DNA from: Acidobacteriaceae bacterium
GTDB taxonomy: Bacteria; Acidobacteriota; Terriglobia; Terriglobales; Acidobacteriaceae
Direction: 5' to 3'
NCBI GenBank assembly: GCA_003139095.1
Contig: PLHW01000072.1
Location: 85,813-149,812, forward strand
DNA: 64,000 nt
Shown: in pieces, positions 1-64,000 of the stretch
How the letters are laid out: each line of letters opens with the position of its first letter
Numbering within the stretch: position 1 is the first letter of the stretch
Translations under genes and position numbers: made by a program
Notes under the pieces: generated by a model
Told to the model about the DNA's origin: nothing
Database searches by the model: none
Seen by the model: only the letters and a program-made list of their open reading frames with translations

Positions 1-1732
1 CGGCCGCATCCACTACGTCATCCGGGTCGGCCGCCAGGACGGCGTTCACCACGTCGTAGGCGTGGCCGCGGCCGTCTTTCAGATAGAACTCCAAACGCTC
101 GCGGAAAAAGCTGCGCGTGGAGCCGGCGTAATCGGCGTTCGCAAATTTCTTCTCCGCCTCCGCGCCGTCATATTGCGAGCGCGCATCGAGCATGATTTGC
201 GATAACCGCAGGGGCAGCTTGTGCTCGGCAATGGTCTTCACAATTCCGTTGGCCTGGCGGCGCAGCGCGAACGGATCTTTCGAACCGCTGGGAACGAGGC
301 CCAACGCGAACATGCCGGCAATGGAATCGGCTTTGTCGGCGATGGCGAGCACCGCGCCTTCCACCGTTCGCGGCACATCGTCTTCCATCGAGGCCGGCTT
401 GTACTGGTCGTAAATGGCCTTCGCAATTTCTTCCTGCACTTCGGGGCGCAACTCTTCGTCGAGCGTCTGCACGCGCGCATACAGGCCGCCCACCATGCCT
501 TGCAGTTCGGTGAACTCCTTTACGAGTTCGGTGGTGAGGTCGGTCTTCGCCAGCAGCGCGGCCTTGTGCACCACGCCCGGCCGGATCGCCATGCCGGCTT
601 GCTTGATCGTCTCCGCCAGCCAACTCGCCAGGTGCTGCACGCGCAGCGTTTTTTCGTAGTAGCTGCCGAGGTCTTTTTGAAAGGTGACGTGCTTGAGGAG
701 TTCGACGCGCTCGCGCAGCGATTGCTTTTGATCGGTCTGCCAGAAAAAACGCGCGTCGTTGAAGCGGGCCCGCAGCACGCGCTCGTTGCCATGCCGGATC
801 AGGCCGTGGGCATCGCCGCCGGTGTTGAGCACGGCCAGAAAATGCGGCAGCAGCTTGCCACTCGAATCTTCGATGGCGAAATATTTCTGGTGGTCGCGCA
901 TCACCGTTACCAGCACTTCTTCCGGCAAAACAAGAAACTCGGCGTCGAAGGCGCCCAGGATTACGGACGGAAATTCCGTGAGGTTTACGACGGTTGCGAG
1001 CAGGGGTTTGTCTTCGCGCCAGCGCGCGCCGGGGATGGTGCGCGTCGCCGCATCCAGCGCTTTGCGGATGACCTGCTCGCGCTCAGGCGCGCCCAGAACT
1101 CTTGCTGCGCGCAACTGCTCGACGTAATTGCCGGGCCGCGAGATTGTCGCGGTACCATGGGCCAGCAGACGGTGGCCGCGAGAGTGATTTCCCGCGGCGA
1201 TCCCGAAAACTTCCATCGGAATCACGTGCTCGTCGAGCATGGCCACCAGCCAGCGCACGGGGCGCACAAACAATTCGCCGCGCTTGCGCCAGTACATATT
1301 TTTTGGCCAGTACAGCGAGGCGATTTCCCTGGGGAGCATCTCGGCCAGAATTTCCGCCGCGGAACGACCCTTGCGGGTGACGGTTGCGCCGAGATATTCG
1401 CCCTTGGCAGTCGTAATCCTTTCAAGCGCGCTCACGTCGACGCCAACTTTCTTGGCGAAGGCGTGGGCGGCGGGAGTGGGCTGACCGTCCCTGAATGCAA
1501 CCTGCGCCGACGGGCCGGTAACCTGCTCGGTCAGATCGGGCTGTGCTGGCGGGATTCCCGGCGCCATGACGGCGAGACGGCGCGGCGTATCGAGCCATGT
1601 AATGGCTTCGCTCGGCGCGAGGCGCTCGCGCTGCAACAACGTGTTCACGCGCTCGCGCAATTCGCCGATCGCGCCTTCAATCATCCGCGCGGGAATTTCT
1701 TCGCAACCGATCTCAAGCAAAAAGTCTGGCAT
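1..1732 (-). CDS. glyS: Glycyl-tRNA synthetase beta subunit (3' end outside window)
   Basis: Beta chain of the alpha2beta2 bacterial glycyl-tRNA synthetase, which charges tRNA-Gly in the cytoplasm together with GlyQ. The reverse strand reads without a stop from an ATG at 1732 to the window edge (577 codons; the family is about 690 residues, so the anticodon-binding C-terminus lies outside). The start MPDFLLEIGCEEIPARM is the canonical GlyS N-terminus. Further in are ELQGMVGGLYAR and the GLVPSGSKDPFALRRQANG segment, all typical of the family. It lies 129 bp downstream of glyQ in the same direction, so the two are very likely co-transcribed. A long forward-strand open frame over this gene is an antisense shadow. 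Confidence 0.95.
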   Translation of the reverse strand, partial: MPDFLLEIGCEEIPARMIEGAIGELRERVNTLLQRERLAPSEAITWLDTPRRLAVMAPGIPPAQPDLTEQVTGPSAQVAFRDGQPTPAAHAFAKKVGVDVSALERITTAKGEYLGATVTRKGRSAAEILAEMLPREIASLYWPKNMYWRKRGELFVRPVRWLVAMLDEHVIPMEVFGIAAGNHSRGHRLLAHGTATISRPGNYVEQLRAARVLGAPEREQVIRKALDAATRTIPGARWREDKPLLATVVNLTEFPSVILGAFDAEFLVLPEEVLVTVMRDHQKYFAIEDSSGKLLPHFLAVLNTGGDAHGLIRHGNERVLRARFNDARFFWQTDQKQSLRERVELLKHVTFQKDLGSYYEKTLRVQHLASWLAETIKQAGMAIRPGVVHKAALLAKTDLTTELVKEFTELQGMVGGLYARVQTLDEELRPEVQEEIAKAIYDQYKPASMEDDVPRTVEGAVLAIADKADSIAGMFALGLVPSGSKDPFALRRQANGIVKTIAEHKLPLRLSQIMLDARSQYDGAEAEKKFANADYAGSTRSFFRERLEFYLKDGRGHAYDVVNAVLAADPDDVVDAA

Positions 1733-1791
1733 TGGACAATATTTTATGTTCTCAGAATAAAAAACTGATGAATGTGAGCCGGATCACAGGT

Positions 1792-1825
1792 GAGCTACGA
1801 GCTTCGAGCCGTGAGCTTCGAGCAA
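1792..1825. repeat. Iterated AGCTTCGAGC-type intergenic word
   Basis: Between glyQ and glyS the sequence reads as repeats of gagctacgagcttcgagc followed by cgtgagcttcgagc. The same AGCT/CGAGC words recur at about 4103, 4199, 48299 and 58134. The function is unknown. This looks like a low-complexity family confined to intergenic DNA. Confidence 0.6.
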
Positions 1826-1861
1826 ACCATTCAACAATCCGCGACTTAGGCAGCGATTTAT

Positions 1862-2920
1862 CTACGATCCCACCGGCGCCAGCTTGCCCTTCTTTTCTTT
1901 ATCCTTAGCGGCCGCCTTCGCGCCTTGCGGCTTCTCGTCACGCTTCGGCGACGGATACTGCTGGTCCATCCATGCCTTTGCAATTCCCACAGCCAGCGCG
2001 CGCACCCGCGCGATCACGCCGACGCGCTCGGTTACGGAAATCGCGCCGCGCGCGTCGAGAATGTTGAAGTAGTGCGAGCACTTAAGACAAAGATCGTAGG
2101 CGCCGAGCAGGGGAAAGCGGGATTTCTCGCGCGCAATGCCATTCTCTTCCGACTTATCCTTATCCTCATCCTCAACTTTAACTCTATTGAACTCCGCGTA
2201 GCCATCGAGCAGCGCCTTGCACTCCGCCTCACATAGCTCAAAGTGTTTCCACGCGCTCGCCACGTCGGCGGCTTCGAAGTTGTAGACGGAAAACTCCTGC
2301 TCATCGACCAGCCGCACGTCGCCATACTTCACTTCCCTTCCCGTTTCCGGATCGCGGGCCCACACGATGTCGTAGATCGAATCCACATCCTGCAAAAACG
2401 CGCACAGCCGCTCCAGACCATAGGTCAGCTCGGCGCAGATCGGATCGAGATCGACTCCGCCGCACTGCTGAAAGTAGGTGAACTGCGTGACCTCGAGCCC
2501 GTCGAGCATGACCTGCCAGCCAATGCCCCACGCGCCAAGCGTCGGCGACTCCCAGTTGTCTTCCTCGAACTTGATGTCGTGCTGGCGCAGGTCAATGCCG
2601 ATCGCGCCGAGCGACTCAAGATAAAGTTCCTGCACATTCTCCGGCGGCGGCTTGAGGATGACCTGGAGCTGCATGTGCTTGAAGAGGCGGTTGGGATTCT
2701 CGCCATAGCGGCCGTCGGCCGGGCGCCGCGAAGGCTGCACATACGCAACTTTGTAAGGCTTCGGCCCAAGCACGCGCAGAAAAGTCTCCGGAGCCATAGT
2801 CCCAGCCCCAACCTCAACGTCATAAGGCTGCTGAATCACAGCTCCGCGCGCCGCAAAGAACGCCTGCAACTTAAGGATCAGTTCCTGAAAGGTGAGCGAA
2901 TTAGGTTTGGATGAGTTCAT
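1862..2920 (-). CDS. glyQ: Glycyl-tRNA synthetase alpha subunit
   Basis: Catalytic class II chain of the heterotetrameric glycyl-tRNA synthetase; it forms glycyl-adenylate and works with GlyS. Signature stretches are [10 protein letters not shown] near the N-terminus, [15 protein letters not shown] at about residues 38-52 and [19 protein letters not shown] at about 60-78. At 352 residues it is longer than the usual 290-300. The excess is a charged acidic/lysine insert around residues 248-262 ([13 protein letters not shown]) and a lysine/alanine-rich C-terminal tail of about 35 residues. It follows recO and the HigA-like gene in the same direction and precedes glyS. Confidence 0.96.
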
Positions 2921-2930
2921 TTAAATAAGC

Positions 2931-2970
2931 TTGTCATTCCGAAGAGCACACGCGACGAGGAATCTGAGAT
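2931..2970. repeat. Dispersed tcattccga...cgaggaatctga intergenic element
   Basis: The gap between the HigA-like gene and glyQ holds tcattccgaagagcac and cgcgacgaggaatctgag. The ends (ATTCC and GGAAT) are inverted. It is related in form to the tcctgag...tcgaagga element at 58032-58084. Elements of this shape are common between genes in Acidobacteria as far as I recall; the role is unknown. Confidence 0.5.
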
Positions 2971-2979
2971 AGGCCGTCA

Positions 2980-3261
2980 TTACGCAAATTGCAATCTCTT
3001 CAACTTAATCCGATTCGCAGGGATCTGCGCGAGGTCGTAATGTGCCTGTTGGGTCAGCCAAGATTCCGCACTACCGCCAAAGACCTTCGATAAGCGCACC
3101 GCCATTTCGGGCGAAACTCCACGCTTCCCATTTACCAATTCCGAAAGCGTTGTCCGCGTAACGCCCAGCGCCGCAGCCGCCTGGGTGATCGTCAACCCCA
3201 TCGGCTCAATGCACTGCCGTAATATGAAACCGCCCGGATGCGGTGGATTTTTCATCGGCAT
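2980..3261 (-). CDS. higA: HigA-family XRE antitoxin-like regulator (orphan)
   Basis: Small helix-turn-helix DNA-binding protein of the HigA/VapI addiction-module antitoxin family. The N-terminus [20 protein letters not shown] is the family signature, followed by the HTH around residues 24-45 ([20 protein letters not shown]) and [20 protein letters not shown]. The ATG at 3261 is preferred because AAGGAG stands 8 bp before it; an ATG at 3285 would add eight residues. HigB toxins normally sit directly upstream of HigA, but here the upstream gene is recO, ending 33 bp away, and no small toxin gene is visible on either side. It is therefore probably a solitary regulator embedded in the recO-glyQS cluster. 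Confidence 0.88.
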
Positions 3262-3294
3262 AACCTGCTCTCCTTGTCTGCTCAAAGCTCGAAG

Positions 3295-4032
3295 CTATAT
3301 CTTGTCCAGCATACCTGCTGTCACCAGCTTCTTCTCAATATGCCGCTCCAGAATCTGGATCAGGAACTTACGCAAATCCGCGGCAAGCACCTTCGGCCAG
3401 TCAAACTCCGCAAAATCGGAAACCCGCGAGCGCAGCATCTGCGCCGCAAGCTTGCGCGACTCCGGCGACATCTCCGACGATGCGATACGCTTATCGTCTG
3501 CGCACACTAGCCCGTCGGCCAGCGCATGCCAGTAAGCCCGCGTGCCATCGAGCGCGCGCCCGCAGACGGCGCACTCCGTGAACTCCGGCAAAAAGCCCAT
3601 CAGGCGCGTCATCCACAGCTCGAAGTACGTGACCGGCATCCACAGCGCCCGGCCGCGCAACTCCACCAGCACCGCCAGCGTCAGCCGAAACACCGCGTCG
3701 CTTGCCTCGCGATCCGGCATCAACTGGTCGAGCAACTCGGCCATGTGCGCCAGCGCCGTCGCCCGAGCATACGTCACTTCGCCGGCCATCGGCGACTCGA
3801 TCACTTCGCACGAATCGAGCCGCACGAGCTCCTGGCGCTCGCGGTCGTCGTACACGGCCCGTACATACGTCATCGGCTCAAGCGCGCCGCCAAAGCGGCG
3901 TTTGGACTTCTTGGCCGCGCGGGCCACGCCTTTCACCTTGCCTTCGAGGCGCGTAAACAGCGTAACCAGCAGATCCGACTCGCGCAGCGGATAGGTGCGC
4001 AGAACGATCGCTTCCGACTCCTTCAGCGCCAT
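3295..4032 (-). CDS. recO: DNA repair protein RecO
   Basis: Recombination mediator of the RecFOR pathway, which helps load RecA on SSB-coated single-stranded DNA. The N-terminal OB-fold segment has the typical ESEAIVLRTYPLRESDLLVTL and ARAAKKSKRRFGGALEP patterns. The C-terminal half carries CAVCGR (about residue 157) and a later VCADD cysteine. The fourth zinc-site cysteine seen in many RecO proteins is missing, so the finger is degenerate. At 245 residues the length is normal. It is first in a same-strand group recO, higA-like, glyQ, glyS. Confidence 0.95.
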   Translation of the reverse strand: MALKESEAIVLRTYPLRESDLLVTLFTRLEGKVKGVARAAKKSKRRFGGALEPMTYVRAVYDDRERQELVRLDSCEVIESPMAGEVTYARATALAHMAELLDQLMPDREASDAVFRLTLAVLVELRGRALWMPVTYFELWMTRLMGFLPEFTECAVCGRALDGTRAYWHALADGLVCADDKRIASSEMSPESRKLAAQMLRSRVSDFAEFDWPKVLAADLRKFLIQILERHIEKKLVTAGMLDKI

Positions 4033-4102
4033 GGCTAAGAGTGAAACATTGATTGTAATGGATGGGGCGATGAGGCGTCAGTAGCGTCTCGCGAACCTGG
4101 AG

Positions 4103-4141
4103 TTAGCTTCGAGCCACGAGCTTCGAGCCACGAGCAAGCAA
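4103..4141. repeat. Iterated AGCTTCGAGCCACGAGC word
   Basis: Upstream of recO the unit agcttcgagccacgagc occurs twice head to tail and then runs out into cgagcaagc. It is the same word family as at 1792. The non-coding stretch 4033-4265 otherwise shows no gene. Confidence 0.65.
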
Positions 4142-4198
4142 CACCAAGCGCCCTAGAATACTGCAGGATTACCGAGTCTCGCCAATACGTGGATTGCT

Positions 4199-4267
4199 CA
4201 AAGCTCTGAGCTCATGGCTCAAAGGTGATTTTGGTTGCTCGCGGCCCGTAGCTCGAAGCTCGTAGCT
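4199..4267. repeat. Inverted-sense copies of the AGCTC/GAAGCTC word
   Basis: Here the word is in the opposite sense (gtagctcgaagctcgtagct, preceded by aagctctgagctcatggctc). It abuts the 3' end of the ferredoxin gene, so it could contribute a hairpin to that transcript's end. No clear U-tract is present. Confidence 0.5.
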
Positions 4268-4526
4268 ATCTTCCGAAGTACTTTGCGTTGCGCTCGGTGT
4301 ACTCTTTCCACTTTTCCGGCAGGTCGTCGAGGGCGAAGATGGCGGAGACGGGGCAGACGGGCACGCAGGCGCCGCAATCGATGCACTCGACGGGATCGAT
4401 GTAGAGCATCTCTTCGGTGGCGTACTTGTCGGAGTCCTTCTTGGGGTGAATGCAATCCACCGGGCAAGCGTCCACGCAAGCGGTGTCTTTCGTATTTATG
4501 CAGGGCTCGGCAATTACGTAGGCCAT
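4266..4526 (-). CDS. fdxA: 7Fe-type ferredoxin
   Basis: Small soluble electron carrier with two iron-sulfur clusters. The cysteine layout is C9-x7-C17-x3-C21-P-x2-C25 and C48-x2-C51-x2-C54-x3-C58-P. This matches seven-iron ferredoxins such as Azotobacter FdI, in which the first pair plus the last cysteine bind a 3Fe-4S cluster and the rest a 4Fe-4S cluster. Length (86 residues) and the C-terminal EKWKEYTERNAKYFGR also fit. It stands alone, 60-190 bp from its neighbours, so its redox partner cannot be read from context. Confidence 0.93.
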   Translation of the reverse strand: MAYVIAEPCINTKDTACVDACPVDCIHPKKDSDKYATEEMLYIDPVECIDCGACVPVCPVSAIFALDDLPEKWKEYTERNAKYFGR

Positions 4527-4712
4527 TTCTTCAGCGCTCCTAAACCGATTGGGAGGATAACAGAACTGAAAAAATTGTAGCAGGAAATTTTGCGGCGTGC
4601 GGGTGGAAACCGCTCAACCGGATTGCAGACTCTCGCCAACTATCCGTTCCAATTCCCGGGTTCACTCGGGCCAAGGCGATCACCCGGACCGGCGATAAAA
4701 CATGGCGAGAAG

Positions 4713-5297
4713 TTACGCGCTTCGCGGACTTGCGGACCCAGGCGAGTTCGCCCTTGCCATGAACATTTTCTGCACCGCCGTATGGATCCGCCGAACAGCG
4801 GGCAGGCGATAGTTCCACCGCTCGTCCGGTTCGGGTGGGTTGACCACCATGGTGGCGTTGGCTTCGAAGAGCAGCACTTCTCCCTTCGCGTTCAAGCCAA
4901 AATCAATTCCGCCATAATCGAGACCGAGGGTGGACTGGATTCGTTCGAGCGCGTGCATTGCGAGCGGCCCGAGCGCCAGCGGCATATTTCTGATAAACGC
5001 GGCGTCTTCCGCGCGATGCAGCGGATTGTCCGCCATCTCCGCCGTAAAGTAGTGAATCTTCCAATGGTTGGATATAGCGCAGTGCAGCGGATACAGTTGG
5101 CCATCGATCATCATCACGCGATATTTGCGCGTCTTCCCGTCCCGGCCGCGGGCGTCCAGATACCGCATCGCAATTAGCTCCTCACCCGGAAGTTTCTCGA
5201 GCGCGGCCGGCAGCGCTTCCAGATCTTCGACCTCGCAGAAAATGCAGGCCGGTATGAAATCCAGGCGCGCGCAGCAGCAGCGGAAACCCGAAGCCAT
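4713..5297 (-). CDS. Detached ATP-grasp-like C-terminal part of the upstream fusion gene (frameshifted)
   Basis: From about 5232 downwards this frame continues the long gene at 5182-7827. It reads VEDLEALPAALEKLPGEEL, YLDARGRDGKTRKYRVMMID, then GLDYGGIDFGLNAKGEVLLF and EANATMVVNPP. The last part resembles the Mg-ATP-binding end of ATP-grasp ligases. The protein-like sequence changes frame at 5231-5232. Removing one G of the reverse-strand GG turns ...HFLRGRR... into ...HFLR-VED..., joining the two parts smoothly. An independent start at 5297 (MASGFRCC...) gives residues that do not look like the family, so this is most likely not a separate gene. Either the gene is truly broken or the base call is wrong. 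Confidence 0.7.
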   Translation of the reverse strand: MASGFRCCCARLDFIPACIFCEVEDLEALPAALEKLPGEELIAMRYLDARGRDGKTRKYRVMMIDGQLYPLHCAISNHWKIHYFTAEMADNPLHRAEDAAFIRNMPLALGPLAMHALERIQSTLGLDYGGIDFGLNAKGEVLLFEANATMVVNPPEPDERWNYRLPAVRRIHTAVQKMFMARANSPGSASPRSA

Positions 5298-7827
5298 GGC
5301 GAGTCAGCGTGCTTGCCGCCATGGCAGCGCCCAATTGCCCGCGCGACAGGGTGACCGTAGTCGGCGTGACCACTCCCGGCAGGCCGGAGAAGCGCATCGC
5401 GTTATTGCTTCTGCTGGTGGCGAGCACAGCGGCTGGCGCATTGATCACCGGCGCATCGGTGAGAGCCAGCAGGCGTAGAGTCGCCTGGAGCGCCGGCCAC
5501 GACACCTCAGCATCGCCGATAGCGTTGACCACCAACGAGTGCGACGGAAGCGGGGTACCTCTATCGTAGAACTCCGGCAGCACGATAAATGTCTGGAAGA
5601 TGCGGGGGTCGAGAAACCTTTGCAGCTTGACGTTTCCTCCCATGGTCGAAGCCAGCTTCAGCACCGGCACGGGCCGGCCTTGCCCACAATAAGGCAACGT
5701 CATAACGGAGCGGTTTTGGAACGCCTGACGGCGATGCCACGCGGCCTCTTGCTCGAACCCAAAGTGCCCCAGCACGTAGGACAAGCCTTCGTGCGCTTTT
5801 GCAAAACCCGCATCCGCTCGCAAAGCCTGTTCGAAGTGCTCGCGGGCTTCGCGCCGAAGCTGGAGCGCTGCGTCGCCCGGCTCGCAAACCGTCGACCGCT
5901 CGGCTTCTTCGAGAAGAAACTGGCCCAAATTCACGCGGCTCATGGCATCGCTCGGATGTCGCGCAACCGCTTCTCCATATACCAATCGCGCCGCCGCGCG
6001 CCGCTCGGTGGCGACCAGGACGCTGCCCAGATTGTTCAGCGCCTGCAGGTGAGACGCATCGCATTCCAGCACCTTGATGTAGCCATCAACCGCGTCCTTG
6101 AGCCGGCCCAGTTGCGAGAGCAGGACGGCTCGTCGAAAACGTGCATCGATCGAGCCGGGGCTGGATTCCAGTTCGCGCTCAACTATCTGGAACTCCGCTT
6201 CCCATCTCGCCTGCGGTGACATGTCCGCCGCGTTGAAAGGGGACATTCGGCATGTCTCGCCGTTCAGCGGGCGGCCCAGAGCGAGCACGCCGTCGATCAA
6301 CTGGTCAATCTCAACCTCACTCGCGCGGTGATTTACAATGGCGGCCCGAATCGCCAGGGTTCCGTCGATCATGGTCGTCGATGGCGCGACGATTCCCCGT
6401 TCCTGGAGTTCGACGACGATCCTCGCGTTCACCCGGTCGGAATCCCCGGCCCGATAGCGAAAACAGACAATGTTCAGTTCAACCGGCGCCAGGAGTTCCA
6501 ACTCCGGCGTTTTCCGTATCCGGTCTTCCAGGTAGCGTGCCAGCCCGCAGGTGCGCGCAATGACAGCTCCGATCGCTTCGGTGCCATACACCTTCAGCGT
6601 GAACCACGTCTTGAGCGCTCGAAATCCGCGGGAAAGATCCAGGCCGTAATCACAGGGCCAGGGCGATCCCGCAGCCAGCCCGCGCGTTTCGCGTCTCAAA
6701 TAAGACGAGGCAGCCGCAAACGCATTCCTCTGCAGGGCGCCGTCGCGAACCAGCACAAAGCCGGCATCGTAGGGAACCTGTCCCCACTTGTGAAAGTCGA
6801 AGGCCAGCGAGTCCGCCCGCTCGATCCCGCGAAGCTTCGGGGCAAGCCTGGGAGCTAGCACGGCCAGGGCGCCGAATGCGCCATCCACGTGAAACCAGAT
6901 TTTTTCGCGGCGCGCCAGATCGGCCAGGCCTACCAAGCCGTCAATCGCGCCCGTATCCACCGTTCCGGCAGTTCCCACCACCAGGAAGGGCTGGAATCCC
7001 GCCTTGCGGTCCTGCTCGATCGCCTTCTCCAGCGCCATGAGAGCCATGCGCCCACGATTATCGGTCGGTACCCGGCGCAGCGCGTCGCTGCCCAGTCCGC
7101 AAATATCCATGGCCTTGCCGATGCAGCCATGCGCCGCAGCCGAGCCATATGCGGTCAGCCTCCCGGGGCTAGCGGCTACGCCGGCGCGCCGCACCTCGCT
7201 TCCAAGCGCCGCGTCCCGCGCCACCACCACGGCGATGAAGTTCGCCATCGATGTCCCGGTCACAAACAGTCCGGCAGCCGTCTCTGGAAAGCCGAATATT
7301 CCCCGCATCCAGCGCGCGATCTGGCGCTCCACTTCGACGGGAATCTGATCGCGGCCGCCGAGATTTGCGTTCAGCCCGGCCGCCAACATCTCCGCCAACA
7401 TGCCCACCGGCGTGCCGCCGCCATGAACCCAGCCCATAAATCCGGGATGAACGTTTCCCGCCGCGAACGGCAGGATGTAGTTCATGAACTCCTGATGGAC
7501 GTCGGCGAGAGAGCAAGGTGTAACTGGAACCGCGGCCGCAAATCGCTGCCGTACCTGGTCCGGTATGGGCTGCCAAACCGGACGCTCGCGTATGTTCTTG
7601 CTGTAGTCGAGAATGTCGTCGAGCATGCGGTGCGCCTGCGCTCGCAGACCATCCCAATCCGATGGATCGAGATCAGCGGGTGCAAGCGCCGGGCGCTCAT
7701 GGCCGGGCGGCGACAGTTCCAATTCCTCGGTTCCACACGGCAGTGTTTGAAGCATTTTGCCCTTCGCCTGGACGCCGATCGGAGGCCACATTCGAGAAGC
7801 GCACGGAGGCGTGTTCTTTGGCATCAT
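5182..7827 (-). CDS. PLP-dependent group II decarboxylase fused to TPR and ATP-grasp-like domains
   Basis: Residues about 50-515 form a PLP-dependent decarboxylase of the aromatic/glutamate (group II) family: H233 in AAAHGC (ring-stacking position), D315 in FHVDGAFGA and the Schiff-base lysine K347 in DFHKWGQVPYDAGFVLV. Residues about 540-700 hold tetratricopeptide-like repeats (ALNNLGSVLVATERR, SRVNLGQFLLEEAE). From about 705 a pre-ATP-grasp segment begins (PVPVLKLASTMGGNVKLQ, DAPVINAPAAVLATS). The frame then runs out of register after HFLR near residue 864, and the true continuation is in the 4713-5232 frame. The expected intact protein would be about 1040 residues. Decarboxylase and TPR/ATP-grasp parts may be separate proteins elsewhere, since residue 528 (MSPFNAADMSPQARW) looks like an old start. 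The substrate is unknown. A plausible role is making an amine and ligating it, but that is inference. Confidence 0.82.
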   Translation of the reverse strand: MMPKNTPPCASRMWPPIGVQAKGKMLQTLPCGTEELELSPPGHERPALAPADLDPSDWDGLRAQAHRMLDDILDYSKNIRERPVWQPIPDQVRQRFAAAVPVTPCSLADVHQEFMNYILPFAAGNVHPGFMGWVHGGGTPVGMLAEMLAAGLNANLGGRDQIPVEVERQIARWMRGIFGFPETAAGLFVTGTSMANFIAVVVARDAALGSEVRRAGVAASPGRLTAYGSAAAHGCIGKAMDICGLGSDALRRVPTDNRGRMALMALEKAIEQDRKAGFQPFLVVGTAGTVDTGAIDGLVGLADLARREKIWFHVDGAFGALAVLAPRLAPKLRGIERADSLAFDFHKWGQVPYDAGFVLVRDGALQRNAFAAASSYLRRETRGLAAGSPWPCDYGLDLSRGFRALKTWFTLKVYGTEAIGAVIARTCGLARYLEDRIRKTPELELLAPVELNIVCFRYRAGDSDRVNARIVVELQERGIVAPSTTMIDGTLAIRAAIVNHRASEVEIDQLIDGVLALGRPLNGETCRMSPFNAADMSPQARWEAEFQIVERELESSPGSIDARFRRAVLLSQLGRLKDAVDGYIKVLECDASHLQALNNLGSVLVATERRAAARLVYGEAVARHPSDAMSRVNLGQFLLEEAERSTVCEPGDAALQLRREAREHFEQALRADAGFAKAHEGLSYVLGHFGFEQEAAWHRRQAFQNRSVMTLPYCGQGRPVPVLKLASTMGGNVKLQRFLDPRIFQTFIVLPEFYDRGTPLPSHSLVVNAIGDAEVSWPALQATLRLLALTDAPVINAPAAVLATSRSNNAMRFSGLPGVVTPTTVTLSRGQLGAAMAASTLTRHGFGFPLLLRAPGFHTGLHFLRGRRSGSAAGRARETSG

Positions 7828-8123
7828 TGCAATTTGCGGGCCAGCAAACTCGCGGGTCGGGCTAGAACCTGTCTTACAAATGATTTTGGGAAGGGCACGG
7901 CGTCAGCTGTGCAGTTACCCGGTAATAGCGATGAGGGTTTTGGCCGCAGAGGGACGGATAGGCTGTTCCGAAAATCGTTTTTGACACCACTTCTTACGAG
8001 ACCACTTCTGGTGGAAATCGGCCCCATCTGCGACTCAATGATTAGAATTCGCTGGGGGAGAATCCCGCCCCCTGCCACTATTAGAAGAAGCTAATTAGGC
8101 AGGTTGTTCCTTCCGAAGGCTGA

Positions 8124-8423
8124 CAACCGCATACTGGAGACGGCTTTGGAGACCAGCGCGAGGTCGAATTGCTGGTGGAAGCCGGCTTCACTCCGGTGGA
8201 AGCGATTCACATTGCCACCTGCAATGGAGCGCAATTTCTCGGCGACCTCGATCGCATCGGCACGATCGCTCCCGGCAAGCAGGCCGATCTCGTCGTGATC
8301 AAAGGCGACCCCTCCCGCCAGATCGAGGACATCGAGAAAGTCGAGACGGTTTTCAAAGACGGCATTGGTTATGATTCCGCCAGGCTGATCGAGTCCGTGA
8401 AGGGCATGGTGGGCAGCCGCTGA
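8124..8423 (+). pseudogene. 3' remnant of an amidohydrolase gene
   Basis: The frame opens just after a TGA at 8121 and reads the last 100 residues of a metal-dependent amidohydrolase (imidazolonepropionase-like): TGDGFGDQREVELLVEAGF, EAIHIATCNGAQFLG, then GTIAPGKQADLVVIKGDPS. The N-terminal and central parts with the metal-binding histidines are absent, and no convincing start exists (a TTG at 8169 lies inside the conserved segment). The 296 bp before it (7828-8123) contain no recognisable coding sequence. This is a truncated relic. Confidence 0.8.
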
Positions 8424-8461
8424 GATTCGGAAGCCGCTTAAAGAAACACGAACTTCGAGGA

Positions 8462-9532
8462 TTAGGGCTGCGCGTAGTAGCCGGCCCGCGTGCGAACCTT
8501 GAGCCCAGGCTTGTGGACCCTTATCTCAAGTGAGTGATATTCATTTGCCTGGCTCGCTCGCGCCCCCTGAAATGAAAAAACATAAAACCAATTCGCATCC
8601 GCGATGCAATCTGCAATCGCCGCGTTGACATCACCCGATGAATTGAACACGCGCCCGCCGCTCTGCACCGCGATCACTGGCAGCGCTAGATTCCCCGGAA
8701 CAGCTCGCGAAGGAGAGGTCGCAGGTTTTAAAAAGGTTTCGTAGCCGGAGTTCCGGATTGCGCCCGCATTCCGCAAAGCGACGGGGTCAATGCTGTAAAG
8801 CGTGATCCGAGCCTGCCGCAGCGCCGTCGTGAGGCTGGTAATCCAGTCGAAGAGTTGCTGCGAGTCTTTCGAAGTGCGCAAACTTCCTTCCCCCGCCACT
8901 GGCCATCCGCGTCCCAACCAAATCATCAGTTTTCGGCCCGGCCGCTTTTCCTCTTGTTTGGCGATGCCCATGAACGATTTGAGCGACAACTCCACACTCT
9001 CAGCCGCACCCCATTGGGCGCCATTTGTGAGATTGCCGCTCCGTAGAACCGCCTCGAATTGATCATAGACGCCCGCCTCGGTGTTGCCATCGCGCGAAGA
9101 GCCGTTCTGCACCTTTGTCCCAGTTTCAGAAAACACAACTAGCGATACAGGTACCGAAAGCTTTCCTCCGTTCCCCAGCAGGAACTTCTTAACTTGTTCT
9201 CGTTCGAAAGAAACACCGCGAAACGGAGTGTTCACCATGTCGACAACCAGGACCATTTCGACGGGCGCGTCCGCGGTTGTCTCGATTGCTTGAACGGAAG
9301 AAATATCTTGCGGCTGGCCGTTATCGAGGAGAGTGAAGTCTTGTTTTTGCAGGCCACGTACAGGCGCGCCAGATTTGTCCGTCACCTGAACATCGAGAAC
9401 GATCTGTCGATCCGTACCTCCGGGAGGCGGAGTAGAGGGCCGCGGCAGCAGTTGCGGCGGCGCAACGGTCTGTGCGAGCGCGGCGACGCACAACAGCGGT
9501 AAGACGAGGAGAATGAGAAGGACGCGTGTCAT
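8462..9532 (-). CDS. Secreted VWFA-related protein of the acidobacterial type
   Basis: Signal peptide at the start (MTRVLLILLVLPLLCVAALA, cleavage near AQT). A beta-rich segment follows (RQIVLDVQVTDKSGAPVRGL, FTLLDNGQPQDISSV), then a von Willebrand A-like domain from about residue 90 with MVLVVDMVNTPFRG where a MIDAS motif would be. This architecture matches the 'VWFA-related Acidobacterial domain' family (TIGR03436), abundant in this phylum and of unknown function. The DxSxS metal site is altered (DMVNT), so metal binding is doubtful. Neighbours give no functional clue. Confidence 0.88.
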   Translation of the reverse strand: MTRVLLILLVLPLLCVAALAQTVAPPQLLPRPSTPPPGGTDRQIVLDVQVTDKSGAPVRGLQKQDFTLLDNGQPQDISSVQAIETTADAPVEMVLVVDMVNTPFRGVSFEREQVKKFLLGNGGKLSVPVSLVVFSETGTKVQNGSSRDGNTEAGVYDQFEAVLRSGNLTNGAQWGAAESVELSLKSFMGIAKQEEKRPGRKLMIWLGRGWPVAGEGSLRTSKDSQQLFDWITSLTTALRQARITLYSIDPVALRNAGAIRNSGYETFLKPATSPSRAVPGNLALPVIAVQSGGRVFNSSGDVNAAIADCIADANWFYVFSFQGARASQANEYHSLEIRVHKPGLKVRTRAGYYAQP

Positions 9533-9838
9533 CGCCGCAATCCAAAAAGAGAAACTGAGTGCTGCTCACTATTTTAGCGGATTCACACCCTATACCTCTT
9601 CAGGATCTATTCGCCCAGATGGGCTTCGGAGCTTGCCGAACTCGCGCACGGTGGGACTGCGCGGGCGAACTTGGGGAAGCGGCGTATCACGAAATTCGTC
9701 GATCGCGGAAACTTAAAATTCAACAGCTATGACGCGCCGGGCCGGACTTGGAAAACGACAAGGCGTTTTCCCGATCAACATTTCACGTCGCTTAGAAGTT
9801 TAGAACCAGAGAACTCCACCACGATTCGCCGCTGCCTT
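9533..9838. other. Non-coding gap
   Basis: About 300 bp between two reverse-strand genes. Short frames exist on both strands, but none has protein-like composition or a ribosome-binding site. No repeat or hairpin stood out. Confidence 0.5.
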
Positions 9839-11425
<1,587 letters not shown>

Positions 11426-11573
11426 GTTTCCTTCCGCGATTCCGCAGACTTTCTTCCGTGCGTGTTTCATCGCAGGGAGGAACGATGGACGCTAGAGCTG
11501 CGTCCGCCCTGTGCAGGTTGGACTAGAGGCTTTCGATTGAGATCCCCAATTAAGGTGCATTTTACACTATGAG

Positions 11574-13622
11574 CTACGCGGGCACATGTCCACTTTCGGA
11601 CAACGGCTGAAATGCGACAATGTGGCCTGCCACGGCGCTGGCGGCGACCGTTAGCGGACTCGCCAGATACATTTGTCCGGGGCCGCTGCGGCCGGGGAAA
11701 TTGCGGTTCTGCGCGCTGATGACGACTTGATCGGGGCGCGTGGAGACGCCGGGGCCGGCGTTGATGCAAGCGCCGCAACTCGGCTCGATGAGGCGCGCAC
11801 CGGCTCGTTCGAAAATTTCGATGTAGCCGCGGCGGCGCGAGTACTCGCGGGTTTCCTGCGAGCCGAACTGGATCCAGAACTGCACGTTATTTGAAACTCG
11901 TAATCCTCGCTTCAGGGCGTCGGCGAGCACGGCGGCGTACATATCCATGTCTTCGTTTTTGCCGGCGGTGCAGGTGCCACCGTAGGCGATTTCGATGGGC
12001 ACGGGCTCCGCAAGATCGCGAATGTATTTGCCGTTGCCGGGATCGCCGGGCGTGGCGACCATGGGGGCAATGTCGGCGGCGTTGAGTTCGATGACGTGGG
12101 AATATTCGGCGCGGGGTTCGCTGTGGAGGCCGGCGATCATGCGCTCAGCATCGGCGCGCGGCAGGTGGCGGCGCTCGATGAGGAACTCGACGACTTTTTC
12201 GTCGGGGGCGACGATGCCGGTGAAGCCTCCGATTTCGGCAGCCATGTTGGTCATGGTGGCGCGCTCGTCGACGCTGAGGGCTTCGACGGCCTCGCCCGCA
12301 TACTCCATAACCTTGGCAAGAGCCTGGCCGCTCCGCACGTAGTCGAGCGAGAGAATTTTGAGGATGAAATCTTTGGCGGTGACGTTGGCGCGGCGCTGGC
12401 CTCGGATGATGATTTTCACCGACTCGGGAATTTTGACGCGGACGTCTTTTGTGATCCAGGAATTGAAAACGTCAGTGGTGCCGATGCCGAAGGCAACGCA
12501 GCCGATGGCGCCCACGTGCGGCGTATGCGAGTCGGAACCGACGTTGACCTGTCCGGGAAGCGCGTAGGTTTCAAGCATCACAGAATGGCAGATGCCCTCG
12601 GAACCTTTGCGGTCGGCGAGCTCGCCGTGGAGCTTGATTCCCTGCTGGCGGGCGAAGTCCTCCTGCTTGAGCTTGAGCTGCGTGGCGAGATCGAGCAGGC
12701 CGATTTTCTTTTTCTCTTCGGAGATAACCTCGTCGAGGAAGGTGAGGTGATCGCGGAAGAAGCGGATGCTGGAAGCATCGTTGACGGGAACATCCTTGCC
12801 GACGTAGTGCTCGTAGAAGATGGAAGCCATCGGCGTGACGTATTCGTGGCTGAAGCGCAGGTCGACGCAGGTGAAGCCGGTGTCACCGGGTTTGACGGCG
12901 GGAACGGCGACCGCACCGTCCGACGAGATCATGTGGCGGGCGAATATCTTCTCGGCGAGAGTCATGGGGCGAGGCTTGGTTGTGATCGGCGGCAGGAAAA
13001 CTTTTCCCTGCATGCGCGCGACGTTGAACGGAAAAAGGCCGCCGTATTCGATCACTTGCCGCGTGATTTGGTCTTCGCCGATGGTGAATTCGCTGAGCGG
13101 AATTTCTTCGCCGGAGCGGATGCGATCGATGAGCGAAAAATTCGTGGAGGTGAGCAGGCCGAGGTTCTGGCAATTTTGTTTGTAGATGCGCTCGATGTTT
13201 TCGGCGATGACGACCTGTATGCCGGCGCACATTTCAGCGTACGGCGATTGCTCGCGGCTGGAGCCTTTGCCGCGGCGCTTGCCGCTGACCGAGCAGACGA
13301 AGCGGCCCTGCTTGACCTGGTTGCGCCCGATGGGCGCGACGCCCTGGCATTTGAGGCCCGCGTAGGGAATTTCGCCGAGCGTCTGGTCGAAGTAGAAACA
13401 AAGATGCGCGGGAGTGATCTCGTCGGTGGAGATGTCATCGCGGAGTTTGGGATTGGCGGCGGGATTTTTTGTGTCCCAGGGCAGGTCTTCGCCGGCAAGC
13501 TGGCGCCTGATGAGTTCGGGATCCTCGGTAAGAAAGAGGATGCGGCCGTGGAGACGCAGATGATCGGCGCGCTTTTCCACCTTGCGATCGAGGAGCGAGT
13601 TGGAGGTGACTGAGGCCGTCAC
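11574..13622 (-). CDS. Aconitase-family hydratase with N-terminal swivel domain
   Basis: Fe-S dehydratase of the aconitase/isopropylmalate isomerase superfamily; the likely reaction is citrate-isocitrate isomerisation. Residues about 55-200 are the swivel (small) domain with DISTDEITPAH and SVSGKRRGKGSSREQSP. The catalytic part follows: NVGSDSHTPHVGAIGCVAFG, AAEIGGFTGIVAPDEKV, and cluster-binding cysteines in YGGTCTAGKNEDMD and EPSCGACINAGPG. A swivel domain ahead of the catalytic domains recalls AcnB, but the AcnB N-terminal helical domain is absent (682 versus about 860 residues). 2-Methylisocitrate or another hydroxyacid remains possible as substrate. A long forward open frame over it is antisense shadow. 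Confidence 0.88.
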   Translation of the reverse strand: MTASVTSNSLLDRKVEKRADHLRLHGRILFLTEDPELIRRQLAGEDLPWDTKNPAANPKLRDDISTDEITPAHLCFYFDQTLGEIPYAGLKCQGVAPIGRNQVKQGRFVCSVSGKRRGKGSSREQSPYAEMCAGIQVVIAENIERIYKQNCQNLGLLTSTNFSLIDRIRSGEEIPLSEFTIGEDQITRQVIEYGGLFPFNVARMQGKVFLPPITTKPRPMTLAEKIFARHMISSDGAVAVPAVKPGDTGFTCVDLRFSHEYVTPMASIFYEHYVGKDVPVNDASSIRFFRDHLTFLDEVISEEKKKIGLLDLATQLKLKQEDFARQQGIKLHGELADRKGSEGICHSVMLETYALPGQVNVGSDSHTPHVGAIGCVAFGIGTTDVFNSWITKDVRVKIPESVKIIIRGQRRANVTAKDFILKILSLDYVRSGQALAKVMEYAGEAVEALSVDERATMTNMAAEIGGFTGIVAPDEKVVEFLIERRHLPRADAERMIAGLHSEPRAEYSHVIELNAADIAPMVATPGDPGNGKYIRDLAEPVPIEIAYGGTCTAGKNEDMDMYAAVLADALKRGLRVSNNVQFWIQFGSQETREYSRRRGYIEIFERAGARLIEPSCGACINAGPGVSTRPDQVVISAQNRNFPGRSGPGQMYLASPLTVAASAVAGHIVAFQPLSESGHVPA

Positions 13623-13646
13623 GTTAGCTTTCCAATCAAAGACTTG

Positions 13647-13667
13647 TAACCACGGAGGACACGGAGG
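13647..13667. repeat. Copy of an accacggaggacacggagg intergenic word
   Basis: Just upstream of the aconitase-family gene the sequence reads taaccacggaggacacggag. The same word occurs on the opposite strand at 59735-59770. It is a simple dispersed intergenic repeat of unknown role. Confidence 0.5.
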
Positions 13668-13736
13668 CGGAAACGCTTATGCAAATCAGTTCTTATTCAG
13701 CGCCGCTGGAAGTTCCCCACGGGAATTATTGTAACC

Positions 13737-14585
13737 TTAGGGCTCGCGTTCTTTTGCGTAGGCCACGGGGCTGGGAGGCGCATCGAGGCCGCGTCCGGCG
13801 AAGATAGCCTGGAATTCGGCGAGCAACTCACCGTGGATGTGGCCGTTGGAAGCGAGGGTTTCGTGGCTGGCAATCTGAAATGGGCCGCCAGAAAAATCGG
13901 TGACGCGGCCGCCGGCTTCTTCGACGATGAGCACGCCGGCGGCGGTGTCCCAGGGATTGAGATTGAATTCCCAGAAGCCCTCGTAGCGGCCGGCCGCGAC
14001 GTTGCAGAGGTCAAGCGCGGCAGAACCGGCTCGGCGCACGCCATGTGAGCGCAATGTGAGCTGGTGATAGAAATAAATATTCGGATTCTTGTGCCGCTTG
14101 TGGCTGGGAAAGCCGGTGGCGACGAGAGACTCCGCCAGCTTTGCGGTCGATGAAACGTGCATGGGCTCGCCGTTGAGATGCGCTCCGCTTCCCTTCTCCG
14201 CCGTGAACATTTCGTCGCGCGTCGGATCGTAGATGGTTCCGGCAATGCGCCGGCCTCGATGCTCGACGGCGAGCGAGACGCAGAACACGGGATAGCCGTG
14301 CGCAAAATTTGTGGTGCCATCGAGCGGATCGACGTACCACTTGTAGTCGCTGCCGGTTTCGATGCGCGTGCCCTCTTCACCCATGACGTCGTGGGTGGGG
14401 AAACTACGGCGGATGCGCTCGAGGATCAAGGCCTCCGACTGGCGATCGGCGATGGTGACGAGGTCGGCGCTGCCTTTGTATTCGATCTTCACGTGGCGGC
14501 GAAAATGTTCCATCAGCAGGGCGCCCGCTTCGCGCGCGATGGCTTGCATGGTGGAGAGTAGTTCCGGCGATGGATGGGAAGTCAT
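13737..14585 (-). CDS. suhB: Inositol-1-monophosphatase family phosphatase
   Basis: Mg-dependent sugar/inositol monophosphatase (SuhB family). Both family signatures are present: GEEG followed by WYVDPLDGTTNFAHGYP (metal-binding DPLDGT) and the C-terminal NPWDTAAGVLIVEEAGG. At 282 residues it is slightly longer than E. coli SuhB. It lies between the Hfq-like gene upstream (59 bp) and the aconitase-family gene downstream (115 bp) on the same strand. Whether it acts on inositol phosphate, another sugar phosphate or as an RNA polymerase partner cannot be decided from sequence. Confidence 0.93.
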   Translation of the reverse strand: MTSHPSPELLSTMQAIAREAGALLMEHFRRHVKIEYKGSADLVTIADRQSEALILERIRRSFPTHDVMGEEGTRIETGSDYKWYVDPLDGTTNFAHGYPVFCVSLAVEHRGRRIAGTIYDPTRDEMFTAEKGSGAHLNGEPMHVSSTAKLAESLVATGFPSHKRHKNPNIYFYHQLTLRSHGVRRAGSAALDLCNVAAGRYEGFWEFNLNPWDTAAGVLIVEEAGGRVTDFSGGPFQIASHETLASNGHIHGELLAEFQAIFAGRGLDAPPSPVAYAKEREP

Positions 14586-14644
14586 GCGAATTTCATGAGA
14601 ACGGTTGCAGGGTTCGGGAACGCCGCTGCCCGCACTGCGACTGA

Positions 14645-14905
14645 CTACTTCTTCTTGCCGTCTTCGGCGATGTAGACGATTTCGTGCTTGAAGATGAAAA
14701 GATTCGGGCCGTCGTCGCGGGTAACGCGAACCATGTGTTTGTCGTAATACTCGATCCAGCCGCGGACCACTTCGCCGTCGGCAAGTTTGAGATTGACAAC
14801 TTTCTGCTTCTCGCCGAGCGCCTTCAAGTAATTCGCTTCTTCGAACGTTTCGTCGGGAGGCGGAGTGCGCTTCTTGGCAAAATTGGGATTCGAATGCGGC
14901 GGCAT
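14645..14905 (-). CDS. hfq: Hfq-like Sm-fold RNA chaperone (acidobacterial form)
   Basis: The 86-residue protein has an Sm-like core: EEANYLKALGEKQKVVNLKL, DGEVVRGWIEYYDKHMVRVT and NLFIFKHEIVYIAEDG. The last part corresponds to the Hfq Sm2 region (usual YKHAI, here FKHEI). The GWIEYYDKHMVRV stretch replaces the classical GxIxxFDxxxVLL. A proline/lysine-rich N-terminal tail of about 18 residues precedes the fold. It is probably the hexameric RNA chaperone that supports small-RNA regulation, but the changed Sm2 motif makes RNA specificity uncertain. The ATG at 14905 gives the expected start. Confidence 0.8.
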   Translation of the reverse strand: MPPHSNPNFAKKRTPPPDETFEEANYLKALGEKQKVVNLKLADGEVVRGWIEYYDKHMVRVTRDDGPNLFIFKHEIVYIAEDGKKK

Positions 14906-15021
14906 TTTGCTATTTTACATCGGCGGAGAGTTCGGGCACATTCGAGCAGCGGGGCACCCTTTTCGAGTACGATCTGTGGAAGCGGAATCGGACAGGCGGT
15001 TGGATTATTTTCTCGTTGCTT

Positions 15022-15462
15022 TTAACCCACTCGCAAAATCATCACTTCTGTGGCCTTGATGAGCGCCGCGGCAGTTTGGCCCGCCTTAAGTTGCATTTCG
15101 CGCGCGGAACGTGAAGTGATAATCGAGGTGATCTGCTGTCCGCCAATCGAGATCACGATCTCCGCCATGAGGCCGCTGATGCGAACAGCTTCGATGCGCC
15201 CGACGAGTTGATTCCGGCCACTGACGCGCCGGACCACTTCCTTGCGCTCGGGCTCGGTTTTGCCGCGAGTTCGAAACAGGAGCCGGTCGATTTCACCTTG
15301 CGGGATGCGGTGATGTCCCCCCGCAGTCTGAAGGCTGCGGATCTTTTTCTTGTAAATCCACTGCTTGATGGTGGGGAAGCTGATGCCGAGTTGCAAGGCG
15401 GCGTCGCGAAGCTTCAGTAAATCTTCATTGCCCTTGCGACTGGATTTTGCCTTTTTCAGCAT
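15022..15462 (-). CDS. HTH-TOBE molybdate-responsive regulator
   Basis: Two parts are visible. An excisionase/MerR-like helix-turn-helix comes first (LKLRDAALQLGISFPTIKQ, IRSLQTAGGHHRIPQGEID). A TOBE (mop) molybdate/molybdopterin-binding domain follows (SGRNQLVGRIEAVRISGLMA, TSRSAREMQLKAGQTAAALI, ATEVMIL). TOBE domains bind oxyanions, so this is a likely Mo (or W) sensor. The nearest metabolic genes are an outer-membrane barrel and a molybdopterin oxidoreductase, which it may control. The ATG at 15462 is preferred; a TTG six codons earlier (15480) is possible. There is no strong ribosome-binding site for either. Confidence 0.85.
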   Translation of the reverse strand: MLKKAKSSRKGNEDLLKLRDAALQLGISFPTIKQWIYKKKIRSLQTAGGHHRIPQGEIDRLLFRTRGKTEPERKEVVRRVSGRNQLVGRIEAVRISGLMAEIVISIGGQQITSIITSRSAREMQLKAGQTAAALIKATEVMILRVG

Positions 15463-15654
15463 TGAGACGAGATCGTACAACTGTCACACGGCCGGGTCAA
15501 TCCGCGAAGGGCGCACAAGCCCAGGTCAAAACGTTTTCTTCTCCCTTAAACCTTGTAACTTTTCAGATGCGACTTAATCTGTATCAGAGTAGACAGCGAA
15601 ATCGTCTGTGTTGTACACTTCAACTTCTTTGTTCCGCGATGTGGGGAGGATTCG

Positions 15655-16479
15655 ATGCGTAGTGTCACTTTATTGGTCGCAACGCTGATGGTGTGCCTCT
15701 GGCCGACTCTGAGCGCGGCTCAGGATGGATTTTTCTCCGATTGGTTCAACATGGCGACTGCGACGCAAGCCGAACAGCCGCACTGGGTCACTCCCCTGGC
15801 TACAACCACGCCGCGGCTCGAGCAAGAGTATCGCTACGACATTCAGTGGCAGGTTCACAATAGCGGCCTGGTGACCAACAACTACGGCGTTAGTAAAGGC
15901 CTGGAAATTATCCCTGAAAAAAACATCGAGATCATCGTGGCCGAGCCTCCTTACGTCATGAACAATCCGGACTCTCCGAACGGATGGGGCGACTGGCAAT
16001 TTCTGGTGAAATATCGAATCGCGACTGGAAATGAGGAACACGGAAACTATATTCTGACGGCCTTCTATCAGATGAGTCTTCCCACCGGGCAGTTCGAGCA
16101 AGGCCAGCCCAATCCGGTAATCACTCCGACGCTCGCGTATGGAAAGGGCTTTCGAAATCTCGACGTACAAGGGACACTCGGCGGGAGCTTGCCCACCGGA
16201 AACGTCGCGAAGATTGGACGCAGCATATTGTGGAACAACACACTGCAGTACCGGGTGATGAAGAAAATCTGGCCGGAAACCGAGTTCAACTTCACCCACT
16301 ATTATGAAGGCTCGCACAGCGGCCATTCGCTCTTCTATGTCACGCCCGGAGTCGTACTGGGCAGGTTCCCGATCCACAATCGGTTGGCGTTCACATTTGG
16401 TGCCGGGTATGAGATCGCGGCCACGTCATTCCATCCCACCAACCATATTCCGATTCTTTCGATTCGGATTCCGTTCTAG
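15655..16479 (+). CDS. Predicted outer-membrane beta-barrel protein
   Basis: Starts with a signal peptide (MRSVTLLVATLMVCLWPTLS, AAQ) behind an excellent ribosome-binding site (GGGGAGG, 5-6 bp). The mature part alternates hydrophobic and polar residues and has amphipathic strands (NYILTAFYQMSLPTGQFEQG, LGGSLPTGNVAKIG, FYVTPGVVLGRFPIHNRLAF). It ends in ILSIRIPF with a terminal phenylalanine, the usual barrel-assembly signal. It resembles the transporter/MetA-like barrel group of 250-300 residues. It converges on the molybdopterin oxidoreductase gene, with only 14 bp between the stops. Ligand unknown. Confidence 0.78.
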   Translation: MRSVTLLVATLMVCLWPTLSAAQDGFFSDWFNMATATQAEQPHWVTPLATTTPRLEQEYRYDIQWQVHNSGLVTNNYGVSKGLEIIPEKNIEIIVAEPPYVMNNPDSPNGWGDWQFLVKYRIATGNEEHGNYILTAFYQMSLPTGQFEQGQPNPVITPTLAYGKGFRNLDVQGTLGGSLPTGNVAKIGRSILWNNTLQYRVMKKIWPETEFNFTHYYEGSHSGHSLFYVTPGVVLGRFPIHNRLAFTFGAGYEIAATSFHPTNHIPILSIRIPF

Positions 16480-16493
16480 CAATCGTTTCTTGC

Positions 16494-19370
16494 TCAATCT
16501 TTTTTCGCTGAATCCTTCGCGGAGTCCTTCTTCATATAGAAAGCCTCGTCAGCGGGGCGCACGACGCGCGGAATCCAGAGCGGGCGGCGCAGGCCATCGG
16601 GGCCGGGGGCAGGACGGGTGAGCGCCTTCCAGCGCTGGTAGACAGCGAAGGAAAGATTGGTATCGACGAAAATGTCGCCATAGCGATCGTCGGGCGCGGC
16701 GCGCTCCACGCGCACCATCTGATGCCAGCAGTGCATGCCGCTGATCGGGTCGGGATGAGGAGGAAAAGTGATGTTCTGATGAACGCCGGCATCGCTCCAC
16801 CAAACGCGTTTCGTGTCCGCGTCGGGACTGTCGTAGGGGCGCACGCTGGAAAGCTGGCGCATCTTCCATTGTCCTTTGCCGACTTCTTTGAGGTCGACCC
16901 AGGCGCTGGACATGCGCTCGAGTTGCTCGTTTTCATTCAAGCGCCAGCGGCCGAGATGATGCGAGCAGGCGACGACGCCGGGGGTCAGACCCTCTGTAAC
17001 CCAGGCGTGGAGCACGAAGTAGCCGATTTCCGTGTGTACTTTAAGCAGGTCGCCGGTGCGAATGTTGCCGAGCCTGGCGGCATCGACGGGATTCACGCAG
17101 AGCGGATTTTTGTGCGAGATTTCGTAGAGCAATTTCGCATTGCCGGAGCGCGTGTGAATGAGGTTAGGCAGGCGGAAAATCGGCAGCAGCGCGTAGACAT
17201 CGCCTTTTGCATCTTTCGGCCACTCGACGCGCGGGGAATAGCGAGGATCGAAATCGGGCGCGGGGATGCCAAGCGACACGGCTTGCGCCGAACGGTGAAT
17301 GTGGCTGCGGTAATACTCGGGGAGCGCGAACTCCGGCCACTTCCAATCGGCGATGGTTTTTGAAAAGAGTTCGAGCTTGCGCGACGGCGTGTTGTAGCCG
17401 ACGACGGGCTGGCCGTCGATCATCACGCCGACGCCCTTGCCGTCTTTCTTAATTACACCGCTGGGATCGACTTCGGAGCCGGCAAGATCGACTGGCGCTA
17501 CCGGCTTTTCGTTCAGCCTATAGACATCGGTCGTGACTTCGTACGCGCCGTACTTACGCATGTATTCCAGCGGCTTCAATCCCTCCTTCGCCGCGGCTTC
17601 GGGCAGTCCGGGAACGGAATTCTCAAACATCCATCCGTAATATTCATCGACCGTGATTTTCTGTCCGGGACGATAAGGCGACTCGAACCACTGGCGAATG
17701 CCCATCGAGCCATCGGGATCGACTGCCCATGAGAGGTTGATCCAGAATTCGTCTTCCTCCCAAACCTCGCCGACGTTGGCCTGGTAGGTGTAATCGAATT
17801 TTTCGCCCGCCCTTTCTCGAAGGACGCGAGCGACCGGCTGACGGAAGCCGATCCACTTTCCGGCATAGGATTCCTGGCTCATCAGATCGTGGCGCTCGGA
17901 GCTGAAGCCCATGGGCAACACATAATCGGCGAACCATGCGGTCTCGCTCCAGGTGGGAGTGAGCGCGGCGTGCAAGCCGACCTTTTCTTCGTCGCGCAGC
18001 ATTTCGATCCAGGAGAATCCGTCGGGATAAGTCCAGACGGGATTAAACACGCGCGTGAAATAAGTGTCGATGCGGCCGCGGCCTTCTTTAATTAAGTGCG
18101 GCAGAATGGGCGAGAGTTCGTGCGTGGCAAGCGGCCACTCGGGCGGATAGAGGAGTTCGTTCCAGTTTTTTTGCGGCGGCGGATTCTTGAACGGCCGGGG
18201 AACGAATTTATTCCAGGCGTTGAGATTGTGGCCGCCGGGAGTTCCGACGGAACCGGTGAGGACGTGGAGCAGCGTAAGGGCGCGCGCGGTCTGCCATCCG
18301 CCAAGATTGCCGGAGGCGCTGCCGCGCCACAGGTGCGAAGCGAAGCGGCTGCCGGCGGTCGCGATTTCGCGCGCGATTTTGACGATGATGTCGGCCGGCA
18401 CTCCGGTTTCCTTCTCCGCATATTCGGGCGTGAATTCGGCATAGTGGCGCTTGAGCGCGTCGATGGCAGCGTTGAAGCTTTGACCTTGCGCGCGGAAGCC
18501 GTCGACTTCCAGTTGTTCCCAGTTCGTCCAATTCCTGACGAAGCCGGCGTCGTAACGATTTTCGTCGAGGATGATTTTGGCCATGGCCAGCAGCATGGCG
18601 GCCTCGGTGCCGGGATAGCTGGGCAGCCAGTAATCGGCCATGCTGGCGGTGTTGGAGAGGCGTGGATCGACGACGGCAAGTTTGGCGCCCGCCATTTTGC
18701 CTTCGATAATGCGCTGGGCGTGCGGGTTGAAGTAGTGGCCGGACTCGAGGTGCGCGGAGAGCAAAAGAATAAAGCGCGCGTTGGCGTGATCGGGCGAGGG
18801 ACGATCGGCGTAATGCCAGAGGAGGTAGCCAAGACGCGCCGACGATGAGCAGACGTTGGTGTGCGAATTGTGGCCGTCGATGCCCCAGGACTGGAGCGTG
18901 CGATCCATGATGAAGTCGTGGCCGGGGCGGCCGACGTGGTACATGACCTCTTCGCCGCGATTTTGCTGAAACGCTTTGCGCATGCGCGCGCCGATGGCTT
19001 CAAGCACTTCATTCCAACTGGTGCGCGACCATTGGCCGGAACCGCGGGGGCCGGAGCGCTTCATGGGATAGAGGATGCGATCGGGATCGTGAATCTGATT
19101 GATGGTCGCGGGGCCTTTGGCGCAGAGGCGGCCGCGGCTGGCAGGATGTTTGGGATTGCCCTCGAATTTCTCGATCTTGCCCGTTTCCTTGTTGGTATAG
19201 GCGAGCAGGCCGCAGGCGGATTCGCAGTTGAAGCAAATGGTGGGGACGATCTGAAAATGTTTTTCGACGCGGCGGGGCCAGGCATCGGGATCGAGCTCGA
19301 CCCAGTCGTCCCACTTTTCGACGGGCGGGCAGGAAGCGAGATGGCTGCCGTCGCGTTTGAAATCGGTCAT
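16494..19370 (-). CDS. Molybdopterin oxidoreductase catalytic subunit (CISM family) without Tat signal
   Basis: DMSO-reductase-superfamily catalytic chain, 958 residues. A 4Fe-4S site is formed by C46, C49, C53 and C83 (CFNCESACG ... RLCAKG). C174 in HTNVCSSSARLGY stands at the Mo-ligand position, as in polysulfide/tetrathionate reductase-like enzymes. The Mo-bis-PGD binding segments (GAKLAVVDPRLSNTA, LPSYPGTEAAMLL) and a C-terminal MopB domain (HKNPLCVNPVDAARLGN) are intact. The start is supported by GGAG 8 bp upstream. There is no twin-arginine signal, whereas related A subunits are usually exported. It precedes the fused electron-transfer/membrane subunit's 3' end by 64 bp. Electron donor/acceptor unknown; sulfur or arsenic oxyanions are guesses. 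Confidence 0.88.
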   Translation of the reverse strand: MTDFKRDGSHLASCPPVEKWDDWVELDPDAWPRRVEKHFQIVPTICFNCESACGLLAYTNKETGKIEKFEGNPKHPASRGRLCAKGPATINQIHDPDRILYPMKRSGPRGSGQWSRTSWNEVLEAIGARMRKAFQQNRGEEVMYHVGRPGHDFIMDRTLQSWGIDGHNSHTNVCSSSARLGYLLWHYADRPSPDHANARFILLLSAHLESGHYFNPHAQRIIEGKMAGAKLAVVDPRLSNTASMADYWLPSYPGTEAAMLLAMAKIILDENRYDAGFVRNWTNWEQLEVDGFRAQGQSFNAAIDALKRHYAEFTPEYAEKETGVPADIIVKIAREIATAGSRFASHLWRGSASGNLGGWQTARALTLLHVLTGSVGTPGGHNLNAWNKFVPRPFKNPPPQKNWNELLYPPEWPLATHELSPILPHLIKEGRGRIDTYFTRVFNPVWTYPDGFSWIEMLRDEEKVGLHAALTPTWSETAWFADYVLPMGFSSERHDLMSQESYAGKWIGFRQPVARVLRERAGEKFDYTYQANVGEVWEEDEFWINLSWAVDPDGSMGIRQWFESPYRPGQKITVDEYYGWMFENSVPGLPEAAAKEGLKPLEYMRKYGAYEVTTDVYRLNEKPVAPVDLAGSEVDPSGVIKKDGKGVGVMIDGQPVVGYNTPSRKLELFSKTIADWKWPEFALPEYYRSHIHRSAQAVSLGIPAPDFDPRYSPRVEWPKDAKGDVYALLPIFRLPNLIHTRSGNAKLLYEISHKNPLCVNPVDAARLGNIRTGDLLKVHTEIGYFVLHAWVTEGLTPGVVACSHHLGRWRLNENEQLERMSSAWVDLKEVGKGQWKMRQLSSVRPYDSPDADTKRVWWSDAGVHQNITFPPHPDPISGMHCWHQMVRVERAAPDDRYGDIFVDTNLSFAVYQRWKALTRPAPGPDGLRRPLWIPRVVRPADEAFYMKKDSAKDSAKKD

Positions 19371-19434
19371 TGGTAAATCTCCATCCTCGGGCCCTGTCCT
19401 ATCGGAAACGCGGCAGGCCGCTTTTCCAGCAACA

Positions 19435-20961
19435 TTAACTGTTCGGCACGCTTTGTCCGGCCATTACGAAGCACCATTCGAAAATCAGAAGTCCGGCGAG
19501 CGCGAGTACAGAAGCGATGCCTGTGGCAATCGCATTATGGGGCGCGGCCAACATAATAAGGAGCGGAACAAAGCCGCCGAAGGCAATCGCGCCCGCCCAG
19601 AACGCCGCTGAAAACGGGCCGTGCGTGATGAGGCGGGCGGCGTAACGAGAATTGTCGGTGGTGTGCGGCATCGCAACTTCGCCGAGCATCATGATCATGT
19701 GCAGTGCCAGCGTGATGATAAGAGCCGGCACCGCGAAGGCGCGGGCGGCGGCCGATCCGCCGAAAGACGGGGGAAGCAGAGCCAGCACGGCGGATCCGCA
19801 GAGTAAGGTCTGAACGATTAAATGGGCTGGCAGGAGCGGCGTTTGCCAAAGGTCGCGACCCTCGCACTGGCCAAAAAGAAACGCGGTGTAGCAAGCGGCG
19901 CCGAAGCCAACCAGCACGGTCGGCCAGAGTAGAAGCGAAGTGACAGCGGAAAATCCTGCGACCGCGGCCAGGCAAAACAGGCTGCACAGCCCGCTGTAGG
20001 TGATGAGAATAAATGCGCCGCGCGCCAGCCACGACTTCTTTTGCGGCGTGAGCACGACGCGGAGAAAACGCGCTTTGTGCTCGAGATCGCAGACGAGCAG
20101 CGCCGTCGTGATCGCGGTAAAGAGCAACGCGATGGTCGAGAGTGCGATGTCGCGCAGGCGATCCGCGGACAAATATTTGAGCGCCATGGCGATTGCGGGA
20201 ATGGCGAGCGCGCCGGAGCCGATCGCCTTGGTCCAGCAATAAGCGGGAACCTGCCAGCCCCAGGGCCGGGCGTGGCCGACGTCATAGGCGGCGACGGCGT
20301 TCGGCTGAAGCAGCGGACTATCCGGCGGGTAAATGGCGCCGCTGCCGTGCAGCGCGGCGTTGCGCTGCGAAAACATATAAAAAGGTTCGTGACGCGCGGC
20401 AGTGGGCACGATGGCGCTCTCGTCGGCGTCGATGTAATAGAGCTTGGGCTGAGTTCCCTGCTCGGGCTTGCGCACGCGGACGGTTTTGCGCGCGACAAGC
20501 TGGGCCGCCTCGCTGGATGCATCGCTGAGATCGCCGGCGATGATGGCGTGCTCGGGACAGACGACAACGCAGGCCGGCTCGAGCCCGACTTCGGTGCGGT
20601 GAGCACAGAAGTGGCACTTGGCAGCAGTGCCCTCACTGGGATCGATGTAAATCGAGTCGTAGGGACAAGCCTGCATGCAGGCTTTGCATCCGATGCAGCG
20701 GTCGGAATTGAAATCGACGATGCCATCGCGGCGCTGATACATCGCCGTAGTGGGGCAAATGGCGACGCAGGGCGGCTTCTCGCAATGGTTGCAGCGCGTA
20801 ACCTGAAACACGCGGCGGGTGTTGGGATAGACGCCCTTCTCGACGTACTTCACCCAGGTGCGGTTGACGCCGAGAGACACATGGTTCTCGGTTTTGCAGG
20901 CGACCGTGCAGGCGTGGCAGCCGATGCACTTGCGGTTGTCAATGACGAACCCGTATTGCAT
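19435..20961 (-). CDS. Fused four-cluster ferredoxin and NrfD/DmsC-like membrane anchor subunit
   Basis: Residues 1-145 are a four-cluster electron-transfer subunit: cysteines 12/15/18/22, 57/60/65/69, 89/92/95/99 and 116/119/131/135, the layout of PsrB/DmsB/TtrB. After a linker (about 150-230) there are some eight hydrophobic segments (ALAIPAIAMALKYL, IALSTIALLFTAITTALLV, FILITYSGLCSLFCLAAVAG, LIVQTLLCGSAVLALLPP and others) typical of a quinone-reactive NrfD/DmsC-type anchor. The fusion of B and C subunits in one 508-residue chain is known in some complex iron-sulfur molybdoenzymes but is not the common arrangement. It is transcribed just ahead of the catalytic subunit gene. Confidence 0.88.
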   Translation of the reverse strand: MQYGFVIDNRKCIGCHACTVACKTENHVSLGVNRTWVKYVEKGVYPNTRRVFQVTRCNHCEKPPCVAICPTTAMYQRRDGIVDFNSDRCIGCKACMQACPYDSIYIDPSEGTAAKCHFCAHRTEVGLEPACVVVCPEHAIIAGDLSDASSEAAQLVARKTVRVRKPEQGTQPKLYYIDADESAIVPTAARHEPFYMFSQRNAALHGSGAIYPPDSPLLQPNAVAAYDVGHARPWGWQVPAYCWTKAIGSGALAIPAIAMALKYLSADRLRDIALSTIALLFTAITTALLVCDLEHKARFLRVVLTPQKKSWLARGAFILITYSGLCSLFCLAAVAGFSAVTSLLLWPTVLVGFGAACYTAFLFGQCEGRDLWQTPLLPAHLIVQTLLCGSAVLALLPPSFGGSAAARAFAVPALIITLALHMIMMLGEVAMPHTTDNSRYAARLITHGPFSAAFWAGAIAFGGFVPLLIMLAAPHNAIATGIASVLALAGLLIFEWCFVMAGQSVPNS

Positions 20962-21112
20962 GCGTAAGGATTGGCCCCAAAGGAAATCGGTCTAATCGAG
21001 TTTCACATCAACCGCGAACCGGGTCAACCTTTGCCGTGAAGAAGAATCGCGAAAGGCACCAGCAGCGCAGCGGCGGCTTTGCAAGTGAAGCAGGTTCGCG
21101 CCCTTCGTCCCG

Positions 21113-21823
21113 CTAAATCTGATAATCGATATCCTCGGCGATGCGTTCGAATGAAGGCGAGAGCGGTTCGTGTGGCGAGTCCGCGCCTTCCAATTGGCTG
21201 ACCCGGTCGCGCACCTTGCGCAGTTCGGTGGCAACGGCGGCGAGGGCTTCGGAGAGCGGGTCGTTGATCTGCTTGGGATCGGTGATGACCACGCGCTTGC
21301 CTTCGCGGAGGATGATGTGGCCGGGAACGCCGACTACTGTGGAATTGTCGGGAACGCTGCGCAGCACGACCGAGCCCGCGCCGATCCGGCAGTTATGGCC
21401 GACCGTAATGTTGCCCAAAATTTTGGCGCCGCCGCCGACCACAACGTTGTCGAGAAGCGTGGGATGGCGCTTGCCGTGCTCCTTGCCGGTTCCGCCAAGC
21501 GTGACGCCCTGGTATAGCGTGACGTCGTCGCCGACGGTGGCGGTTTCGCCGATGACCACGCCCATCCCGTGATCGATAAAAAGGCGGCGGCCGATGTGGG
21601 CGCCCGGGTGAATTTCGATTCCTGTGAGCCAGCGTGCAACCTGAGAAAGCCAGCGGGCGAGCAGAAAAACCCGATGGTTCCACAGCCAATGCGTGACGCG
21701 CTGGAACCAGACCGCGTGCAGACCGGAGTAGCAGAGTAAAACTTCGAGGCGCGATCGCGCGGCCGGATCGCGTTCCAGCACGGTGGCAACGTCTTCGCGA
21801 ATGTGCGACAGCAGGTGCGGCAT
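21113..21823 (-). CDS. cysE: Serine O-acetyltransferase
   Basis: Makes O-acetylserine from serine and acetyl-CoA, the first committed step of cysteine synthesis. The N-terminal helical part ([38 protein letters not shown]) is followed by left-handed beta-helix hexapeptides with [39 protein letters not shown] and [20 protein letters not shown], all highly diagnostic. It has a longer C-terminal extension (about 45 residues, [20 protein letters not shown]) predicted as a coiled coil, where feedback-sensitive enzymes carry a short flexible tail. It is next to the molybdoenzyme genes but 150 bp away. Confidence 0.94.
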
Positions 21824-22001
21824 GAGTTATGGCCCGGCCGGTTCGGCTTGAAGCCTCTCGAAGAGAATATTACCTGACCGCAGTCGTCACGCGTGTAGCG
21901 GACGATGACGAGTCTTATGCGCGGCGTTTCCGCGCAGGTCGTTTTTCGTGCGGGCGCATCTCCCGGCATTTCGCATGACCGGCGAAAGCGGGGAGTTTCG
22001 A

Positions 22002-23687
22002 TCACCGCGTGCGCGGTTTGCGCCGGCCCACGCGCGCCAGAATGCGTCGAACTTTCTTCGGCGAGATCGACAGGCGGTCTGCCACACGGGACACTTTGCG
22101 ACCCTCGCGCTCCCACACGCGGGCGATGACGATGTCGGCGAATTCTTCGCTGATCTGGCGAAACGATTTGTCGCCCACCTGTCCCTGAGACCAGGCTTTG
22201 AGAGCCGGATCGACGCTTCCCTTGCGAAGAACGCGGGCGCGCAGCGCTTGCAGGTCCTGCCAGATGCTCTCGGGCTGCGTCTCTCCGCAGGCCTCGCGCG
22301 CCAGGTCGTAAGACTCGCGCGCGGCTTCGAGGTTATCGAAAAACGAATTGCAGTGCGTGAGTCCCTGCCAGAGATAGGCCGTGGCCAGCAGCATGTGGTG
22401 CTGCGTGTGTTTGGCCAATTCGATTGCCTCTTGACTGAAATCGAAAGCACGGCGGGCATGATTGCCGGAATCGGTACCGGCGATTTCATCCTCCACCTTT
22501 GCATTTTCGATCATGCACTGCAAAATGCGCGAGCGGCACATGAGGATGTAATCCTGCTTCGCCTCGGCAAGTTTGTAGGCGGAGGCCGATTCCCGCTCGG
22601 CCTGCGGGAAGTCGCCGCTATCAAGATGAAGATAGGCCGCGTTGATGTAGACGGTGCCGCTGCCGTGGTGGTTTGGGCGGTGCTCGTAAATCGCGTGAGC
22701 GGCGGCGAGATGTTCGAGCGCCTCACGGCGCAACTGCGAAAGCCGCCGGCGATCGTCCGCGCGCGCCAAACTGGCGGAGGGGGCAGGCGTCTCGCGCGAA
22801 ATTGTTGTCGTTTTCGCGGAATCTGGGTGATCCTTGCGGCGGCGGTTCACGCCGAGATCGACCCTTTTCTGCAACTGGAGAGCGATGCCGCGTTTGGCAA
22901 GCGCCATGTTGGCAAGCGAGCGCGCCAGATTGGGATGCTGCGGATCGCGCCGCCGGTAGTGCTCGATGGCTTTTTCAAAGAACTGAATGGCCTTGTCGAA
23001 GAGACTTTTGCGGCGCGCCATGCGCCCGTGGAACGACTGGATGTTGCCCAGCGTCACATAATCGTCGGTCTCGCGAAGCGCATTTTCGGCATCTTCGGAG
23101 ACGCGGACCGCTTCGTTCCACTTGCCCTGCTGAAACAGAATCCATCCTTCGAGGACTTGCATGACAGCAGCCATGCGCGGATGACTGAGTTCGCGCGCCA
23201 GGTCGCGTCCCCGGCCGGTAAAGATGAGGGCTTCGTCGTAATCGCCGCGACGGCGCAGGCAGCGGCCTTTCCAGTAATTCGCGATCGACAACAGAAAGCG
23301 ATTGTCCAACTCGGCGGAGAGTCCAAGAACAAAATCAAAATGAGGGATGGCGGTCTCGATTGCCTCTTCCGCCATCGCGATCATGCCTTCGGTCATGCGC
23401 AGGCAGAGGTAGTCGGAGATGGAGAGGTGCGAGCGCGACGCGAAACGCTGAAGAAGTTCTTTGACGGAGGGCGACGCGCTGAAGCCGATGTCGCTCCAGA
23501 TGGCAACCAGCACGAGCAGGCGAGCGGCGTTTGGCTGGCGGGAATCGAGGGAGCAGATCACATCGCGGTGGGCTCGCAGGCAAGCCAGGCCGCGCTCGAT
23601 TTCGCGCGCGGCCACATGCTTTTGAAGTTGCGAGAGTAAGGCTTCGTCAATGCTCGTTTTGGCGGGCGACCCGCCCCGTGTGCCCAT
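22002..23687 (-). CDS. TPR protein with C-terminal Fis-type HTH, candidate glyoxylate-shunt regulator
   Basis: 561-residue soluble protein. Residues about 100-480 are made of degenerate tetratricopeptide-like helices (SIANYWKGRCLRRRGDYDEA, LGNIQSFHGRMARRKSLFDK, NLARSLANMALAKRG, ATAYLWQGLTHCNSFFDN). The last 45 residues form a Fis/NtrC-type helix-turn-helix (VWEREGRKVSRVADRLSISP, KKVRRILARVG). It starts 10 bp downstream of the malate synthase stop in the same direction, so the two are almost certainly co-transcribed. It has no sigma-54 AAA domain and no receiver, so it may sense through protein contacts. A role in controlling the shunt is inferred from position only. Confidence 0.75.
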   Translation of the reverse strand: MGTRGGSPAKTSIDEALLSQLQKHVAAREIERGLACLRAHRDVICSLDSRQPNAARLLVLVAIWSDIGFSASPSVKELLQRFASRSHLSISDYLCLRMTEGMIAMAEEAIETAIPHFDFVLGLSAELDNRFLLSIANYWKGRCLRRRGDYDEALIFTGRGRDLARELSHPRMAAVMQVLEGWILFQQGKWNEAVRVSEDAENALRETDDYVTLGNIQSFHGRMARRKSLFDKAIQFFEKAIEHYRRRDPQHPNLARSLANMALAKRGIALQLQKRVDLGVNRRRKDHPDSAKTTTISRETPAPSASLARADDRRRLSQLRREALEHLAAAHAIYEHRPNHHGSGTVYINAAYLHLDSGDFPQAERESASAYKLAEAKQDYILMCRSRILQCMIENAKVEDEIAGTDSGNHARRAFDFSQEAIELAKHTQHHMLLATAYLWQGLTHCNSFFDNLEAARESYDLAREACGETQPESIWQDLQALRARVLRKGSVDPALKAWSQGQVGDKSFRQISEEFADIVIARVWEREGRKVSRVADRLSISPKKVRRILARVGRRKPRTR

Positions 23688-23697
23688 GCATGACGTT

Positions 23698-25266
23698 CTA
23701 GTCTAATAAGTCGTAACTGGCAAGCGTCAGGAAGTCGGGAAATTCTTTGCCGGTCATCAGAGTGTCAAGGAGCTGGGCGGCCTTCTGCGTGGCGTTGTTC
23801 GCGCCTTGGGCGACGGTCGCTTCGAGTTCCGCCGCGCGGTCGTGAATTATTTTCTTCACCATACTTTCCGTCACGACTTGGCCGTCGCTCATGCGCGCGC
23901 CATGGCGCACCCATTGCCAGACCTGGGCGCGGCAAATCTCGGCCGTCGCCGCGTCTTCCATCAGGTTGTAGATCGGCACGCAGCCCGATCCGCCGAGCCA
24001 TGACGCGAGATACTGCAGGCCCACGTCGATATTCCAGCGCAGGCCTTTTTCCGTGATTTCGCCGGTGGGAACTTCGAGCAGATCCTTCGCCGTGATCGTC
24101 CGGTCGATGCGCGGCTTTGCGATCTGATTCGGCTCGGGCATGTACTGATCGAAAATTTGTTTTGCAATGGGAACGAGGCCCGGATGTGCGACCCAGGTGC
24201 CATCGTGGCCGGCGCGCACCTCACGCAGTTTGTCGCGGCGAACTTTTTCGAGCGCCTCTTCGTTGGCGGCGGCGTCGTTGCGGATGGGAATCTGGGCCGC
24301 CATGCCGCCCATCGCGTGAATGCCGCGCCGGTGGCAGGTTTGAATGAGCAACTCGACATACGAGCTGAGGAAATGCGCCTCCATGGTGACGAGCGAGCGA
24401 TCGGGCAACACGAACTCCGGATGCGCGCTGAATTTCTTGATGAAGCTGAAGATGTAATCCCAGCGGCCGCAATTCAGCCCCGACGAGTGCTCACGCAGCT
24501 CGTACAAAATTTCGTCCATTTCGAAGGCGGCCAGAATGGTTTCGATCAAAACGGTGGCGCGAATGGTGCCGCGCGGAATGCCGAGCTCATCTTGCGCGAA
24601 GCAGAAGACATCGTTCCAAAGGCGCGCTTCGAGGTGGCTCTCCAATTTCGGCAAATAGAAATATGGGCCGGTCCCTTTGTCGATCAGGGCCTTAGCGTTG
24701 TGAAAGAAAAAGAGGCCAAAGTCGAACAGCGAGCCGGAGATCGGCCGGCCGTCGATGCGATAGTGTTTTTCATCGAGATGCCATCCGCGCGGCCGAACCA
24801 CCAGCGTTGCGAGTTTCGCGCCCAGCTCGTAGCGCTTCCCTTCCGGGCTCACGTACTGGATGGTTCCGAGAATTGCGTCGCGAAGATTCTGCTGGCCATC
24901 GATGTTGTTGGACCAGGTGGGCGAGTTCGAGTCTTCGAAATCGGCCATGAAAACGTTCGCGCCCGAATTGAGCGCGTTGATGATCATCTTGCGGTCGACG
25001 GGGCCGGTGATTTCGACGCGGCGATCGACGAGGTCGTGCGGGATCGCGGCAACTTTCCAATTGCCCTGGCGCACCGACTCGGTTTCAGGCAAGAAATCGG
25101 GACGCCAATTGCCGTCGAGCTTTAGCTGAACGACCTTGCGGCGAGCCAGCAATTCCTGGCGGCGGCCTTCGAACCTGGCTGAGAGTTTTGACAGGAACGC
25201 TTGCGCTTCGGAGTTGAGAATGTCGGTCTGCAAGGGAGTTTCCAAGAGTGTGTCTGTGCTCATCAT
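23698..25266 (-). CDS. aceB: Malate synthase A
   Basis: Condenses glyoxylate and acetyl-CoA to malate, second step of the glyoxylate shunt. The 522-residue length is that of the MSA type. Diagnostic segments are [73 protein letters not shown] and [12 protein letters not shown]. The start is the first of two adjacent methionines. It diverges from the isocitrate lyase cluster, and the shared upstream region holds a 21-bp palindrome 41 bp from this start. Confidence 0.96.
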
Positions 25267-25306
25267 GACAATACGATAAATGTGCTGGCTTACTCAACCC
25301 GTCGCG

Positions 25307-25327
25307 ACTAGGTCAAATTGACCTAGT
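25307..25327. promoter_or_regulatory. Perfect 21-bp palindromic operator candidate
   Basis: ACTAGGTCAA-A-TTGACCTAGT: two 10-bp arms with one central base, perfectly inverted. It lies between malate synthase and the divergent small ORF/isocitrate lyase, about 40 bp before the malate synthase start. Such symmetry is typical of a dimeric repressor or activator site. The cognate factor is unknown. Confidence 0.75.
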
Positions 25328-25430
25328 GGCCGCGGCGGACCTGGGGATTTGTGCGGCAATGGCGAGTCGGGGTCTACTGCATTCGAGACGCAAAATCTCG
25401 GACGTCAATTCTCTGAGTGGGGTCAATCTG

Positions 25431-25589
25431 ATGACAACGTCGAATTCTACCAACCGCCAAACCAGCAACCCTGATGACACGTTCGTGAATGCGGCATATA
25501 GTCACAGTGTTGCCGTCTTTTCCGCTCTGTATTATCCGTCGCTGGCGGGCAATTGCTGGGACGACGAACTTTTGCCATCGGGAGACTAG
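25431..25589 (+). CDS. Small ORF upstream of isocitrate lyase sharing its C-terminal peptide
   Basis: From the ATG at 25431 it codes for 52 residues, beginning MTTSNSTNRQTSNPDDTF and ending NCWDDELLPSGD. A GTG at 25326 and an ATG at 25359 would give longer forms. The final DDELLPSGD closely matches the last residues of the isocitrate lyase encoded just downstream (SDELMPSGD), while codons differ at synonymous positions (gaa/gag, ctt/ttg, cca/ccg, gac/gat). This argues for conservation at protein level rather than a recent DNA copy. No known domain is recognised. A weak GTGGGG precedes the ATG. It is separated from isocitrate lyase by a hairpin and 71 bp and is probably in the same transcript. 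Confidence 0.6.
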   Translation: MTTSNSTNRQTSNPDDTFVNAAYSHSVAVFSALYYPSLAGNCWDDELLPSGD

Positions 25590-25614
25590 TGCGGGATGGC
25601 GACGAAATCCCGCA
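25590..25614 (+). promoter_or_regulatory. Hairpin between small ORF and isocitrate lyase
   Basis: Directly after the small ORF's TAG stop, TGCGGGAT and ATCCCGCA form a perfect 8-bp stem with a 9-base loop (ggcgacgaa). It is followed by AAAAG rather than a T-run, so it is not a classical terminator in this direction. It could be an mRNA processing or translational-coupling element, or the stem of an attenuator tied to translation of the small ORF. Confidence 0.55.
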
Positions 25615-25660
25615 AAAGTCGTAGCATTAAGTGCACAGCCATTCACGGAGGCGTAAGGTC

Positions 25661-28012
25661 TTGACCAGCGTTGACCACCAGGAAACCACCAACACTACCT
25701 TCGAGCAGCAGGTCGAAGCCGCCAAGCAATGGTTTGCGAGCGCGCGTTTTAATGGCATTGTCCGCCTGTACTCGCCGCATCACGTAGCCGAGCAGCAAGG
25801 CACGATACGCGGCGACTACATGGTCGCGCGGCAGGCAGCCGAGGAATTTTACGCGCGCCTGCGCGAACTTTTTGAGCAGCGGCGGCAAATCACGACCTTC
25901 GGCCCGTACTCACCGGGCCAGGGCGTGATGATCAAGCGCATGGGCATCGAAGGTATTTACCTGGGGGGATGGGCAACGTCGGCGAAAGGCTCGGTGAATG
26001 AAGATCCCGGTCCAGACCTGGCGAGCTATCCGCTGAGCCAGGTGCCCGACGAAGCGGCCGTGCTGGTGCGGGCGCTGCTGGCCGCGGACCGCAATCAGCA
26101 TTTTGCGCGCGCCCGCATGACCGAACAGCAGCGCAAGGCGACGCCCGCTGTCGATTTTCGTCCGTTCATCATCGCCGACGCCGACACCGGCCACGGCGGA
26201 GACGCGCATGTGCGCAATCTGGTTCGGCGCTTTGTTGAGGTCGGCGTGCCGGGTTATCACATTGAAGATCAGAAGCCGGGCGCGAAAAAGTGCGGGCACC
26301 AGGGCGGCAAAGTTTTGGTCGCGGGAGACGAGCAAATTCGCCGGCTGAATGCGGCGCGTTTGCAGCTCGATATCATGCGCGTGCCGGGCATTATTGTGGC
26401 GCGCACCGATGCCGAGTCGGCGACCTTCCTGGAAAATGTCAGCGACGAGCGAGATCAACCATTTATTCTCGGCGCGACCAATACGGATGTGCCAACCTAC
26501 CGCGTCGGTTACCTCGCCATTCTGAAGAAGCTGGCCGAACTCGGCGCCCAGGAGGTATATGGACACATGCTGTTCGCGGTCTCTGCGAGCGAGTATCGCG
26601 CGGCGTTTGCGTGGCTGGAGCGAGTTGGATTGATTCCGGCGATTGCCTCGACCGCGAAGGCGATGCGCAATGCTTCGCCAACCGAGATTGAAACCGCGCT
26701 CGACAAGATGGACACGATGTACATGGAAGCATGGCAATCCGAAGCCAAGCTGAAGACCTTTGGCGGAGCGGTCGCCGACGCGATCCAGGCGCGCGAAGAC
26801 GATGGCGAACGCTTCGACATGACGCTGGAAGAGTGGCGGGAGTTTGCCAAGCACGCTTCGTTCTACGAGATTCGCGAGCGGGCGCGCGCCATGGGGATCT
26901 ACGTGGTTTGGGATTGCGAGCTGCCGAAGACACCGGAAGGCTTCTACCAGGTACAGGGCGGCCTTGACTACGCCATTGCCAAGTCGCTTGCGGTCGCTCC
27001 CTTTGCGGACCTGCTGTGGATGGAAACCAAAACGGCGGACCTGGAAGATGCCGAAAAGTTTGCGCACGCCATCCACGCGCAATTTCCCGACAAGATGCTG
27101 GCCTACAATCTGTCGCCATCCTTTAATTGGGATACGACGGGCATGAGCGACGAGGAGATGAGAAGTTTCCCCGAAGAACTCGGCAAGCATGGCTTCGTCT
27201 TCAACTTCATCACGTATGGCGGACATCAGATCGATGGCCTGGCATCGGAGGAGTTCGCAACCGCCCTCAAACAGGACGGCATGCTGGCTCTGGCGCGTTT
27301 GCAGCGCAAGTTCCGGCTGCTGGAATCGCCGTATCGCACGCCGCAAACGCTGGTGGGCGGACCTCGCCTGGATGGCGCTCTCATGGCCTCATCCGGACGC
27401 ACCGCCGCAACCAAGGCCATGGGCAAGGGATCGACGCAGTTCCAGCACCTTGTGCAAACCGAGATTCCACCGCGGCTGCTGGAAGAGTGGCTGGCGTTGT
27501 GGGGCGAGCAGTGGGAGTATCCGTCGAAGATCCGGGTGCAACTGCGCCCGCATACGGCCGGTTCTGAATTATTGGAACTGAGCGTATTCAGCGAACCGCA
27601 AAAGCAAAAGCTCGCGAACATTATTTTCGCGAGCTTGCAGGATCGGCGCGGCCGCAATTTCTTATCGGTGCGCGACCAGAATACGTTCATGTCGTTCCGG
27701 CAAAAGCGGCTGATGGCGCTGATTCAGCTGTTCCTGATTCATCGCTACTCGGCCAGCGCAGTGCACTACGTCACTCCCACCGAGGACGTGGAGGGGCAGA
27801 CGCAGAAAATGAAGAGCATCGGAATTTTCTCGGACGTGCACACCGAGGTCGGCCAGATCATCGTGGCGCAGGTCAGCAAGGAAGGCATCGCGGAACTGGT
27901 CAAGCCGGACCGCAAACGCCTTTTGGACTTGATCCGCAAGACGACGCCGGCGGCGACTCAAACCGTAGCCTCTGGCAAAGATTCCGACGAGTTGATGCCG
28001 TCGGGAGATTAA
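25661..28012 (+). CDS. aceA: Long-form isocitrate lyase (AceA2-like)
   Basis: Cleaves isocitrate to glyoxylate and succinate; the long type may also use methylisocitrate. The catalytic motif is KKCGHQGGK (catalytic Cys), preceded by [18 protein letters not shown] and [14 protein letters not shown]. Later segments are [32 protein letters not shown] and [20 protein letters not shown]. At 783 residues it matches the large Icl2 type of mycobacteria, not the 430-residue E. coli form. The TTG at 25661 is preferred because GGAGG stands 9 bp before it; an in-frame GTG at 25631 precedes that site. The C-terminus SDELMPSGD is shared with the upstream small ORF. A strong terminator follows 14 bp after the stop. 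Confidence 0.93.
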
Positions 28013-28026
28013 GACGGCATAAGAAG

Positions 28027-28094
28027 AGCGGGGCTCGATTGCGAAGAAGCCAACAACCATTGGCTGGCTTCGAATTCGAGCCCCGCTTTTATTT
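28027..28094 (+). terminator. Rho-independent terminator of the isocitrate lyase transcript
   Basis: The 12-bp perfect outer arms AGCGGGGCTCGA and TCGAGCCCCGCT enclose an inner stem (cgaag..agccaa with ttggct..cttcg), followed by TTTTATTT. It begins 14 bp after the isocitrate lyase stop. The hairpin is unusually long for an intrinsic terminator. Confidence 0.9.
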
Positions 28095-28115
28095 GGTGGC
28101 ACAGGCTGCAATCCG

Positions 28116-28336
28116 GGCGGCTTCCTGAATCGCCTGTTTGGCTGGGTGTCCCGCTGCTTGGCGGCTCGTTTCAGACGCGCATGTGGCACCACGCGTTTGC
28201 CTGGGGCTTTGTGGTGTTCGCCATCCTGCACGTGTACATCATCCTGTATGACTCCACGCAGTACGGCAACGGACTGATCACCTCAATCATCTCGGGGTAC
28301 AAGTTCTATCAGAAAGGGAATTTCAAGGAGGAATAG
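28116..28336 (+). pseudogene. Broken 3' remnant of a NiFe-hydrogenase cytochrome b subunit gene
   Basis: One frame gives GGFLNRLFGWV (to about 28148) and the next gives PLLGGSFQTRMWHHAFAWGF, FVVFAILHVYIILYDST and GLITSIISGYKFYQKGN, ending at TAG 28336. Together they match the end of HyaC-type cytochrome b (RLFGWV-PLFG-..WHH..HVY..ISTI.SGY), with one base missing at 28146-28150. The N-terminal three-quarters are absent; the homologous stretch starts right after the isocitrate lyase terminator. It is a 5'-deleted and frameshifted relic, unless the frameshift is a base-call error. Confidence 0.75.
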
Positions 28337-28391
28337 AGATCCCGAAAATATTTTCGTGAATTTGTCATCTTCTCGATCTCCAGACCGATCG

Positions 28392-28883
28392 ATGCAAACC
28401 TGCGATCTCAAAGTTCCCCCTGTGCTGGTGCTCGGCTTGGGGAACATCCTGCTCGGCGACGATGGTGTGGGACCGGCGCTGTTGGGGGAAGTGCAAAGGG
28501 TGTACGCGGAAGTTCCGGCGGTAGAGTGCATCGATGGCGGCACTCAGGGATTGGCTTTGCTCGGCCATTTGAGCGGGCGTCAAGCGCTGATCATTCTCGA
28601 CGCGTTTGCCGGCGGCGAACAAGCCGGAGATGTGTCGGTGCTGGAAGGAACTGCGGTGCTGAACTGCGGCGTAACGCGGTCCAGCACGGCGCATGAGGGC
28701 AACGCGGGAGAGTTGCTGGCCACGGCCCAGCTGCTAAACGAACTTCCCGCGCAAGTTTTTCTTATTGGCATTCAGCCGGAGCGGGTGCGCACCGAACTGG
28801 GGCTTTCGGAGGCGGTCGCCAGAGCCCTTCCGCATGCGCTCGCAAAAACCTGCGGCGTGCTGGACCGGGTTCTGAGAGGATAA
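28392..28883 (+). CDS. hyaD: NiFe-hydrogenase maturation endopeptidase
   Basis: Cleaves the C-terminal extension of the hydrogenase large subunit after nickel insertion. Family motifs: VLVLGLGNILLGDDGVGP (first acidic Ni ligand), IILDAFAGG (second), and SSTAHEGN with the histidine at the usual third position. At 163 residues from ATG 28392 the length fits HyaD/HybD; a GTG at 28356 would add 12 residues, and neither start has a clear ribosome-binding site. It follows the broken cytochrome b remnant. No hydrogenase large or small subunit gene is in the window, so its substrate must be encoded elsewhere or it is a survivor of a lost locus. Confidence 0.9.
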   Translation: MQTCDLKVPPVLVLGLGNILLGDDGVGPALLGEVQRVYAEVPAVECIDGGTQGLALLGHLSGRQALIILDAFAGGEQAGDVSVLEGTAVLNCGVTRSSTAHEGNAGELLATAQLLNELPAQVFLIGIQPERVRTELGLSEAVARALPHALAKTCGVLDRVLRG

Positions 28884-29221
28884 GCTGCGACCGCTTCGAC
28901 CGGCTGTTCCGCGCTACAAGTAACACTTCCTTCCGCCTGCAAGGAATCACTCGCCACTAAAGATCGCGCGCACTTCGCCGAAGATGTTCGTATAGTCCCA
29001 AATCGTCGACGGCACGGCTCCATAATGTTCGCGGCCACCCTCCGATTTCGTCGCTCCTGGCGCCGGACCGGCGCGCGAAGTACAGTCCGGATCGAAAAAT
29101 GCCGATGGGAAATTTGGGGTTGTCTCCAGAAGTAAAGATGCCTGCGCGGCGCTATTGAACAGCCGGGGCCACCGGCCCTTGCACTTCGTGAACGGGCACG
29201 GAACGAAAGAAAGTGAGCGTT
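28884..29221. other. Gap between hydrogenase remnant and signalling cluster
   Basis: About 340 bp with no convincing gene. On the reverse strand a frame stays open from about 29200 to a stop at 28947 and ends YGAVPSTIWDYTNIFGEVRA-IFSGE. This is protein-like, but it has no start or known homology that I can name and may be a gene fragment. Confidence 0.35.
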
Positions 29222-29587
29222 ATGGCCAATGCAATCAATGAGGCTGAGCTTCTCGCCCGGCTGGAAGGAGACGAGGAATTGCTTCAGGAGTTGATCGACG
29301 CATTCTTTGCCGAGTCCGGGGAGTCGCTCCAGCAGGTTCTGGACGCGGTGAGCCGCCACGATGCGCCGGGGTTGGACCGGGCCGCCCACAAGTTGAAAGG
29401 CACCGTGAGCCTCTTCGGAGGCGAGGAAGCCACGCAGTCCGCGCTGGTACTGGAGACGATGGGCCGCACGGGCAACCTCGACCAGGCGGAAGCGTCGTCC
29501 CGGCAGCTCCAAGGACTGATGGAAGCGCTCGGGAAGGCGTTGGCGGAGTTAAGGGAGAAACATGTCCAGAGTTCTGATCGCGGATGA
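29222..29587 (+). CDS. Histidine phosphotransfer (Hpt) protein
   Basis: Single-domain phosphorelay carrier of about 121 residues. The phospho-accepting histidine is in DRAAHKLKGTVSLFGG (HxxKG motif), within a four-helix bundle pattern starting EAELLARLEGDEELLQELID. The ATG at 29222 is chosen; a GTG three codons earlier is possible. It overlaps the next gene (REC-GGDEF) by 26 bp, implying translational coupling. The hybrid kinase at 33461-35860 has two receivers but no Hpt domain, so this protein is the natural bridge from it to the REC-GGDEF protein. Confidence 0.92.
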   Translation: MANAINEAELLARLEGDEELLQELIDAFFAESGESLQQVLDAVSRHDAPGLDRAAHKLKGTVSLFGGEEATQSALVLETMGRTGNLDQAEASSRQLQGLMEALGKALAELREKHVQSSDRG

Positions 29588-30509
29588 CGATCGGGTTTCG
29601 TGCAAGCTGTTAGGCGGCCTGCTGAAAAAGTGGGGATACGAGGTCGAAGTTGTGCATGACGGCTTCGCCGCCCGGCGCGAACTGATGAAACCGGATGCGG
29701 CACCGCTGGCGATTCTGGACTGGATGATGCCGGGTTTGGATGGCATTGAGGTGATCAAAGCCGTGCGCTCCGCCGCGCATGAAGCCTATATCTACATTCT
29801 CCTGTTGACGTCGAGGGACCAGAAGGGAGACCTGCTCGAAGGCATGGATGCGGGGGCGGACGACTATCTGAAAAAGCCGTTTGATGCGGATGAACTGCAC
29901 GCGCGCGTGCGGGCAGGCAAACGGATTGTCGATCTCCAGGCAGCGCTGATCCGCGCCAAAAACGAATTGCAATTTGCCGCGACTCACGACACGCTCACTA
30001 CGCTTTGGAATCGCGGCGCGATCATCGACTTACTGAAGAAAGAACTTTCTCGCCGCAAACGCACCGGGGGTGAGCTCGGCATCGTCATGGCCGATATCGA
30101 TCATTTTAAAAAAATTAACGACCTGTACGGGCACCTGGTCGGCGATGCGGTCATCCGGGAAGTGACGCGGCGGCTGTCGTTGGGCGTACGACCGTATGAC
30201 GCCGTCGGGCGCTACGGTGGAGAAGAATTCCTCATCGTCTTCCCAGCCTGCAATTTGTCCGCCCTGGCGACCAGCGCGGAACGCCTGCGCTGCTCGGTTG
30301 CCGATGAGCCAATCGAGACTAATGCCGGCCCGCTCCCGGTTACGCTCAGTTTCGGTCTCGCTTCGGCCGAGCAGATTGAGGCGGCATCGCTCAATCCGGA
30401 ATCCCTTTTAGGCCTCGCCGACGAGGCCCTTTATACCGCCAAGGCTCTGGGCCGCAACCGCGTGGAACCGGCGGCGGCAATGCTGGCAAGCGCGCCGTCA
30501 GGCGGCTGA
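29562..30509 (+). CDS. Response regulator diguanylate cyclase (REC-GGDEF)
   Basis: A receiver domain comes first (MSRVLIADDDRVSCKLLGG, phospho-Asp in AILDWMMPGLDG, KPF lysine). A short coiled linker follows, then a GGDEF domain with THDTLTTLWNRGAI, MADIDHFKKINDLYGHLVGD and the active signature YGGEEF. RPYD five residues before the signature is an RxxD product-inhibition site. It therefore makes cyclic di-GMP from two GTP, controlled by phosphorylation. It is co-transcribed with the Hpt gene (overlap) and lies upstream of a TonB receptor, YfiR-like protein and hybrid kinase in the same direction. Confidence 0.95.
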   Translation: MSRVLIADDDRVSCKLLGGLLKKWGYEVEVVHDGFAARRELMKPDAAPLAILDWMMPGLDGIEVIKAVRSAAHEAYIYILLLTSRDQKGDLLEGMDAGADDYLKKPFDADELHARVRAGKRIVDLQAALIRAKNELQFAATHDTLTTLWNRGAIIDLLKKELSRRKRTGGELGIVMADIDHFKKINDLYGHLVGDAVIREVTRRLSLGVRPYDAVGRYGGEEFLIVFPACNLSALATSAERLRCSVADEPIETNAGPLPVTLSFGLASAEQIEAASLNPESLLGLADEALYTAKALGRNRVEPAAAMLASAPSGG

Positions 30510-30772
30510 TGGGGCCGAAGAGGTTCCGCTCTGAACGCAGGAATCACGGTCGGCTACTGAAAAGAAACGGTTGCGCGGAGTGACAAGGGTTGCGGAGGTC
30601 ACTCCCTCTAGTCCACAACCTTCCGGTCGACCAATCGGTTGATCTCCATAAAGTCTCCCTGTACCCTCGCCGATCTTTGCCTATGGGAAGGCCGCGCCGC
30701 CAGCGTGTTTTCGCGCGCTTTCTCGACGAAGATAGAGCCATTTGCTCGACATAGCGGGAAAGGGGATTTTTC

Positions 30773-32803
30773 TTGAGCATCGATATGGGGAAAGCAATCG
30801 GGATGATCGACACAAGCAAATTTCGTGCGGTTATAGTGGCGTCATTGCTTCTTGTGCTCGCCACCTATGGCATGTCTCAACAAACTTCGACTCAGCAGAA
30901 TTCCGGCAATGAAACGGCTGACCTGGCTTCCATGGATCTGGAGCAGCTGATGAACCTCAAGGTTACGACGGCGTCTCTATTCAGCGATACGTTGTCCCAG
31001 GCGCCGTCGATTATGTCGGTCGTCACCAGTGACGAACTGCGCCGTTTCGGCGGCCTCACGCTCGGAGAAATCCTCGATCGCGTTCCGGGGCTAACCCAAT
31101 CCAGCCAGTACTTCACCGACCGCAGCCTGATTGCCGCCGATGGCGACCAGACAAAAACCTCCGGCGCCCACATTCTGTTCCTGATCAATGGCCGCCCCAC
31201 CCGCGAAGTCATGGAAGGCGGCATTATCTCCGATCTGCTGGAATCGTTTCCCGTCGAGATCCTCGAGCGCATCGAAATTATTCGCGGACCCGGATCGGTG
31301 CTCTATGGCTCCAACGCCTTTTCCGCGGTCGTGAACCTGATCACGCGGAAGGCGGAAGGAAACCAGGCGAGCGTGAAGGGGATGGGGGGAGCCAACGGCG
31401 CCATGGCTGCCTCCGGACACTTCACCTATAAGCGGGGCGACTTCAGCATGGTTGGCGCTTCGCAGATTCACGAAGCGCCGGACTGGAACTTGGTCTACCT
31501 CGTCCCGCCTCCCCTGCAGCACAACCCAGACGCTCCGCCCGAACCGCCTTTCCACGACACCTATCTGGTCGACCGCGGCACGGGCGATTATGTGGGCATG
31601 AATTACAAAGGCCTGAGTTTCATGTCCGCCTTCACCGAGTGGCAATCCACTGCCTTCGTGCAAGGCGCCGTCGGGGAAACCCGCCAAACGCGCGACTTCG
31701 CCGACCTCGGATACGAACACAAAGTCCGCGACAACTGGGACATGAATTTCAACGGAACCTACACCCGGACAACGTTTATGACGTTCGCCTATCCCTATAC
31801 CGACCGTGATTCCAAGGAATTTGTTGCCGAATGGACGAACCTGATCACGCTCACTTCCAAGGACCGCCTGACCGCCGGCATTCTCTTTAGCCGCATTTCC
31901 GGTACCGAGGTGGCCAGCATCGACCACAGTGCCGAGGACGCCGGGGGCAACCGTCCCGCGGGCGGCTTCTATGCCCAACTCGATCACCAGTTACTTTCCA
32001 CTGTGAAACTGGTCGGAGGTTTCCAATCCAATAAGTTCGCGGGCATCCCTTTCTCCACCGTCCCAAGGGGTGGCGTGATCTGGAGCCCATCGCACACCGT
32101 CAGCATCAAGGCGCTTTATGGCGAGGCGTTCCGTCCGCCCAGCCTGGACGAAACTTCGCTCAATATCCCAGACATCCATGGCAACTCCAACCTTCGGCCC
32201 GAACTCGTCGAGTCCTTTGACCTGGGCGTGGATTTGCAGTTCTCGCACCTTCAGCTCGGCGCCAACTATTTTCATAATCACCAGATTCACAGCATCATTA
32301 CCGTTGGCGAAGCTCCGATTCACTACGAGAACCTCGGCGGAGTTGTCTTTAACGGCGTCGTCGGCGAAGGCAAATACTTTTTCCGCAAGGACTTCTTCGC
32401 GCAGGGCTCGTTCCTCTATCAAACCAATCGCGACCAGACCGGAACGAGCAACGTCACACCCATTCCAAATTATGGCTTTAAGAGTGGCGTGAGTTATGAG
32501 AGCAGCCGCGGCCTGGTTCTTGGAATTTTCGATGTTTCCGACGGAAAACCCAAGCCCTACGCCTTCAATGTGAATCCTCTCACGGGCTGGCACAACAGTC
32601 TGAACGCCGAAGCTCGTCAGGATGTTTCGAGGTATCTGCACATGTCAGAAAGAAACAGCGTGGCCATTGTCGCGCATGCGAACGATCTCCTGGACCAGGC
32701 GGTTTGGCTGCCGGGCTTTGGCTTTTTCAACATTGACAGCATTCCCGTACAACAGGGCCGGACTGTCTATGCCGGACTAGAGTTCTCCCGCGGACAGCGC
32801 TGA
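30773..32803 (+). CDS. TonB-dependent receptor of the signalling cluster
   Basis: Outer-membrane receptor of 676 residues. A signal peptide (FRAVIVASLLLVLATYGMS, QQ) is followed by a plug domain with QAPSIMSVVTSDELRRFGG, EILDRVPGL and EIIRGPGSVLYGSNAFSAVV (highly diagnostic), then a beta-barrel ending near GLEFSRGQR. The TTG at 30773 is supported by AAGGGG 7-8 bp upstream; an ATG lies four codons in. The plug contains an MDLEQLMNLKVTTAS segment seen in receptors of this group. It is followed by a YfiR-like gene and a membrane kinase, suggesting a sensing rather than purely uptake role. Confidence 0.9.
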   Translation: MSIDMGKAIGMIDTSKFRAVIVASLLLVLATYGMSQQTSTQQNSGNETADLASMDLEQLMNLKVTTASLFSDTLSQAPSIMSVVTSDELRRFGGLTLGEILDRVPGLTQSSQYFTDRSLIAADGDQTKTSGAHILFLINGRPTREVMEGGIISDLLESFPVEILERIEIIRGPGSVLYGSNAFSAVVNLITRKAEGNQASVKGMGGANGAMAASGHFTYKRGDFSMVGASQIHEAPDWNLVYLVPPPLQHNPDAPPEPPFHDTYLVDRGTGDYVGMNYKGLSFMSAFTEWQSTAFVQGAVGETRQTRDFADLGYEHKVRDNWDMNFNGTYTRTTFMTFAYPYTDRDSKEFVAEWTNLITLTSKDRLTAGILFSRISGTEVASIDHSAEDAGGNRPAGGFYAQLDHQLLSTVKLVGGFQSNKFAGIPFSTVPRGGVIWSPSHTVSIKALYGEAFRPPSLDETSLNIPDIHGNSNLRPELVESFDLGVDLQFSHLQLGANYFHNHQIHSIITVGEAPIHYENLGGVVFNGVVGEGKYFFRKDFFAQGSFLYQTNRDQTGTSNVTPIPNYGFKSGVSYESSRGLVLGIFDVSDGKPKPYAFNVNPLTGWHNSLNAEARQDVSRYLHMSERNSVAIVAHANDLLDQAVWLPGFGFFNIDSIPVQQGRTVYAGLEFSRGQR

Positions 32804-32889
32804 CGCAGATTGCGGCGGGCAGCGTGCGGTGGTGCATATTGAGCACAAGACCTAAACCGAAAACCGATCGGCCTGCGCGCCCGCCCGCA

Positions 32890-33450
32890 ATGCGTAGTTG
32901 GAGCGTACCGGCCGCGCGAACACTCTTGCTGCTGGAGATGATCCTCCTCATCTTCGGACTGGCGGCGCGCGCGCAGGAAACCGAAGAATACCGCGTCAAG
33001 GCGGCATTTCTGTTTCACTTTGCGCAACTGGTCGATTGGCCCGTCGGAGCGCTCGGCGATGACAAACAACCGCTCACCGTATGCACCATCGGCAAAGACC
33101 CTTTTGACGGGAATTTGGAAACCATGCTGCAAGGAAAATTAATCGGTGCCAGGCCTCTCCAAGTCCGCCACTTGAAGGAGCGCACGGAAATTCACGGCTG
33201 CCAGCTTCTGTTTATCGGCAACGGCGAACGCAAGGGTGTCGCATCCTTGCTCGCGGCACTGAAGGACGAGGCTGTACTCACCGTGGGTGAGAGCGACGAT
33301 TTCGTCAAGCAGGGCGGAATGATCGACCTGAGCATGGAAAACAACAAGGTGCGCTTCGACATCAATCTCGATGCCGCCGTGCGCGCGAAACTGAAGATCA
33401 GTTCGCGCCTTCTGGTCCTCGCTAAAAACGTAGTTGGGAATCACCCCTAG
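32890..33450 (+). CDS. YfiR-like periplasmic protein (DUF4154)
   Basis: Exported protein: signal peptide ([23 protein letters not shown]), then the family pattern [59 protein letters not shown]-like ([20 protein letters not shown]) and [20 protein letters not shown]. In Pseudomonas, YfiR binds the periplasmic domain of the diguanylate cyclase YfiN and keeps it off. Here the gene lies between a TonB receptor (86 bp before) and a membrane hybrid kinase (10 bp after). It could restrain the kinase in the same way. ATG 32890 was chosen over GTG 32824 because the signal peptide then starts normally. Confidence 0.9.
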
Positions 33451-33460
33451 GAAGCGGGCT

Positions 33461-35860
33461 ATGTCATTCAAGAACGCGTCCATCCAGACCAAGCTGGCAT
33501 TCTTGATTCTGTTTGCCACCTTGTTCGCTCTGGTTCTGGCATTCGCCGGCTTCGGCCTCTATGAGCAATCGAAGTTCCGCCACGATATTGCCCAGGAAGT
33601 CTCGACTTTGGCCGGTACGTTGGGCGCAAACATTGCCGCCTCGATCGCCTTCGACGACTCCAAAACTGCCACGGACATGTTGGCCGCACTCCGGGCCGAC
33701 CCGAACATCCAAGCCGCCTGTCTCTTCGACAACCTGGGCAAAGTCTTCGCCACCTATCGGCGAACCGGGCTTCCAGCAGATTTCCCCATGCCCGCGCGGC
33801 AACCGGAAGGAGACTACTTTCAGCCGCAAACTCTCACGCTGGTTCGCATCGTTTCCCTTAACAGCGAACCATCCGGAACGATCGCCATTGTTACGGATCT
33901 AAGCGGCTTCCGCGCCAAGACCATGCAGTACTTGAAAATCGGCACCCTGGTGCTGGTTCTGGCCAGTCTCATCACGTACGTGATCTCCGCCCGACTGCTG
34001 CAATCCATCACCAGTCCGCTGCGCCAGCTCGCCGATGTCGCCACACGCATCTCTCGCGCAGAAGACTACTCGCTGCGCGCGACCCTGTACGGCAACGACG
34101 AAATCGGAAAGGTCGTCGCCTCTTTCAATCAGATGCTCCAGCGCGTGCAGCAGCGCGACCTCGCGATGCTCACCGCCAATGAAGACCTGGAATTGCGCGT
34201 ACAGCAAAGAACCAGGGAGTTTGAAAAGGCCCGCGACGTCGCCGAAGAAGCCAGCCGGGCAAAAAGCGAGTTCCTCGCCAACATGAGCCATGAGATCCGG
34301 ACCCCGCTGAACGGCATCATCGGCATGACAGAACTCGCCCTCGACACCACTCTTACCCCGGAACAGAAAGAATATCTTCAGACCGTCAAGTTCTCATCCG
34401 ATGCGTTACTGGCCGTTATCAATGACATCCTGGATTTCTCGAAAATCGAAGCGGGCAAAATTGACTTGGAAGAGGCCGATTTCAATCTACGGGAGTGCCT
34501 CGAATCCACCGTCCGCTCGGTGTCGGTCCGCGGCAGCGAGAAAGGTCTGGAGCTGATCTGCGGCGTCGATGCCGATGTCCCCGAGTTCGTTCGCGGCGAC
34601 TCGACTCGTCTTCGCCAGATCGTGATCAATCTGATTGGCAATGCCATCAAGTTCACCCAGCAGGGTGAAGTGTCATTGCTGGTAACAAGAGACACGGAAA
34701 ACTCCCCGGAGGGCGCGGACACTTGTCCCATCCACTGTGTTGTGACGGACACCGGAATCGGCATCCCGAAAGAAAAGCAGGACATGATTTTTCAACCCTT
34801 TTCCCAGGCCGATACCTCCACCACCCGCAAGTATGGCGGCACCGGCTTGGGGCTCGCCATCACCACTCGACTGGTGCACATGATGGGCGGCCGGATTTGG
34901 CTCGAAAGCATCGTGGGCAGGGGCACGCAATTTCACTTCACCGTGCAATTCAAAACTTCGCAGATCAAAAGCCAGGGTGCAGCCGGACCGTCTCCGATTC
35001 TGGTCGGAGTAAGAGTACTGGTCGTCGACGATAACCACACCAATCGCTGCATCCTGGATGGAATATTTTCCCATTGGAAGATGCAAGCAAAATTGGTCGA
35101 GAGCGCCGACGACGCGCTAGCGGAACTGGTAGCCGCCCGACTCTCCAATGAGACCTATGACCTGATCGTTACCGACATGCATATGCCCGGAAAAGACGGC
35201 TTCGACTTGGTCCAGCAAATAAGAGCAGACCCCGGCCTCACCAGCGCCAAGATTATGATGCTCGCTTCGGGCAGAAGTCATGGAGATGCGAACCAATGTA
35301 AGTTGTTGGGGATTTCCACACTTTTGTCCAAGCCGATCCGTCAAGCCGACTTACGGGACGCCGTGCTTGGCGTTCTGAGCGCAGGCCTGGTTGCCCCGAC
35401 ACAGTCTGACGCGAACCAGCAGCCTGCACAGCACCCGCAGCCGCGAAAAGTGCTCAAGATTCTCCTGGCCGAAGACAACCTGGTCAACCAAAAAGTGGCC
35501 AAACAACTGCTCGAAAAGCGGCACCACACGGTGGTGGTGGCAGGCACCGGAGTTCAGGCTTTGGAGGAGCTAGAAAAACAAAGCTTCGATCTGGTGTTTA
35601 TGGATGTTCAAATGCCCGATATGGACGGCCTGGAGGCAACCTCCAGAATTCGCGTGCAGGAAAAAACCACCGGCGCCCACCTGTTCATCATCGCCCTGAC
35701 CGCCCATGCCATGAAAGGCGATCGCGAGCGTTGTCTGGAAGGCGGCATGGATGACTACTTGACGAAGCCGATTCGTCCCAAGGAATTGGACGCGATTCTG
35801 GAGAAATATTCGGGAGTGGAGCCAGAGCCTCAGTCATATTCCGCCGGCGCTGGAATCTGA
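33461..35860 (+). CDS. Membrane hybrid histidine kinase with YfiN-like sensor domain and two receivers
   Basis: Domain order in the 799-residue protein: TM1 (about 11-33), a periplasmic CHASE8-like domain ([36 protein letters not shown]), TM2 (about 159-177), HAMP, coiled coil, HisKA with H277 in [15 protein letters not shown], HATPase ([40 protein letters not shown]), receiver 1 ([11 protein letters not shown]) and receiver 2 ([16 protein letters not shown]). There is no Hpt domain. The sensor part is like that of YfiN/TpbB, whose output is GGDEF rather than kinase. ATG 33461 lies 11 bp after the YfiR-like stop, so they are coupled. Signal flow probably goes through the separate Hpt protein. 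Confidence 0.93.
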
Positions 35861-35987
35861 AACAGCGGCTGCGTGCGAGTGCCAGCCACGGGGAGACAAT
35901 GTGCCCGTCGGTCTGCTGCAAACTCGAAGCAACCGCTTGCCCTGCAAAAACTGAAGCCCGGATGTACTGCGACTTCAGGCGCGTTCC

Positions 35988-37199
35988 CTACACGAAGACC
36001 TCTCCCGGCAACGCGGTCAAAGTCCGCATGGCCAGCGTGTTTTGAACGATTCGCCGCAGTGGCTGAGGCGCCGTAGTGTCAATCTGCTCGCGTTCGATCC
36101 GCAACTTCAGGGCGCGTTCAATCTGACGCAATTCCAGCACCTCGACTCCCGTCACCAGCGTGGAAGCGCGCCCCTGCAATCCGGCTCGGCCGGTGCGCCC
36201 CACTCGATGGATGAAGTCTTCCGCCATCTTGGGCAGGTCGTAGTTGATCACGTGCGCCACCTCGTCCACGTGCAAGCCACGCGCTGCGATATCGGTCGCC
36301 ACCAGCACCTGGAAGCTGCCGTCCTGAAATCCGCTGAGCGCCCCATTCCGCTGCGACTGCGAACGATCCCCATGAATCATCGCGGCGTTGAAGCCGTCCC
36401 GCACCAGTTGCTTGGCCAGCCGTTCCGTGCCCCGCTTGGTGCGGGTAAAGATGAGCGTCTGTCCCTTTTCCGCATAGAGCAGTTGCCGGACCACGTCCAG
36501 TTTCTCTCCCGGCCGCACTTCGTACGCCTTCAGCTCGACGCTTTCGGCGGGCTTGAGCACCGAACCGAGCGCGATCCGCACCGGTTCGCGCGTGTAATCG
36601 TTTACCAGCCCGGCCACCGATTGCTCCAGCGTGGCTGAGAAACACAGCGTCTGGCGTTGCCGCGGCAGCGCCCCGACAATCCGCCGGATTGCCGGCAGAA
36701 AGCCCATATCCAGCATGCGATCGGCTTCGTCCAGCACCAGCACCTTGATGTGTCGCAGGTCGGCGAACTTCCGCGTCATCAAATCCTGCAACCTTCCCGG
36801 CGTCGCAATCACCAGGCTCGCGCCCGCGCGCAGGCTCTGGATTTGCGACTTTTCTGACAGGCCGCCGACGATGAGCGCCGCCTTTGTAATGCTCTTCGTG
36901 CGCAGCTGCTCGAATTGCTCGTGGACCTGCATGGCGAGCTCGCGCGTCGGGAGCAGTACCAGCGCAGTCGTGTTACGCGCCGTCTCCCGGTTCGGCGTTT
37001 CCCGGTTCAGCATTTCCATGATCGGAATCAGAAACGCCAGTGTCTTGCCCGTGCCCGTTTGGGCAGTGCCGATGATGTCCTGGCCTTCAAGTGCGGGAGG
37101 AATTGCACGTTCCTGGATGGGGGTGAGCTTGGTGAATTGAGCCGCCGCCAGCGTCCGCTGCAACGCCGCGGACAGGGGCAGTTCGGTAAATGTTGTCAT
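35988..37199 (-). CDS. rhlE: DEAD-box RNA helicase, RhlE type
   Basis: ATP-dependent RNA-unwinding enzyme. Motifs in order: Q motif (FTKLTPIQERAIPPAL), Walker A AQTGTGKT, PTRELA, TPGRL, VLDEAD, SAT, then helicase domain 2 with TDIAARGLHVDEV and HRVGRTGRAG. About 403 residues from ATG 37199 (MTTFTELPLSAALQRTL), the core without a long C-terminal tail. RhlE-type enzymes act in ribosome assembly and cold adaptation. It stands alone, convergent with the kinase gene. Confidence 0.94.
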   Translation of the reverse strand: MTTFTELPLSAALQRTLAAAQFTKLTPIQERAIPPALEGQDIIGTAQTGTGKTLAFLIPIMEMLNRETPNRETARNTTALVLLPTRELAMQVHEQFEQLRTKSITKAALIVGGLSEKSQIQSLRAGASLVIATPGRLQDLMTRKFADLRHIKVLVLDEADRMLDMGFLPAIRRIVGALPRQRQTLCFSATLEQSVAGLVNDYTREPVRIALGSVLKPAESVELKAYEVRPGEKLDVVRQLLYAEKGQTLIFTRTKRGTERLAKQLVRDGFNAAMIHGDRSQSQRNGALSGFQDGSFQVLVATDIAARGLHVDEVAHVINYDLPKMAEDFIHRVGRTGRAGLQGRASTLVTGVEVLELRQIERALKLRIEREQIDTTAPQPLRRIVQNTLAMRTLTALPGEVFV

Positions 37200-37574
37200 T
37201 CGAATTTTTACTTTCTGGTGAGGCTGGTTGCCACGCACCCAGACCTACGTCGGGAACTGGCGCGCCGCTCACATTTGTTTCTTTGGATTTCACGCAAATA
37301 AACGGAAGGCAGGAAATGCGGAGATGAATCTGGTCAAACTAGCAACCACCGCGTGACGAGCAAACCGTGAAAAGGTGTTAACAGCATCATACCAGACGTT
37401 GACGGAGGCCAACCGCCCAAATGGCCATAGGGTAGTACCTTAGTTGAGGCACTACTGGGCCAATGGCAAATGGAAATGATGCAGGACCGGCCTGAGGTGC
37501 CGGCCCGAGGTGCAGAGATTGCAGTTGCTGGGTGCTGCCGGCTCCCACCAGGGTGGGCACCCCAATTCTCGCCG
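37200..37574. other. Non-coding gap
   Basis: About 375 bp between the helicase start and the end of the GH13 gene. It contains ggtgccggcccgaggtgc-like near-repeats and a short AT-rich portion near 37300-37330, but no recognisable gene. The long forward frame crossing it is antisense to the GH13 gene. Confidence 0.4.
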
Positions 37575-39446
37575 CTATTGCACGCTAAACACCGCCGCCG
37601 TCCGCGCCGGCAAGGTCACCACTATCTTCCCGTCAGAAATCTCCGCCGTCTGTCCCCCAAAAATTCCCCGCAGCCCCCGCGCCTTCTCCAGCGGAGTATC
37701 GTCAATCGCAATCTCCAGCCGCCGCGACGTCCCCGCGTTGTTATAAATCACCAGCAGCCGTTCCTCCGCGGTCTCCCTCAGAAACGCGTAATACCCATCG
37801 TCCCATCCGATGTGCCACTGCTTTCCCCGCCGCAGCGCCGGATGTTCCTTCCTCAGCGCGATCAGCGATTGTACGTACGCGAACACATCCTGCTGCTCCG
37901 CCGTCCGTCCCGCCGCCGTAAATGCATTCCGCGCATCCCCGGGAAATCCCCCCGGAAAATCCCGCCGGTTGTCCGGGTCCTCTCCCCCCGGCAGCGCAAT
38001 CTCGTCTCCCGCATAAATCTGCGGCGTCCCCCGCATCGTCAGCAGCAGCGCAAACGCCGCCTTCAGCTTGCCCGCATCGCTTCCCTTCTCGCTCACAAAG
38101 CGCCCGTCGTCGTGATTGCCCAAAAACGTCACCAGCGTCTCCGGATGCGGATAAAACTCGTCATGCCGCAGCACAGTGACGATCTTCTCCATCGACTCGC
38201 CCTTGACGATCGTGTCCCGCAACGCGTTGCACAGCGGAAAATCGAACACCGTCGCCAGCCCGGTATCCACGCCATCAAACTGCTTTCGCCCGCCCTCAAA
38301 AAATGCCGTGATCGAGGAATCCGGGTCCGCCACCTCACCTACATCGTTCATCCGCGGATACACCTCGCGCAACCGCGCATGCCATCCGCTCCAAAATTCG
38401 CGCGACGAATACGGAAATGTATCCAGCCGAAATCCATCCAGCTCCGCCATCTCCGTCCACCACATCGCGTTCTCCGCCAGATACAGTCCCAGTTCGCTAT
38501 CGTCCGGATTCAAATCCGGCAGTTTCCCCGCAAACCAGCCCTCCAGCATGTTGCGATATTCGCGCGGCGAAGCATGCGGGTCCACGATCCCCAAAAAAGA
38601 ATAGGACGGCTCCAGATGATGCGCCGGGGATCCATGAAACCACGTCGGCGTCGGCGGATCATCCGCCCACGGATGCTTTGGCCCCGTATGATTCGCCACG
38701 TAGTCGATCAGCACCTTCATCCCGAGCCGGTGCGCATCCGCCACCAGCGCCTGATATTCCGCCATCGTTCCCATGTGATCGTCGAGCGCATAAAAATCCA
38801 CCACATGGTATCCGTGATAATCCGAATCCGTGTTCTTCCACACCGGCGTCAGCCACAGCGTCGTCACGCCCAGTTCGTGCAAGTATCCAAGATGTTCGCG
38901 TATCCCACGCAGATCGCCGCCGTGATACGCCTTCGGCACGCTGCGGTCATAAATCCCGTTCGATCCCGCCGGCTTGTCATTCGACGGATCGCCGTCCGCA
39001 AACCTGTCCGGCATGATCAGGTAGATCACATCGTCCTGCGAAAAGCCTTCGAAATGTCCCTTCGTCGCGGCCCGCTCCCGCAGCGTCCACGGCGCCGTCG
39101 TCGAGCCCGCGTCCGTACTAATCCGCAACTCCGCGTTTCCCGCCCGCGCCTCGCCGCCAATTTTCAGGTGAATAAAAAGGTAGTGTCCGTTCGCCGATGC
39201 CTTCGCGCCCACCAGCGCGATGCCCCGCGCCGTGCTCTTCACTCTCGCCCCGCCCAGGTTCTCGCCCGTCACCAGCAGCGTGACCTCCGGCGTGTAATGG
39301 GTCCACCAGTTCGGCGGTTCCACCTTCCGCACCACCGGAGCCTGTCCCGACGCCAGCGCCGCCGTCAACCAAACGAGCGTCAGCCCGAGCAAAGTCAGCC
39401 CCGCAACACGAGGCAAACGTCGACTCCTCCTGCGCGTGTATGTCAT
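37575..39446 (-). CDS. Secreted GH13 alpha-amylase/neopullulanase-like enzyme
   Basis: Hydrolyses alpha-1,4 (and possibly 1,6) glucans outside the cytoplasm. Signal peptide with arginine-rich n-region (TRRRSRRLPRVAGLTLLGLT). An N-terminal Ig-like/cyclomaltodextrinase-type domain (VVRKVEPPNWWTHYTPEVTL) precedes the GH13 barrel: VIYLIMPDRFADGDPSND, GVTTLWLTPVWKN, nucleophile Asp in ELDGFRLDTFPY, acid Glu in MNDVGEVADPD and transition-state Asp in FLGNHDDGRF. At 623 residues it resembles SusA/neopullulanase enzymes. It lies downstream of an Oar-like TonB receptor in the same direction. Confidence 0.93.
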   Translation of the reverse strand: MTYTRRRSRRLPRVAGLTLLGLTLVWLTAALASGQAPVVRKVEPPNWWTHYTPEVTLLVTGENLGGARVKSTARGIALVGAKASANGHYLFIHLKIGGEARAGNAELRISTDAGSTTAPWTLRERAATKGHFEGFSQDDVIYLIMPDRFADGDPSNDKPAGSNGIYDRSVPKAYHGGDLRGIREHLGYLHELGVTTLWLTPVWKNTDSDYHGYHVVDFYALDDHMGTMAEYQALVADAHRLGMKVLIDYVANHTGPKHPWADDPPTPTWFHGSPAHHLEPSYSFLGIVDPHASPREYRNMLEGWFAGKLPDLNPDDSELGLYLAENAMWWTEMAELDGFRLDTFPYSSREFWSGWHARLREVYPRMNDVGEVADPDSSITAFFEGGRKQFDGVDTGLATVFDFPLCNALRDTIVKGESMEKIVTVLRHDEFYPHPETLVTFLGNHDDGRFVSEKGSDAGKLKAAFALLLTMRGTPQIYAGDEIALPGGEDPDNRRDFPGGFPGDARNAFTAAGRTAEQQDVFAYVQSLIALRKEHPALRRGKQWHIGWDDGYYAFLRETAEERLLVIYNNAGTSRRLEIAIDDTPLEKARGLRGIFGGQTAEISDGKIVVTLPARTAAVFSVQ

Positions 39447-39525
39447 GGGAGTTCCGCGGAACGATGAGATGAGCCGGGAGAGCGGGGAAGCCCGCTCTCC
39501 CAGATGTTGCCCGGCCAGTTGCTGC

Positions 39526-42500
39526 CTAGAACGTGATGCGAACCGACAGCTGGATCTCGCGCTCGCTCTGGTAACGCAGTGACGTCACCTGCCCGAACCC
39601 GCCTCCGTCGTTCATGTTCCCGTCCGGCTGGCTGAACTGCGGAGTGTTCGCGATGTTGAAGACTTGGCCCTGGAACTGGCCATGGAAGCGCTCGGTGAAG
39701 TTGAAGTTCTTGCTGATTGCCAAGTCCATGGTCTTGAAGCCCGCTCCAGTGAACGGATTCCGCGGCGAATCCCCCGGCGCCACTGGAGTGTTCGAGCCCG
39801 GCACCGTCGCCTGCTTCGCGAACGACGACGTCACGAACCACATGTGCGGATTGTTCGTCTGCGACAGCGGTCCCACCACGTTCGGCCGCGTGCTCGGGCT
39901 GCTGCAGTAGTCGCACACTACGTCGAACGGAAATCCGCTCGATAGCGTCACGATCGGACTGAACTGCCATCCGCCCAGCAACGCATCCAGCGCCGGGTTC
40001 CAGTCGTGCCCGTACGTCTTCCCGCGCCCGAACGGCAAATCATAAATCCCGTTGAACACGAACCGGTTGCGCACATCCATGTTTGAATTCGCGCGCTCCC
40101 TGGTTTTCCAGTCAAACGGATCGACCACGTTCCCGCCGTAGCGGAAGTCCGTGTCGAAGCCCGCCTGCGTATTGTCAATGGCGTGCGACCACGTGTACGC
40201 CCCGGTAAACTGCAGCCCCTTCGACAGGTGCCGTTCGATCAGAGCATGCAACCCGTTATAGACCGAGCTGCCGCTCGTATCGTTCACCGGCACCGTGCCC
40301 AGGCCCGGGAACGGCTGCACTCCTGCCGTCCCGTAAATCGCGCGGTTCACATCGTAGAACGTCGACAGGTGCGCACCCTTGTTGCCCACGTACGCCAGTG
40401 TCATCGCCGTCTGCGCGTCGATCTGATGCTGGAATTGCACGTTCCATTCCTGCATCCGCGATGTCGTGTCGCTGGGCAGCCATCCCGTTAGACTCACGCT
40501 CTGCGGATGCGTCAGGCTGACCGGCAACTGCGTTTTGTCCGGAAATCCGCTCGCCGTAATCGACCCGATGTTCGGCGTCCCATCCGGATTCATCGTCGCC
40601 AGTCCGCCCAGCGTCAGGAATGTCCCGGTTCCGTTCCCGAAGTACCCGCCATTGGTCAGCGCGTTCTGATACGAGTAGTACGCGCTTCCGCCAAACGGCG
40701 CGTTTTCCGACATCTGCTTGTCGATGCCCTCGCGCTCGATAAAGTAGAAAATTCCGTAGCCGCCGCGAATCACCGTCTTCTGATCGCCTTTCAGGTCATA
40801 CGCGAATCCAATGCGCGGTGCAAAGTCGTGCTTCGGGTTCGATAGCGTGCTGTCGGAAATCCCGTTCTGCCCCGCCAGCTCAATCGCTCCCGTCGCTACA
40901 TTAAAGTTCGCCATCCGGTTGTTGATCTCCGTCGGCCATGTGTACAGGTCGTAGCGCAATCCCAGGTTCAGCGTCAGCCGGTTGTTTACGCGAATATCGT
41001 CCTGCCCGTAAAAGCCGTTTTCCCAGCTCCGGGTGTGGAAGTATCCGTTCGACGGCCCCACCTGGTAGTCGTTGATCCAGCCCGCGATCAAGTCCGCCTG
41101 CTCCCAGCCCGTCGACCACGGCTGCCCTTCGTTCGCCTGGAAGTAGCCCTTGCCCGCGATCGGGTTGAAAAAGGTTACCTGCCGCCAGATGATGTTCGCT
41201 CCAAACTTAAAGTTGTGCCGTCCTTTCACCCACGACACGTTGTCTGAAATCTGGTACGTATCTTCCGGAACAAAATAATCGCCGTAGTCTCCCGTATAAG
41301 AAAGCTGGCTGCCGTTGTTTCCGATCAACGCTCCGCCGCCGAGCAGCGGCCCGGTATTCGCATTCGGAATCCCCAAATTCGCCGAAAGCGGAACGCTCCC
41401 GAACGGCGGCTGGTATCCCAGGAACGACCGCACATACCCGATGCGGAATTCGTTCACTATGCTGCTTCCGATCGTGTGCGTCTCGCCCAGCACAATGCTG
41501 CGCGGATGCTGGAACTGGAATCCCGATCCATATCCCGCCGGCAGTGTTGGCAACTGCGAAGTCGTCGTGTCTGTATCCTGCCCATAGCTGTAGCGCGCGA
41601 ATATCTGGTCCTTCTGGCTCAGGATGTAATCCAGCCGCACGTTGAAGTCATTAAACTTCTGCAACTGCACGCGCCCCGGCTGATAGTTGTTCTCCAGGCA
41701 GACTCCGTCTCCGCCCGCTGCGCTCGCCGCCAGCGTGCATCGCGAATCGCTGCCGCTGATCGTCGGCGTCGGAAACGCCTGCAAATACGCCGCGCCCGCC
41801 GGCACCAGATTCGTAAACACATTTCCCGGCACCGGTACGCCCCCTCCGCCCGGATAGAACAGTTGCTGCGGCGACGGAGTGAACAGCAACTCCGAGAAGT
41901 TCCCCGTCCGCTCCAGCGCCGACGGCACCGTGATCGGCCCATCCAGCAGCGGATACGACTGCCTCAATCCCTGGTAGTCGCCATAGATAAACAGCTTGTT
42001 CTTGAAGATTGGTCCGCCCCCCGCAAATCCAAATTGGTTGCGGTGAAACGGCAGTGCCGGGGCTCCCGAAAAATAATTCGGATTCGCATCCGCCGCGTTA
42101 TTTCGAATCTGCCAGAACACATCCCCGTGAAAGTCGTTCGTTCCCGACTTATACGTCGCGTTCACGACCGCTCCGCCCGCTCGCCCATACTCTGCCGGCG
42201 CAACGTTCGTGTCCACGCGGAATTCCTGAATCGCGTCCGGATCCACGAAAAACACAATCGTGTTCACCAGCGACTCGTTGTTATCGATGCCGTCAAACAG
42301 ATAATTGTTCGCCTGCAAGCGCACGCCGTTCGCCGAAATCGCTCCGCCGCCGCTCTCCGCGTACCGGAACGTCTCCGCCTGGTTTCCCTGTCCGGACTGC
42401 GTGTTGCCCGGCTGTCCGCGCGTCACGCCCGGTTCCAGCGCGGCCTCTTGCAAAAAGTCACGGCCATTCAACGGCAGGTCCGTCAATTGCCGTCCCACCA

Positions 42501-42903
42501 CCACGTCGCCCACTCCGGACGACGCCGTATCGATGATCGGTGTGGCCGCCGTCACCTCCACCGTCTGTGTCGTCGACCCGAGTTGCAGCGTGATCGCCAG
42601 GTTCAGCGTCTGCGCCGTCTGCAACACTACGTCCTGCACGGCCTTCGCAAAATTCGCCATTTCCACCTGCACCCGGTACGCTCCCGGGTCCAGCGACGGC
42701 ACAGTAAACAGTCCTTCCCCGTTCGTCTTGACCGTGATCGTCCGCCCCGTCGCCGGGTTCGTAACGGTCACTGCGGCATCTTGGATCACCGCGCCCTGCG
42801 AGTCGCTTACCGTTCCTAAAATCGTACCCGCGCTCGATTGTCCATACGCCATGCCTGCCAGGCACGCCATCACCATCACGACCGCGAATAACTTGTGACT
42901 CAT
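39526..42903 (-). CDS. Oar-like TonB-dependent receptor with carboxypeptidase-regulatory domain
   Basis: 1125-residue outer-membrane protein. Signal peptide (MSHKLFAVVMVMACLAGMAY, GQ). A CarboxypepD_reg-like beta-sandwich (ILGTVSDSQGAVIQDAAVTV, LDPGAYRVQVEMANFAKAVQ), then a plug with LNGRDFLQEAALEPGV and LFDGIDNNESL, and a large barrel ending in SEREIQLSVRITF with terminal Phe. The ATG at 42903 has GGAGGAA directly upstream, so the upstream extension of the frame is not used. This family is expanded in Acidobacteria for uptake of oligosaccharides and other large substrates. The neighbours point to maltodextrin. It diverges from a membrane-bound regulator. Confidence 0.94.
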   Translation of the reverse strand: MSHKLFAVVMVMACLAGMAYGQSSAGTILGTVSDSQGAVIQDAAVTVTNPATGRTITVKTNGEGLFTVPSLDPGAYRVQVEMANFAKAVQDVVLQTAQTLNLAITLQLGSTTQTVEVTAATPIIDTASSGVGDVVVGRQLTDLPLNGRDFLQEAALEPGVTRGQPGNTQSGQGNQAETFRYAESGGGAISANGVRLQANNYLFDGIDNNESLVNTIVFFVDPDAIQEFRVDTNVAPAEYGRAGGAVVNATYKSGTNDFHGDVFWQIRNNAADANPNYFSGAPALPFHRNQFGFAGGGPIFKNKLFIYGDYQGLRQSYPLLDGPITVPSALERTGNFSELLFTPSPQQLFYPGGGGVPVPGNVFTNLVPAGAAYLQAFPTPTISGSDSRCTLAASAAGGDGVCLENNYQPGRVQLQKFNDFNVRLDYILSQKDQIFARYSYGQDTDTTTSQLPTLPAGYGSGFQFQHPRSIVLGETHTIGSSIVNEFRIGYVRSFLGYQPPFGSVPLSANLGIPNANTGPLLGGGALIGNNGSQLSYTGDYGDYFVPEDTYQISDNVSWVKGRHNFKFGANIIWRQVTFFNPIAGKGYFQANEGQPWSTGWEQADLIAGWINDYQVGPSNGYFHTRSWENGFYGQDDIRVNNRLTLNLGLRYDLYTWPTEINNRMANFNVATGAIELAGQNGISDSTLSNPKHDFAPRIGFAYDLKGDQKTVIRGGYGIFYFIEREGIDKQMSENAPFGGSAYYSYQNALTNGGYFGNGTGTFLTLGGLATMNPDGTPNIGSITASGFPDKTQLPVSLTHPQSVSLTGWLPSDTTSRMQEWNVQFQHQIDAQTAMTLAYVGNKGAHLSTFYDVNRAIYGTAGVQPFPGLGTVPVNDTSGSSVYNGLHALIERHLSKGLQFTGAYTWSHAIDNTQAGFDTDFRYGGNVVDPFDWKTRERANSNMDVRNRFVFNGIYDLPFGRGKTYGHDWNPALDALLGGWQFSPIVTLSSGFPFDVVCDYCSSPSTRPNVVGPLSQTNNPHMWFVTSSFAKQATVPGSNTPVAPGDSPRNPFTGAGFKTMDLAISKNFNFTERFHGQFQGQVFNIANTPQFSQPDGNMNDGGGFGQVTSLRYQSEREIQLSVRITF

Positions 42904-42955
42904 GTTTCCTCCAATTCGAGACATAACAAAATAGATCGCTGTAAACGGCGCGGCA

Positions 42956-42968
42956 TCTATCTGATAGA
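42956..42968. promoter_or_regulatory. Small palindrome upstream of the Oar-like receptor
   Basis: TCTATC-T-GATAGA, 6-bp perfect arms with one central base, about 55 bp upstream of the receptor's start. It is a candidate binding site for a regulator, but short enough to occur by chance. Confidence 0.35.
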
Positions 42969-43065
42969 CAGTTCTGTACCTCGCCTCCATTCAAGCAATA
43001 TGGAGAGCCCGCTTTTACAGAAACAGGATAACCGTGCAGTTTTAAGGCAAAAAAACTCGATTGGT

Positions 43066-43099
43066 AGGTTTCACTAGGTCTTGCTAAGGTTACAGAGGT
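43066..43099. promoter_or_regulatory. Four helically phased AGGT direct repeats
   Basis: AGGT occurs at 43066, 43076, 43087 and 43096 (spacing 10, 11 and 9 bp) within taggtttcac-taggtcttgc-taaggttaca-gaggtaaaat. Direct repeats on one face of the helix are the usual sites for winged-helix regulators of the OmpR/ToxR type. Exactly such a protein is encoded 50 bp downstream. Confidence 0.5.
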
Positions 43100-43149
43100 A
43101 AAATAGTTTCGTTGCAACAGTCTGCGTAGGATTGTTACTTCCCTGTTCG

Positions 43150-44406
43150 ATGGCTGTCACACGCACTTTCGCGCTTGGCTCGGAAGAATTCTTCCAACAA
43201 ATAGATCACATTACCAAAAGCCATATTCTCCGCGGCTCGGAATCTCTCTGCCGCCTCCTTCAATACCTCGCCAAGCAATCGCTCCTTCACCCCGACGCTC
43301 CCCTCAAGGAGTATCAAATTGCCACCGAAGTTTACGGCCGCCGCTCCGACTTCGATCCCCACTCCGATTCCACCATTCGCGTTCAGGCCGGCCGTCTTCG
43401 CATCAAGCTCGCCGAGTATTACGCCACCGAGGGCGCAAACGACTCCATCCTCGTCAAGCTCCCCAAAGGCAGCTACCACCTCGTGTTTGAGGCGCGCCAC
43501 GCCCAACTCGAGCCGCACCCGTCTCTCCCCGTCGCCGATTCACCCGCCGAGCCCGCGCACACCGCTCCCCGCTGGCCCTTCGCCGTCCTCGTCCTGCTCG
43601 TTTGTCTCATCGTCTCTCTGTCCGCGCTCGGCGCTCTGCTCTGGACCCGCAAGCAATCCGACGCTTCGCCTTCATCCCCCGCCACGCGCCCCGCCTCCGG
43701 TCCGCTCGCCGATTTCTGGAAGCCCTTCACCTCCGGCTCCGAAGAGCCGTGGGTCATCTTCAGCAATGCCGCTTTCACCGGACGCCCCGAAACCGGCATG
43801 CGCTACTACAACTCCCGCGAAGATTCCAAAACCGCCGTCTACGATCACTACACCGGAGTCGGCGAAGTCCTCGCCGTTCACGCCCTCGACGAAGCCTTCA
43901 GCTCCCTCAGCCACAGAATTCGCGTCAAGCGCGGCAGCCTCTTCACCCTCGACGACGCCAGCGATTCCAACCTCATCTTCGTGGGCTCCCCTTCGGAGAA
44001 CCTCTCTCTCCTCGATATCCCCGGCACCAGCGAATTCGTCTTCGAGCGCGTAGCCTCCGGTCCCCGCCGCGGCGATCTTTCCATCGTCAACCGTCATCCC
44101 CGGCCCGGCGAAGCCGCCCGCTATCTCGCCAGTCCCTCCGACGTGCCCCTCACCGAAGACTACGCTCTCATCGCCTGGGTCCCCGGCGTCAGTCCGCAGC
44201 GCCTCATCATGATCCTCGCCGGCACCACCACCTTCGGCACCCAGGGCGCCGTAGAATTCGTCTGCCGCCCTGACTCCGTCCGCAAACTAATGCAAACCGT
44301 CTCCACTCAAAAACCCGGAATGTCCCCCTTCGAAGCCCTGGTCCGCATAAAAATTGCGAGAGGCGTCCCCATAGACGAAGAACTAGTAGCCCTCCGCCCC
44401 CGCTAG
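43150..44406 (+). CDS. Membrane-anchored ToxR/CadC-like transcriptional regulator
   Basis: The N-terminal part (about 1-115) looks like a winged-helix domain of the trans_reg_C kind (PLKEYQIATEVYGRRSDFDP, STIRVQAGRLRIKLAEYYAT, LPKGSYHLVFE). One transmembrane segment follows (about 143-165, FAVLVLLVCLIVSLSALGAL), then a periplasmic domain of about 250 residues of unknown fold (PWVIFSNAAFTGRPETGMRY, DLSIVNRHPRPGEAARYL). One-component regulators of this design sense outside the cytoplasm and bind DNA while in the membrane. It is divergent from the Oar-like receptor with 245 bp between. ATG 43150 is preferred over TTG 43132. Confidence 0.78.
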   Translation: MAVTRTFALGSEEFFQQIDHITKSHILRGSESLCRLLQYLAKQSLLHPDAPLKEYQIATEVYGRRSDFDPHSDSTIRVQAGRLRIKLAEYYATEGANDSILVKLPKGSYHLVFEARHAQLEPHPSLPVADSPAEPAHTAPRWPFAVLVLLVCLIVSLSALGALLWTRKQSDASPSSPATRPASGPLADFWKPFTSGSEEPWVIFSNAAFTGRPETGMRYYNSREDSKTAVYDHYTGVGEVLAVHALDEAFSSLSHRIRVKRGSLFTLDDASDSNLIFVGSPSENLSLLDIPGTSEFVFERVASGPRRGDLSIVNRHPRPGEAARYLASPSDVPLTEDYALIAWVPGVSPQRLIMILAGTTTFGTQGAVEFVCRPDSVRKLMQTVSTQKPGMSPFEALVRIKIARGVPIDEELVALRPR

Positions 44407-44486
44407 AAAGAAACAAACGAGGAGCAGTCGGCCCCGCTGGGAATGTGTAAGGAATCTCACGCGAAATGAAGTTCAAGGGATTGAAA

Positions 44487-44516
44487 CTGAGAGCTGACAG
44501 CTGAGAGCTGACAGCT
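44487..44516. repeat. Two-copy 14-bp tandem repeat between convergent genes
   Basis: CTGAGAGCTGACAG occurs twice head to tail and continues into CT. It is located between the convergent stops of the regulator and the transporter genes. It belongs to the same style of reiterated AGCT-containing intergenic words seen elsewhere in the window. Confidence 0.6.
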
Positions 44517-44518
44517 AC

Positions 44519-45871
44519 CTACGTCTTCGCCACCACCGCGCCCCGCGGCAGCACCCCGCTCCGCTGCCGCACGTCGTACAAGTCCTCCACCCGTTGCGTC
44601 AACACCGCCGCCAAAATAAAAAATATTCCGCCCGCCACCACCGCCGCCAGCCGATTGTTATTCAGGAGATGCGCCATCACCCACCCAAACACCAGCGACG
44701 CCGTAATCTCCGGAATCACAATAAAGAAATTGAAGATTCCCATGTACACGCCCGTCTTCCCGCTCGGCAACGATCCCGCCAGAATTGCATACGGCATCGA
44801 GAGAGTGCTGGCCCAGGCAATCCCCACACCCACCATCGAAATCAGCAGCACATATTTGTCATGTACCACTCCCACCGAAAGCAATCCCAATCCCCCGCAC
44901 AGCAGGCAAAAACTGTGCGTAACCTTGCGCCCAAACTGCCGCGCCAAAAACGGCAGCACAAACGAAAATCCAAAGCACACCAGCGAGTACATCCCAAAAC
45001 AAATTCCCGCCCACTCCACGCCCGCCGTGTACAGCGGCGACACCGTATCCGGCGCCCCAAACACATTCCGCGCCACCGCCACCGGAAAATACAGCCACAT
45101 GCAAAACAATCCCATCCACGTACAAATCTGCACCCACGCCAGTTGCCGCATGGTGCGCGGCATCTCACGGATCGACTTCAATATCTCCCGTGCCCCCGCT
45201 CCCAGCCCGTGCGCGGCCGCCTTCTGCTTCTCAAACTCCGCAAAATTATCCGGCGGATATTCCTTCGTCGTAAACACCGTCCACAACACCGCTCCCAAAA
45301 ACGCCGCCGCCCCAATGTAAAACGACAGCCGCACCGTAAATGGAATCCCTCCTGCGCTCGCCGTTCCGCCCACGTGAAAAACATTCGTCAGCAAATACGG
45401 CAGCGCCGACGCCACCACCGCTCCCAGCCCAATAAACAGGCTCTGCATGGCAAAGCCGCGCGTCCGCTGAAATTCCGGCAGCAAATCCGCCACAAACGCC
45501 CGAAACGGCTCCATGCTGATGTTGATGCTCGCATCCAGCACCCACAGCAGCCCCGCCGCCATCCACAGCGCGCCGCAGCGCGGCATCAAAATCAGCGCCG
45601 CCGAACTCAAGATCGCCCCCGTCAAAAAATAAGGACGCCGCCGTCCCAGCCGTCCCCAAGTCCGGTCGCTGGCATGTCCAATAATCGGCTGCACAATCAA
45701 TCCCGTCAGCGGCGCCGCCAGCCACAGCATCGGGATCTGATCCGCCCGCGCTCCCAAATACTCATAGATGGCGCTCATATTCGCCATCTGCAATCCCCAC
45801 CCAAACTGAATCCCCAAAAACCCAAAGCTCATGTTCCAGATCTGCCAGAACGTGCGTGGTGGTTTATCCAT
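44519..45871 (-). CDS. GPH/MFS sugar transporter (maltose/sucrose type)
   Basis: 450-residue inner-membrane symporter with about 12 hydrophobic segments. Typical features: [20 protein letters not shown] at the N-terminus, [24 protein letters not shown] in the loop after TM2, and a [20 protein letters not shown] segment. This is the pattern of plant-type sucrose and Caulobacter-type maltose transporters of the GPH family. It lies 36 bp downstream of malQ in the same direction, so imported maltose or maltodextrin can be handed directly to MalQ. Confidence 0.9.
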
Positions 45872-45906
45872 GAATTTCTAACCTCAGACCTCGTACCTCC
45901 GACCTC

Positions 45907-47433
45907 TCACCTCTCATACAGTCCCGCAAACAACCGCAGCCGCGCACTCAGTTCCTTTCCGAGCGCCCCCGCCTTGTATCGCCACTTCCAGTTCCCGCTC
46001 ACCCGCCCCGGCAAATTCAGCCGCGCCTCCGAGCCCAGCCCCAGCACATCCTGCAACGGCACAATCGCAACATCCGCCACCGACTGCATCACCGCCCGGA
46101 TCATCACCCAGTTGATCTCCGCATCGTCGCGAAAATTTAAATACGCCCGCGCGAACTCATGCTCCTTGCGCACATCCTCCAGACTCCGCGTCGAATCCGC
46201 GCCCACCGAACTATTCCACCATCCTACCGTCGTATCGTTATCGTGCCCGCCCGTATACGCCACCAGATCGCGGCTGTAATTATGCGGACGAAACGACGGC
46301 CCCTGCGGATCGGTTCCAAACGCAAACTGCAAAAGGCTCATCCCCGGCAGCCCAAACTGCTGCCGCAATTTCTCCACTGGAGGAGTAATCACCCCCAGGT
46401 TCTCCGCCACAATCGGCAACCCGCCAAACGCATTCTGCAAGGCCGACAAAAAATCTTCCCCCGGCCCCTTGCGCCAGCACCCATGGATCGCCGTCGTCTC
46501 TCCGCCCGGAACTTCCCAGTACGCCTCAAATCCGCGGAAGTGATCCAGTCGCACCATGTCAAACAGCGCCAGCGACGCCCGAAACCGCTCGATCCACCAC
46601 TTATACCCGCGTTCCGCCAGCGCCTCCCACCGGTAAATCGGATTCCCCCAAAGCTGTCCCGTCGCGCTGAAATAATCCGGCGGCACTCCCGATACCACCG
46701 TCGGCGCGCCTTTCTCATCCAGAAAAAACAAATCCGGATGCGCCCACACATCCGCGCTGTCGTGCGCCACATAAATCGGAATATCGCCCATGAAGCGAAT
46801 CCCGCGATCCTTGCAGTAATCCCTCAGCCGCTGCCACTGGTCAAAAAATTCAAACTGCCAATACTTATAAGCCGCAATCTCCGGCGCCATTTTCTTCCGC
46901 CACTCGCCGAGCGCCTTCGCCTCCCGGCCCCGCAGTTCCGCTTCCCACGTCGTCCACATCGCGCCCGCATGCGCATCCTTCGCCGCCATAAACAAGGCAT
47001 AGTCGTCCAGCCACGCGCCGGCCCCCTCCGCAAAGCGCTCGAACGCCGCCCGCTCCGCGCCCGACGCATCGCTGAAAAAAACTTCCGCGGCCCGCCGCAG
47101 CAAAGGCATTTTGTATTGAATGACGGCTCCGTAATCCACCGACTCTTCCGGAAACGCAGGGACCTTCGCAAGATCCGAAGCCTGCAACAGTCCCCGCTCC
47201 GCCAGCCGCTCCAGGCTGATGAGCAAAGGATTTCCCGCAAACGCCGAAAAACACTGATAAGGAGAATCGCCATACCCGGTAGGATTCAGCGGCAAAACCT
47301 GCCACAACTTCTGTCCCGCATCCGCCAGAAAATCCGCAAACTCAAACGCGCAAGGCCCCAGGTCGCCTACGCCAAACCGCCCCGGCAACGAAGTGATATG
47401 AAGAAGAATGCCGCTACAACGAGGGAATTTCAC
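45907..47433 (-). CDS. malQ: 4-alpha-glucanotransferase (amylomaltase)
   Basis: GH77 enzyme that transfers maltosyl units between maltodextrins in the cytoplasm. Signatures: FPRCSGILLHITSLPGRFG, WQVLPLNPTGYGDSPYQCFS, MGDIPIYVAHDSADVW, nucleophile Asp in VRLDHFRGFEAYWEVP, acid Glu in IVAENLGVITP and GGHDNDTTVGWW. A GTG at 47433 (VKFPRCSG) gives the usual start. A TTG at 47469 extends it by 12 residues, but its GGGGAGG is too close to work well. It is upstream of and co-directional with the MFS sugar transporter. Confidence 0.94.
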   Translation of the reverse strand: MKFPRCSGILLHITSLPGRFGVGDLGPCAFEFADFLADAGQKLWQVLPLNPTGYGDSPYQCFSAFAGNPLLISLERLAERGLLQASDLAKVPAFPEESVDYGAVIQYKMPLLRRAAEVFFSDASGAERAAFERFAEGAGAWLDDYALFMAAKDAHAGAMWTTWEAELRGREAKALGEWRKKMAPEIAAYKYWQFEFFDQWQRLRDYCKDRGIRFMGDIPIYVAHDSADVWAHPDLFFLDEKGAPTVVSGVPPDYFSATGQLWGNPIYRWEALAERGYKWWIERFRASLALFDMVRLDHFRGFEAYWEVPGGETTAIHGCWRKGPGEDFLSALQNAFGGLPIVAENLGVITPPVEKLRQQFGLPGMSLLQFAFGTDPQGPSFRPHNYSRDLVAYTGGHDNDTTVGWWNSSVGADSTRSLEDVRKEHEFARAYLNFRDDAEINWVMIRAVMQSVADVAIVPLQDVLGLGSEARLNLPGRVSGNWKWRYKAGALGKELSARLRLFAGLYER

Positions 47434-47598
47434 TCGGCTACCATACGCAGGTCGGACCCACGGAAGCAAGCCTCCCCGCCAGAATTTCTCAAAACCTGCA
47501 TAAATAATCTCTAAGAACTCAGTCCGGAAGGATGTTGTTCCTGATTCTGCAGCAGGCAGCTCGTGATTTTGCAGCAGGTATCTTTTGATTTTGGGTGG

Positions 47599-47652
47599 CG
47601 CAGCGCTTCAGCGCTGCGATAATTGCATGTTTCGAAATGCGGCTTCAGCCGC
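47599..47652. repeat. Pair of REP-like hairpins with a common CTTCAG core
   Basis: CGCAGCGCT-TC-AGCGCTGCG (9-bp arms, 47599-47618) and GCGGCT-TC-AGCCGC (6-bp arms, 47639-47652) stand 20 bp apart in the gap before the next gene. A third, GGGCT-TC-AGCCC, occurs at 57899-57910. These are small palindromic dispersed elements. Confidence 0.6.
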
Positions 47653-47706
47653 TGCGGTAATAACTCTCGCTCCGGACGACTTCATCCGCAGACTAAACAA
47701 CGCCAC

Positions 47707-48270
47707 ATGACCGCCCCCAACCCCATCCCGTCCCTCCGCGCCAACGTCTCCCGCGACGATGCCCTCCAACATTTCACCACCGGCGCGAGCGCACTCGCCG
47801 CGAGAATAATCCAAGGCCCCGCCCGATCCATCGCCCCGCTCTACGTCCCGTATCGCCTCTTCACCGTCACCATCCTCAATCGCGGCCGGCAGCAAATCCA
47901 CCTCTATGCCCTCGACCAAGTCGAAGGCACCCTCGACCTCTTCCAATTCCCCACCCCGCCCACTCCCGAACCAATCACCACCCGCAACTTTCTCCCCCCG
48001 CAACTTCCGCCCGACCGTTCCCGCGACTTACTAATCCACAAAGTCCGCCGCCTCGTTTTCTCGCGCGGCTTCATGCGCCTAAGTAATCTCCAACTCGACG
48101 CAACCCACCTCGCCGACTTCTACATTCCTTACTGGCTCTGCTTCCGCGGCTCCGGCCCCACCGCCAAACTCCAAATCCTCGACGCCGTCCGCCGCCGCCC
48201 CGAAGGCGCAAAGCTCCGCCACATGGTCGAAGCCTGGCTCCGCTCACAACCCGAAACTCCAGTCTCATAG
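47707..48270 (+). CDS. Conserved-looking hypothetical protein
   Basis: 187-residue soluble protein with no domain that I recognise. It begins MTAPNPIPSLRANVSRDDAL and contains YVPYRLFTVTILNRGRQQIH, LYALDQVEGTLDLFQF and LADFYIPYWLCFRGSG, then a C-terminal helix with KLRHMVEAWL. The protein-like composition and strong GC3 bias support a real gene. It is on the opposite strand from the flanking sugar genes, so it is probably not part of the maltodextrin operon. An upstream frame extension to 47623 crosses the hairpin pair and is unlikely to be translated. Confidence 0.65.
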   Translation: MTAPNPIPSLRANVSRDDALQHFTTGASALAARIIQGPARSIAPLYVPYRLFTVTILNRGRQQIHLYALDQVEGTLDLFQFPTPPTPEPITTRNFLPPQLPPDRSRDLLIHKVRRLVFSRGFMRLSNLQLDATHLADFYIPYWLCFRGSGPTAKLQILDAVRRRPEGAKLRHMVEAWLRSQPETPVS

Positions 48271-48298
48271 CTGATAACTCTAAGCTCAAACCTGGTTC

Positions 48299-48330
48299 AA
48301 GCTCGCAGCTCGCAGCTCGAAGCTCAAGGC
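48299..48330. repeat. Iterated AGCTCG word
   Basis: aagctcgcagctcgcagctcgaagctcaagg lies between convergent genes. It is the same AGCTCG/CGAGCT family as around 1792-4267. Confidence 0.55.
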
Positions 48331-48386
48331 CCTCAAACTGAAAAATGAATTTGTAAAGCGCCCCGCCCTGGGACAGCTCCCCATGC

Positions 48387-50075
48387 TCACCGAAAATAAA
48401 TCCACAGCCCCACCACCGTCGCAATCAAGCACAAACTGAACGCCACATTCATCGCCCGCTCCCCGCTCGTCTCCCGCGCCGGCTTGCGCGCTGCGCCCGC
48501 CACTAAAATCACATCCATCTTCTCGTCCACCGTCGCAAACGTCAGCCCCGCCAGCTTCCGCCGCTCCGGAGCCGCCGTCGCCAAACTCACTCCCACCAGC
48601 ACCAGCGAGCAAATCACAAACATAAAAATCGCGTAGTGCAAAAAATTCATTTTCACCAGCGTCAGCATCACCCCGCTGAACCCCATCCCCTGCGCCGCCA
48701 GAATTTCCGCCACAAACCGCACCGCGCCCAGCACAAACCCCGTCAGCAGCGAAGAGAGCGCCCCCGTCCCATTCAGCCGCGGCCACAAAATTCCCAGCAC
48801 AAAGCACGCCGTAATCGGCGGGCTGATGTATGCCTGCACGCTTTGCAAATAAATATAAAGTTGGTTGCTGATCAAATGAATAAACGGAACCCAGGCCAGC
48901 CCCAGCACCACCATCGCGCCCGTTGCCAGCCGTCCAAACAGCACCAGCTTTTTTTCGTCCGCATCCGGCCGCAGTTTTTTGTAAAAATCCAGCGTCACCA
49001 GCGTCGACGCCGAATTAAACACCGATGCCATGCCTCCCATCAGCGCCGCCAGCAGCGCGGCAATCATCAGCCCTACCAGTCCCGTCGGCAGCAAATTAAT
49101 AATCAGCGTCGGAAACGCAATGTCCCCGTTCGTTACCTGTCCCGCCGCGTCCACCTTGAACAAGTCGCGATACAGCGCGAACGCAATCAGCCCCGGAATC
49201 ACCAGTAAAAACACCGGCAGAATTTTCAGGAAGCCCGCAAATATCGTCCCCGCCTTCGCATGCCCTTCATCGCGAGCCGAGAGCACGCGCTGCACAATCA
49301 CCTGGTCCGTGCACCAGTACCAGATCCCCAGAATCGGCGCCCCAAAAAATATTCCCGTCCACGGAAAATCCGGATCGCTCACCGGCTTGATCATGTGAAA
49401 GTACGCGTCCGGCACCGCCGCTCGCAGCCCAGCAAATCCGCCCACGCGATGCAACCCAATCAAGGTCAGTGCGATCGCGCCCGTCAGCAGCACCATCGTC
49501 TGCACCACTTCGGTGTAAATCACCGCCGAGAGTCCGCCCGCAATCGTGTAAATCCCCGTCGCAATCACCAGTATGATTGCCGCCTGCATCGGGCTCCAGC
49601 CCACCACACGCTCCAGCACAATCGCCGCCGCCCACAAGTGCACCGAAATTTTTGTCAGGATGTACGCGATGATCGAGATGCTCGCCAAGTACACCGCGCA
49701 ATGCCGGTTAAACCGCCGTTCCAGAAATTCCGGCATCGTGAACACATTCGACCGCAAATAAAACGGCACAAAGACCCAGCCCAGAATCAGCAGGATCAAA
49801 CAAGCCAGCCACTCGAAATGCCCCACCGCCAGCCCCGATCCCGCCCCCGATCCCGCCAGCCCGATAAAGTGTTCCGTCGAAATATTCGACACGAACAGCG
49901 ACGCGCCAATCGCGAACCACCCAATATCCCGGCTTGCCAAAAAGTAGTCGGTGGAAGTCCGCTCTTTTCGCGCAAAATAAAATCCGATCCCAAACACGAT
50001 CAGAAAATAAATCCCGATAATGACTAGGTCGATAGTCGCGAGCGTGCGGTGAGTTATGGTGGCAAGATGATTCAT
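48387..50075 (-). CDS. Sodium/solute symporter (SSS/SGLT family)
   Basis: 562-residue inner-membrane transporter with about 14 hydrophobic segments. Diagnostic stretches: TDYFLASRDIGWFAIGASLF, SNISTEHFIGLAGSGAGSGL, GGLSAVIYTEVVQTMVLL, WYWCTDQVIVQRVLSARDE and AALLAALMGGMASVFNSAST, the last containing the conserved sodium-site region. The sequence resembles the SglT glucose/galactose branch. It is directly downstream (40 bp) of a secreted GH13 glucosidase gene in the same direction, so it probably takes up the released monosaccharide. Confidence 0.92.
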   Translation of the reverse strand: MNHLATITHRTLATIDLVIIGIYFLIVFGIGFYFARKERTSTDYFLASRDIGWFAIGASLFVSNISTEHFIGLAGSGAGSGLAVGHFEWLACLILLILGWVFVPFYLRSNVFTMPEFLERRFNRHCAVYLASISIIAYILTKISVHLWAAAIVLERVVGWSPMQAAIILVIATGIYTIAGGLSAVIYTEVVQTMVLLTGAIALTLIGLHRVGGFAGLRAAVPDAYFHMIKPVSDPDFPWTGIFFGAPILGIWYWCTDQVIVQRVLSARDEGHAKAGTIFAGFLKILPVFLLVIPGLIAFALYRDLFKVDAAGQVTNGDIAFPTLIINLLPTGLVGLMIAALLAALMGGMASVFNSASTLVTLDFYKKLRPDADEKKLVLFGRLATGAMVVLGLAWVPFIHLISNQLYIYLQSVQAYISPPITACFVLGILWPRLNGTGALSSLLTGFVLGAVRFVAEILAAQGMGFSGVMLTLVKMNFLHYAIFMFVICSLVLVGVSLATAAPERRKLAGLTFATVDEKMDVILVAGAARKPARETSGERAMNVAFSLCLIATVVGLWIYFR

Positions 50076-50115
50076 TCGTTCTGTCCGTTCGTTCGGGACA
50101 TTCTACGCGCTCACA

Positions 50116-51789
50116 TCACGGATTCACTTCCGCAATCATCTCCCCAAAAGGCTCAAGCTCCACATCCCCGCCCTTAGCCACTGCCCCCGACGCCACCAAC
50201 GCCCGCAACCCACCTACCTTAAACCTCGCCTCCCGCCGCTCTCCCGACATATTCAGCGCCACCAGCACTGCCTTCCCCTTATAACTCCGCAAATAAGCCA
50301 TCACATTTGCGTCGTCTTCATTCAGAGCCGTATAACTCCCCTCCATCAGCGCTTCATTCGTATGCCGCAGCGCCAGCACCTTCTTATACAAACTCAGCAC
50401 CGAATCCGGATTCTTCTCCTCCGCCGCCACATTATGCGTCTTATAACTCGCCGGCACCGGCAGCCACGGCGCCTTCTCGCTGAACCCCGCATTGGCCGCG
50501 CCATTCCACTGCATCGGAGTCCGCTCTCCATCTCGTCCCTTCTCCGCTGGCCAACCCGTTCTCCCAATCGGGTCCTTCACATCCTCGCGCCGCGTAGGGT
50601 CGTTATTCTCCATCCCAATCTCTTCCCCGTAATACATAATCGGGGTTCCCCGCAGCGTCAAATAAAACGCGGCCATCAATTTCGCGATCGCATCATTATT
50701 CTTCCCGTTCCCATACCTGTTATACGACCGCACAAGATCGTGATTGCCGATCACAAACACGGGCCATCCCCGCGCCGAATTCACCGCCGCCACCTGCCTC
50801 CGAAACTCCGCCGCCGACAGCTTGTTCACCGTCGTGAACATAAAGTCCATCGGCATCTGCAACTCGTCGCCGCCATTCCCGTAATACTTATCCAGCTGCG
50901 CAATATTCGACGTCCACGTCTCCCCAATCAGCACCGCTCCCGCTTCATCCGCCACCTTCCGCAGCTTCTTCAACTCCGTATGTACCTCCGGAAGATTCGT
51001 GTTGTACACATTCTCCGTGTTCGGATCGCCCTGCTTGTTCACCCCCGGCAGCACCGGATCATCCCGCAACTCCGGATCTTCAAACAAAGTGTCCACCGCA
51101 TCCAGCCGGAATCCCGCCACCCCGCGCTTGTACCACCACCGCGTCGTATCCAGCATTGCCTTCTCCACCGCCGGATTCCGCCAGTTCAAGTCCGGTTGCG
51201 CCGCGTAAAAAAAATGGTAGTAATACTGATCTGTCGTCGCGTCATACTTCCACGCCGGGCCGCCAAAAAGTGAAATCCAGTTATTCGGCGGCTTCCCCGG
51301 CCCCTTGCCGTCCCGCCAGATATACCAGTCCCGATGCGCCGCCGTCCGCGACGACTTCGAATCCAAGAACCACGCATGCTGGTCCGACGTATGGTTCGGC
51401 ACAAAATCCATAATGATGCGGATCCCGCGCTCCCGTCCCGCCTTCACCATCCGGTCAAAATCCCCCAGCGTCCCATACATCGGATCGATATTCTCGTAGT
51501 CCGAAACGTCATACCCAAAATCCACCTGCGGCGACGGATAACATGGCGTGATCCAGATCGCGTCCACTCCCAGCTCGCGCAGGTAATCCATCTTCGAAGT
51601 GATCCCGTTCAAATCCCCCACGCCATCCCCATTGCTGTCGGCAAAGCTTCGCGGATAGATTTCATAAAACACCGCATGCTGCCACCATGCATGCCCCTCC
51701 GCATCGGCCCCCTTCGCCTGAGCGCCCGCAACGCCGCTCCCCAGCAGCGCCATCACCACCGCAACCATCACCCAAAATCGCCCAGACAT
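50116..51789 (-). CDS. Secreted GH13 alpha-glucosidase
   Basis: 557-residue exo-acting enzyme of the oligo-1,6-glucosidase/alpha-glucosidase kind. Signal peptide MSGRFWVMVAVVMALLGSGV (cleavage AGA-QA), then the GH13 barrel: FYEIYPRSFADSNGDGVGDL, IMDFVPNHTSDQHAWF, nucleophile in GVAGFRLDAVDTLF, acid in VLIGETWTS, third Asp in FVIGNHDLVRSY, and RTPMQWN near the C-terminal domain. GH13 glucosidases of this subfamily are commonly cytoplasmic; the signal peptide points to the periplasm here. It precedes the SSS transporter gene. Confidence 0.94.
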   Translation of the reverse strand: MSGRFWVMVAVVMALLGSGVAGAQAKGADAEGHAWWQHAVFYEIYPRSFADSNGDGVGDLNGITSKMDYLRELGVDAIWITPCYPSPQVDFGYDVSDYENIDPMYGTLGDFDRMVKAGRERGIRIIMDFVPNHTSDQHAWFLDSKSSRTAAHRDWYIWRDGKGPGKPPNNWISLFGGPAWKYDATTDQYYYHFFYAAQPDLNWRNPAVEKAMLDTTRWWYKRGVAGFRLDAVDTLFEDPELRDDPVLPGVNKQGDPNTENVYNTNLPEVHTELKKLRKVADEAGAVLIGETWTSNIAQLDKYYGNGGDELQMPMDFMFTTVNKLSAAEFRRQVAAVNSARGWPVFVIGNHDLVRSYNRYGNGKNNDAIAKLMAAFYLTLRGTPIMYYGEEIGMENNDPTRREDVKDPIGRTGWPAEKGRDGERTPMQWNGAANAGFSEKAPWLPVPASYKTHNVAAEEKNPDSVLSLYKKVLALRHTNEALMEGSYTALNEDDANVMAYLRSYKGKAVLVALNMSGERREARFKVGGLRALVASGAVAKGGDVELEPFGEMIAEVNP

Positions 51790-52257
51790 TTCTTCTCCTC
51801 ACCCAGACTGCCAATCCGTCCTCGCAGTTTGGCATTCTACTCGTTTGTCCTCCCCCACCGCGCGACCGGTGAAAAAGGTTTTGACTTCCCCCGTGTACCC
51901 CGTGGTGAATCAGGTTTTGACTTCCCCCGCGCCCTCTTCAGCGCCCCGAAAACCGCGCCAGTCCCCCATCCGACCCCTCCAAACAATTCCCCCTAGTCGA
52001 CGGCACTACTTCTGAGTAGAATGATCCAATTGGCTTCTTCCCGGCGTCCATCGTTTTCGCCGCGAAAGTTACAACTTAAGATAGTTGTTTCGCATCCGAT
52101 GAACTCGCCCGTAGTGGGGGGCGCGAGGACGGATCCGAATCCAGATTAGAAAGTCAAACATTTCGAGGCGCGGGGTTTCTTGCCCGCTCGCTCCAGGGGG
52201 TTCTAACGCGGACATTCGATCTCGCTCATCTCGCGAACATCGCCGGTCCGCCTCACT
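51790..52257. repeat. Gap with an exact 18-bp direct repeat
   Basis: 470 bp without a gene. AGGTTTTGACTTCCCCCG occurs exactly at 51876-51893 and 51912-51929. The rest (around 52000-52250) should hold the promoter of the FG-GAP protein, but no clear -35/-10 pair was picked out. Confidence 0.6.
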
Positions 52258-53907
52258 ATGAAGCGTGCTTCCCCCATCCTGTTTTTCGCGGTTCTCCTCT
52301 TCGCCGCCGCGCTGCTTCTACACGCGGCGCACTCCCGTGTCCTCGTCCAGGCCCAGCCTTCCCGTTTCCTTCCCAAAATCGTCGCCGCATCCCGCCCCGC
52401 TGCCGCCGAGTCCAATCCCCTCATCAAATTCGCCAAGGTCGTCACCTATCCCACCACCGGATACTACTCAGTCTCCGTTGCCGTCCGCGACCTCAACGGC
52501 GACGGCTTCCCCGATCTCGTCGTCGCCAATGCCTGCCAGAGCGGCACTGGTAGCAATTGCAATACCGGCGCCTCCCTCAGCGTTCTACTCGCCAACGGCG
52601 ATGGCTCCTTTCAACCCGCCGTTACCTATGCCTCCGGCGGCATTGCCGGCTCCGCCCTCGCTCTCGCCGATCTCAACGGCGACGGTTCTCCCGACATCGT
52701 CATGGCCAGCCAGTGCCTCAGTCCCACCGACTGCGGCAACGGCGTCATCGCCGTGTTCCTGAATAATGGTGACGGCTCTTTTCAGCCCCCCGTCGTCTAC
52801 GTCGTTGGCAATGGCGCCGATGGCATTGCCATCGCCGACCTCAATGGCGACGGCAATCCCGATCTCGCCGTCGCCGACGAGTGCCAAAGTCCCACCGAGT
52901 GCAACACCGGCGCCGTCAGCATCCTTCTCGGCAACGGCGACGGCTCTTTCCAGGCCCCGGTCAATTACAGCTCGGGCGCCGACAACACCTCCGCCGTCGC
53001 CATCGCTGACCTGACCGGCAACGGCATCCCCGACCTCGTCCTCACTAATCAGTGCCAGAACAAAAAGAGCTGCGACCTCGGCGCCTTCAGCGTCCTTCGC
53101 GGCAATGGCGACGGCACCTTTCGACCCGCCAAGGTCTTCAGCTCCGGCGCCTATTCCGCGGTCTCGCTCGCCCTCGCCGATCTTAATGGCGACGGCAGTC
53201 CCGATCTCGTCATTGCCAACTTCTGCGCCCGCAGTGGACACTGCGGCGACGGCGTCCTCACCGTTTTCCTCTCCGAAGGCAATGGGTTTTTCGGCGCCCC
53301 CGTCTCCTACGATTCCGGCGGCTATGCCGCCACTTCCGTCACCGTCGCCGATGTCAATGGCGATGGCGTCCTCGACCTTATCGCCGGCAACGGCTGCCGC
53401 AAGCCCGGCGATTGCAGCTCCGGCAACGTTGCCGTCCTCCTCGGCCACGGCGACGGCACCTTCCGCGCCCCCGTCAGTTTCAATTCCGGCGGCGATGATG
53501 TCACCTCCGTCGCCATCGGCGATCTCAATCTCGACGGCCGCCCCGATCTCGTTGCCACCAACAATTGCGCCAGTGCCGCCAGTTGCAGCGGCGAGGTTGC
53601 CGCTTTCCTCAATGTCACTTCCGACAAAACCACTTTAACCATCTCCTCCTCCCCCAATCCCTCCACCGTCGGCCAGTCCGTCACCCTCACAGCGGTCGTT
53701 ACCTCATCTCCGCCCATCCCCGACGGCGAAAATGTGATGTTCTATCAGGGCGGCAATTTCCTCGGCTCCGCCTCCACCAGCAATGGTTCCGCCACCTTTA
53801 CCACCACCTTCTCCGCCCCCCAGACCTACATAATGAAGGTCGCCTATCCCGGAGACCCATTCCACAAATCCGCCTCCAAAACCATGCAGCAAGTAGTCAA
53901 CCCCTAG
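52258..53907 (+). CDS. Secreted FG-GAP/VCBS repeat protein with Ig-like C-terminal domain
   Basis: 549-residue exported protein. Signal peptide MKRASPILFFAVLLFAAALL. There are seven FG-GAP-like repeats of about 60 residues, each with a calcium-binding DLNGDGxPDLV core (VRDLNGDGFPDLVVAN, LADLNGDGSPDIVMAS, and so on) and an FQ/FRAPV strand, predicting a seven-bladed propeller. Most repeats carry an extra loop with two cysteines (CQSGTGSNC, CLSPTDC, CQSPTEC), which could be disulfides. The last about 95 residues are a bacterial Ig-like domain (LTISSSPNPSTVGQSVTLTA). Likely an adhesin or lectin-like surface protein; ligand unknown. Confidence 0.9.
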   Translation: MKRASPILFFAVLLFAAALLLHAAHSRVLVQAQPSRFLPKIVAASRPAAAESNPLIKFAKVVTYPTTGYYSVSVAVRDLNGDGFPDLVVANACQSGTGSNCNTGASLSVLLANGDGSFQPAVTYASGGIAGSALALADLNGDGSPDIVMASQCLSPTDCGNGVIAVFLNNGDGSFQPPVVYVVGNGADGIAIADLNGDGNPDLAVADECQSPTECNTGAVSILLGNGDGSFQAPVNYSSGADNTSAVAIADLTGNGIPDLVLTNQCQNKKSCDLGAFSVLRGNGDGTFRPAKVFSSGAYSAVSLALADLNGDGSPDLVIANFCARSGHCGDGVLTVFLSEGNGFFGAPVSYDSGGYAATSVTVADVNGDGVLDLIAGNGCRKPGDCSSGNVAVLLGHGDGTFRAPVSFNSGGDDVTSVAIGDLNLDGRPDLVATNNCASAASCSGEVAAFLNVTSDKTTLTISSSPNPSTVGQSVTLTAVVTSSPPIPDGENVMFYQGGNFLGSASTSNGSATFTTTFSAPQTYIMKVAYPGDPFHKSASKTMQQVVNP

Positions 53908-53956
53908 CTCCGCGTTTCCCGTCGTGAAAAGATTTTGCTTTTTGCTTTTAATTTTG

Positions 53957-54030
53957 AACTTAACTTCTGACCTCTAAGCTCTGACCTCAAACTTCTGCCT
54001 TCTGACTTCTGACTTCTAACTTCTGACTTC
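53957..54030. repeat. Degenerate CTTCTGACTT intergenic array
   Basis: Runs of cttctgac/ctctgacct/cttctgactt words (about nine near-copies of an 8-10 bp unit) lie in the 170-bp gap before the export gene. A shorter acctc-based array lies at 45876-45902. Confidence 0.6.
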
Positions 54031-54077
54031 CCCGTCCCCCGTGCTAAACTTAACGTTCTTCTCCCCCTGAGGCTCCA

Positions 54078-55040
54078 ATGCAATTTTCCCAATCAAGCTG
54101 GCAGCTCCGGCTCGGCATTGCCCTGCTCTCGCCGCTGCTCCTCGTCTCCGCCCTGCACGCCCAATCCTCCGTCGATCAACCTCAATCCCACGCCGACGCC
54201 GCCATGTCCCCGGCCCCGGCCTCCAACCCTTCCCTCCACCTCGGCCCCGGCGACCTCGTCGAAATCAGCGTCTACTCCGTCCCCGAGCTCAACACCAAAG
54301 CCCGCGTCTCCTCCAAGGGAGACCTTTTCTTCCCCCTCATCGGCTACACTCACGTCGCCGGCCTCTCCACCGAAGAAGCGCAGGAACTAGTCGAAAAGCG
54401 CCTGGCCGAGTACCTCAAGAATCCTCAGGTCTCGCTCTTCGTCTCCGAATACACCTCCCAGGGTGCCAGCGTTCTCGGCGAGGTCAATAAGCCCGGCGTC
54501 TATCCCGTCCTCGGCGAGCAGCGCCTCTTCGATCTCATCTCCGCCGCCGGCGGCGCCACCGAAAAATCCGGCCACAGCATCACCATCACCCGCCGCAGCT
54601 CCCCCGATCAGCCCATCGTCGTCCCCATCAGCCGCAACCTCACCGACAAACCCGAAAACAACGTCCCCGTCTTTCCCGGCGACACCATCATCGTCCACAA
54701 AGCTGACATCGTGTACGTCGTCGGCGACGTCACTCATCCCAGCGCCCTGCTCATGGACACCGGCACCCTCACCGTCCTCAAAGCCCTCGCCCTCGCCGGA
54801 GGCACGACCCGCACCGCCAAACTCGGCGGCGTAAAAATTCTCCGCAAAGGCGCGAGCGGCGAGATGACCGAAACTCCTATCGAGCTCAAGAAAATTCTCA
54901 GCGCCAAAGCTCCCGACCCGGTTCTAGTCGCCGACGACATTCTGGTCATCCCCTCCAGCTTCGGCAAGACCTTAGCCGGCCGCTCGCTGGAAGCCGCTAT
55001 GCAAAGCGCCACCTTATTAAGCGTGATGGCCGTGCCATAA
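54078..55040 (+). CDS. Polysaccharide biosynthesis/export protein (Wza-like)
   Basis: 320-residue protein with a signal peptide (IALLSPLLLVSALHA, QSS). A Poly_export domain follows (LHLGPGDLVEISVYSVPELN, FFPLIGYTHVAGLSTEEAQE), then two SLBB-like domains (ASVLGEVNKPGVYPVLGEQR, IVYVVGDVTHPSALLMDTG). Such proteins form the outer-membrane channel for capsule/exopolysaccharide export. No polysaccharide co-polymerase, glycosyltransferase or Wzx/Wzy gene is in the window, and the C-terminus lacks an obvious transmembrane helix (SLEAAMQSATLLSVMAVP is weakly hydrophobic). Confidence 0.88.
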   Translation: MQFSQSSWQLRLGIALLSPLLLVSALHAQSSVDQPQSHADAAMSPAPASNPSLHLGPGDLVEISVYSVPELNTKARVSSKGDLFFPLIGYTHVAGLSTEEAQELVEKRLAEYLKNPQVSLFVSEYTSQGASVLGEVNKPGVYPVLGEQRLFDLISAAGGATEKSGHSITITRRSSPDQPIVVPISRNLTDKPENNVPVFPGDTIIVHKADIVYVVGDVTHPSALLMDTGTLTVLKALALAGGTTRTAKLGGVKILRKGASGEMTETPIELKKILSAKAPDPVLVADDILVIPSSFGKTLAGRSLEAAMQSATLLSVMAVP

Positions 55041-55095
55041 AGATTTGTCTGAATGAATGTTTTTTAGCGCCGCAATTCCATATCAAAGGAACCCT

Positions 55096-56328
55096 ATGTC
55101 CCGGACCTCAACCGCCCTGCTCTTCTTACTCCTCGTCCCCGCCACCCTCCTCGCCTCCACCGAAACCGTCCTCTACAGCTTTCCCGGCGGCGGCGACGGC
55201 GCCAATCCCTACTCCAACCTCATCGCCGACTCCGCCGGAAATCTCTACGGCACCACCGGTGGCGGCGGCTACAGCAACAGTTGCAATCTCGGCTCCGGTT
55301 GCGGCATCGTCTTCGAACTCAGCCTCCAGTCCGGCGTCTGGACCGAGACCGTTCTCTACAGCTTCCAGGGCACCTCCGGCAACGACGGCGCGGGCCCGCA
55401 AGCCGGCCTCGTCTTCGACAAATCCGGCGCCCTCTACGGCACCACCTCCAGCGGCGGCACCAACGGCTACGGCACCGCCTTCAAGCTCACTCCTCCCGCC
55501 CAGCAAGGCGACCCCTGGACCGAATCCGTCCTCTATAACTTTCAGGGCGGAGCCGACGGCAGCTTCCCCGGCGCCAGCCTCATCTTCGACGGCACCTCCC
55601 TCGTCGGCACCACCGCTTTCGGTGGCTCCTCCAATTTCGGCACCGTTTTCGAACTCACGCCTCCCAAGAAAAAAGGTACCGTCTGGTCCGAATCCATCCT
55701 CTACAACTTCACCGGCCGCTCCGATGGCGGCAAGCCCTACGGCAGCCTCGTCCTCAAAACCAAAACTCTCTACGGCACCTGCCTCGATGGCGGTCCCTCC
55801 GGCCAGGGCGCCGTCTTCTCACTCACGCCGCCTGCCGTCAAAGGCAATCCCTGGAATTATGCCGTCCTCTATGGCTTCACCGGGGGCGCCGATGGCGGCA
55901 AGCCCTACGCCAACGTCACGCTCGGCAAAACCGGAATCCTCTACGGCACTACCGGCTTTGGCGGAGCCGCCGGCTACGGCGTCGTTTTTGAATTGATCCT
56001 CGCCAAGAGCGGCACGTGGAGCGAACAGGTTCTCTACAGCTTTACCGGAGCCGCCGACGGCTCCTATCCCCGCTACGGCGTTATCGCCGACTCCAAGGGC
56101 AATCTCTACGGCACCACCGGCGTAGGCGCCGACAATTCCGGCGTAGTCTACGAACTGAAATCCTCCAAATCCCTTCCCTGGCCCCAATCCGTCCTCTGGT
56201 CCTTCACCGGAGGCGACGATGGCGGAGATCTCACCGCCGGCCTGCTACTCGATGCCGGCGTCTTCTACGGCACCACCAGCGCCGGCGGCGACTACACCAA
56301 AGGCACGGTTTTCTCCATCACCCCGTAG
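55096..56328 (+). CDS. Secreted GloVer-repeat protein 1
   Basis: 410-residue exported protein consisting of about seven repeats of the 'choice-of-anchor tandem repeat GloVer' type (TIGR03803-like). Each repeat has an NLYGTTxxGG core and an ETVLYSFxGxxDGxxP strand (NLYGTTGGGG, ALYGTTSSGG, SLVGTTAFGG, TLYGTCLDGG, ILYGTTGFGG). Signal peptide MSRTSTALLFLLLVPATLLA, with AAAGGA upstream of ATG 55096. The fold is probably a beta-propeller. No C-terminal anchor is visible. The function of this family is unknown. Confidence 0.88.
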   Translation: MSRTSTALLFLLLVPATLLASTETVLYSFPGGGDGANPYSNLIADSAGNLYGTTGGGGYSNSCNLGSGCGIVFELSLQSGVWTETVLYSFQGTSGNDGAGPQAGLVFDKSGALYGTTSSGGTNGYGTAFKLTPPAQQGDPWTESVLYNFQGGADGSFPGASLIFDGTSLVGTTAFGGSSNFGTVFELTPPKKKGTVWSESILYNFTGRSDGGKPYGSLVLKTKTLYGTCLDGGPSGQGAVFSLTPPAVKGNPWNYAVLYGFTGGADGGKPYANVTLGKTGILYGTTGFGGAAGYGVVFELILAKSGTWSEQVLYSFTGAADGSYPRYGVIADSKGNLYGTTGVGADNSGVVYELKSSKSLPWPQSVLWSFTGGDDGGDLTAGLLLDAGVFYGTTSAGGDYTKGTVFSITP

Positions 56329-56330
56329 CG

Positions 56331-56520
56331 AAATGTACGTAATGTAATGTACGTGCAACGAGCAATGTACGATTCGTTAAGCACAAATTAGAATGCACAA
56401 ATAGATACGTGTCAATAATTAGGCACAAAAAGTAATGTATCAGTACAAATGTACCAGATGATACGTACTTATATAGATGTACACATCCGGGCGCCCAAAT
56501 ATAAAAATATGGCCACATAA
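56331..56520. other. AT-rich island with repeated GTAC/ATACGT words
   Basis: Between the two GloVer genes base composition falls sharply. GTAC occurs about seven times (aatgtacgt, atgtacgtg, caatgtacg, cagtacaaatgtacc, acgtac, atgtacac) and ATACGT at least twice. No gene fits. It may be the promoter region of the second GloVer gene or inserted foreign DNA. Confidence 0.55.
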
Positions 56521-56615
56521 ACTTCACGCTAGACGGGCAGGCGAGACGGGGCTATAGTTGGGCGTTCTCGAAGCCAACAAAGAGAAAGCCGGACCAATTT
56601 CTAAGGAGATTTTTC

Positions 56616-57824
56616 ATGGGAGTTACGAAGATCTCACGTGTTATCGTCGCATTGACTTTTCTTTTTGCCCTGCTTGCTGTGGCGCTGCCTGCGCTCGCAC
56701 AAACCGAGACGGTGCTCTACAGCTTCGGGAGTCAGTCCGGAGATGGCGCCAATCCCTACGCGGGGGTGATATGGGACGCGGAGGGCAACCTCTACGGTAC
56801 CACGGTCAACGGCGGCGCGAACGGCGGCGCGAACGGCTACGGCTCGGTGTTCAAGCTGACTCCTTCCGGAACGGAAACCGTGCTCCATAGTTTCGCTTCC
56901 AACGGCACCGACGGGGTCTATCCCTACGCGGGGCTGTTTATGGACACGGAGGGCAACCTCTACGGCACCACGTATCAGGGCGGCGCGAATGGCTACGGCA
57001 CGGTGATCAAGCTGACTCCTTCCGGAACGGAAACCGTGCTCCATAGTTTCTCTGCCAACGGCTTCGACGGGGTCTACCCCTACGGGGGGCTGGTCATGGA
57101 CACGAAGGGCAATCTCTACGGCACCACTGAGGGTGGAGGCGCGTACGGCGTCGGCACAGTGTTTAAGCTCACTCCCTCGGGAACCGAAACCGTGCTTCAT
57201 AGTTTCGCTCCCAGTGGCACCGACGGGTTCTCCCTGTTCGCCGGGCTGATCATGGGCAAGAAGCACAACCTCTACGGCACCACCTACGCGGGCGGCAAGA
57301 ACGGCTACGGCACGGTGTTCAAGATGACTTCCTCCGGGGCCGAAACCGTGCTCTACAACTTCTGCCCCCGACCGGGCTGTGCGGACGGCGAGTTCCCTTA
57401 CGCGGGTCTGGTGACGGACAGGAAGGGAAACCTCTATGGCACTACGCTCTATGGCGGTGCGAACAACTACGGCACGGTGTTTGAAGTGAGCGCAACGGGA
57501 ACGCACACCGTGCTCTACAACTTCACTGGCAGTTCCACGGACGGCTACGATCCTTTTGCAGGATTGGTCGTGGACAAGAATGGCAACCTCTACGGCGCCT
57601 CAGCTTATGCGTCGGGCAATAGCTACGGAGTGGTGTTTGAGCTTTCACCGGGTAAGAAGGGAGCGCCCTGGACCTTCAAATCCCTCCATGCCTTCGAGAC
57701 AGGTTCCGGAGACGGGCTCGCTCCCTTTGGAACCTTGATCCTCGACACAGAAGGCAACCTGTATGGCACCACAGTCGATGGCGGCGCCAACACCATTGGC
57801 ACAGTGTTCAAGGTGACTCCGTAG
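56616..57824 (+). CDS. Secreted GloVer-repeat protein 2
   Basis: 402-residue homologue of the preceding protein. Signal peptide VIVALTFLFALLAVALPALA (then QTE). The repeats are more regular: GTETVLHSFxxNGxDGVYPY followed by GNLYGTTxxGGANGYGTVFKLTPS. The ribosome-binding site AAGGAG is 7 bp before ATG 56616. Third-codon usage is less C-biased than in GloVer 1, and the gene follows the AT-rich island, so the two copies may have different histories. Confidence 0.88.
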   Translation: MGVTKISRVIVALTFLFALLAVALPALAQTETVLYSFGSQSGDGANPYAGVIWDAEGNLYGTTVNGGANGGANGYGSVFKLTPSGTETVLHSFASNGTDGVYPYAGLFMDTEGNLYGTTYQGGANGYGTVIKLTPSGTETVLHSFSANGFDGVYPYGGLVMDTKGNLYGTTEGGGAYGVGTVFKLTPSGTETVLHSFAPSGTDGFSLFAGLIMGKKHNLYGTTYAGGKNGYGTVFKMTSSGAETVLYNFCPRPGCADGEFPYAGLVTDRKGNLYGTTLYGGANNYGTVFEVSATGTHTVLYNFTGSSTDGYDPFAGLVVDKNGNLYGASAYASGNSYGVVFELSPGKKGAPWTFKSLHAFETGSGDGLAPFGTLILDTEGNLYGTTVDGGANTIGTVFKVTP

Positions 57825-58227
57825 TGGCTTCCGAAGATGTTCTCGGGTGAGAAGATGCCGGAATGCTCCGGCCTCTTCTGCCAGCGTCTCATCCAGGCGG
57901 GCTTCAGCCCCTGAGGGCTTGGCGTCCGTTCCTGCAAAAGTATTTGTCAGAAGAGTTCGACGCCACTGAGCGCAACGCGGGATTTACACGATAAACAGGT
58001 GCCCTCCTGAGAGTGTGTGATTTTTCAGTTGTCCTCCTGAGTGCAGCGGGGTAAGCGAAGCGCGCCCCGCGAGTCGAAGGACCCCTACCTCTCCCAACCG
58101 CCCAGCGCCAGCCACATAACCTTACTCAACCACGAGCCTGAGAGCCTGAGAGCTTGGAGCTAAAAGCGAACAGCGAACGCCGAACCGCCGCCCTCTGCTA
58201 AACTATCTCCATTCCCGTGGGGGAAAA
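57825..58227. other. Non-coding gap with dispersed intergenic elements
   Basis: Contains a GGGCT-TC-AGCCC mini-hairpin (57899-57910), a tcctcctgag...gcgagtcgaaggaccc element (58032-58084) and gagcctgagagcctgagagc words (58135-58160). No gene is recognised. Confidence 0.5.
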
Positions 58228-59628
58228 ATGCTCAAACGCCTGTTCCCAATCCTGCTCCTTGCCCTGACCATCCCCGCCCTCGCCAAAGACGCTCCCTCCG
58301 ACCCGCGCCTCAAAAACGCCTTCCGCCGCCCCGAACAAAACGGCTGGACCTTCGTCCACCTCCAGGGCTCTCCCTCCGAAATCGGCTTCCAGCACGGCTT
58401 TCTCCTCGCCCCCGAAATCGCCGACACCCTCAAAGTTATCCAGGTCGAGCAGGCCCATGACCAGAAAAAGGACTGGCAATTTTTCCGCGACGCCGCCCGC
58501 AACATGATGTGGCCCCACATCGAGGCCGAGTATCGTGAAGAGCTGCAAGGCATCGCCGACGGCGCCAACGCGCAAGGCCTCAAAATCGATCTCTGGGACG
58601 TCGTCGCCATGAACGCCGCCCTCGAGTGGGAATACTACGTCAAGCAATACAATAAGGAGCACGGCATCCAGTCCGCCGCCTCCCTCGTTGCCCCCGAGCA
58701 CTGTTCCGCCTTCGTCGCCACCGGCAGCTACACCAAGGACGGCAAGATCGTCATCGCCCACAATAACTGGACCAGCTATCTCGACGGCGCACGCTGGACC
58801 ATCATCTTCGACATCCTCCCCGCCCGCGGCAATCGCATGCTCATGGACGGCCTTCCCGGCCTCATCCACAGCGCTGACGACTTCGTCGTCAACTCCGGCG
58901 GCATCGTCATCACCGAAACCACCATCGGCCATTTCTCCGGCTACGATCCCAACGGCATCCCCGAATTCGTCCGCGCCCGCAAGGCCGCCCAGTACTCCAA
59001 CTCCATCGACGATTTCGCCCGCATCATGAAAGACGGCAACAACGGCGGCTACGCCAACAACTGGCTCCTCGCCGACATTCACACCAACGAAATCGCCAGC
59101 CTCGAGCTCGGCCTCAAGAACGTCACGCTCGAAAAAAAGACAGACGGCTACATCGTCGGCTCCAACTTTCCCGTCAACGAAAATTTAATTCGTGAAGAAA
59201 CCGACTTCGATCCCAAGGATATGAGCATCAGCGCCAACGCCCGCCATCTCCGCTGGGAGCAGCTCATGGCCGAGAACAAAGGCAAAATCGACGTCCCCGC
59301 CGCCCAGCGTTTTCTCGCCGACCACTACGACACTTACGACAAAAAAGAAGAGGCCGACGAGCGCACCCTGGACGGCCACATCGATCTCTCCCCCCGCGGC
59401 TCCATGCCCTGGGAGCCGCCTTACGGCGATGCTGGCGCCGTCCAGAACAAAGCCACCGACGCCAAACTCGCCGCCCACATGTCCTTCACCGCCGCCGCCG
59501 GACACGCCTGTGGCCAAGACTTCAAAGCCGCTCAGCATCTCCACGAGCACCCGGAATTCGCCTGGGAAGAAACCACCATCCGAGACATGCCCGCCCACCC
59601 CTGGACAACGTTCTCCATCGCCAAATAA
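58228..59628 (+). CDS. Exported C45-type Ntn hydrolase / phospholipase B-like protein
   Basis: 466-residue protein with a signal peptide (MLKRLFPILLLALTIPALA, KDA). The pattern FVHLQGSPSEIGFQHGFLLA, EELQGIADGANAQG, then EHCSAFVATGSYTKDGKIVI and AHNNWTSYLDG is that of the C45 acyltransferase/phospholipase B-like N-terminal-nucleophile group. C159 is the expected autocatalytic nucleophile. The middle contains GGIVITETTIGHFSGYDPNG and NNWLLADIHTNEIASLELG, also typical. Substrate (acyl amide or lipid) cannot be told from sequence. No neighbour suggests a pathway. Confidence 0.83.
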   Translation: MLKRLFPILLLALTIPALAKDAPSDPRLKNAFRRPEQNGWTFVHLQGSPSEIGFQHGFLLAPEIADTLKVIQVEQAHDQKKDWQFFRDAARNMMWPHIEAEYREELQGIADGANAQGLKIDLWDVVAMNAALEWEYYVKQYNKEHGIQSAASLVAPEHCSAFVATGSYTKDGKIVIAHNNWTSYLDGARWTIIFDILPARGNRMLMDGLPGLIHSADDFVVNSGGIVITETTIGHFSGYDPNGIPEFVRARKAAQYSNSIDDFARIMKDGNNGGYANNWLLADIHTNEIASLELGLKNVTLEKKTDGYIVGSNFPVNENLIREETDFDPKDMSISANARHLRWEQLMAENKGKIDVPAAQRFLADHYDTYDKKEEADERTLDGHIDLSPRGSMPWEPPYGDAGAVQNKATDAKLAAHMSFTAAAGHACGQDFKAAQHLHEHPEFAWEETTIRDMPAHPWTTFSIAK

Positions 59629-59726
59629 CCCGTAGCGTTCGTGTGGGGCGGACACTCCTGTCCGCCGCCCTTGCTGTTGCCTTTTTGCTGTTGTCTTTAG
59701 TTGTTGCTCTTGCCCGACGATTCACG

Positions 59727-59792
59727 CTTTTGACGTTCCTCCGTGTTCCTCCGTGTCCCTCGTGGTAAAAGGCTTTTGACGTTCCTCCGTGT
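59727..59792. repeat. Exact 20-bp direct repeat with cctccgtg words
   Basis: CTTTTGACGTTCCTCCGTGT occurs exactly at 59727-59746 and 59773-59792, with further ttcctccgtgtccctcgtgg in between. This is the reverse complement of the accacggagg word at 13647. The gap 59629-59972 holds no gene. Confidence 0.65.
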
Positions 59793-59972
59793 CTCCCGTA
59801 GTTCACGCCTTTGACTCCTGACGCGCCAACTTTTCCACTTGACGCCGCCCCAAGACGGCGTAACACTGTGTCCGCCCAGCTTACTCGGTCCCGAAGCCCC
59901 CTTGGGCCCGCTAACTCGAGCCGTTCGAGAAACAGCAAGCCTCTCTTTGTCCATCGGAAAGTGAGGTCCGTC

Positions 59973-60794
59973 ATGAAGTCGCTCCTGCCTTCGAAGCCCG
60001 TAAACCTTGGCCATTCCCTTCACCACCACCTTCATCTCTACGCCCTCGCCGCCAGCGCAGCGGGAGTGAGCGTGCTGGCTCTCGCCCAACCCACCGAAGC
60101 CGAAATCATTTATACGCCTGCCAATGTCACCATCGGCACCAATCAGGAGTATGGTCTCGATCTCAACAATGACGGCATCGTCGACTTCACCATCAAGGCC
60201 TTTGGCAAGTACTTCCCTCCCGTCACCTACATCAACTCCCTCGTCGTGAAGCACCCGCCCGCCGGCAACGAGGTCGCCGCACATCTCGCCTTCGGGTTGT
60301 ACTCTGGCGGAGGCTTTCGCTTTGCCTATGCCCTTGGTTCCGGGCTACCGATCAGCCCGCAGGCCCGTCATTTTAGTGCGGGTCGGGCCACCATGACCTG
60401 GGTGTGCGAATGTGATGCCGGGGGGCATTATCGCGGCAGTTGGCTTACTCACTCCTCGCACCAGCCGCTTAGCAACCGTTATCTCGGATTCAAATTCAAG
60501 ATTAACGGCGAAGTCCACTACGGCTGGGCGCGCCTGAACGCGACCTATGGTGGCGCGCTGCTGACCGGCTATGCCTACGAGACCGTTCCTGACCAGGGGC
60601 TCAACGCCGGCCAGGAACAAGAAACACAAGCGCAGGAAGCAGAGAAGAAGGTCGGGCAGCCGGATCCAGCGGCTCTCACCCTGCCGGCTCAAAAGCCTGC
60701 CACGCTGGGAATGTTGGCGCACGGTGCACGCGGCCTGCCCATGTGGCGAAAAAGGCAAGCGGCGCTGGCGGCAGATAGATCTCTGACTCCATGA
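59973..60794 (+). CDS. Tandem secreted paralogue 1 (LHLYALAASAAG family)
   Basis: 273-residue exported protein, first of five similar genes. The N-terminus has HHHLHLYALAASAAGVSVLA-LAQPTEA followed by EIIYTPANVTIG, a signal peptide in which the stretch before cleavage is unusually well conserved between copies. A calcium-type loop follows (YGLDLNNDGIVDFTIK). The core ends with RYLGFKFKINGEVHYGWARL and LLTGYAYETVPDQ. The tail TPATLG-like (KPATLGMLAHGARGLPMWRK) resembles a PEP-CTERM-style signal: small motif, short hydrophobic run, basic end. ATG 59973 has GAGG 7 bp upstream. Function unknown. Confidence 0.8.
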   Translation: MKSLLPSKPVNLGHSLHHHLHLYALAASAAGVSVLALAQPTEAEIIYTPANVTIGTNQEYGLDLNNDGIVDFTIKAFGKYFPPVTYINSLVVKHPPAGNEVAAHLAFGLYSGGGFRFAYALGSGLPISPQARHFSAGRATMTWVCECDAGGHYRGSWLTHSSHQPLSNRYLGFKFKINGEVHYGWARLNATYGGALLTGYAYETVPDQGLNAGQEQETQAQEAEKKVGQPDPAALTLPAQKPATLGMLAHGARGLPMWRKRQAALAADRSLTP

Positions 60795-60865
60795 TCATCT
60801 CCGCCCAAGCGCGCCGTTGATACCCGACGCACAAGATTTCTCGCGAGCAACAATATGAGGGGAAT

Positions 60866-61660
60866 ATGAAAACCAAAGCGTCCTCCTTCGATGCCTCCAT
60901 CCATCGTGATTCTCTGCCTCAACATCTTCACGCGTATGCCTTGGCCGCCAGCGCCGCCGGAGTCACCATGCTGGCGTTGGCGCAACCCGCCCAGGCCGAG
61001 ATCGTCTACACGCCTGCCAACGTCACCATCGGCCCCAATCAGAGTTACGATCTCGATCTCAACAATGACGGCATCGTCGACTTCACGATCGTGAACCAGC
61101 TCACGAGCACCGCCTCAAAGTTCGATTTGAATCTCTTCGTGACGAACCCGGGAGGCGGCAATGCCGTGGCTGCACATAGCGTCAACAGTGGAGGGCTCCC
61201 GTGGGCGTACGCGTTCTCCACCGGATTCCGGATCACCCAGCCGAAACGGCACTTCACCTCCGGCCGCGCCACCATGGCCTGGTCTCGCGGATTCAAAACG
61301 TTTGGCTCCGCCTGGGGCGGCAGTTGGCCCGGAACCTACGGCTTCGGAGGCTACGGCTATCTGGGACTGAAGTTCACAATTAAGGGCAAAATCCACTACG
61401 GCTGGGCGCGACTCTATACTGACCTCGCTCAGAGCCAGTCAGCTACGTTGACCGGCTACGCCTACGAGACCGTTCCCAACAAGGCAATCAAAACAGGTCA
61501 AGAGCAAGGTACAGATGACGGTGTCGAGCAACCGCATCCCGCAGCTCTCTCGCATCCGCATCGGACGCCCGCGACTCTCGGCCATCTCGCCGCCGGAGCC
61601 CCCGCTCTTCCCCTGTGGCGCCAGAAACAACAGATCGTCCCGCCGCAAGATGCCCCATAA
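60866..61660 (+). CDS. Tandem secreted paralogue 2
   Basis: 264 residues. QHLHAYALAASAAGVTMLAL, AQPAQA, then EIVYTPANVTIGPNQSYDLD and NNDGIVDFTIVNQL. The core holds FTSGRATMAWSRGFKTFGS and YLGLKFTIKGKIHYGWARLY. The tail is TPATLGHLAAGAPALPLWRQ-KQ. GAGGGGA precedes ATG 60866. It is nearest to copy 1 in the mature region (both have IYTPANVTIG and an FxxGRATMxW segment), whereas copies 3-5 have IYKxxxxHIG. About 70 bp separate it from copy 1. Confidence 0.8.
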   Translation: MKTKASSFDASIHRDSLPQHLHAYALAASAAGVTMLALAQPAQAEIVYTPANVTIGPNQSYDLDLNNDGIVDFTIVNQLTSTASKFDLNLFVTNPGGGNAVAAHSVNSGGLPWAYAFSTGFRITQPKRHFTSGRATMAWSRGFKTFGSAWGGSWPGTYGFGGYGYLGLKFTIKGKIHYGWARLYTDLAQSQSATLTGYAYETVPNKAIKTGQEQGTDDGVEQPHPAALSHPHRTPATLGHLAAGAPALPLWRQKQQIVPPQDAP

Positions 61661-61895
61661 CTGAGACGCATCGAGTTAGAGAGCGACGACATCAATCCCC
61701 CCTCGACCAGGACCGGGGTTTTGAGCCAGATTCCCATATGGCCCGTACAGCCCCTTGACACGATGCAAGCCTCGTGGTCGAATGTTGGTCCTCTTCAGTA
61801 CCGGCATTCGGCGAACGCCAGCACCACTTGGAAGCACCGAACGTTGGACGAACGGCGGGGATCCATCCCGCATATCAGACAAAGTGAAAGGAATT

Positions 61896-62645
61896 ATGAA
61901 AACCGCGCGTTCGCTCAAGCCCATCAATTCTCCGGATTTGTTTCAAAAGCACCTTCACATGTATGCCCTCGCCGCCAGTGCCGCAGGAGTGAGCATGCTG
62001 GCGCTGGCCTCGCCCGCCGAAGCCGAGATTATCTACAAATCCGCCAACACCCACATCGGCCTCAATCAGGTCGTCAGTTTCGACCTGAATGGCGACGGCA
62101 TCGTCGATTTCAATTTCGTGGACTTCTGGAGAAACTCGACCGGCGGCGACTCGTTCGGGAATCTCAGCGTCACATACGCTCAGTCAGGGAACGCGGTTAT
62201 GGGCACCGTCGGCGGCCGTTATGCTTCCGCCCTCCGCGTCGGCGTGCCCATCGGACCCAATGGCAAGTTCTCGCCCTCCGGATTGATGGCGTGGGGATTC
62301 CAACAAACGACTGCTCCCTACAAAGCCCGTTGCTATGGCCCATGGAAGAGCAAGGCAAATCGCTATCTTGGCCTCAAATTTATGATCAGCGGCGAAGCGC
62401 ATTATGGCTGGGCACGATTGACTGAGACTTGTAAAAAGGGCGAGAACACCGCATTGTTATCCGGTTACGCCTACGAGACCATTCCTAACCAGGCCATCAC
62501 GTCGGGAAAGAAAAAAGGAAACCTAGAGGACGAGGGTCTGACCGGGTCGGAGTCCACTCCGCAAAGCGTTCCAGTTCCAACCCCAGCCTCATTAGGGATG
62601 CTGGCGGGGGGAGCGCCCGCGCTTAGCATTTGGCGTCGGCAATAG
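61896..62645 (+). CDS. Tandem secreted paralogue 3
   Basis: 249 residues from ATG 61896 with AAAGGA before it. MKTARSLKPINSPDLFQKHL, HMYALAASAAGVSMLALASP, AEAEIIYKSANTHIGLNQVV, then SFDLNGDGIVDFNFVDF. The C-terminal half (NRYLGLKFMISGEAHYGWAR, TETCKKGENTALLSGYAYET) is almost the same as in copy 4. The tail PVPTPASLGMLAGGAPALSI-WRRQ is the best-formed candidate sorting signal of the array. A longer upstream frame to 61755 is not needed. Confidence 0.8.
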   Translation: MKTARSLKPINSPDLFQKHLHMYALAASAAGVSMLALASPAEAEIIYKSANTHIGLNQVVSFDLNGDGIVDFNFVDFWRNSTGGDSFGNLSVTYAQSGNAVMGTVGGRYASALRVGVPIGPNGKFSPSGLMAWGFQQTTAPYKARCYGPWKSKANRYLGLKFMISGEAHYGWARLTETCKKGENTALLSGYAYETIPNQAITSGKKKGNLEDEGLTGSESTPQSVPVPTPASLGMLAGGAPALSIWRRQ

Positions 62646-62686
62646 GGCCAACACTGCCTTACGAAATGGACAAACAGCGGACAATC

Positions 62687-63433
62687 ATGAAGATCTTCGC
62701 CCCTTCGTCGAATCCCCTCAACTCTCCTGATTCATTTCAAGAGCGTCTTCACATGTACGCCCTCGCTGCCAGCGCGGCAGGAGTGGGCATGCTGGCGCTG
62801 GCGCCGCCCGCCGGGGCCGAGATTATTTACAAATCGGCGAACACGCATATCGGCCTCAATCAGGTCGTCAGTCTCGACCTGAATGGCGACGGCGCTGCCG
62901 ATTTCAATCTCAAGGATACTTGGGGTGTCGCCACGGGTGTACTCTACGCCGGTGCCATTTGGGTCGAACCCACTCAGACAGAGAACGCGGTGATGATCCG
63001 CGACAACAGTAGTTTCGCTACTGCCCTTCGGGCCGGAGCCCCAATCGGATCCGATGCTAAGTTCACTTCATCTTCCAGAGTGCCGATGGTGCAAGGATTC
63101 CACGAATATACGAACCCACCCTATAAGTGGGGTTGTTATGGCCCTTGGAAGAACAAGGCAAATCGCTATCTTGGCCTCAAATTTATGATCAGCGGCGAGG
63201 TTCATTACGGCTGGGCGCGATTGACTGAGACTTGTAAAAAGGGCGAGAACACTGCATTGTTATCCGGTTACGCCTACGAGACCATTCCCAACCAGAGCAT
63301 TACCGCGGGAAGGAAAAAAGGAAAGCTAGAAGACGAGAGCACCGGGTCGGGTGAGTTCACTCCACAAAGTGTCCCGGCCCCGACGCCCGCCACATTAGGC
63401 GCGCTGGCGAAGGGAGCAGCAGGTAGAAGGTGA
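62687..63433 (+). CDS. Tandem secreted paralogue 4 (tail altered)
   Basis: 248 residues from ATG 62687, the start that aligns with copy 3 (MKIFAPSSNPLNSPDSFQER against MKTARSLKPINSPDLFQKHL). An ATG at 62666 is also possible, and no good ribosome-binding site was found for either. LHMYALAASAAGVGMLALAP, PAGAEIIYKSANTHIGLNQV, DLNGDGAADFNLKD. The central part differs strongly from copy 3, but the C-terminal half is nearly identical. The tail stops at TPATLGALAKGAAGRR, lacking the final WRR-type end of copy 3. Confidence 0.78.
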   Translation: MKIFAPSSNPLNSPDSFQERLHMYALAASAAGVGMLALAPPAGAEIIYKSANTHIGLNQVVSLDLNGDGAADFNLKDTWGVATGVLYAGAIWVEPTQTENAVMIRDNSSFATALRAGAPIGSDAKFTSSSRVPMVQGFHEYTNPPYKWGCYGPWKNKANRYLGLKFMISGEVHYGWARLTETCKKGENTALLSGYAYETIPNQSITAGRKKGKLEDESTGSGEFTPQSVPAPTPATLGALAKGAAGRR

Positions 63434-63536
63434 GTCAGCAGGTTGAAATAGGTCAAGACCTCATAGAATAGTCTGCCTCAAGACTGCCAGAAGGTGTACA
63501 ATTTTGTCGCCATTTCCGAGTTGAGTATGAAAAAAC

Positions 63537-64000
63537 CCGCCAATGTTTCAGAGTCACTTCATCAGCAGTTGCACCTTTATGCCCTGGCCGCAAGCGCGGC
63601 AGGGGTAGCCATGCTTGCAATGGCACCATTGGGCGAAGCAGAGATTATCTACAAACGGGATCAAGTGCATATTGGGGAGAACAGCAGTTATTCTCTGGAT
63701 GTTAATGGCGATGGCACGGTCGATTTCACTATTAGTGTTGGCAGGGGTAGCAGCAGTGGAGGTATGGTGTTGCCCGGCCAAGCAGGGAATGAAGTTGCTC
63801 TATCCGCAGGGAGTTATTTTGCTACGGCACTTCCTGCTGGGGCCGTAATCGGCCCTAACGCCAAATTTTCCCCTGGTGCTGGATGGTGGATGTTTCTTTG
63901 GTATTTCCCAAGCGCCCACTTTGGAACCTGTTGGGGGCCGTGGGCAGTCGACCCCAATGGCTACCTGGGTCTGAAGTTTATGATTAGTGGCGAAGTCCAT
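63537..64000 (+). CDS. Tandem secreted paralogue 5 (3' end outside window)
   Basis: Open from ATG 63537 to the window edge (154 codons). MKKPANVSESLHQQLHLYAL, AASAAGVAMLAMAPLGEAEI, IYKRDQVHIGENSSYSLDVN, GDGTVDFTISVG, later AVDPNGYLGLKFMISGEVH. It keeps all family landmarks except the C-terminal tail, which is outside. About 100 bp separate it from copy 4. The array may continue beyond the window. Confidence 0.78.

Follow-up and report, generated by a model that had tools for sequence, protein, structure and literature searches.

A conserved C-terminal peptide is encoded fused to isocitrate lyase or as a free small protein at a glyoxylate shunt locus of Acidobacteriaceae

An isocitrate lyase (ICL) and the small open reading frame (ORF) ahead of it end in the same conserved peptide, and in related genomes of this group of soil bacteria the fused and free forms of this peptide replace each other. 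Both genes lie in the window, by which we mean the whole 64,000-nucleotide stretch of Acidobacteriaceae contig PLHW01000072.1 that was analyzed. The small ORF ends in DELLPSGD and the ICL in DELMPSGD, and the third codon positions of the two tails mostly differ, both as the first-pass annotation had described. Judged from the sequences, the shared tail is more than chance, and its distribution suggests a role separate from that of the enzyme. Our best explanation as a whole, to which we assign a probability of roughly 45%, is that the tail would serve as a docking peptide for a separate protein.

In gene order, the locus comprises a candidate regulator, a TPR protein with a weak C-terminal helix-turn-helix (TPR-HTH; 22005 to 23687, minus strand; TPR_12, E 4e-20), a divergent malate synthase (23698 to 25266, minus strand; PF01274, E 8.1e-118), a 21-bp palindrome, ACTAGGTCAAATTGACCTAGT (25307 to 25327, no strand), which is presumed to be an operator and has variants at related loci, the small ORF (25431 to 25589, plus strand; 52 codons, 52 residues) and a long, ICL2-like ICL (25661 to 28012, plus strand; Pfam PF00463, E 4.6e-120; TIGR01346, E 8.7e-128). 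The tail codons occupy 25563 to 25586 at the end of the small ORF and 27986 to 28009 at the end of the ICL, both on the plus strand. Alignment also revealed a conserved element 5' of the small ORF, GGGGTCTACTGCAT (25369 to 25382, plus strand), that may form part of a promoter. The helix-turn-helix assignment reflects a C-terminal HTH_23 match that falls below the cut-off (E 0.033), and the same C-terminus contains a segment, SPKKVRRIL, that is nearly invariant among 20 aligned sequences. The ICL presumably starts at the TTG at 25661, which has GGAGG ahead of it, with an in-frame GTG at 25631 as a possible alternative. It carries KKCGH at residues 209-213, which we take to be the isocitrate lyase signature, and is by sequence an ordinary member of its family.

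Several features of the surroundings were recorded in their own right. A hairpin with perfect 8-base arms, TGCGGGAT...ATCCCGCA, lies between the small ORF stop and the ICL (25590-25614); G012 has a different hairpin, also with perfect 8-base arms, about 10 bases past its small ORF, and no comparable repeat after the small ORF was listed for G016, G008 or G021. Directly 3' of the ICL, positions 28016-28336 encode a C-terminal piece resembling Ni-hydrogenase cytochrome b (PF01292, E 1.3e-4; below the family cut-off and limited to the end of the profile). A hydrogenase maturation protease comes next (28356-28883; PF01750, E 2.1e-22), so the long ICL may have arrived within or beside a hydrogenase operon.

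We searched 61 genomes with the small-ORF peptide and recovered, besides the window, four clear relatives within the genus (G016, G001, G008 and G012; E 9e-17 to 6e-14), with further copies in G097 and on a public MAG contig, PLHQ01000041 (L180). The last 11 residues, CWDDELLPSGD, are identical in all seven copies, window included. Across these seven, a set from which the divergent free peptides of G021 (ending EESYELLPSGD) and G007 were left out, pS was 0.52 and pN 0.01 over the last 11 codons, and 0.48 and 0.18 over the whole small ORF. The proposal that selection acts on the peptide is thus supported, and the lack of conservation in relatives that would have refuted the first-pass annotation was not found. 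By this measure selection maintains the small ORF as a protein-coding gene. A small-ORF profile run against 24 genus genomes gave seven matches at E 0.01 or better: the window and four further full copies, the variant in G007, and the G014 short ICL at its tail end. This search missed the small ORF of G021. Comparison of the small ORF with Pfam and NCBIfam, at E 0.1 and 0.01, matched no family.

An ICL was present in 19 of the 24 genus genomes (E up to 1e-20), many of which are incomplete MAGs, and all 19 encode the tail. Six carry it on a long ICL (G000, G002, G003, G004, G009 and G021), nine on a short ICL (G001, G005, G006, G010, G011, G013, G014, G015 and G022), and four encode it in trans only, as the free peptide (G007, G008, G012 and G016). 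Among the five genus genomes without an ICL, a loose tail pattern had no match in G018, G020 and G023, the match in G019 reads TGG, and that in G017 ends a 23-codon stretch. Tail-less ICLs also occur elsewhere in G007, G021, G001 and G014, the one in G007 being the only ICL found there and lying on a different contig from the free peptide. A strict rule of one tail per genome was rejected, as the window, G001, G021 and G097 each have two.

On the short, ICL1-like ICLs of the family, the tail takes the form L[LMQ]P[ST]GD and follows a linker that varies in both length and letters. It was present in 25 of 74 rows and absent from 49, and so is dispensable in many species. Three peculiarities of these proteins were noted alongside. 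In the tailed short ICL of G014 (L170:1465-1506) the last codons and stop are tandemly repeated, as PSGD*PSGD*. The linker ahead of the tail often contains a stretch resembling PDA[AG]CQPILG[DE]CP (L083, L085, L091 and others), and this stretch is also found in some tail-less ICLs, such as L099 and L102. Finally, at a site distant from the malate synthase locus, G007 and G021 (L165, L166) each encode a short ICL that lacks the tail and bears a long C-terminal stretch rich in Gly and Asn.

Pattern searches placed the motif on ICLs and small ORFs. In the 24 genus genomes, 30 sites fitted the loose pattern, [LF]-x-P-(S or similar)-G-D-(stop or W), and 22 of these are ICL ends or small ORFs. Three of the other eight read TGG instead of a stop, and five end open stretches of 18 to 49 codons; four of these stretches overlap a longer frame, and the fifth, a 23-codon stretch in G017, lacks both Met and Val. 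A stricter, stop-anchored pattern had 20 matches in 150 family genomes. Of these, 19 fall on an ICL end or a small ORF (one being an ICL-like fragment at a contig start), and the twentieth has no ORF of 15 codons. The class set of 299 genomes included 225 from outside the family, and the sole match among those 225 reads TGG rather than a stop. Such stricter patterns miss variants, for example LQPSGD and EEEIALMPSGD. No other tailed protein was found in the genomes searched by pattern, and the idea that further proteins bear the tail was rejected, the leftover matches looking like chance.

Exchange of carriers was seen among the long ICLs. Of those adjoining malate synthase and/or the TPR-HTH gene, 10 of 10 come with the tail and/or the small ORF: both occur in the window and G021; a fused tail in L173/G002, L174/G004 (where the contig ends before the TPR-HTH gene), L178/G009 (with no malate synthase in between) and G003; and the small ORF directly upstream of a tail-less long ICL in L176/G012, L177/G008, L180 and L186/G016. 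Here, loci (L) were equated with genomes (G) on matching coordinates, and L180 is a 6.2-kb contig only, with a G008-like arrangement. Neither tail nor small ORF was found with any of the ten other long ICLs chosen for the tree, of which six are close relatives from Terriglobia/Acidobacteriota (L175, L179, L181, L182, L183 and L210) and four are more distant; the comparison locus L190 had only 691 bases upstream. The motif was absent from 73 of the 80 nearest long-ICL loci (the best 80 of 583 relatives), which makes the long-ICL body an unlikely receptor for it. As a feature of sequence, the tail is not typical of long ICLs, and it is probably not original to that of the window.

In the long-ICL tree, fused and free states alternate on starred branches, L174 (fused) being sister to L177 (free) with support 99/95. 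The residents of the locus fall into two groups with non-residents between them; the two forks that separate the groups (94/96 and 92/93) are not starred, so the long ICL may have arrived a single time. Tailed long ICLs and short ICLs are about 36-50% identical in matching segments.

To trace the small ORF, we aligned the peptides of the window, G016, G012, L180 and G021, with the last 8 residues left out, to six short-ICL extensions and scored each pair against 500 shuffles. Against the G014 extension, the window, G016, G012 and L180 peptides all beat at least 499 of the 500 shuffles; against the five other extensions, the same four reached 25 of 500 shuffles or fewer in 6 of 20 pairs and were not significant in 14, such that homology to an ICL extension is carried by one of the six tried. 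The G021 small ORF had no significant alignment to any of the six. The G007 peptide matches the G014 extension throughout (0 of 500 shuffles) and looks like the end of a G014-like short ICL whose body was lost in a recent internal deletion. We infer that the small ORF is a retained, split-off short-ICL end, and that long ICLs replaced the short ICL at the malate synthase/TPR-HTH locus.

Two copies of the small ORF lie outside this locus. In G001 and G097 the gene has unrelated neighbors, and malate synthase and ICL are elsewhere. Neither the 12 kb around the G001 copy (C49) nor the 3 kb around the G097 copy (C298) gave a tblastn match to ICL, malate synthase or TPR-HTH, and none of the three was seen among the ORFs listed for 12 kb of G097 and for 9 kb of G001. 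Either copy could be a binning error; G001 has 7% contamination, and among genomes of other genera a copy occurs in G097 alone. A leader peptide of the ICL should always lie directly upstream of it, and these two copies do not. A reading of the small ORF as a functionless remnant or leader of gene replacement, which its apparent derivation from a short-ICL end and the deletion-like G007 copy might imply, is scarcely credible against the purifying selection on the last 11 codons of the ORF (pN 0.01 versus pS 0.52) and the persistence of the gene with its upstream region at unrelated sites in G001 and G097.

The upstream region of the relocated copies retains an imperfect palindrome together with GTCTACTGC, which is identical in 7 of 7 aligned sequences, and both genomes have a TPR-HTH gene. 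More broadly, variants of the palindrome lie 5' of the ICL or small ORF at most loci with that gene. We scored the best site over 21 positions within 450 bases, for which, in the rows with a TPR-HTH gene, shuffled sequence gave a mean of about 16 and a best of 100 between 17 and 19. Rows with a TPR-HTH gene scored 18 to 21 of 21 in 25 of 31 cases, scores of 18-19 also occurring among the best of 100 shuffles. The six lower rows include G016, G021 and G012, in which the site lies further up and the small ORF pushes it beyond 450 bases, while the 450 bases contain no good site in G179, G192 and G135. Where the gene is absent, scores were 19-20 for G006, G004 and G022, which are at contig ends beside the same malate synthase, 18-19 for four others and 14-17 for the rest. 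Use of the palindrome as a genome-wide marker was abandoned because the pattern is too degenerate, the matches listed in 25 genomes being close to the control.

Given these distributions, we propose that the conserved C-terminus, acidic residues followed by L-[LMQ]-P-[ST]-G-D, would be a short docking peptide on a flexible linker. A shared function for the two tails, as first suggested, is supported by their conservation and by the exchange between cis and trans carriers. Long ICLs have been given, or are accompanied by, the tail, and four genomes have the free peptide only; together these make a role that depends on attachment unlikely and suggest that the ICL body is probably not the receptor. 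We therefore consider it likely that the peptide works without covalent attachment to ICL, as a ligand for another protein and not as a tag on the enzyme.

The neighboring TPR-HTH protein is a candidate reader, because TPRs bind peptides and because the palindrome goes with this neighbor. Under this proposal the palindrome would be bound by the TPR-HTH protein, malate synthase, ICL and the small ORF would be under the control of that protein, and the tail would report the amount of shunt product back to it as feedback; that its TPR domain is the reader in such a circuit is possible, though less likely than not. Short-ICL rows comprised 15 with tail and gene, 6 with tail only, 10 with gene only and 36 with neither (Fisher p 2.5e-4); at most four supported independent pairs were available, and on these the association was not significant. 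A rule that the tail tracks the TPR-HTH gene was rejected on this phylogenetic test, leaving only a trend. No TPR-HTH gene was nearby for 6 of 21 tailed short ICLs with known neighborhoods, and none was found genome-wide in those six genomes at E 1e-15; a profile search of eight tail-bearing genomes, which had no positive control, found no TPR-HTH relative. A PDB search with the TPR-HTH profile returned generic TPR proteins, with RapF matching more weakly (E 0.009). Somewhat more tentative is the full scenario, in which the enzyme carries the ligand of its own operon's TPR regulator and thereby reports its own abundance, and in which, upon arrival of a foreign enzyme body, the ligand was kept either fused or as a free peptide of 50 residues.

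Loci that have the tail and lack the TPR-HTH gene, three of which (G168, G187 and G074) adjoin a different malate synthase, raise the alternative that the tail docks on another partner, either malate synthase or a family-wide protein, gathering or regulating the shunt enzymes, with the free peptide taking the same site. Docking tails, that of SSB for example, typically combine a variable linker with a conserved end. A free peptide would nevertheless be pointless for a scaffold unless it competed, and the malate synthases beside tailed ICLs are of two types, about 70% and 33% identical to that of the window; we regard this alternative as unlikely. Less likely still is an action of the tail on ICL itself, through assembly, active-site cover or inhibition, in cis or trans. 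Such an action would suit the presence of the tail in 19 of 19 ICL-bearing genus genomes and in none of the five without ICL, and the position of the free peptide gene directly upstream of a tail-less ICL in G008, G012, G016 and L180, but the tailed long ICLs are too far from short ICLs in sequence (about 36-50% identity in matching segments) for this to sit easily, most of their relatives have no tail, and the very different linker lengths suit an outside partner.

The first-pass annotation had also offered a degradation or localisation tag. Were the tail such a tag on ICL, the free peptide would be a decoy or competitor for the machinery. The C-terminal position and conserved last residues fit such a tag, as do the free and fused copies found together in the window, G021, G001 and G097. 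Nevertheless, there is nothing to tag in G007, G008, G012 and G016, because the only tail found there is the free peptide, and the pattern searches found no carrier of the motif besides ICL and the small ORF; as the tail is apparently functional in cis or trans, a simple tag for ICL is disfavored and we consider it very improbable. Competition between free peptide and enzyme tail, likewise suggested at the outset, is possible in the four genomes where both exist. As a whole, that earlier reading is partly supported.

The locus amounts to a natural experiment in which selection has retained the same short peptide on three different carriers, and this retention allows its function to be tested apart from the enzyme. 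It would also provide a clear example in bacteria of a small protein that arose from the tail of an enzyme and is interchangeable with it. If it is true that the neighbor reads the tail, this would constitute a new route by which enzyme level is fed back to transcription of the glyoxylate shunt.

In the literature surveyed, which comprised listings and the opening lines of abstracts, neither an ICL tail peptide nor a TPR regulator of the glyoxylate shunt is described. The enzymes themselves are ordinary by the family models (PF00463, TIGR01346 and NF011645), and the model NF011645 ends short of the tail, its match on the G015 short ICL extending to residue 444 of 486, ahead of L[LMQ]P[ST]GD. 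RRNPP and Rap proteins are peptide-TPR regulators, and the likeness to them is one of working idea only, a TPR protein beside a short-peptide gene. They differ in that the tail here is also fused to a metabolic enzyme and in that RapF matches the TPR-HTH profile less well than generic TPR proteins do; moreover, the peptide does not always accompany a regulator, given the 6 of 21 tailed short ICLs without the gene nearby. In the neighbor the TPR match is clear and the HTH_23 match, below the cut-off, is C-terminal; RRNPP regulators have an N-terminal HTH. SSB bears a C-terminal docking tail in which a variable linker precedes a short conserved C-terminus, an arrangement the ICL tail resembles, but the tail here also exists as a free gene product and its partner is only a candidate. 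A further comparison is with microproteins, small proteins split from larger ones: here too a small protein shares an interaction segment with a larger protein and looks derived from it. However, the shared part is a C-terminal linear motif rather than a folded domain, and across related genomes the free form and the fused form substitute for one another. We rate the split-off interaction peptide as a known kind, and its exchange between cis and trans as what is unusual here.
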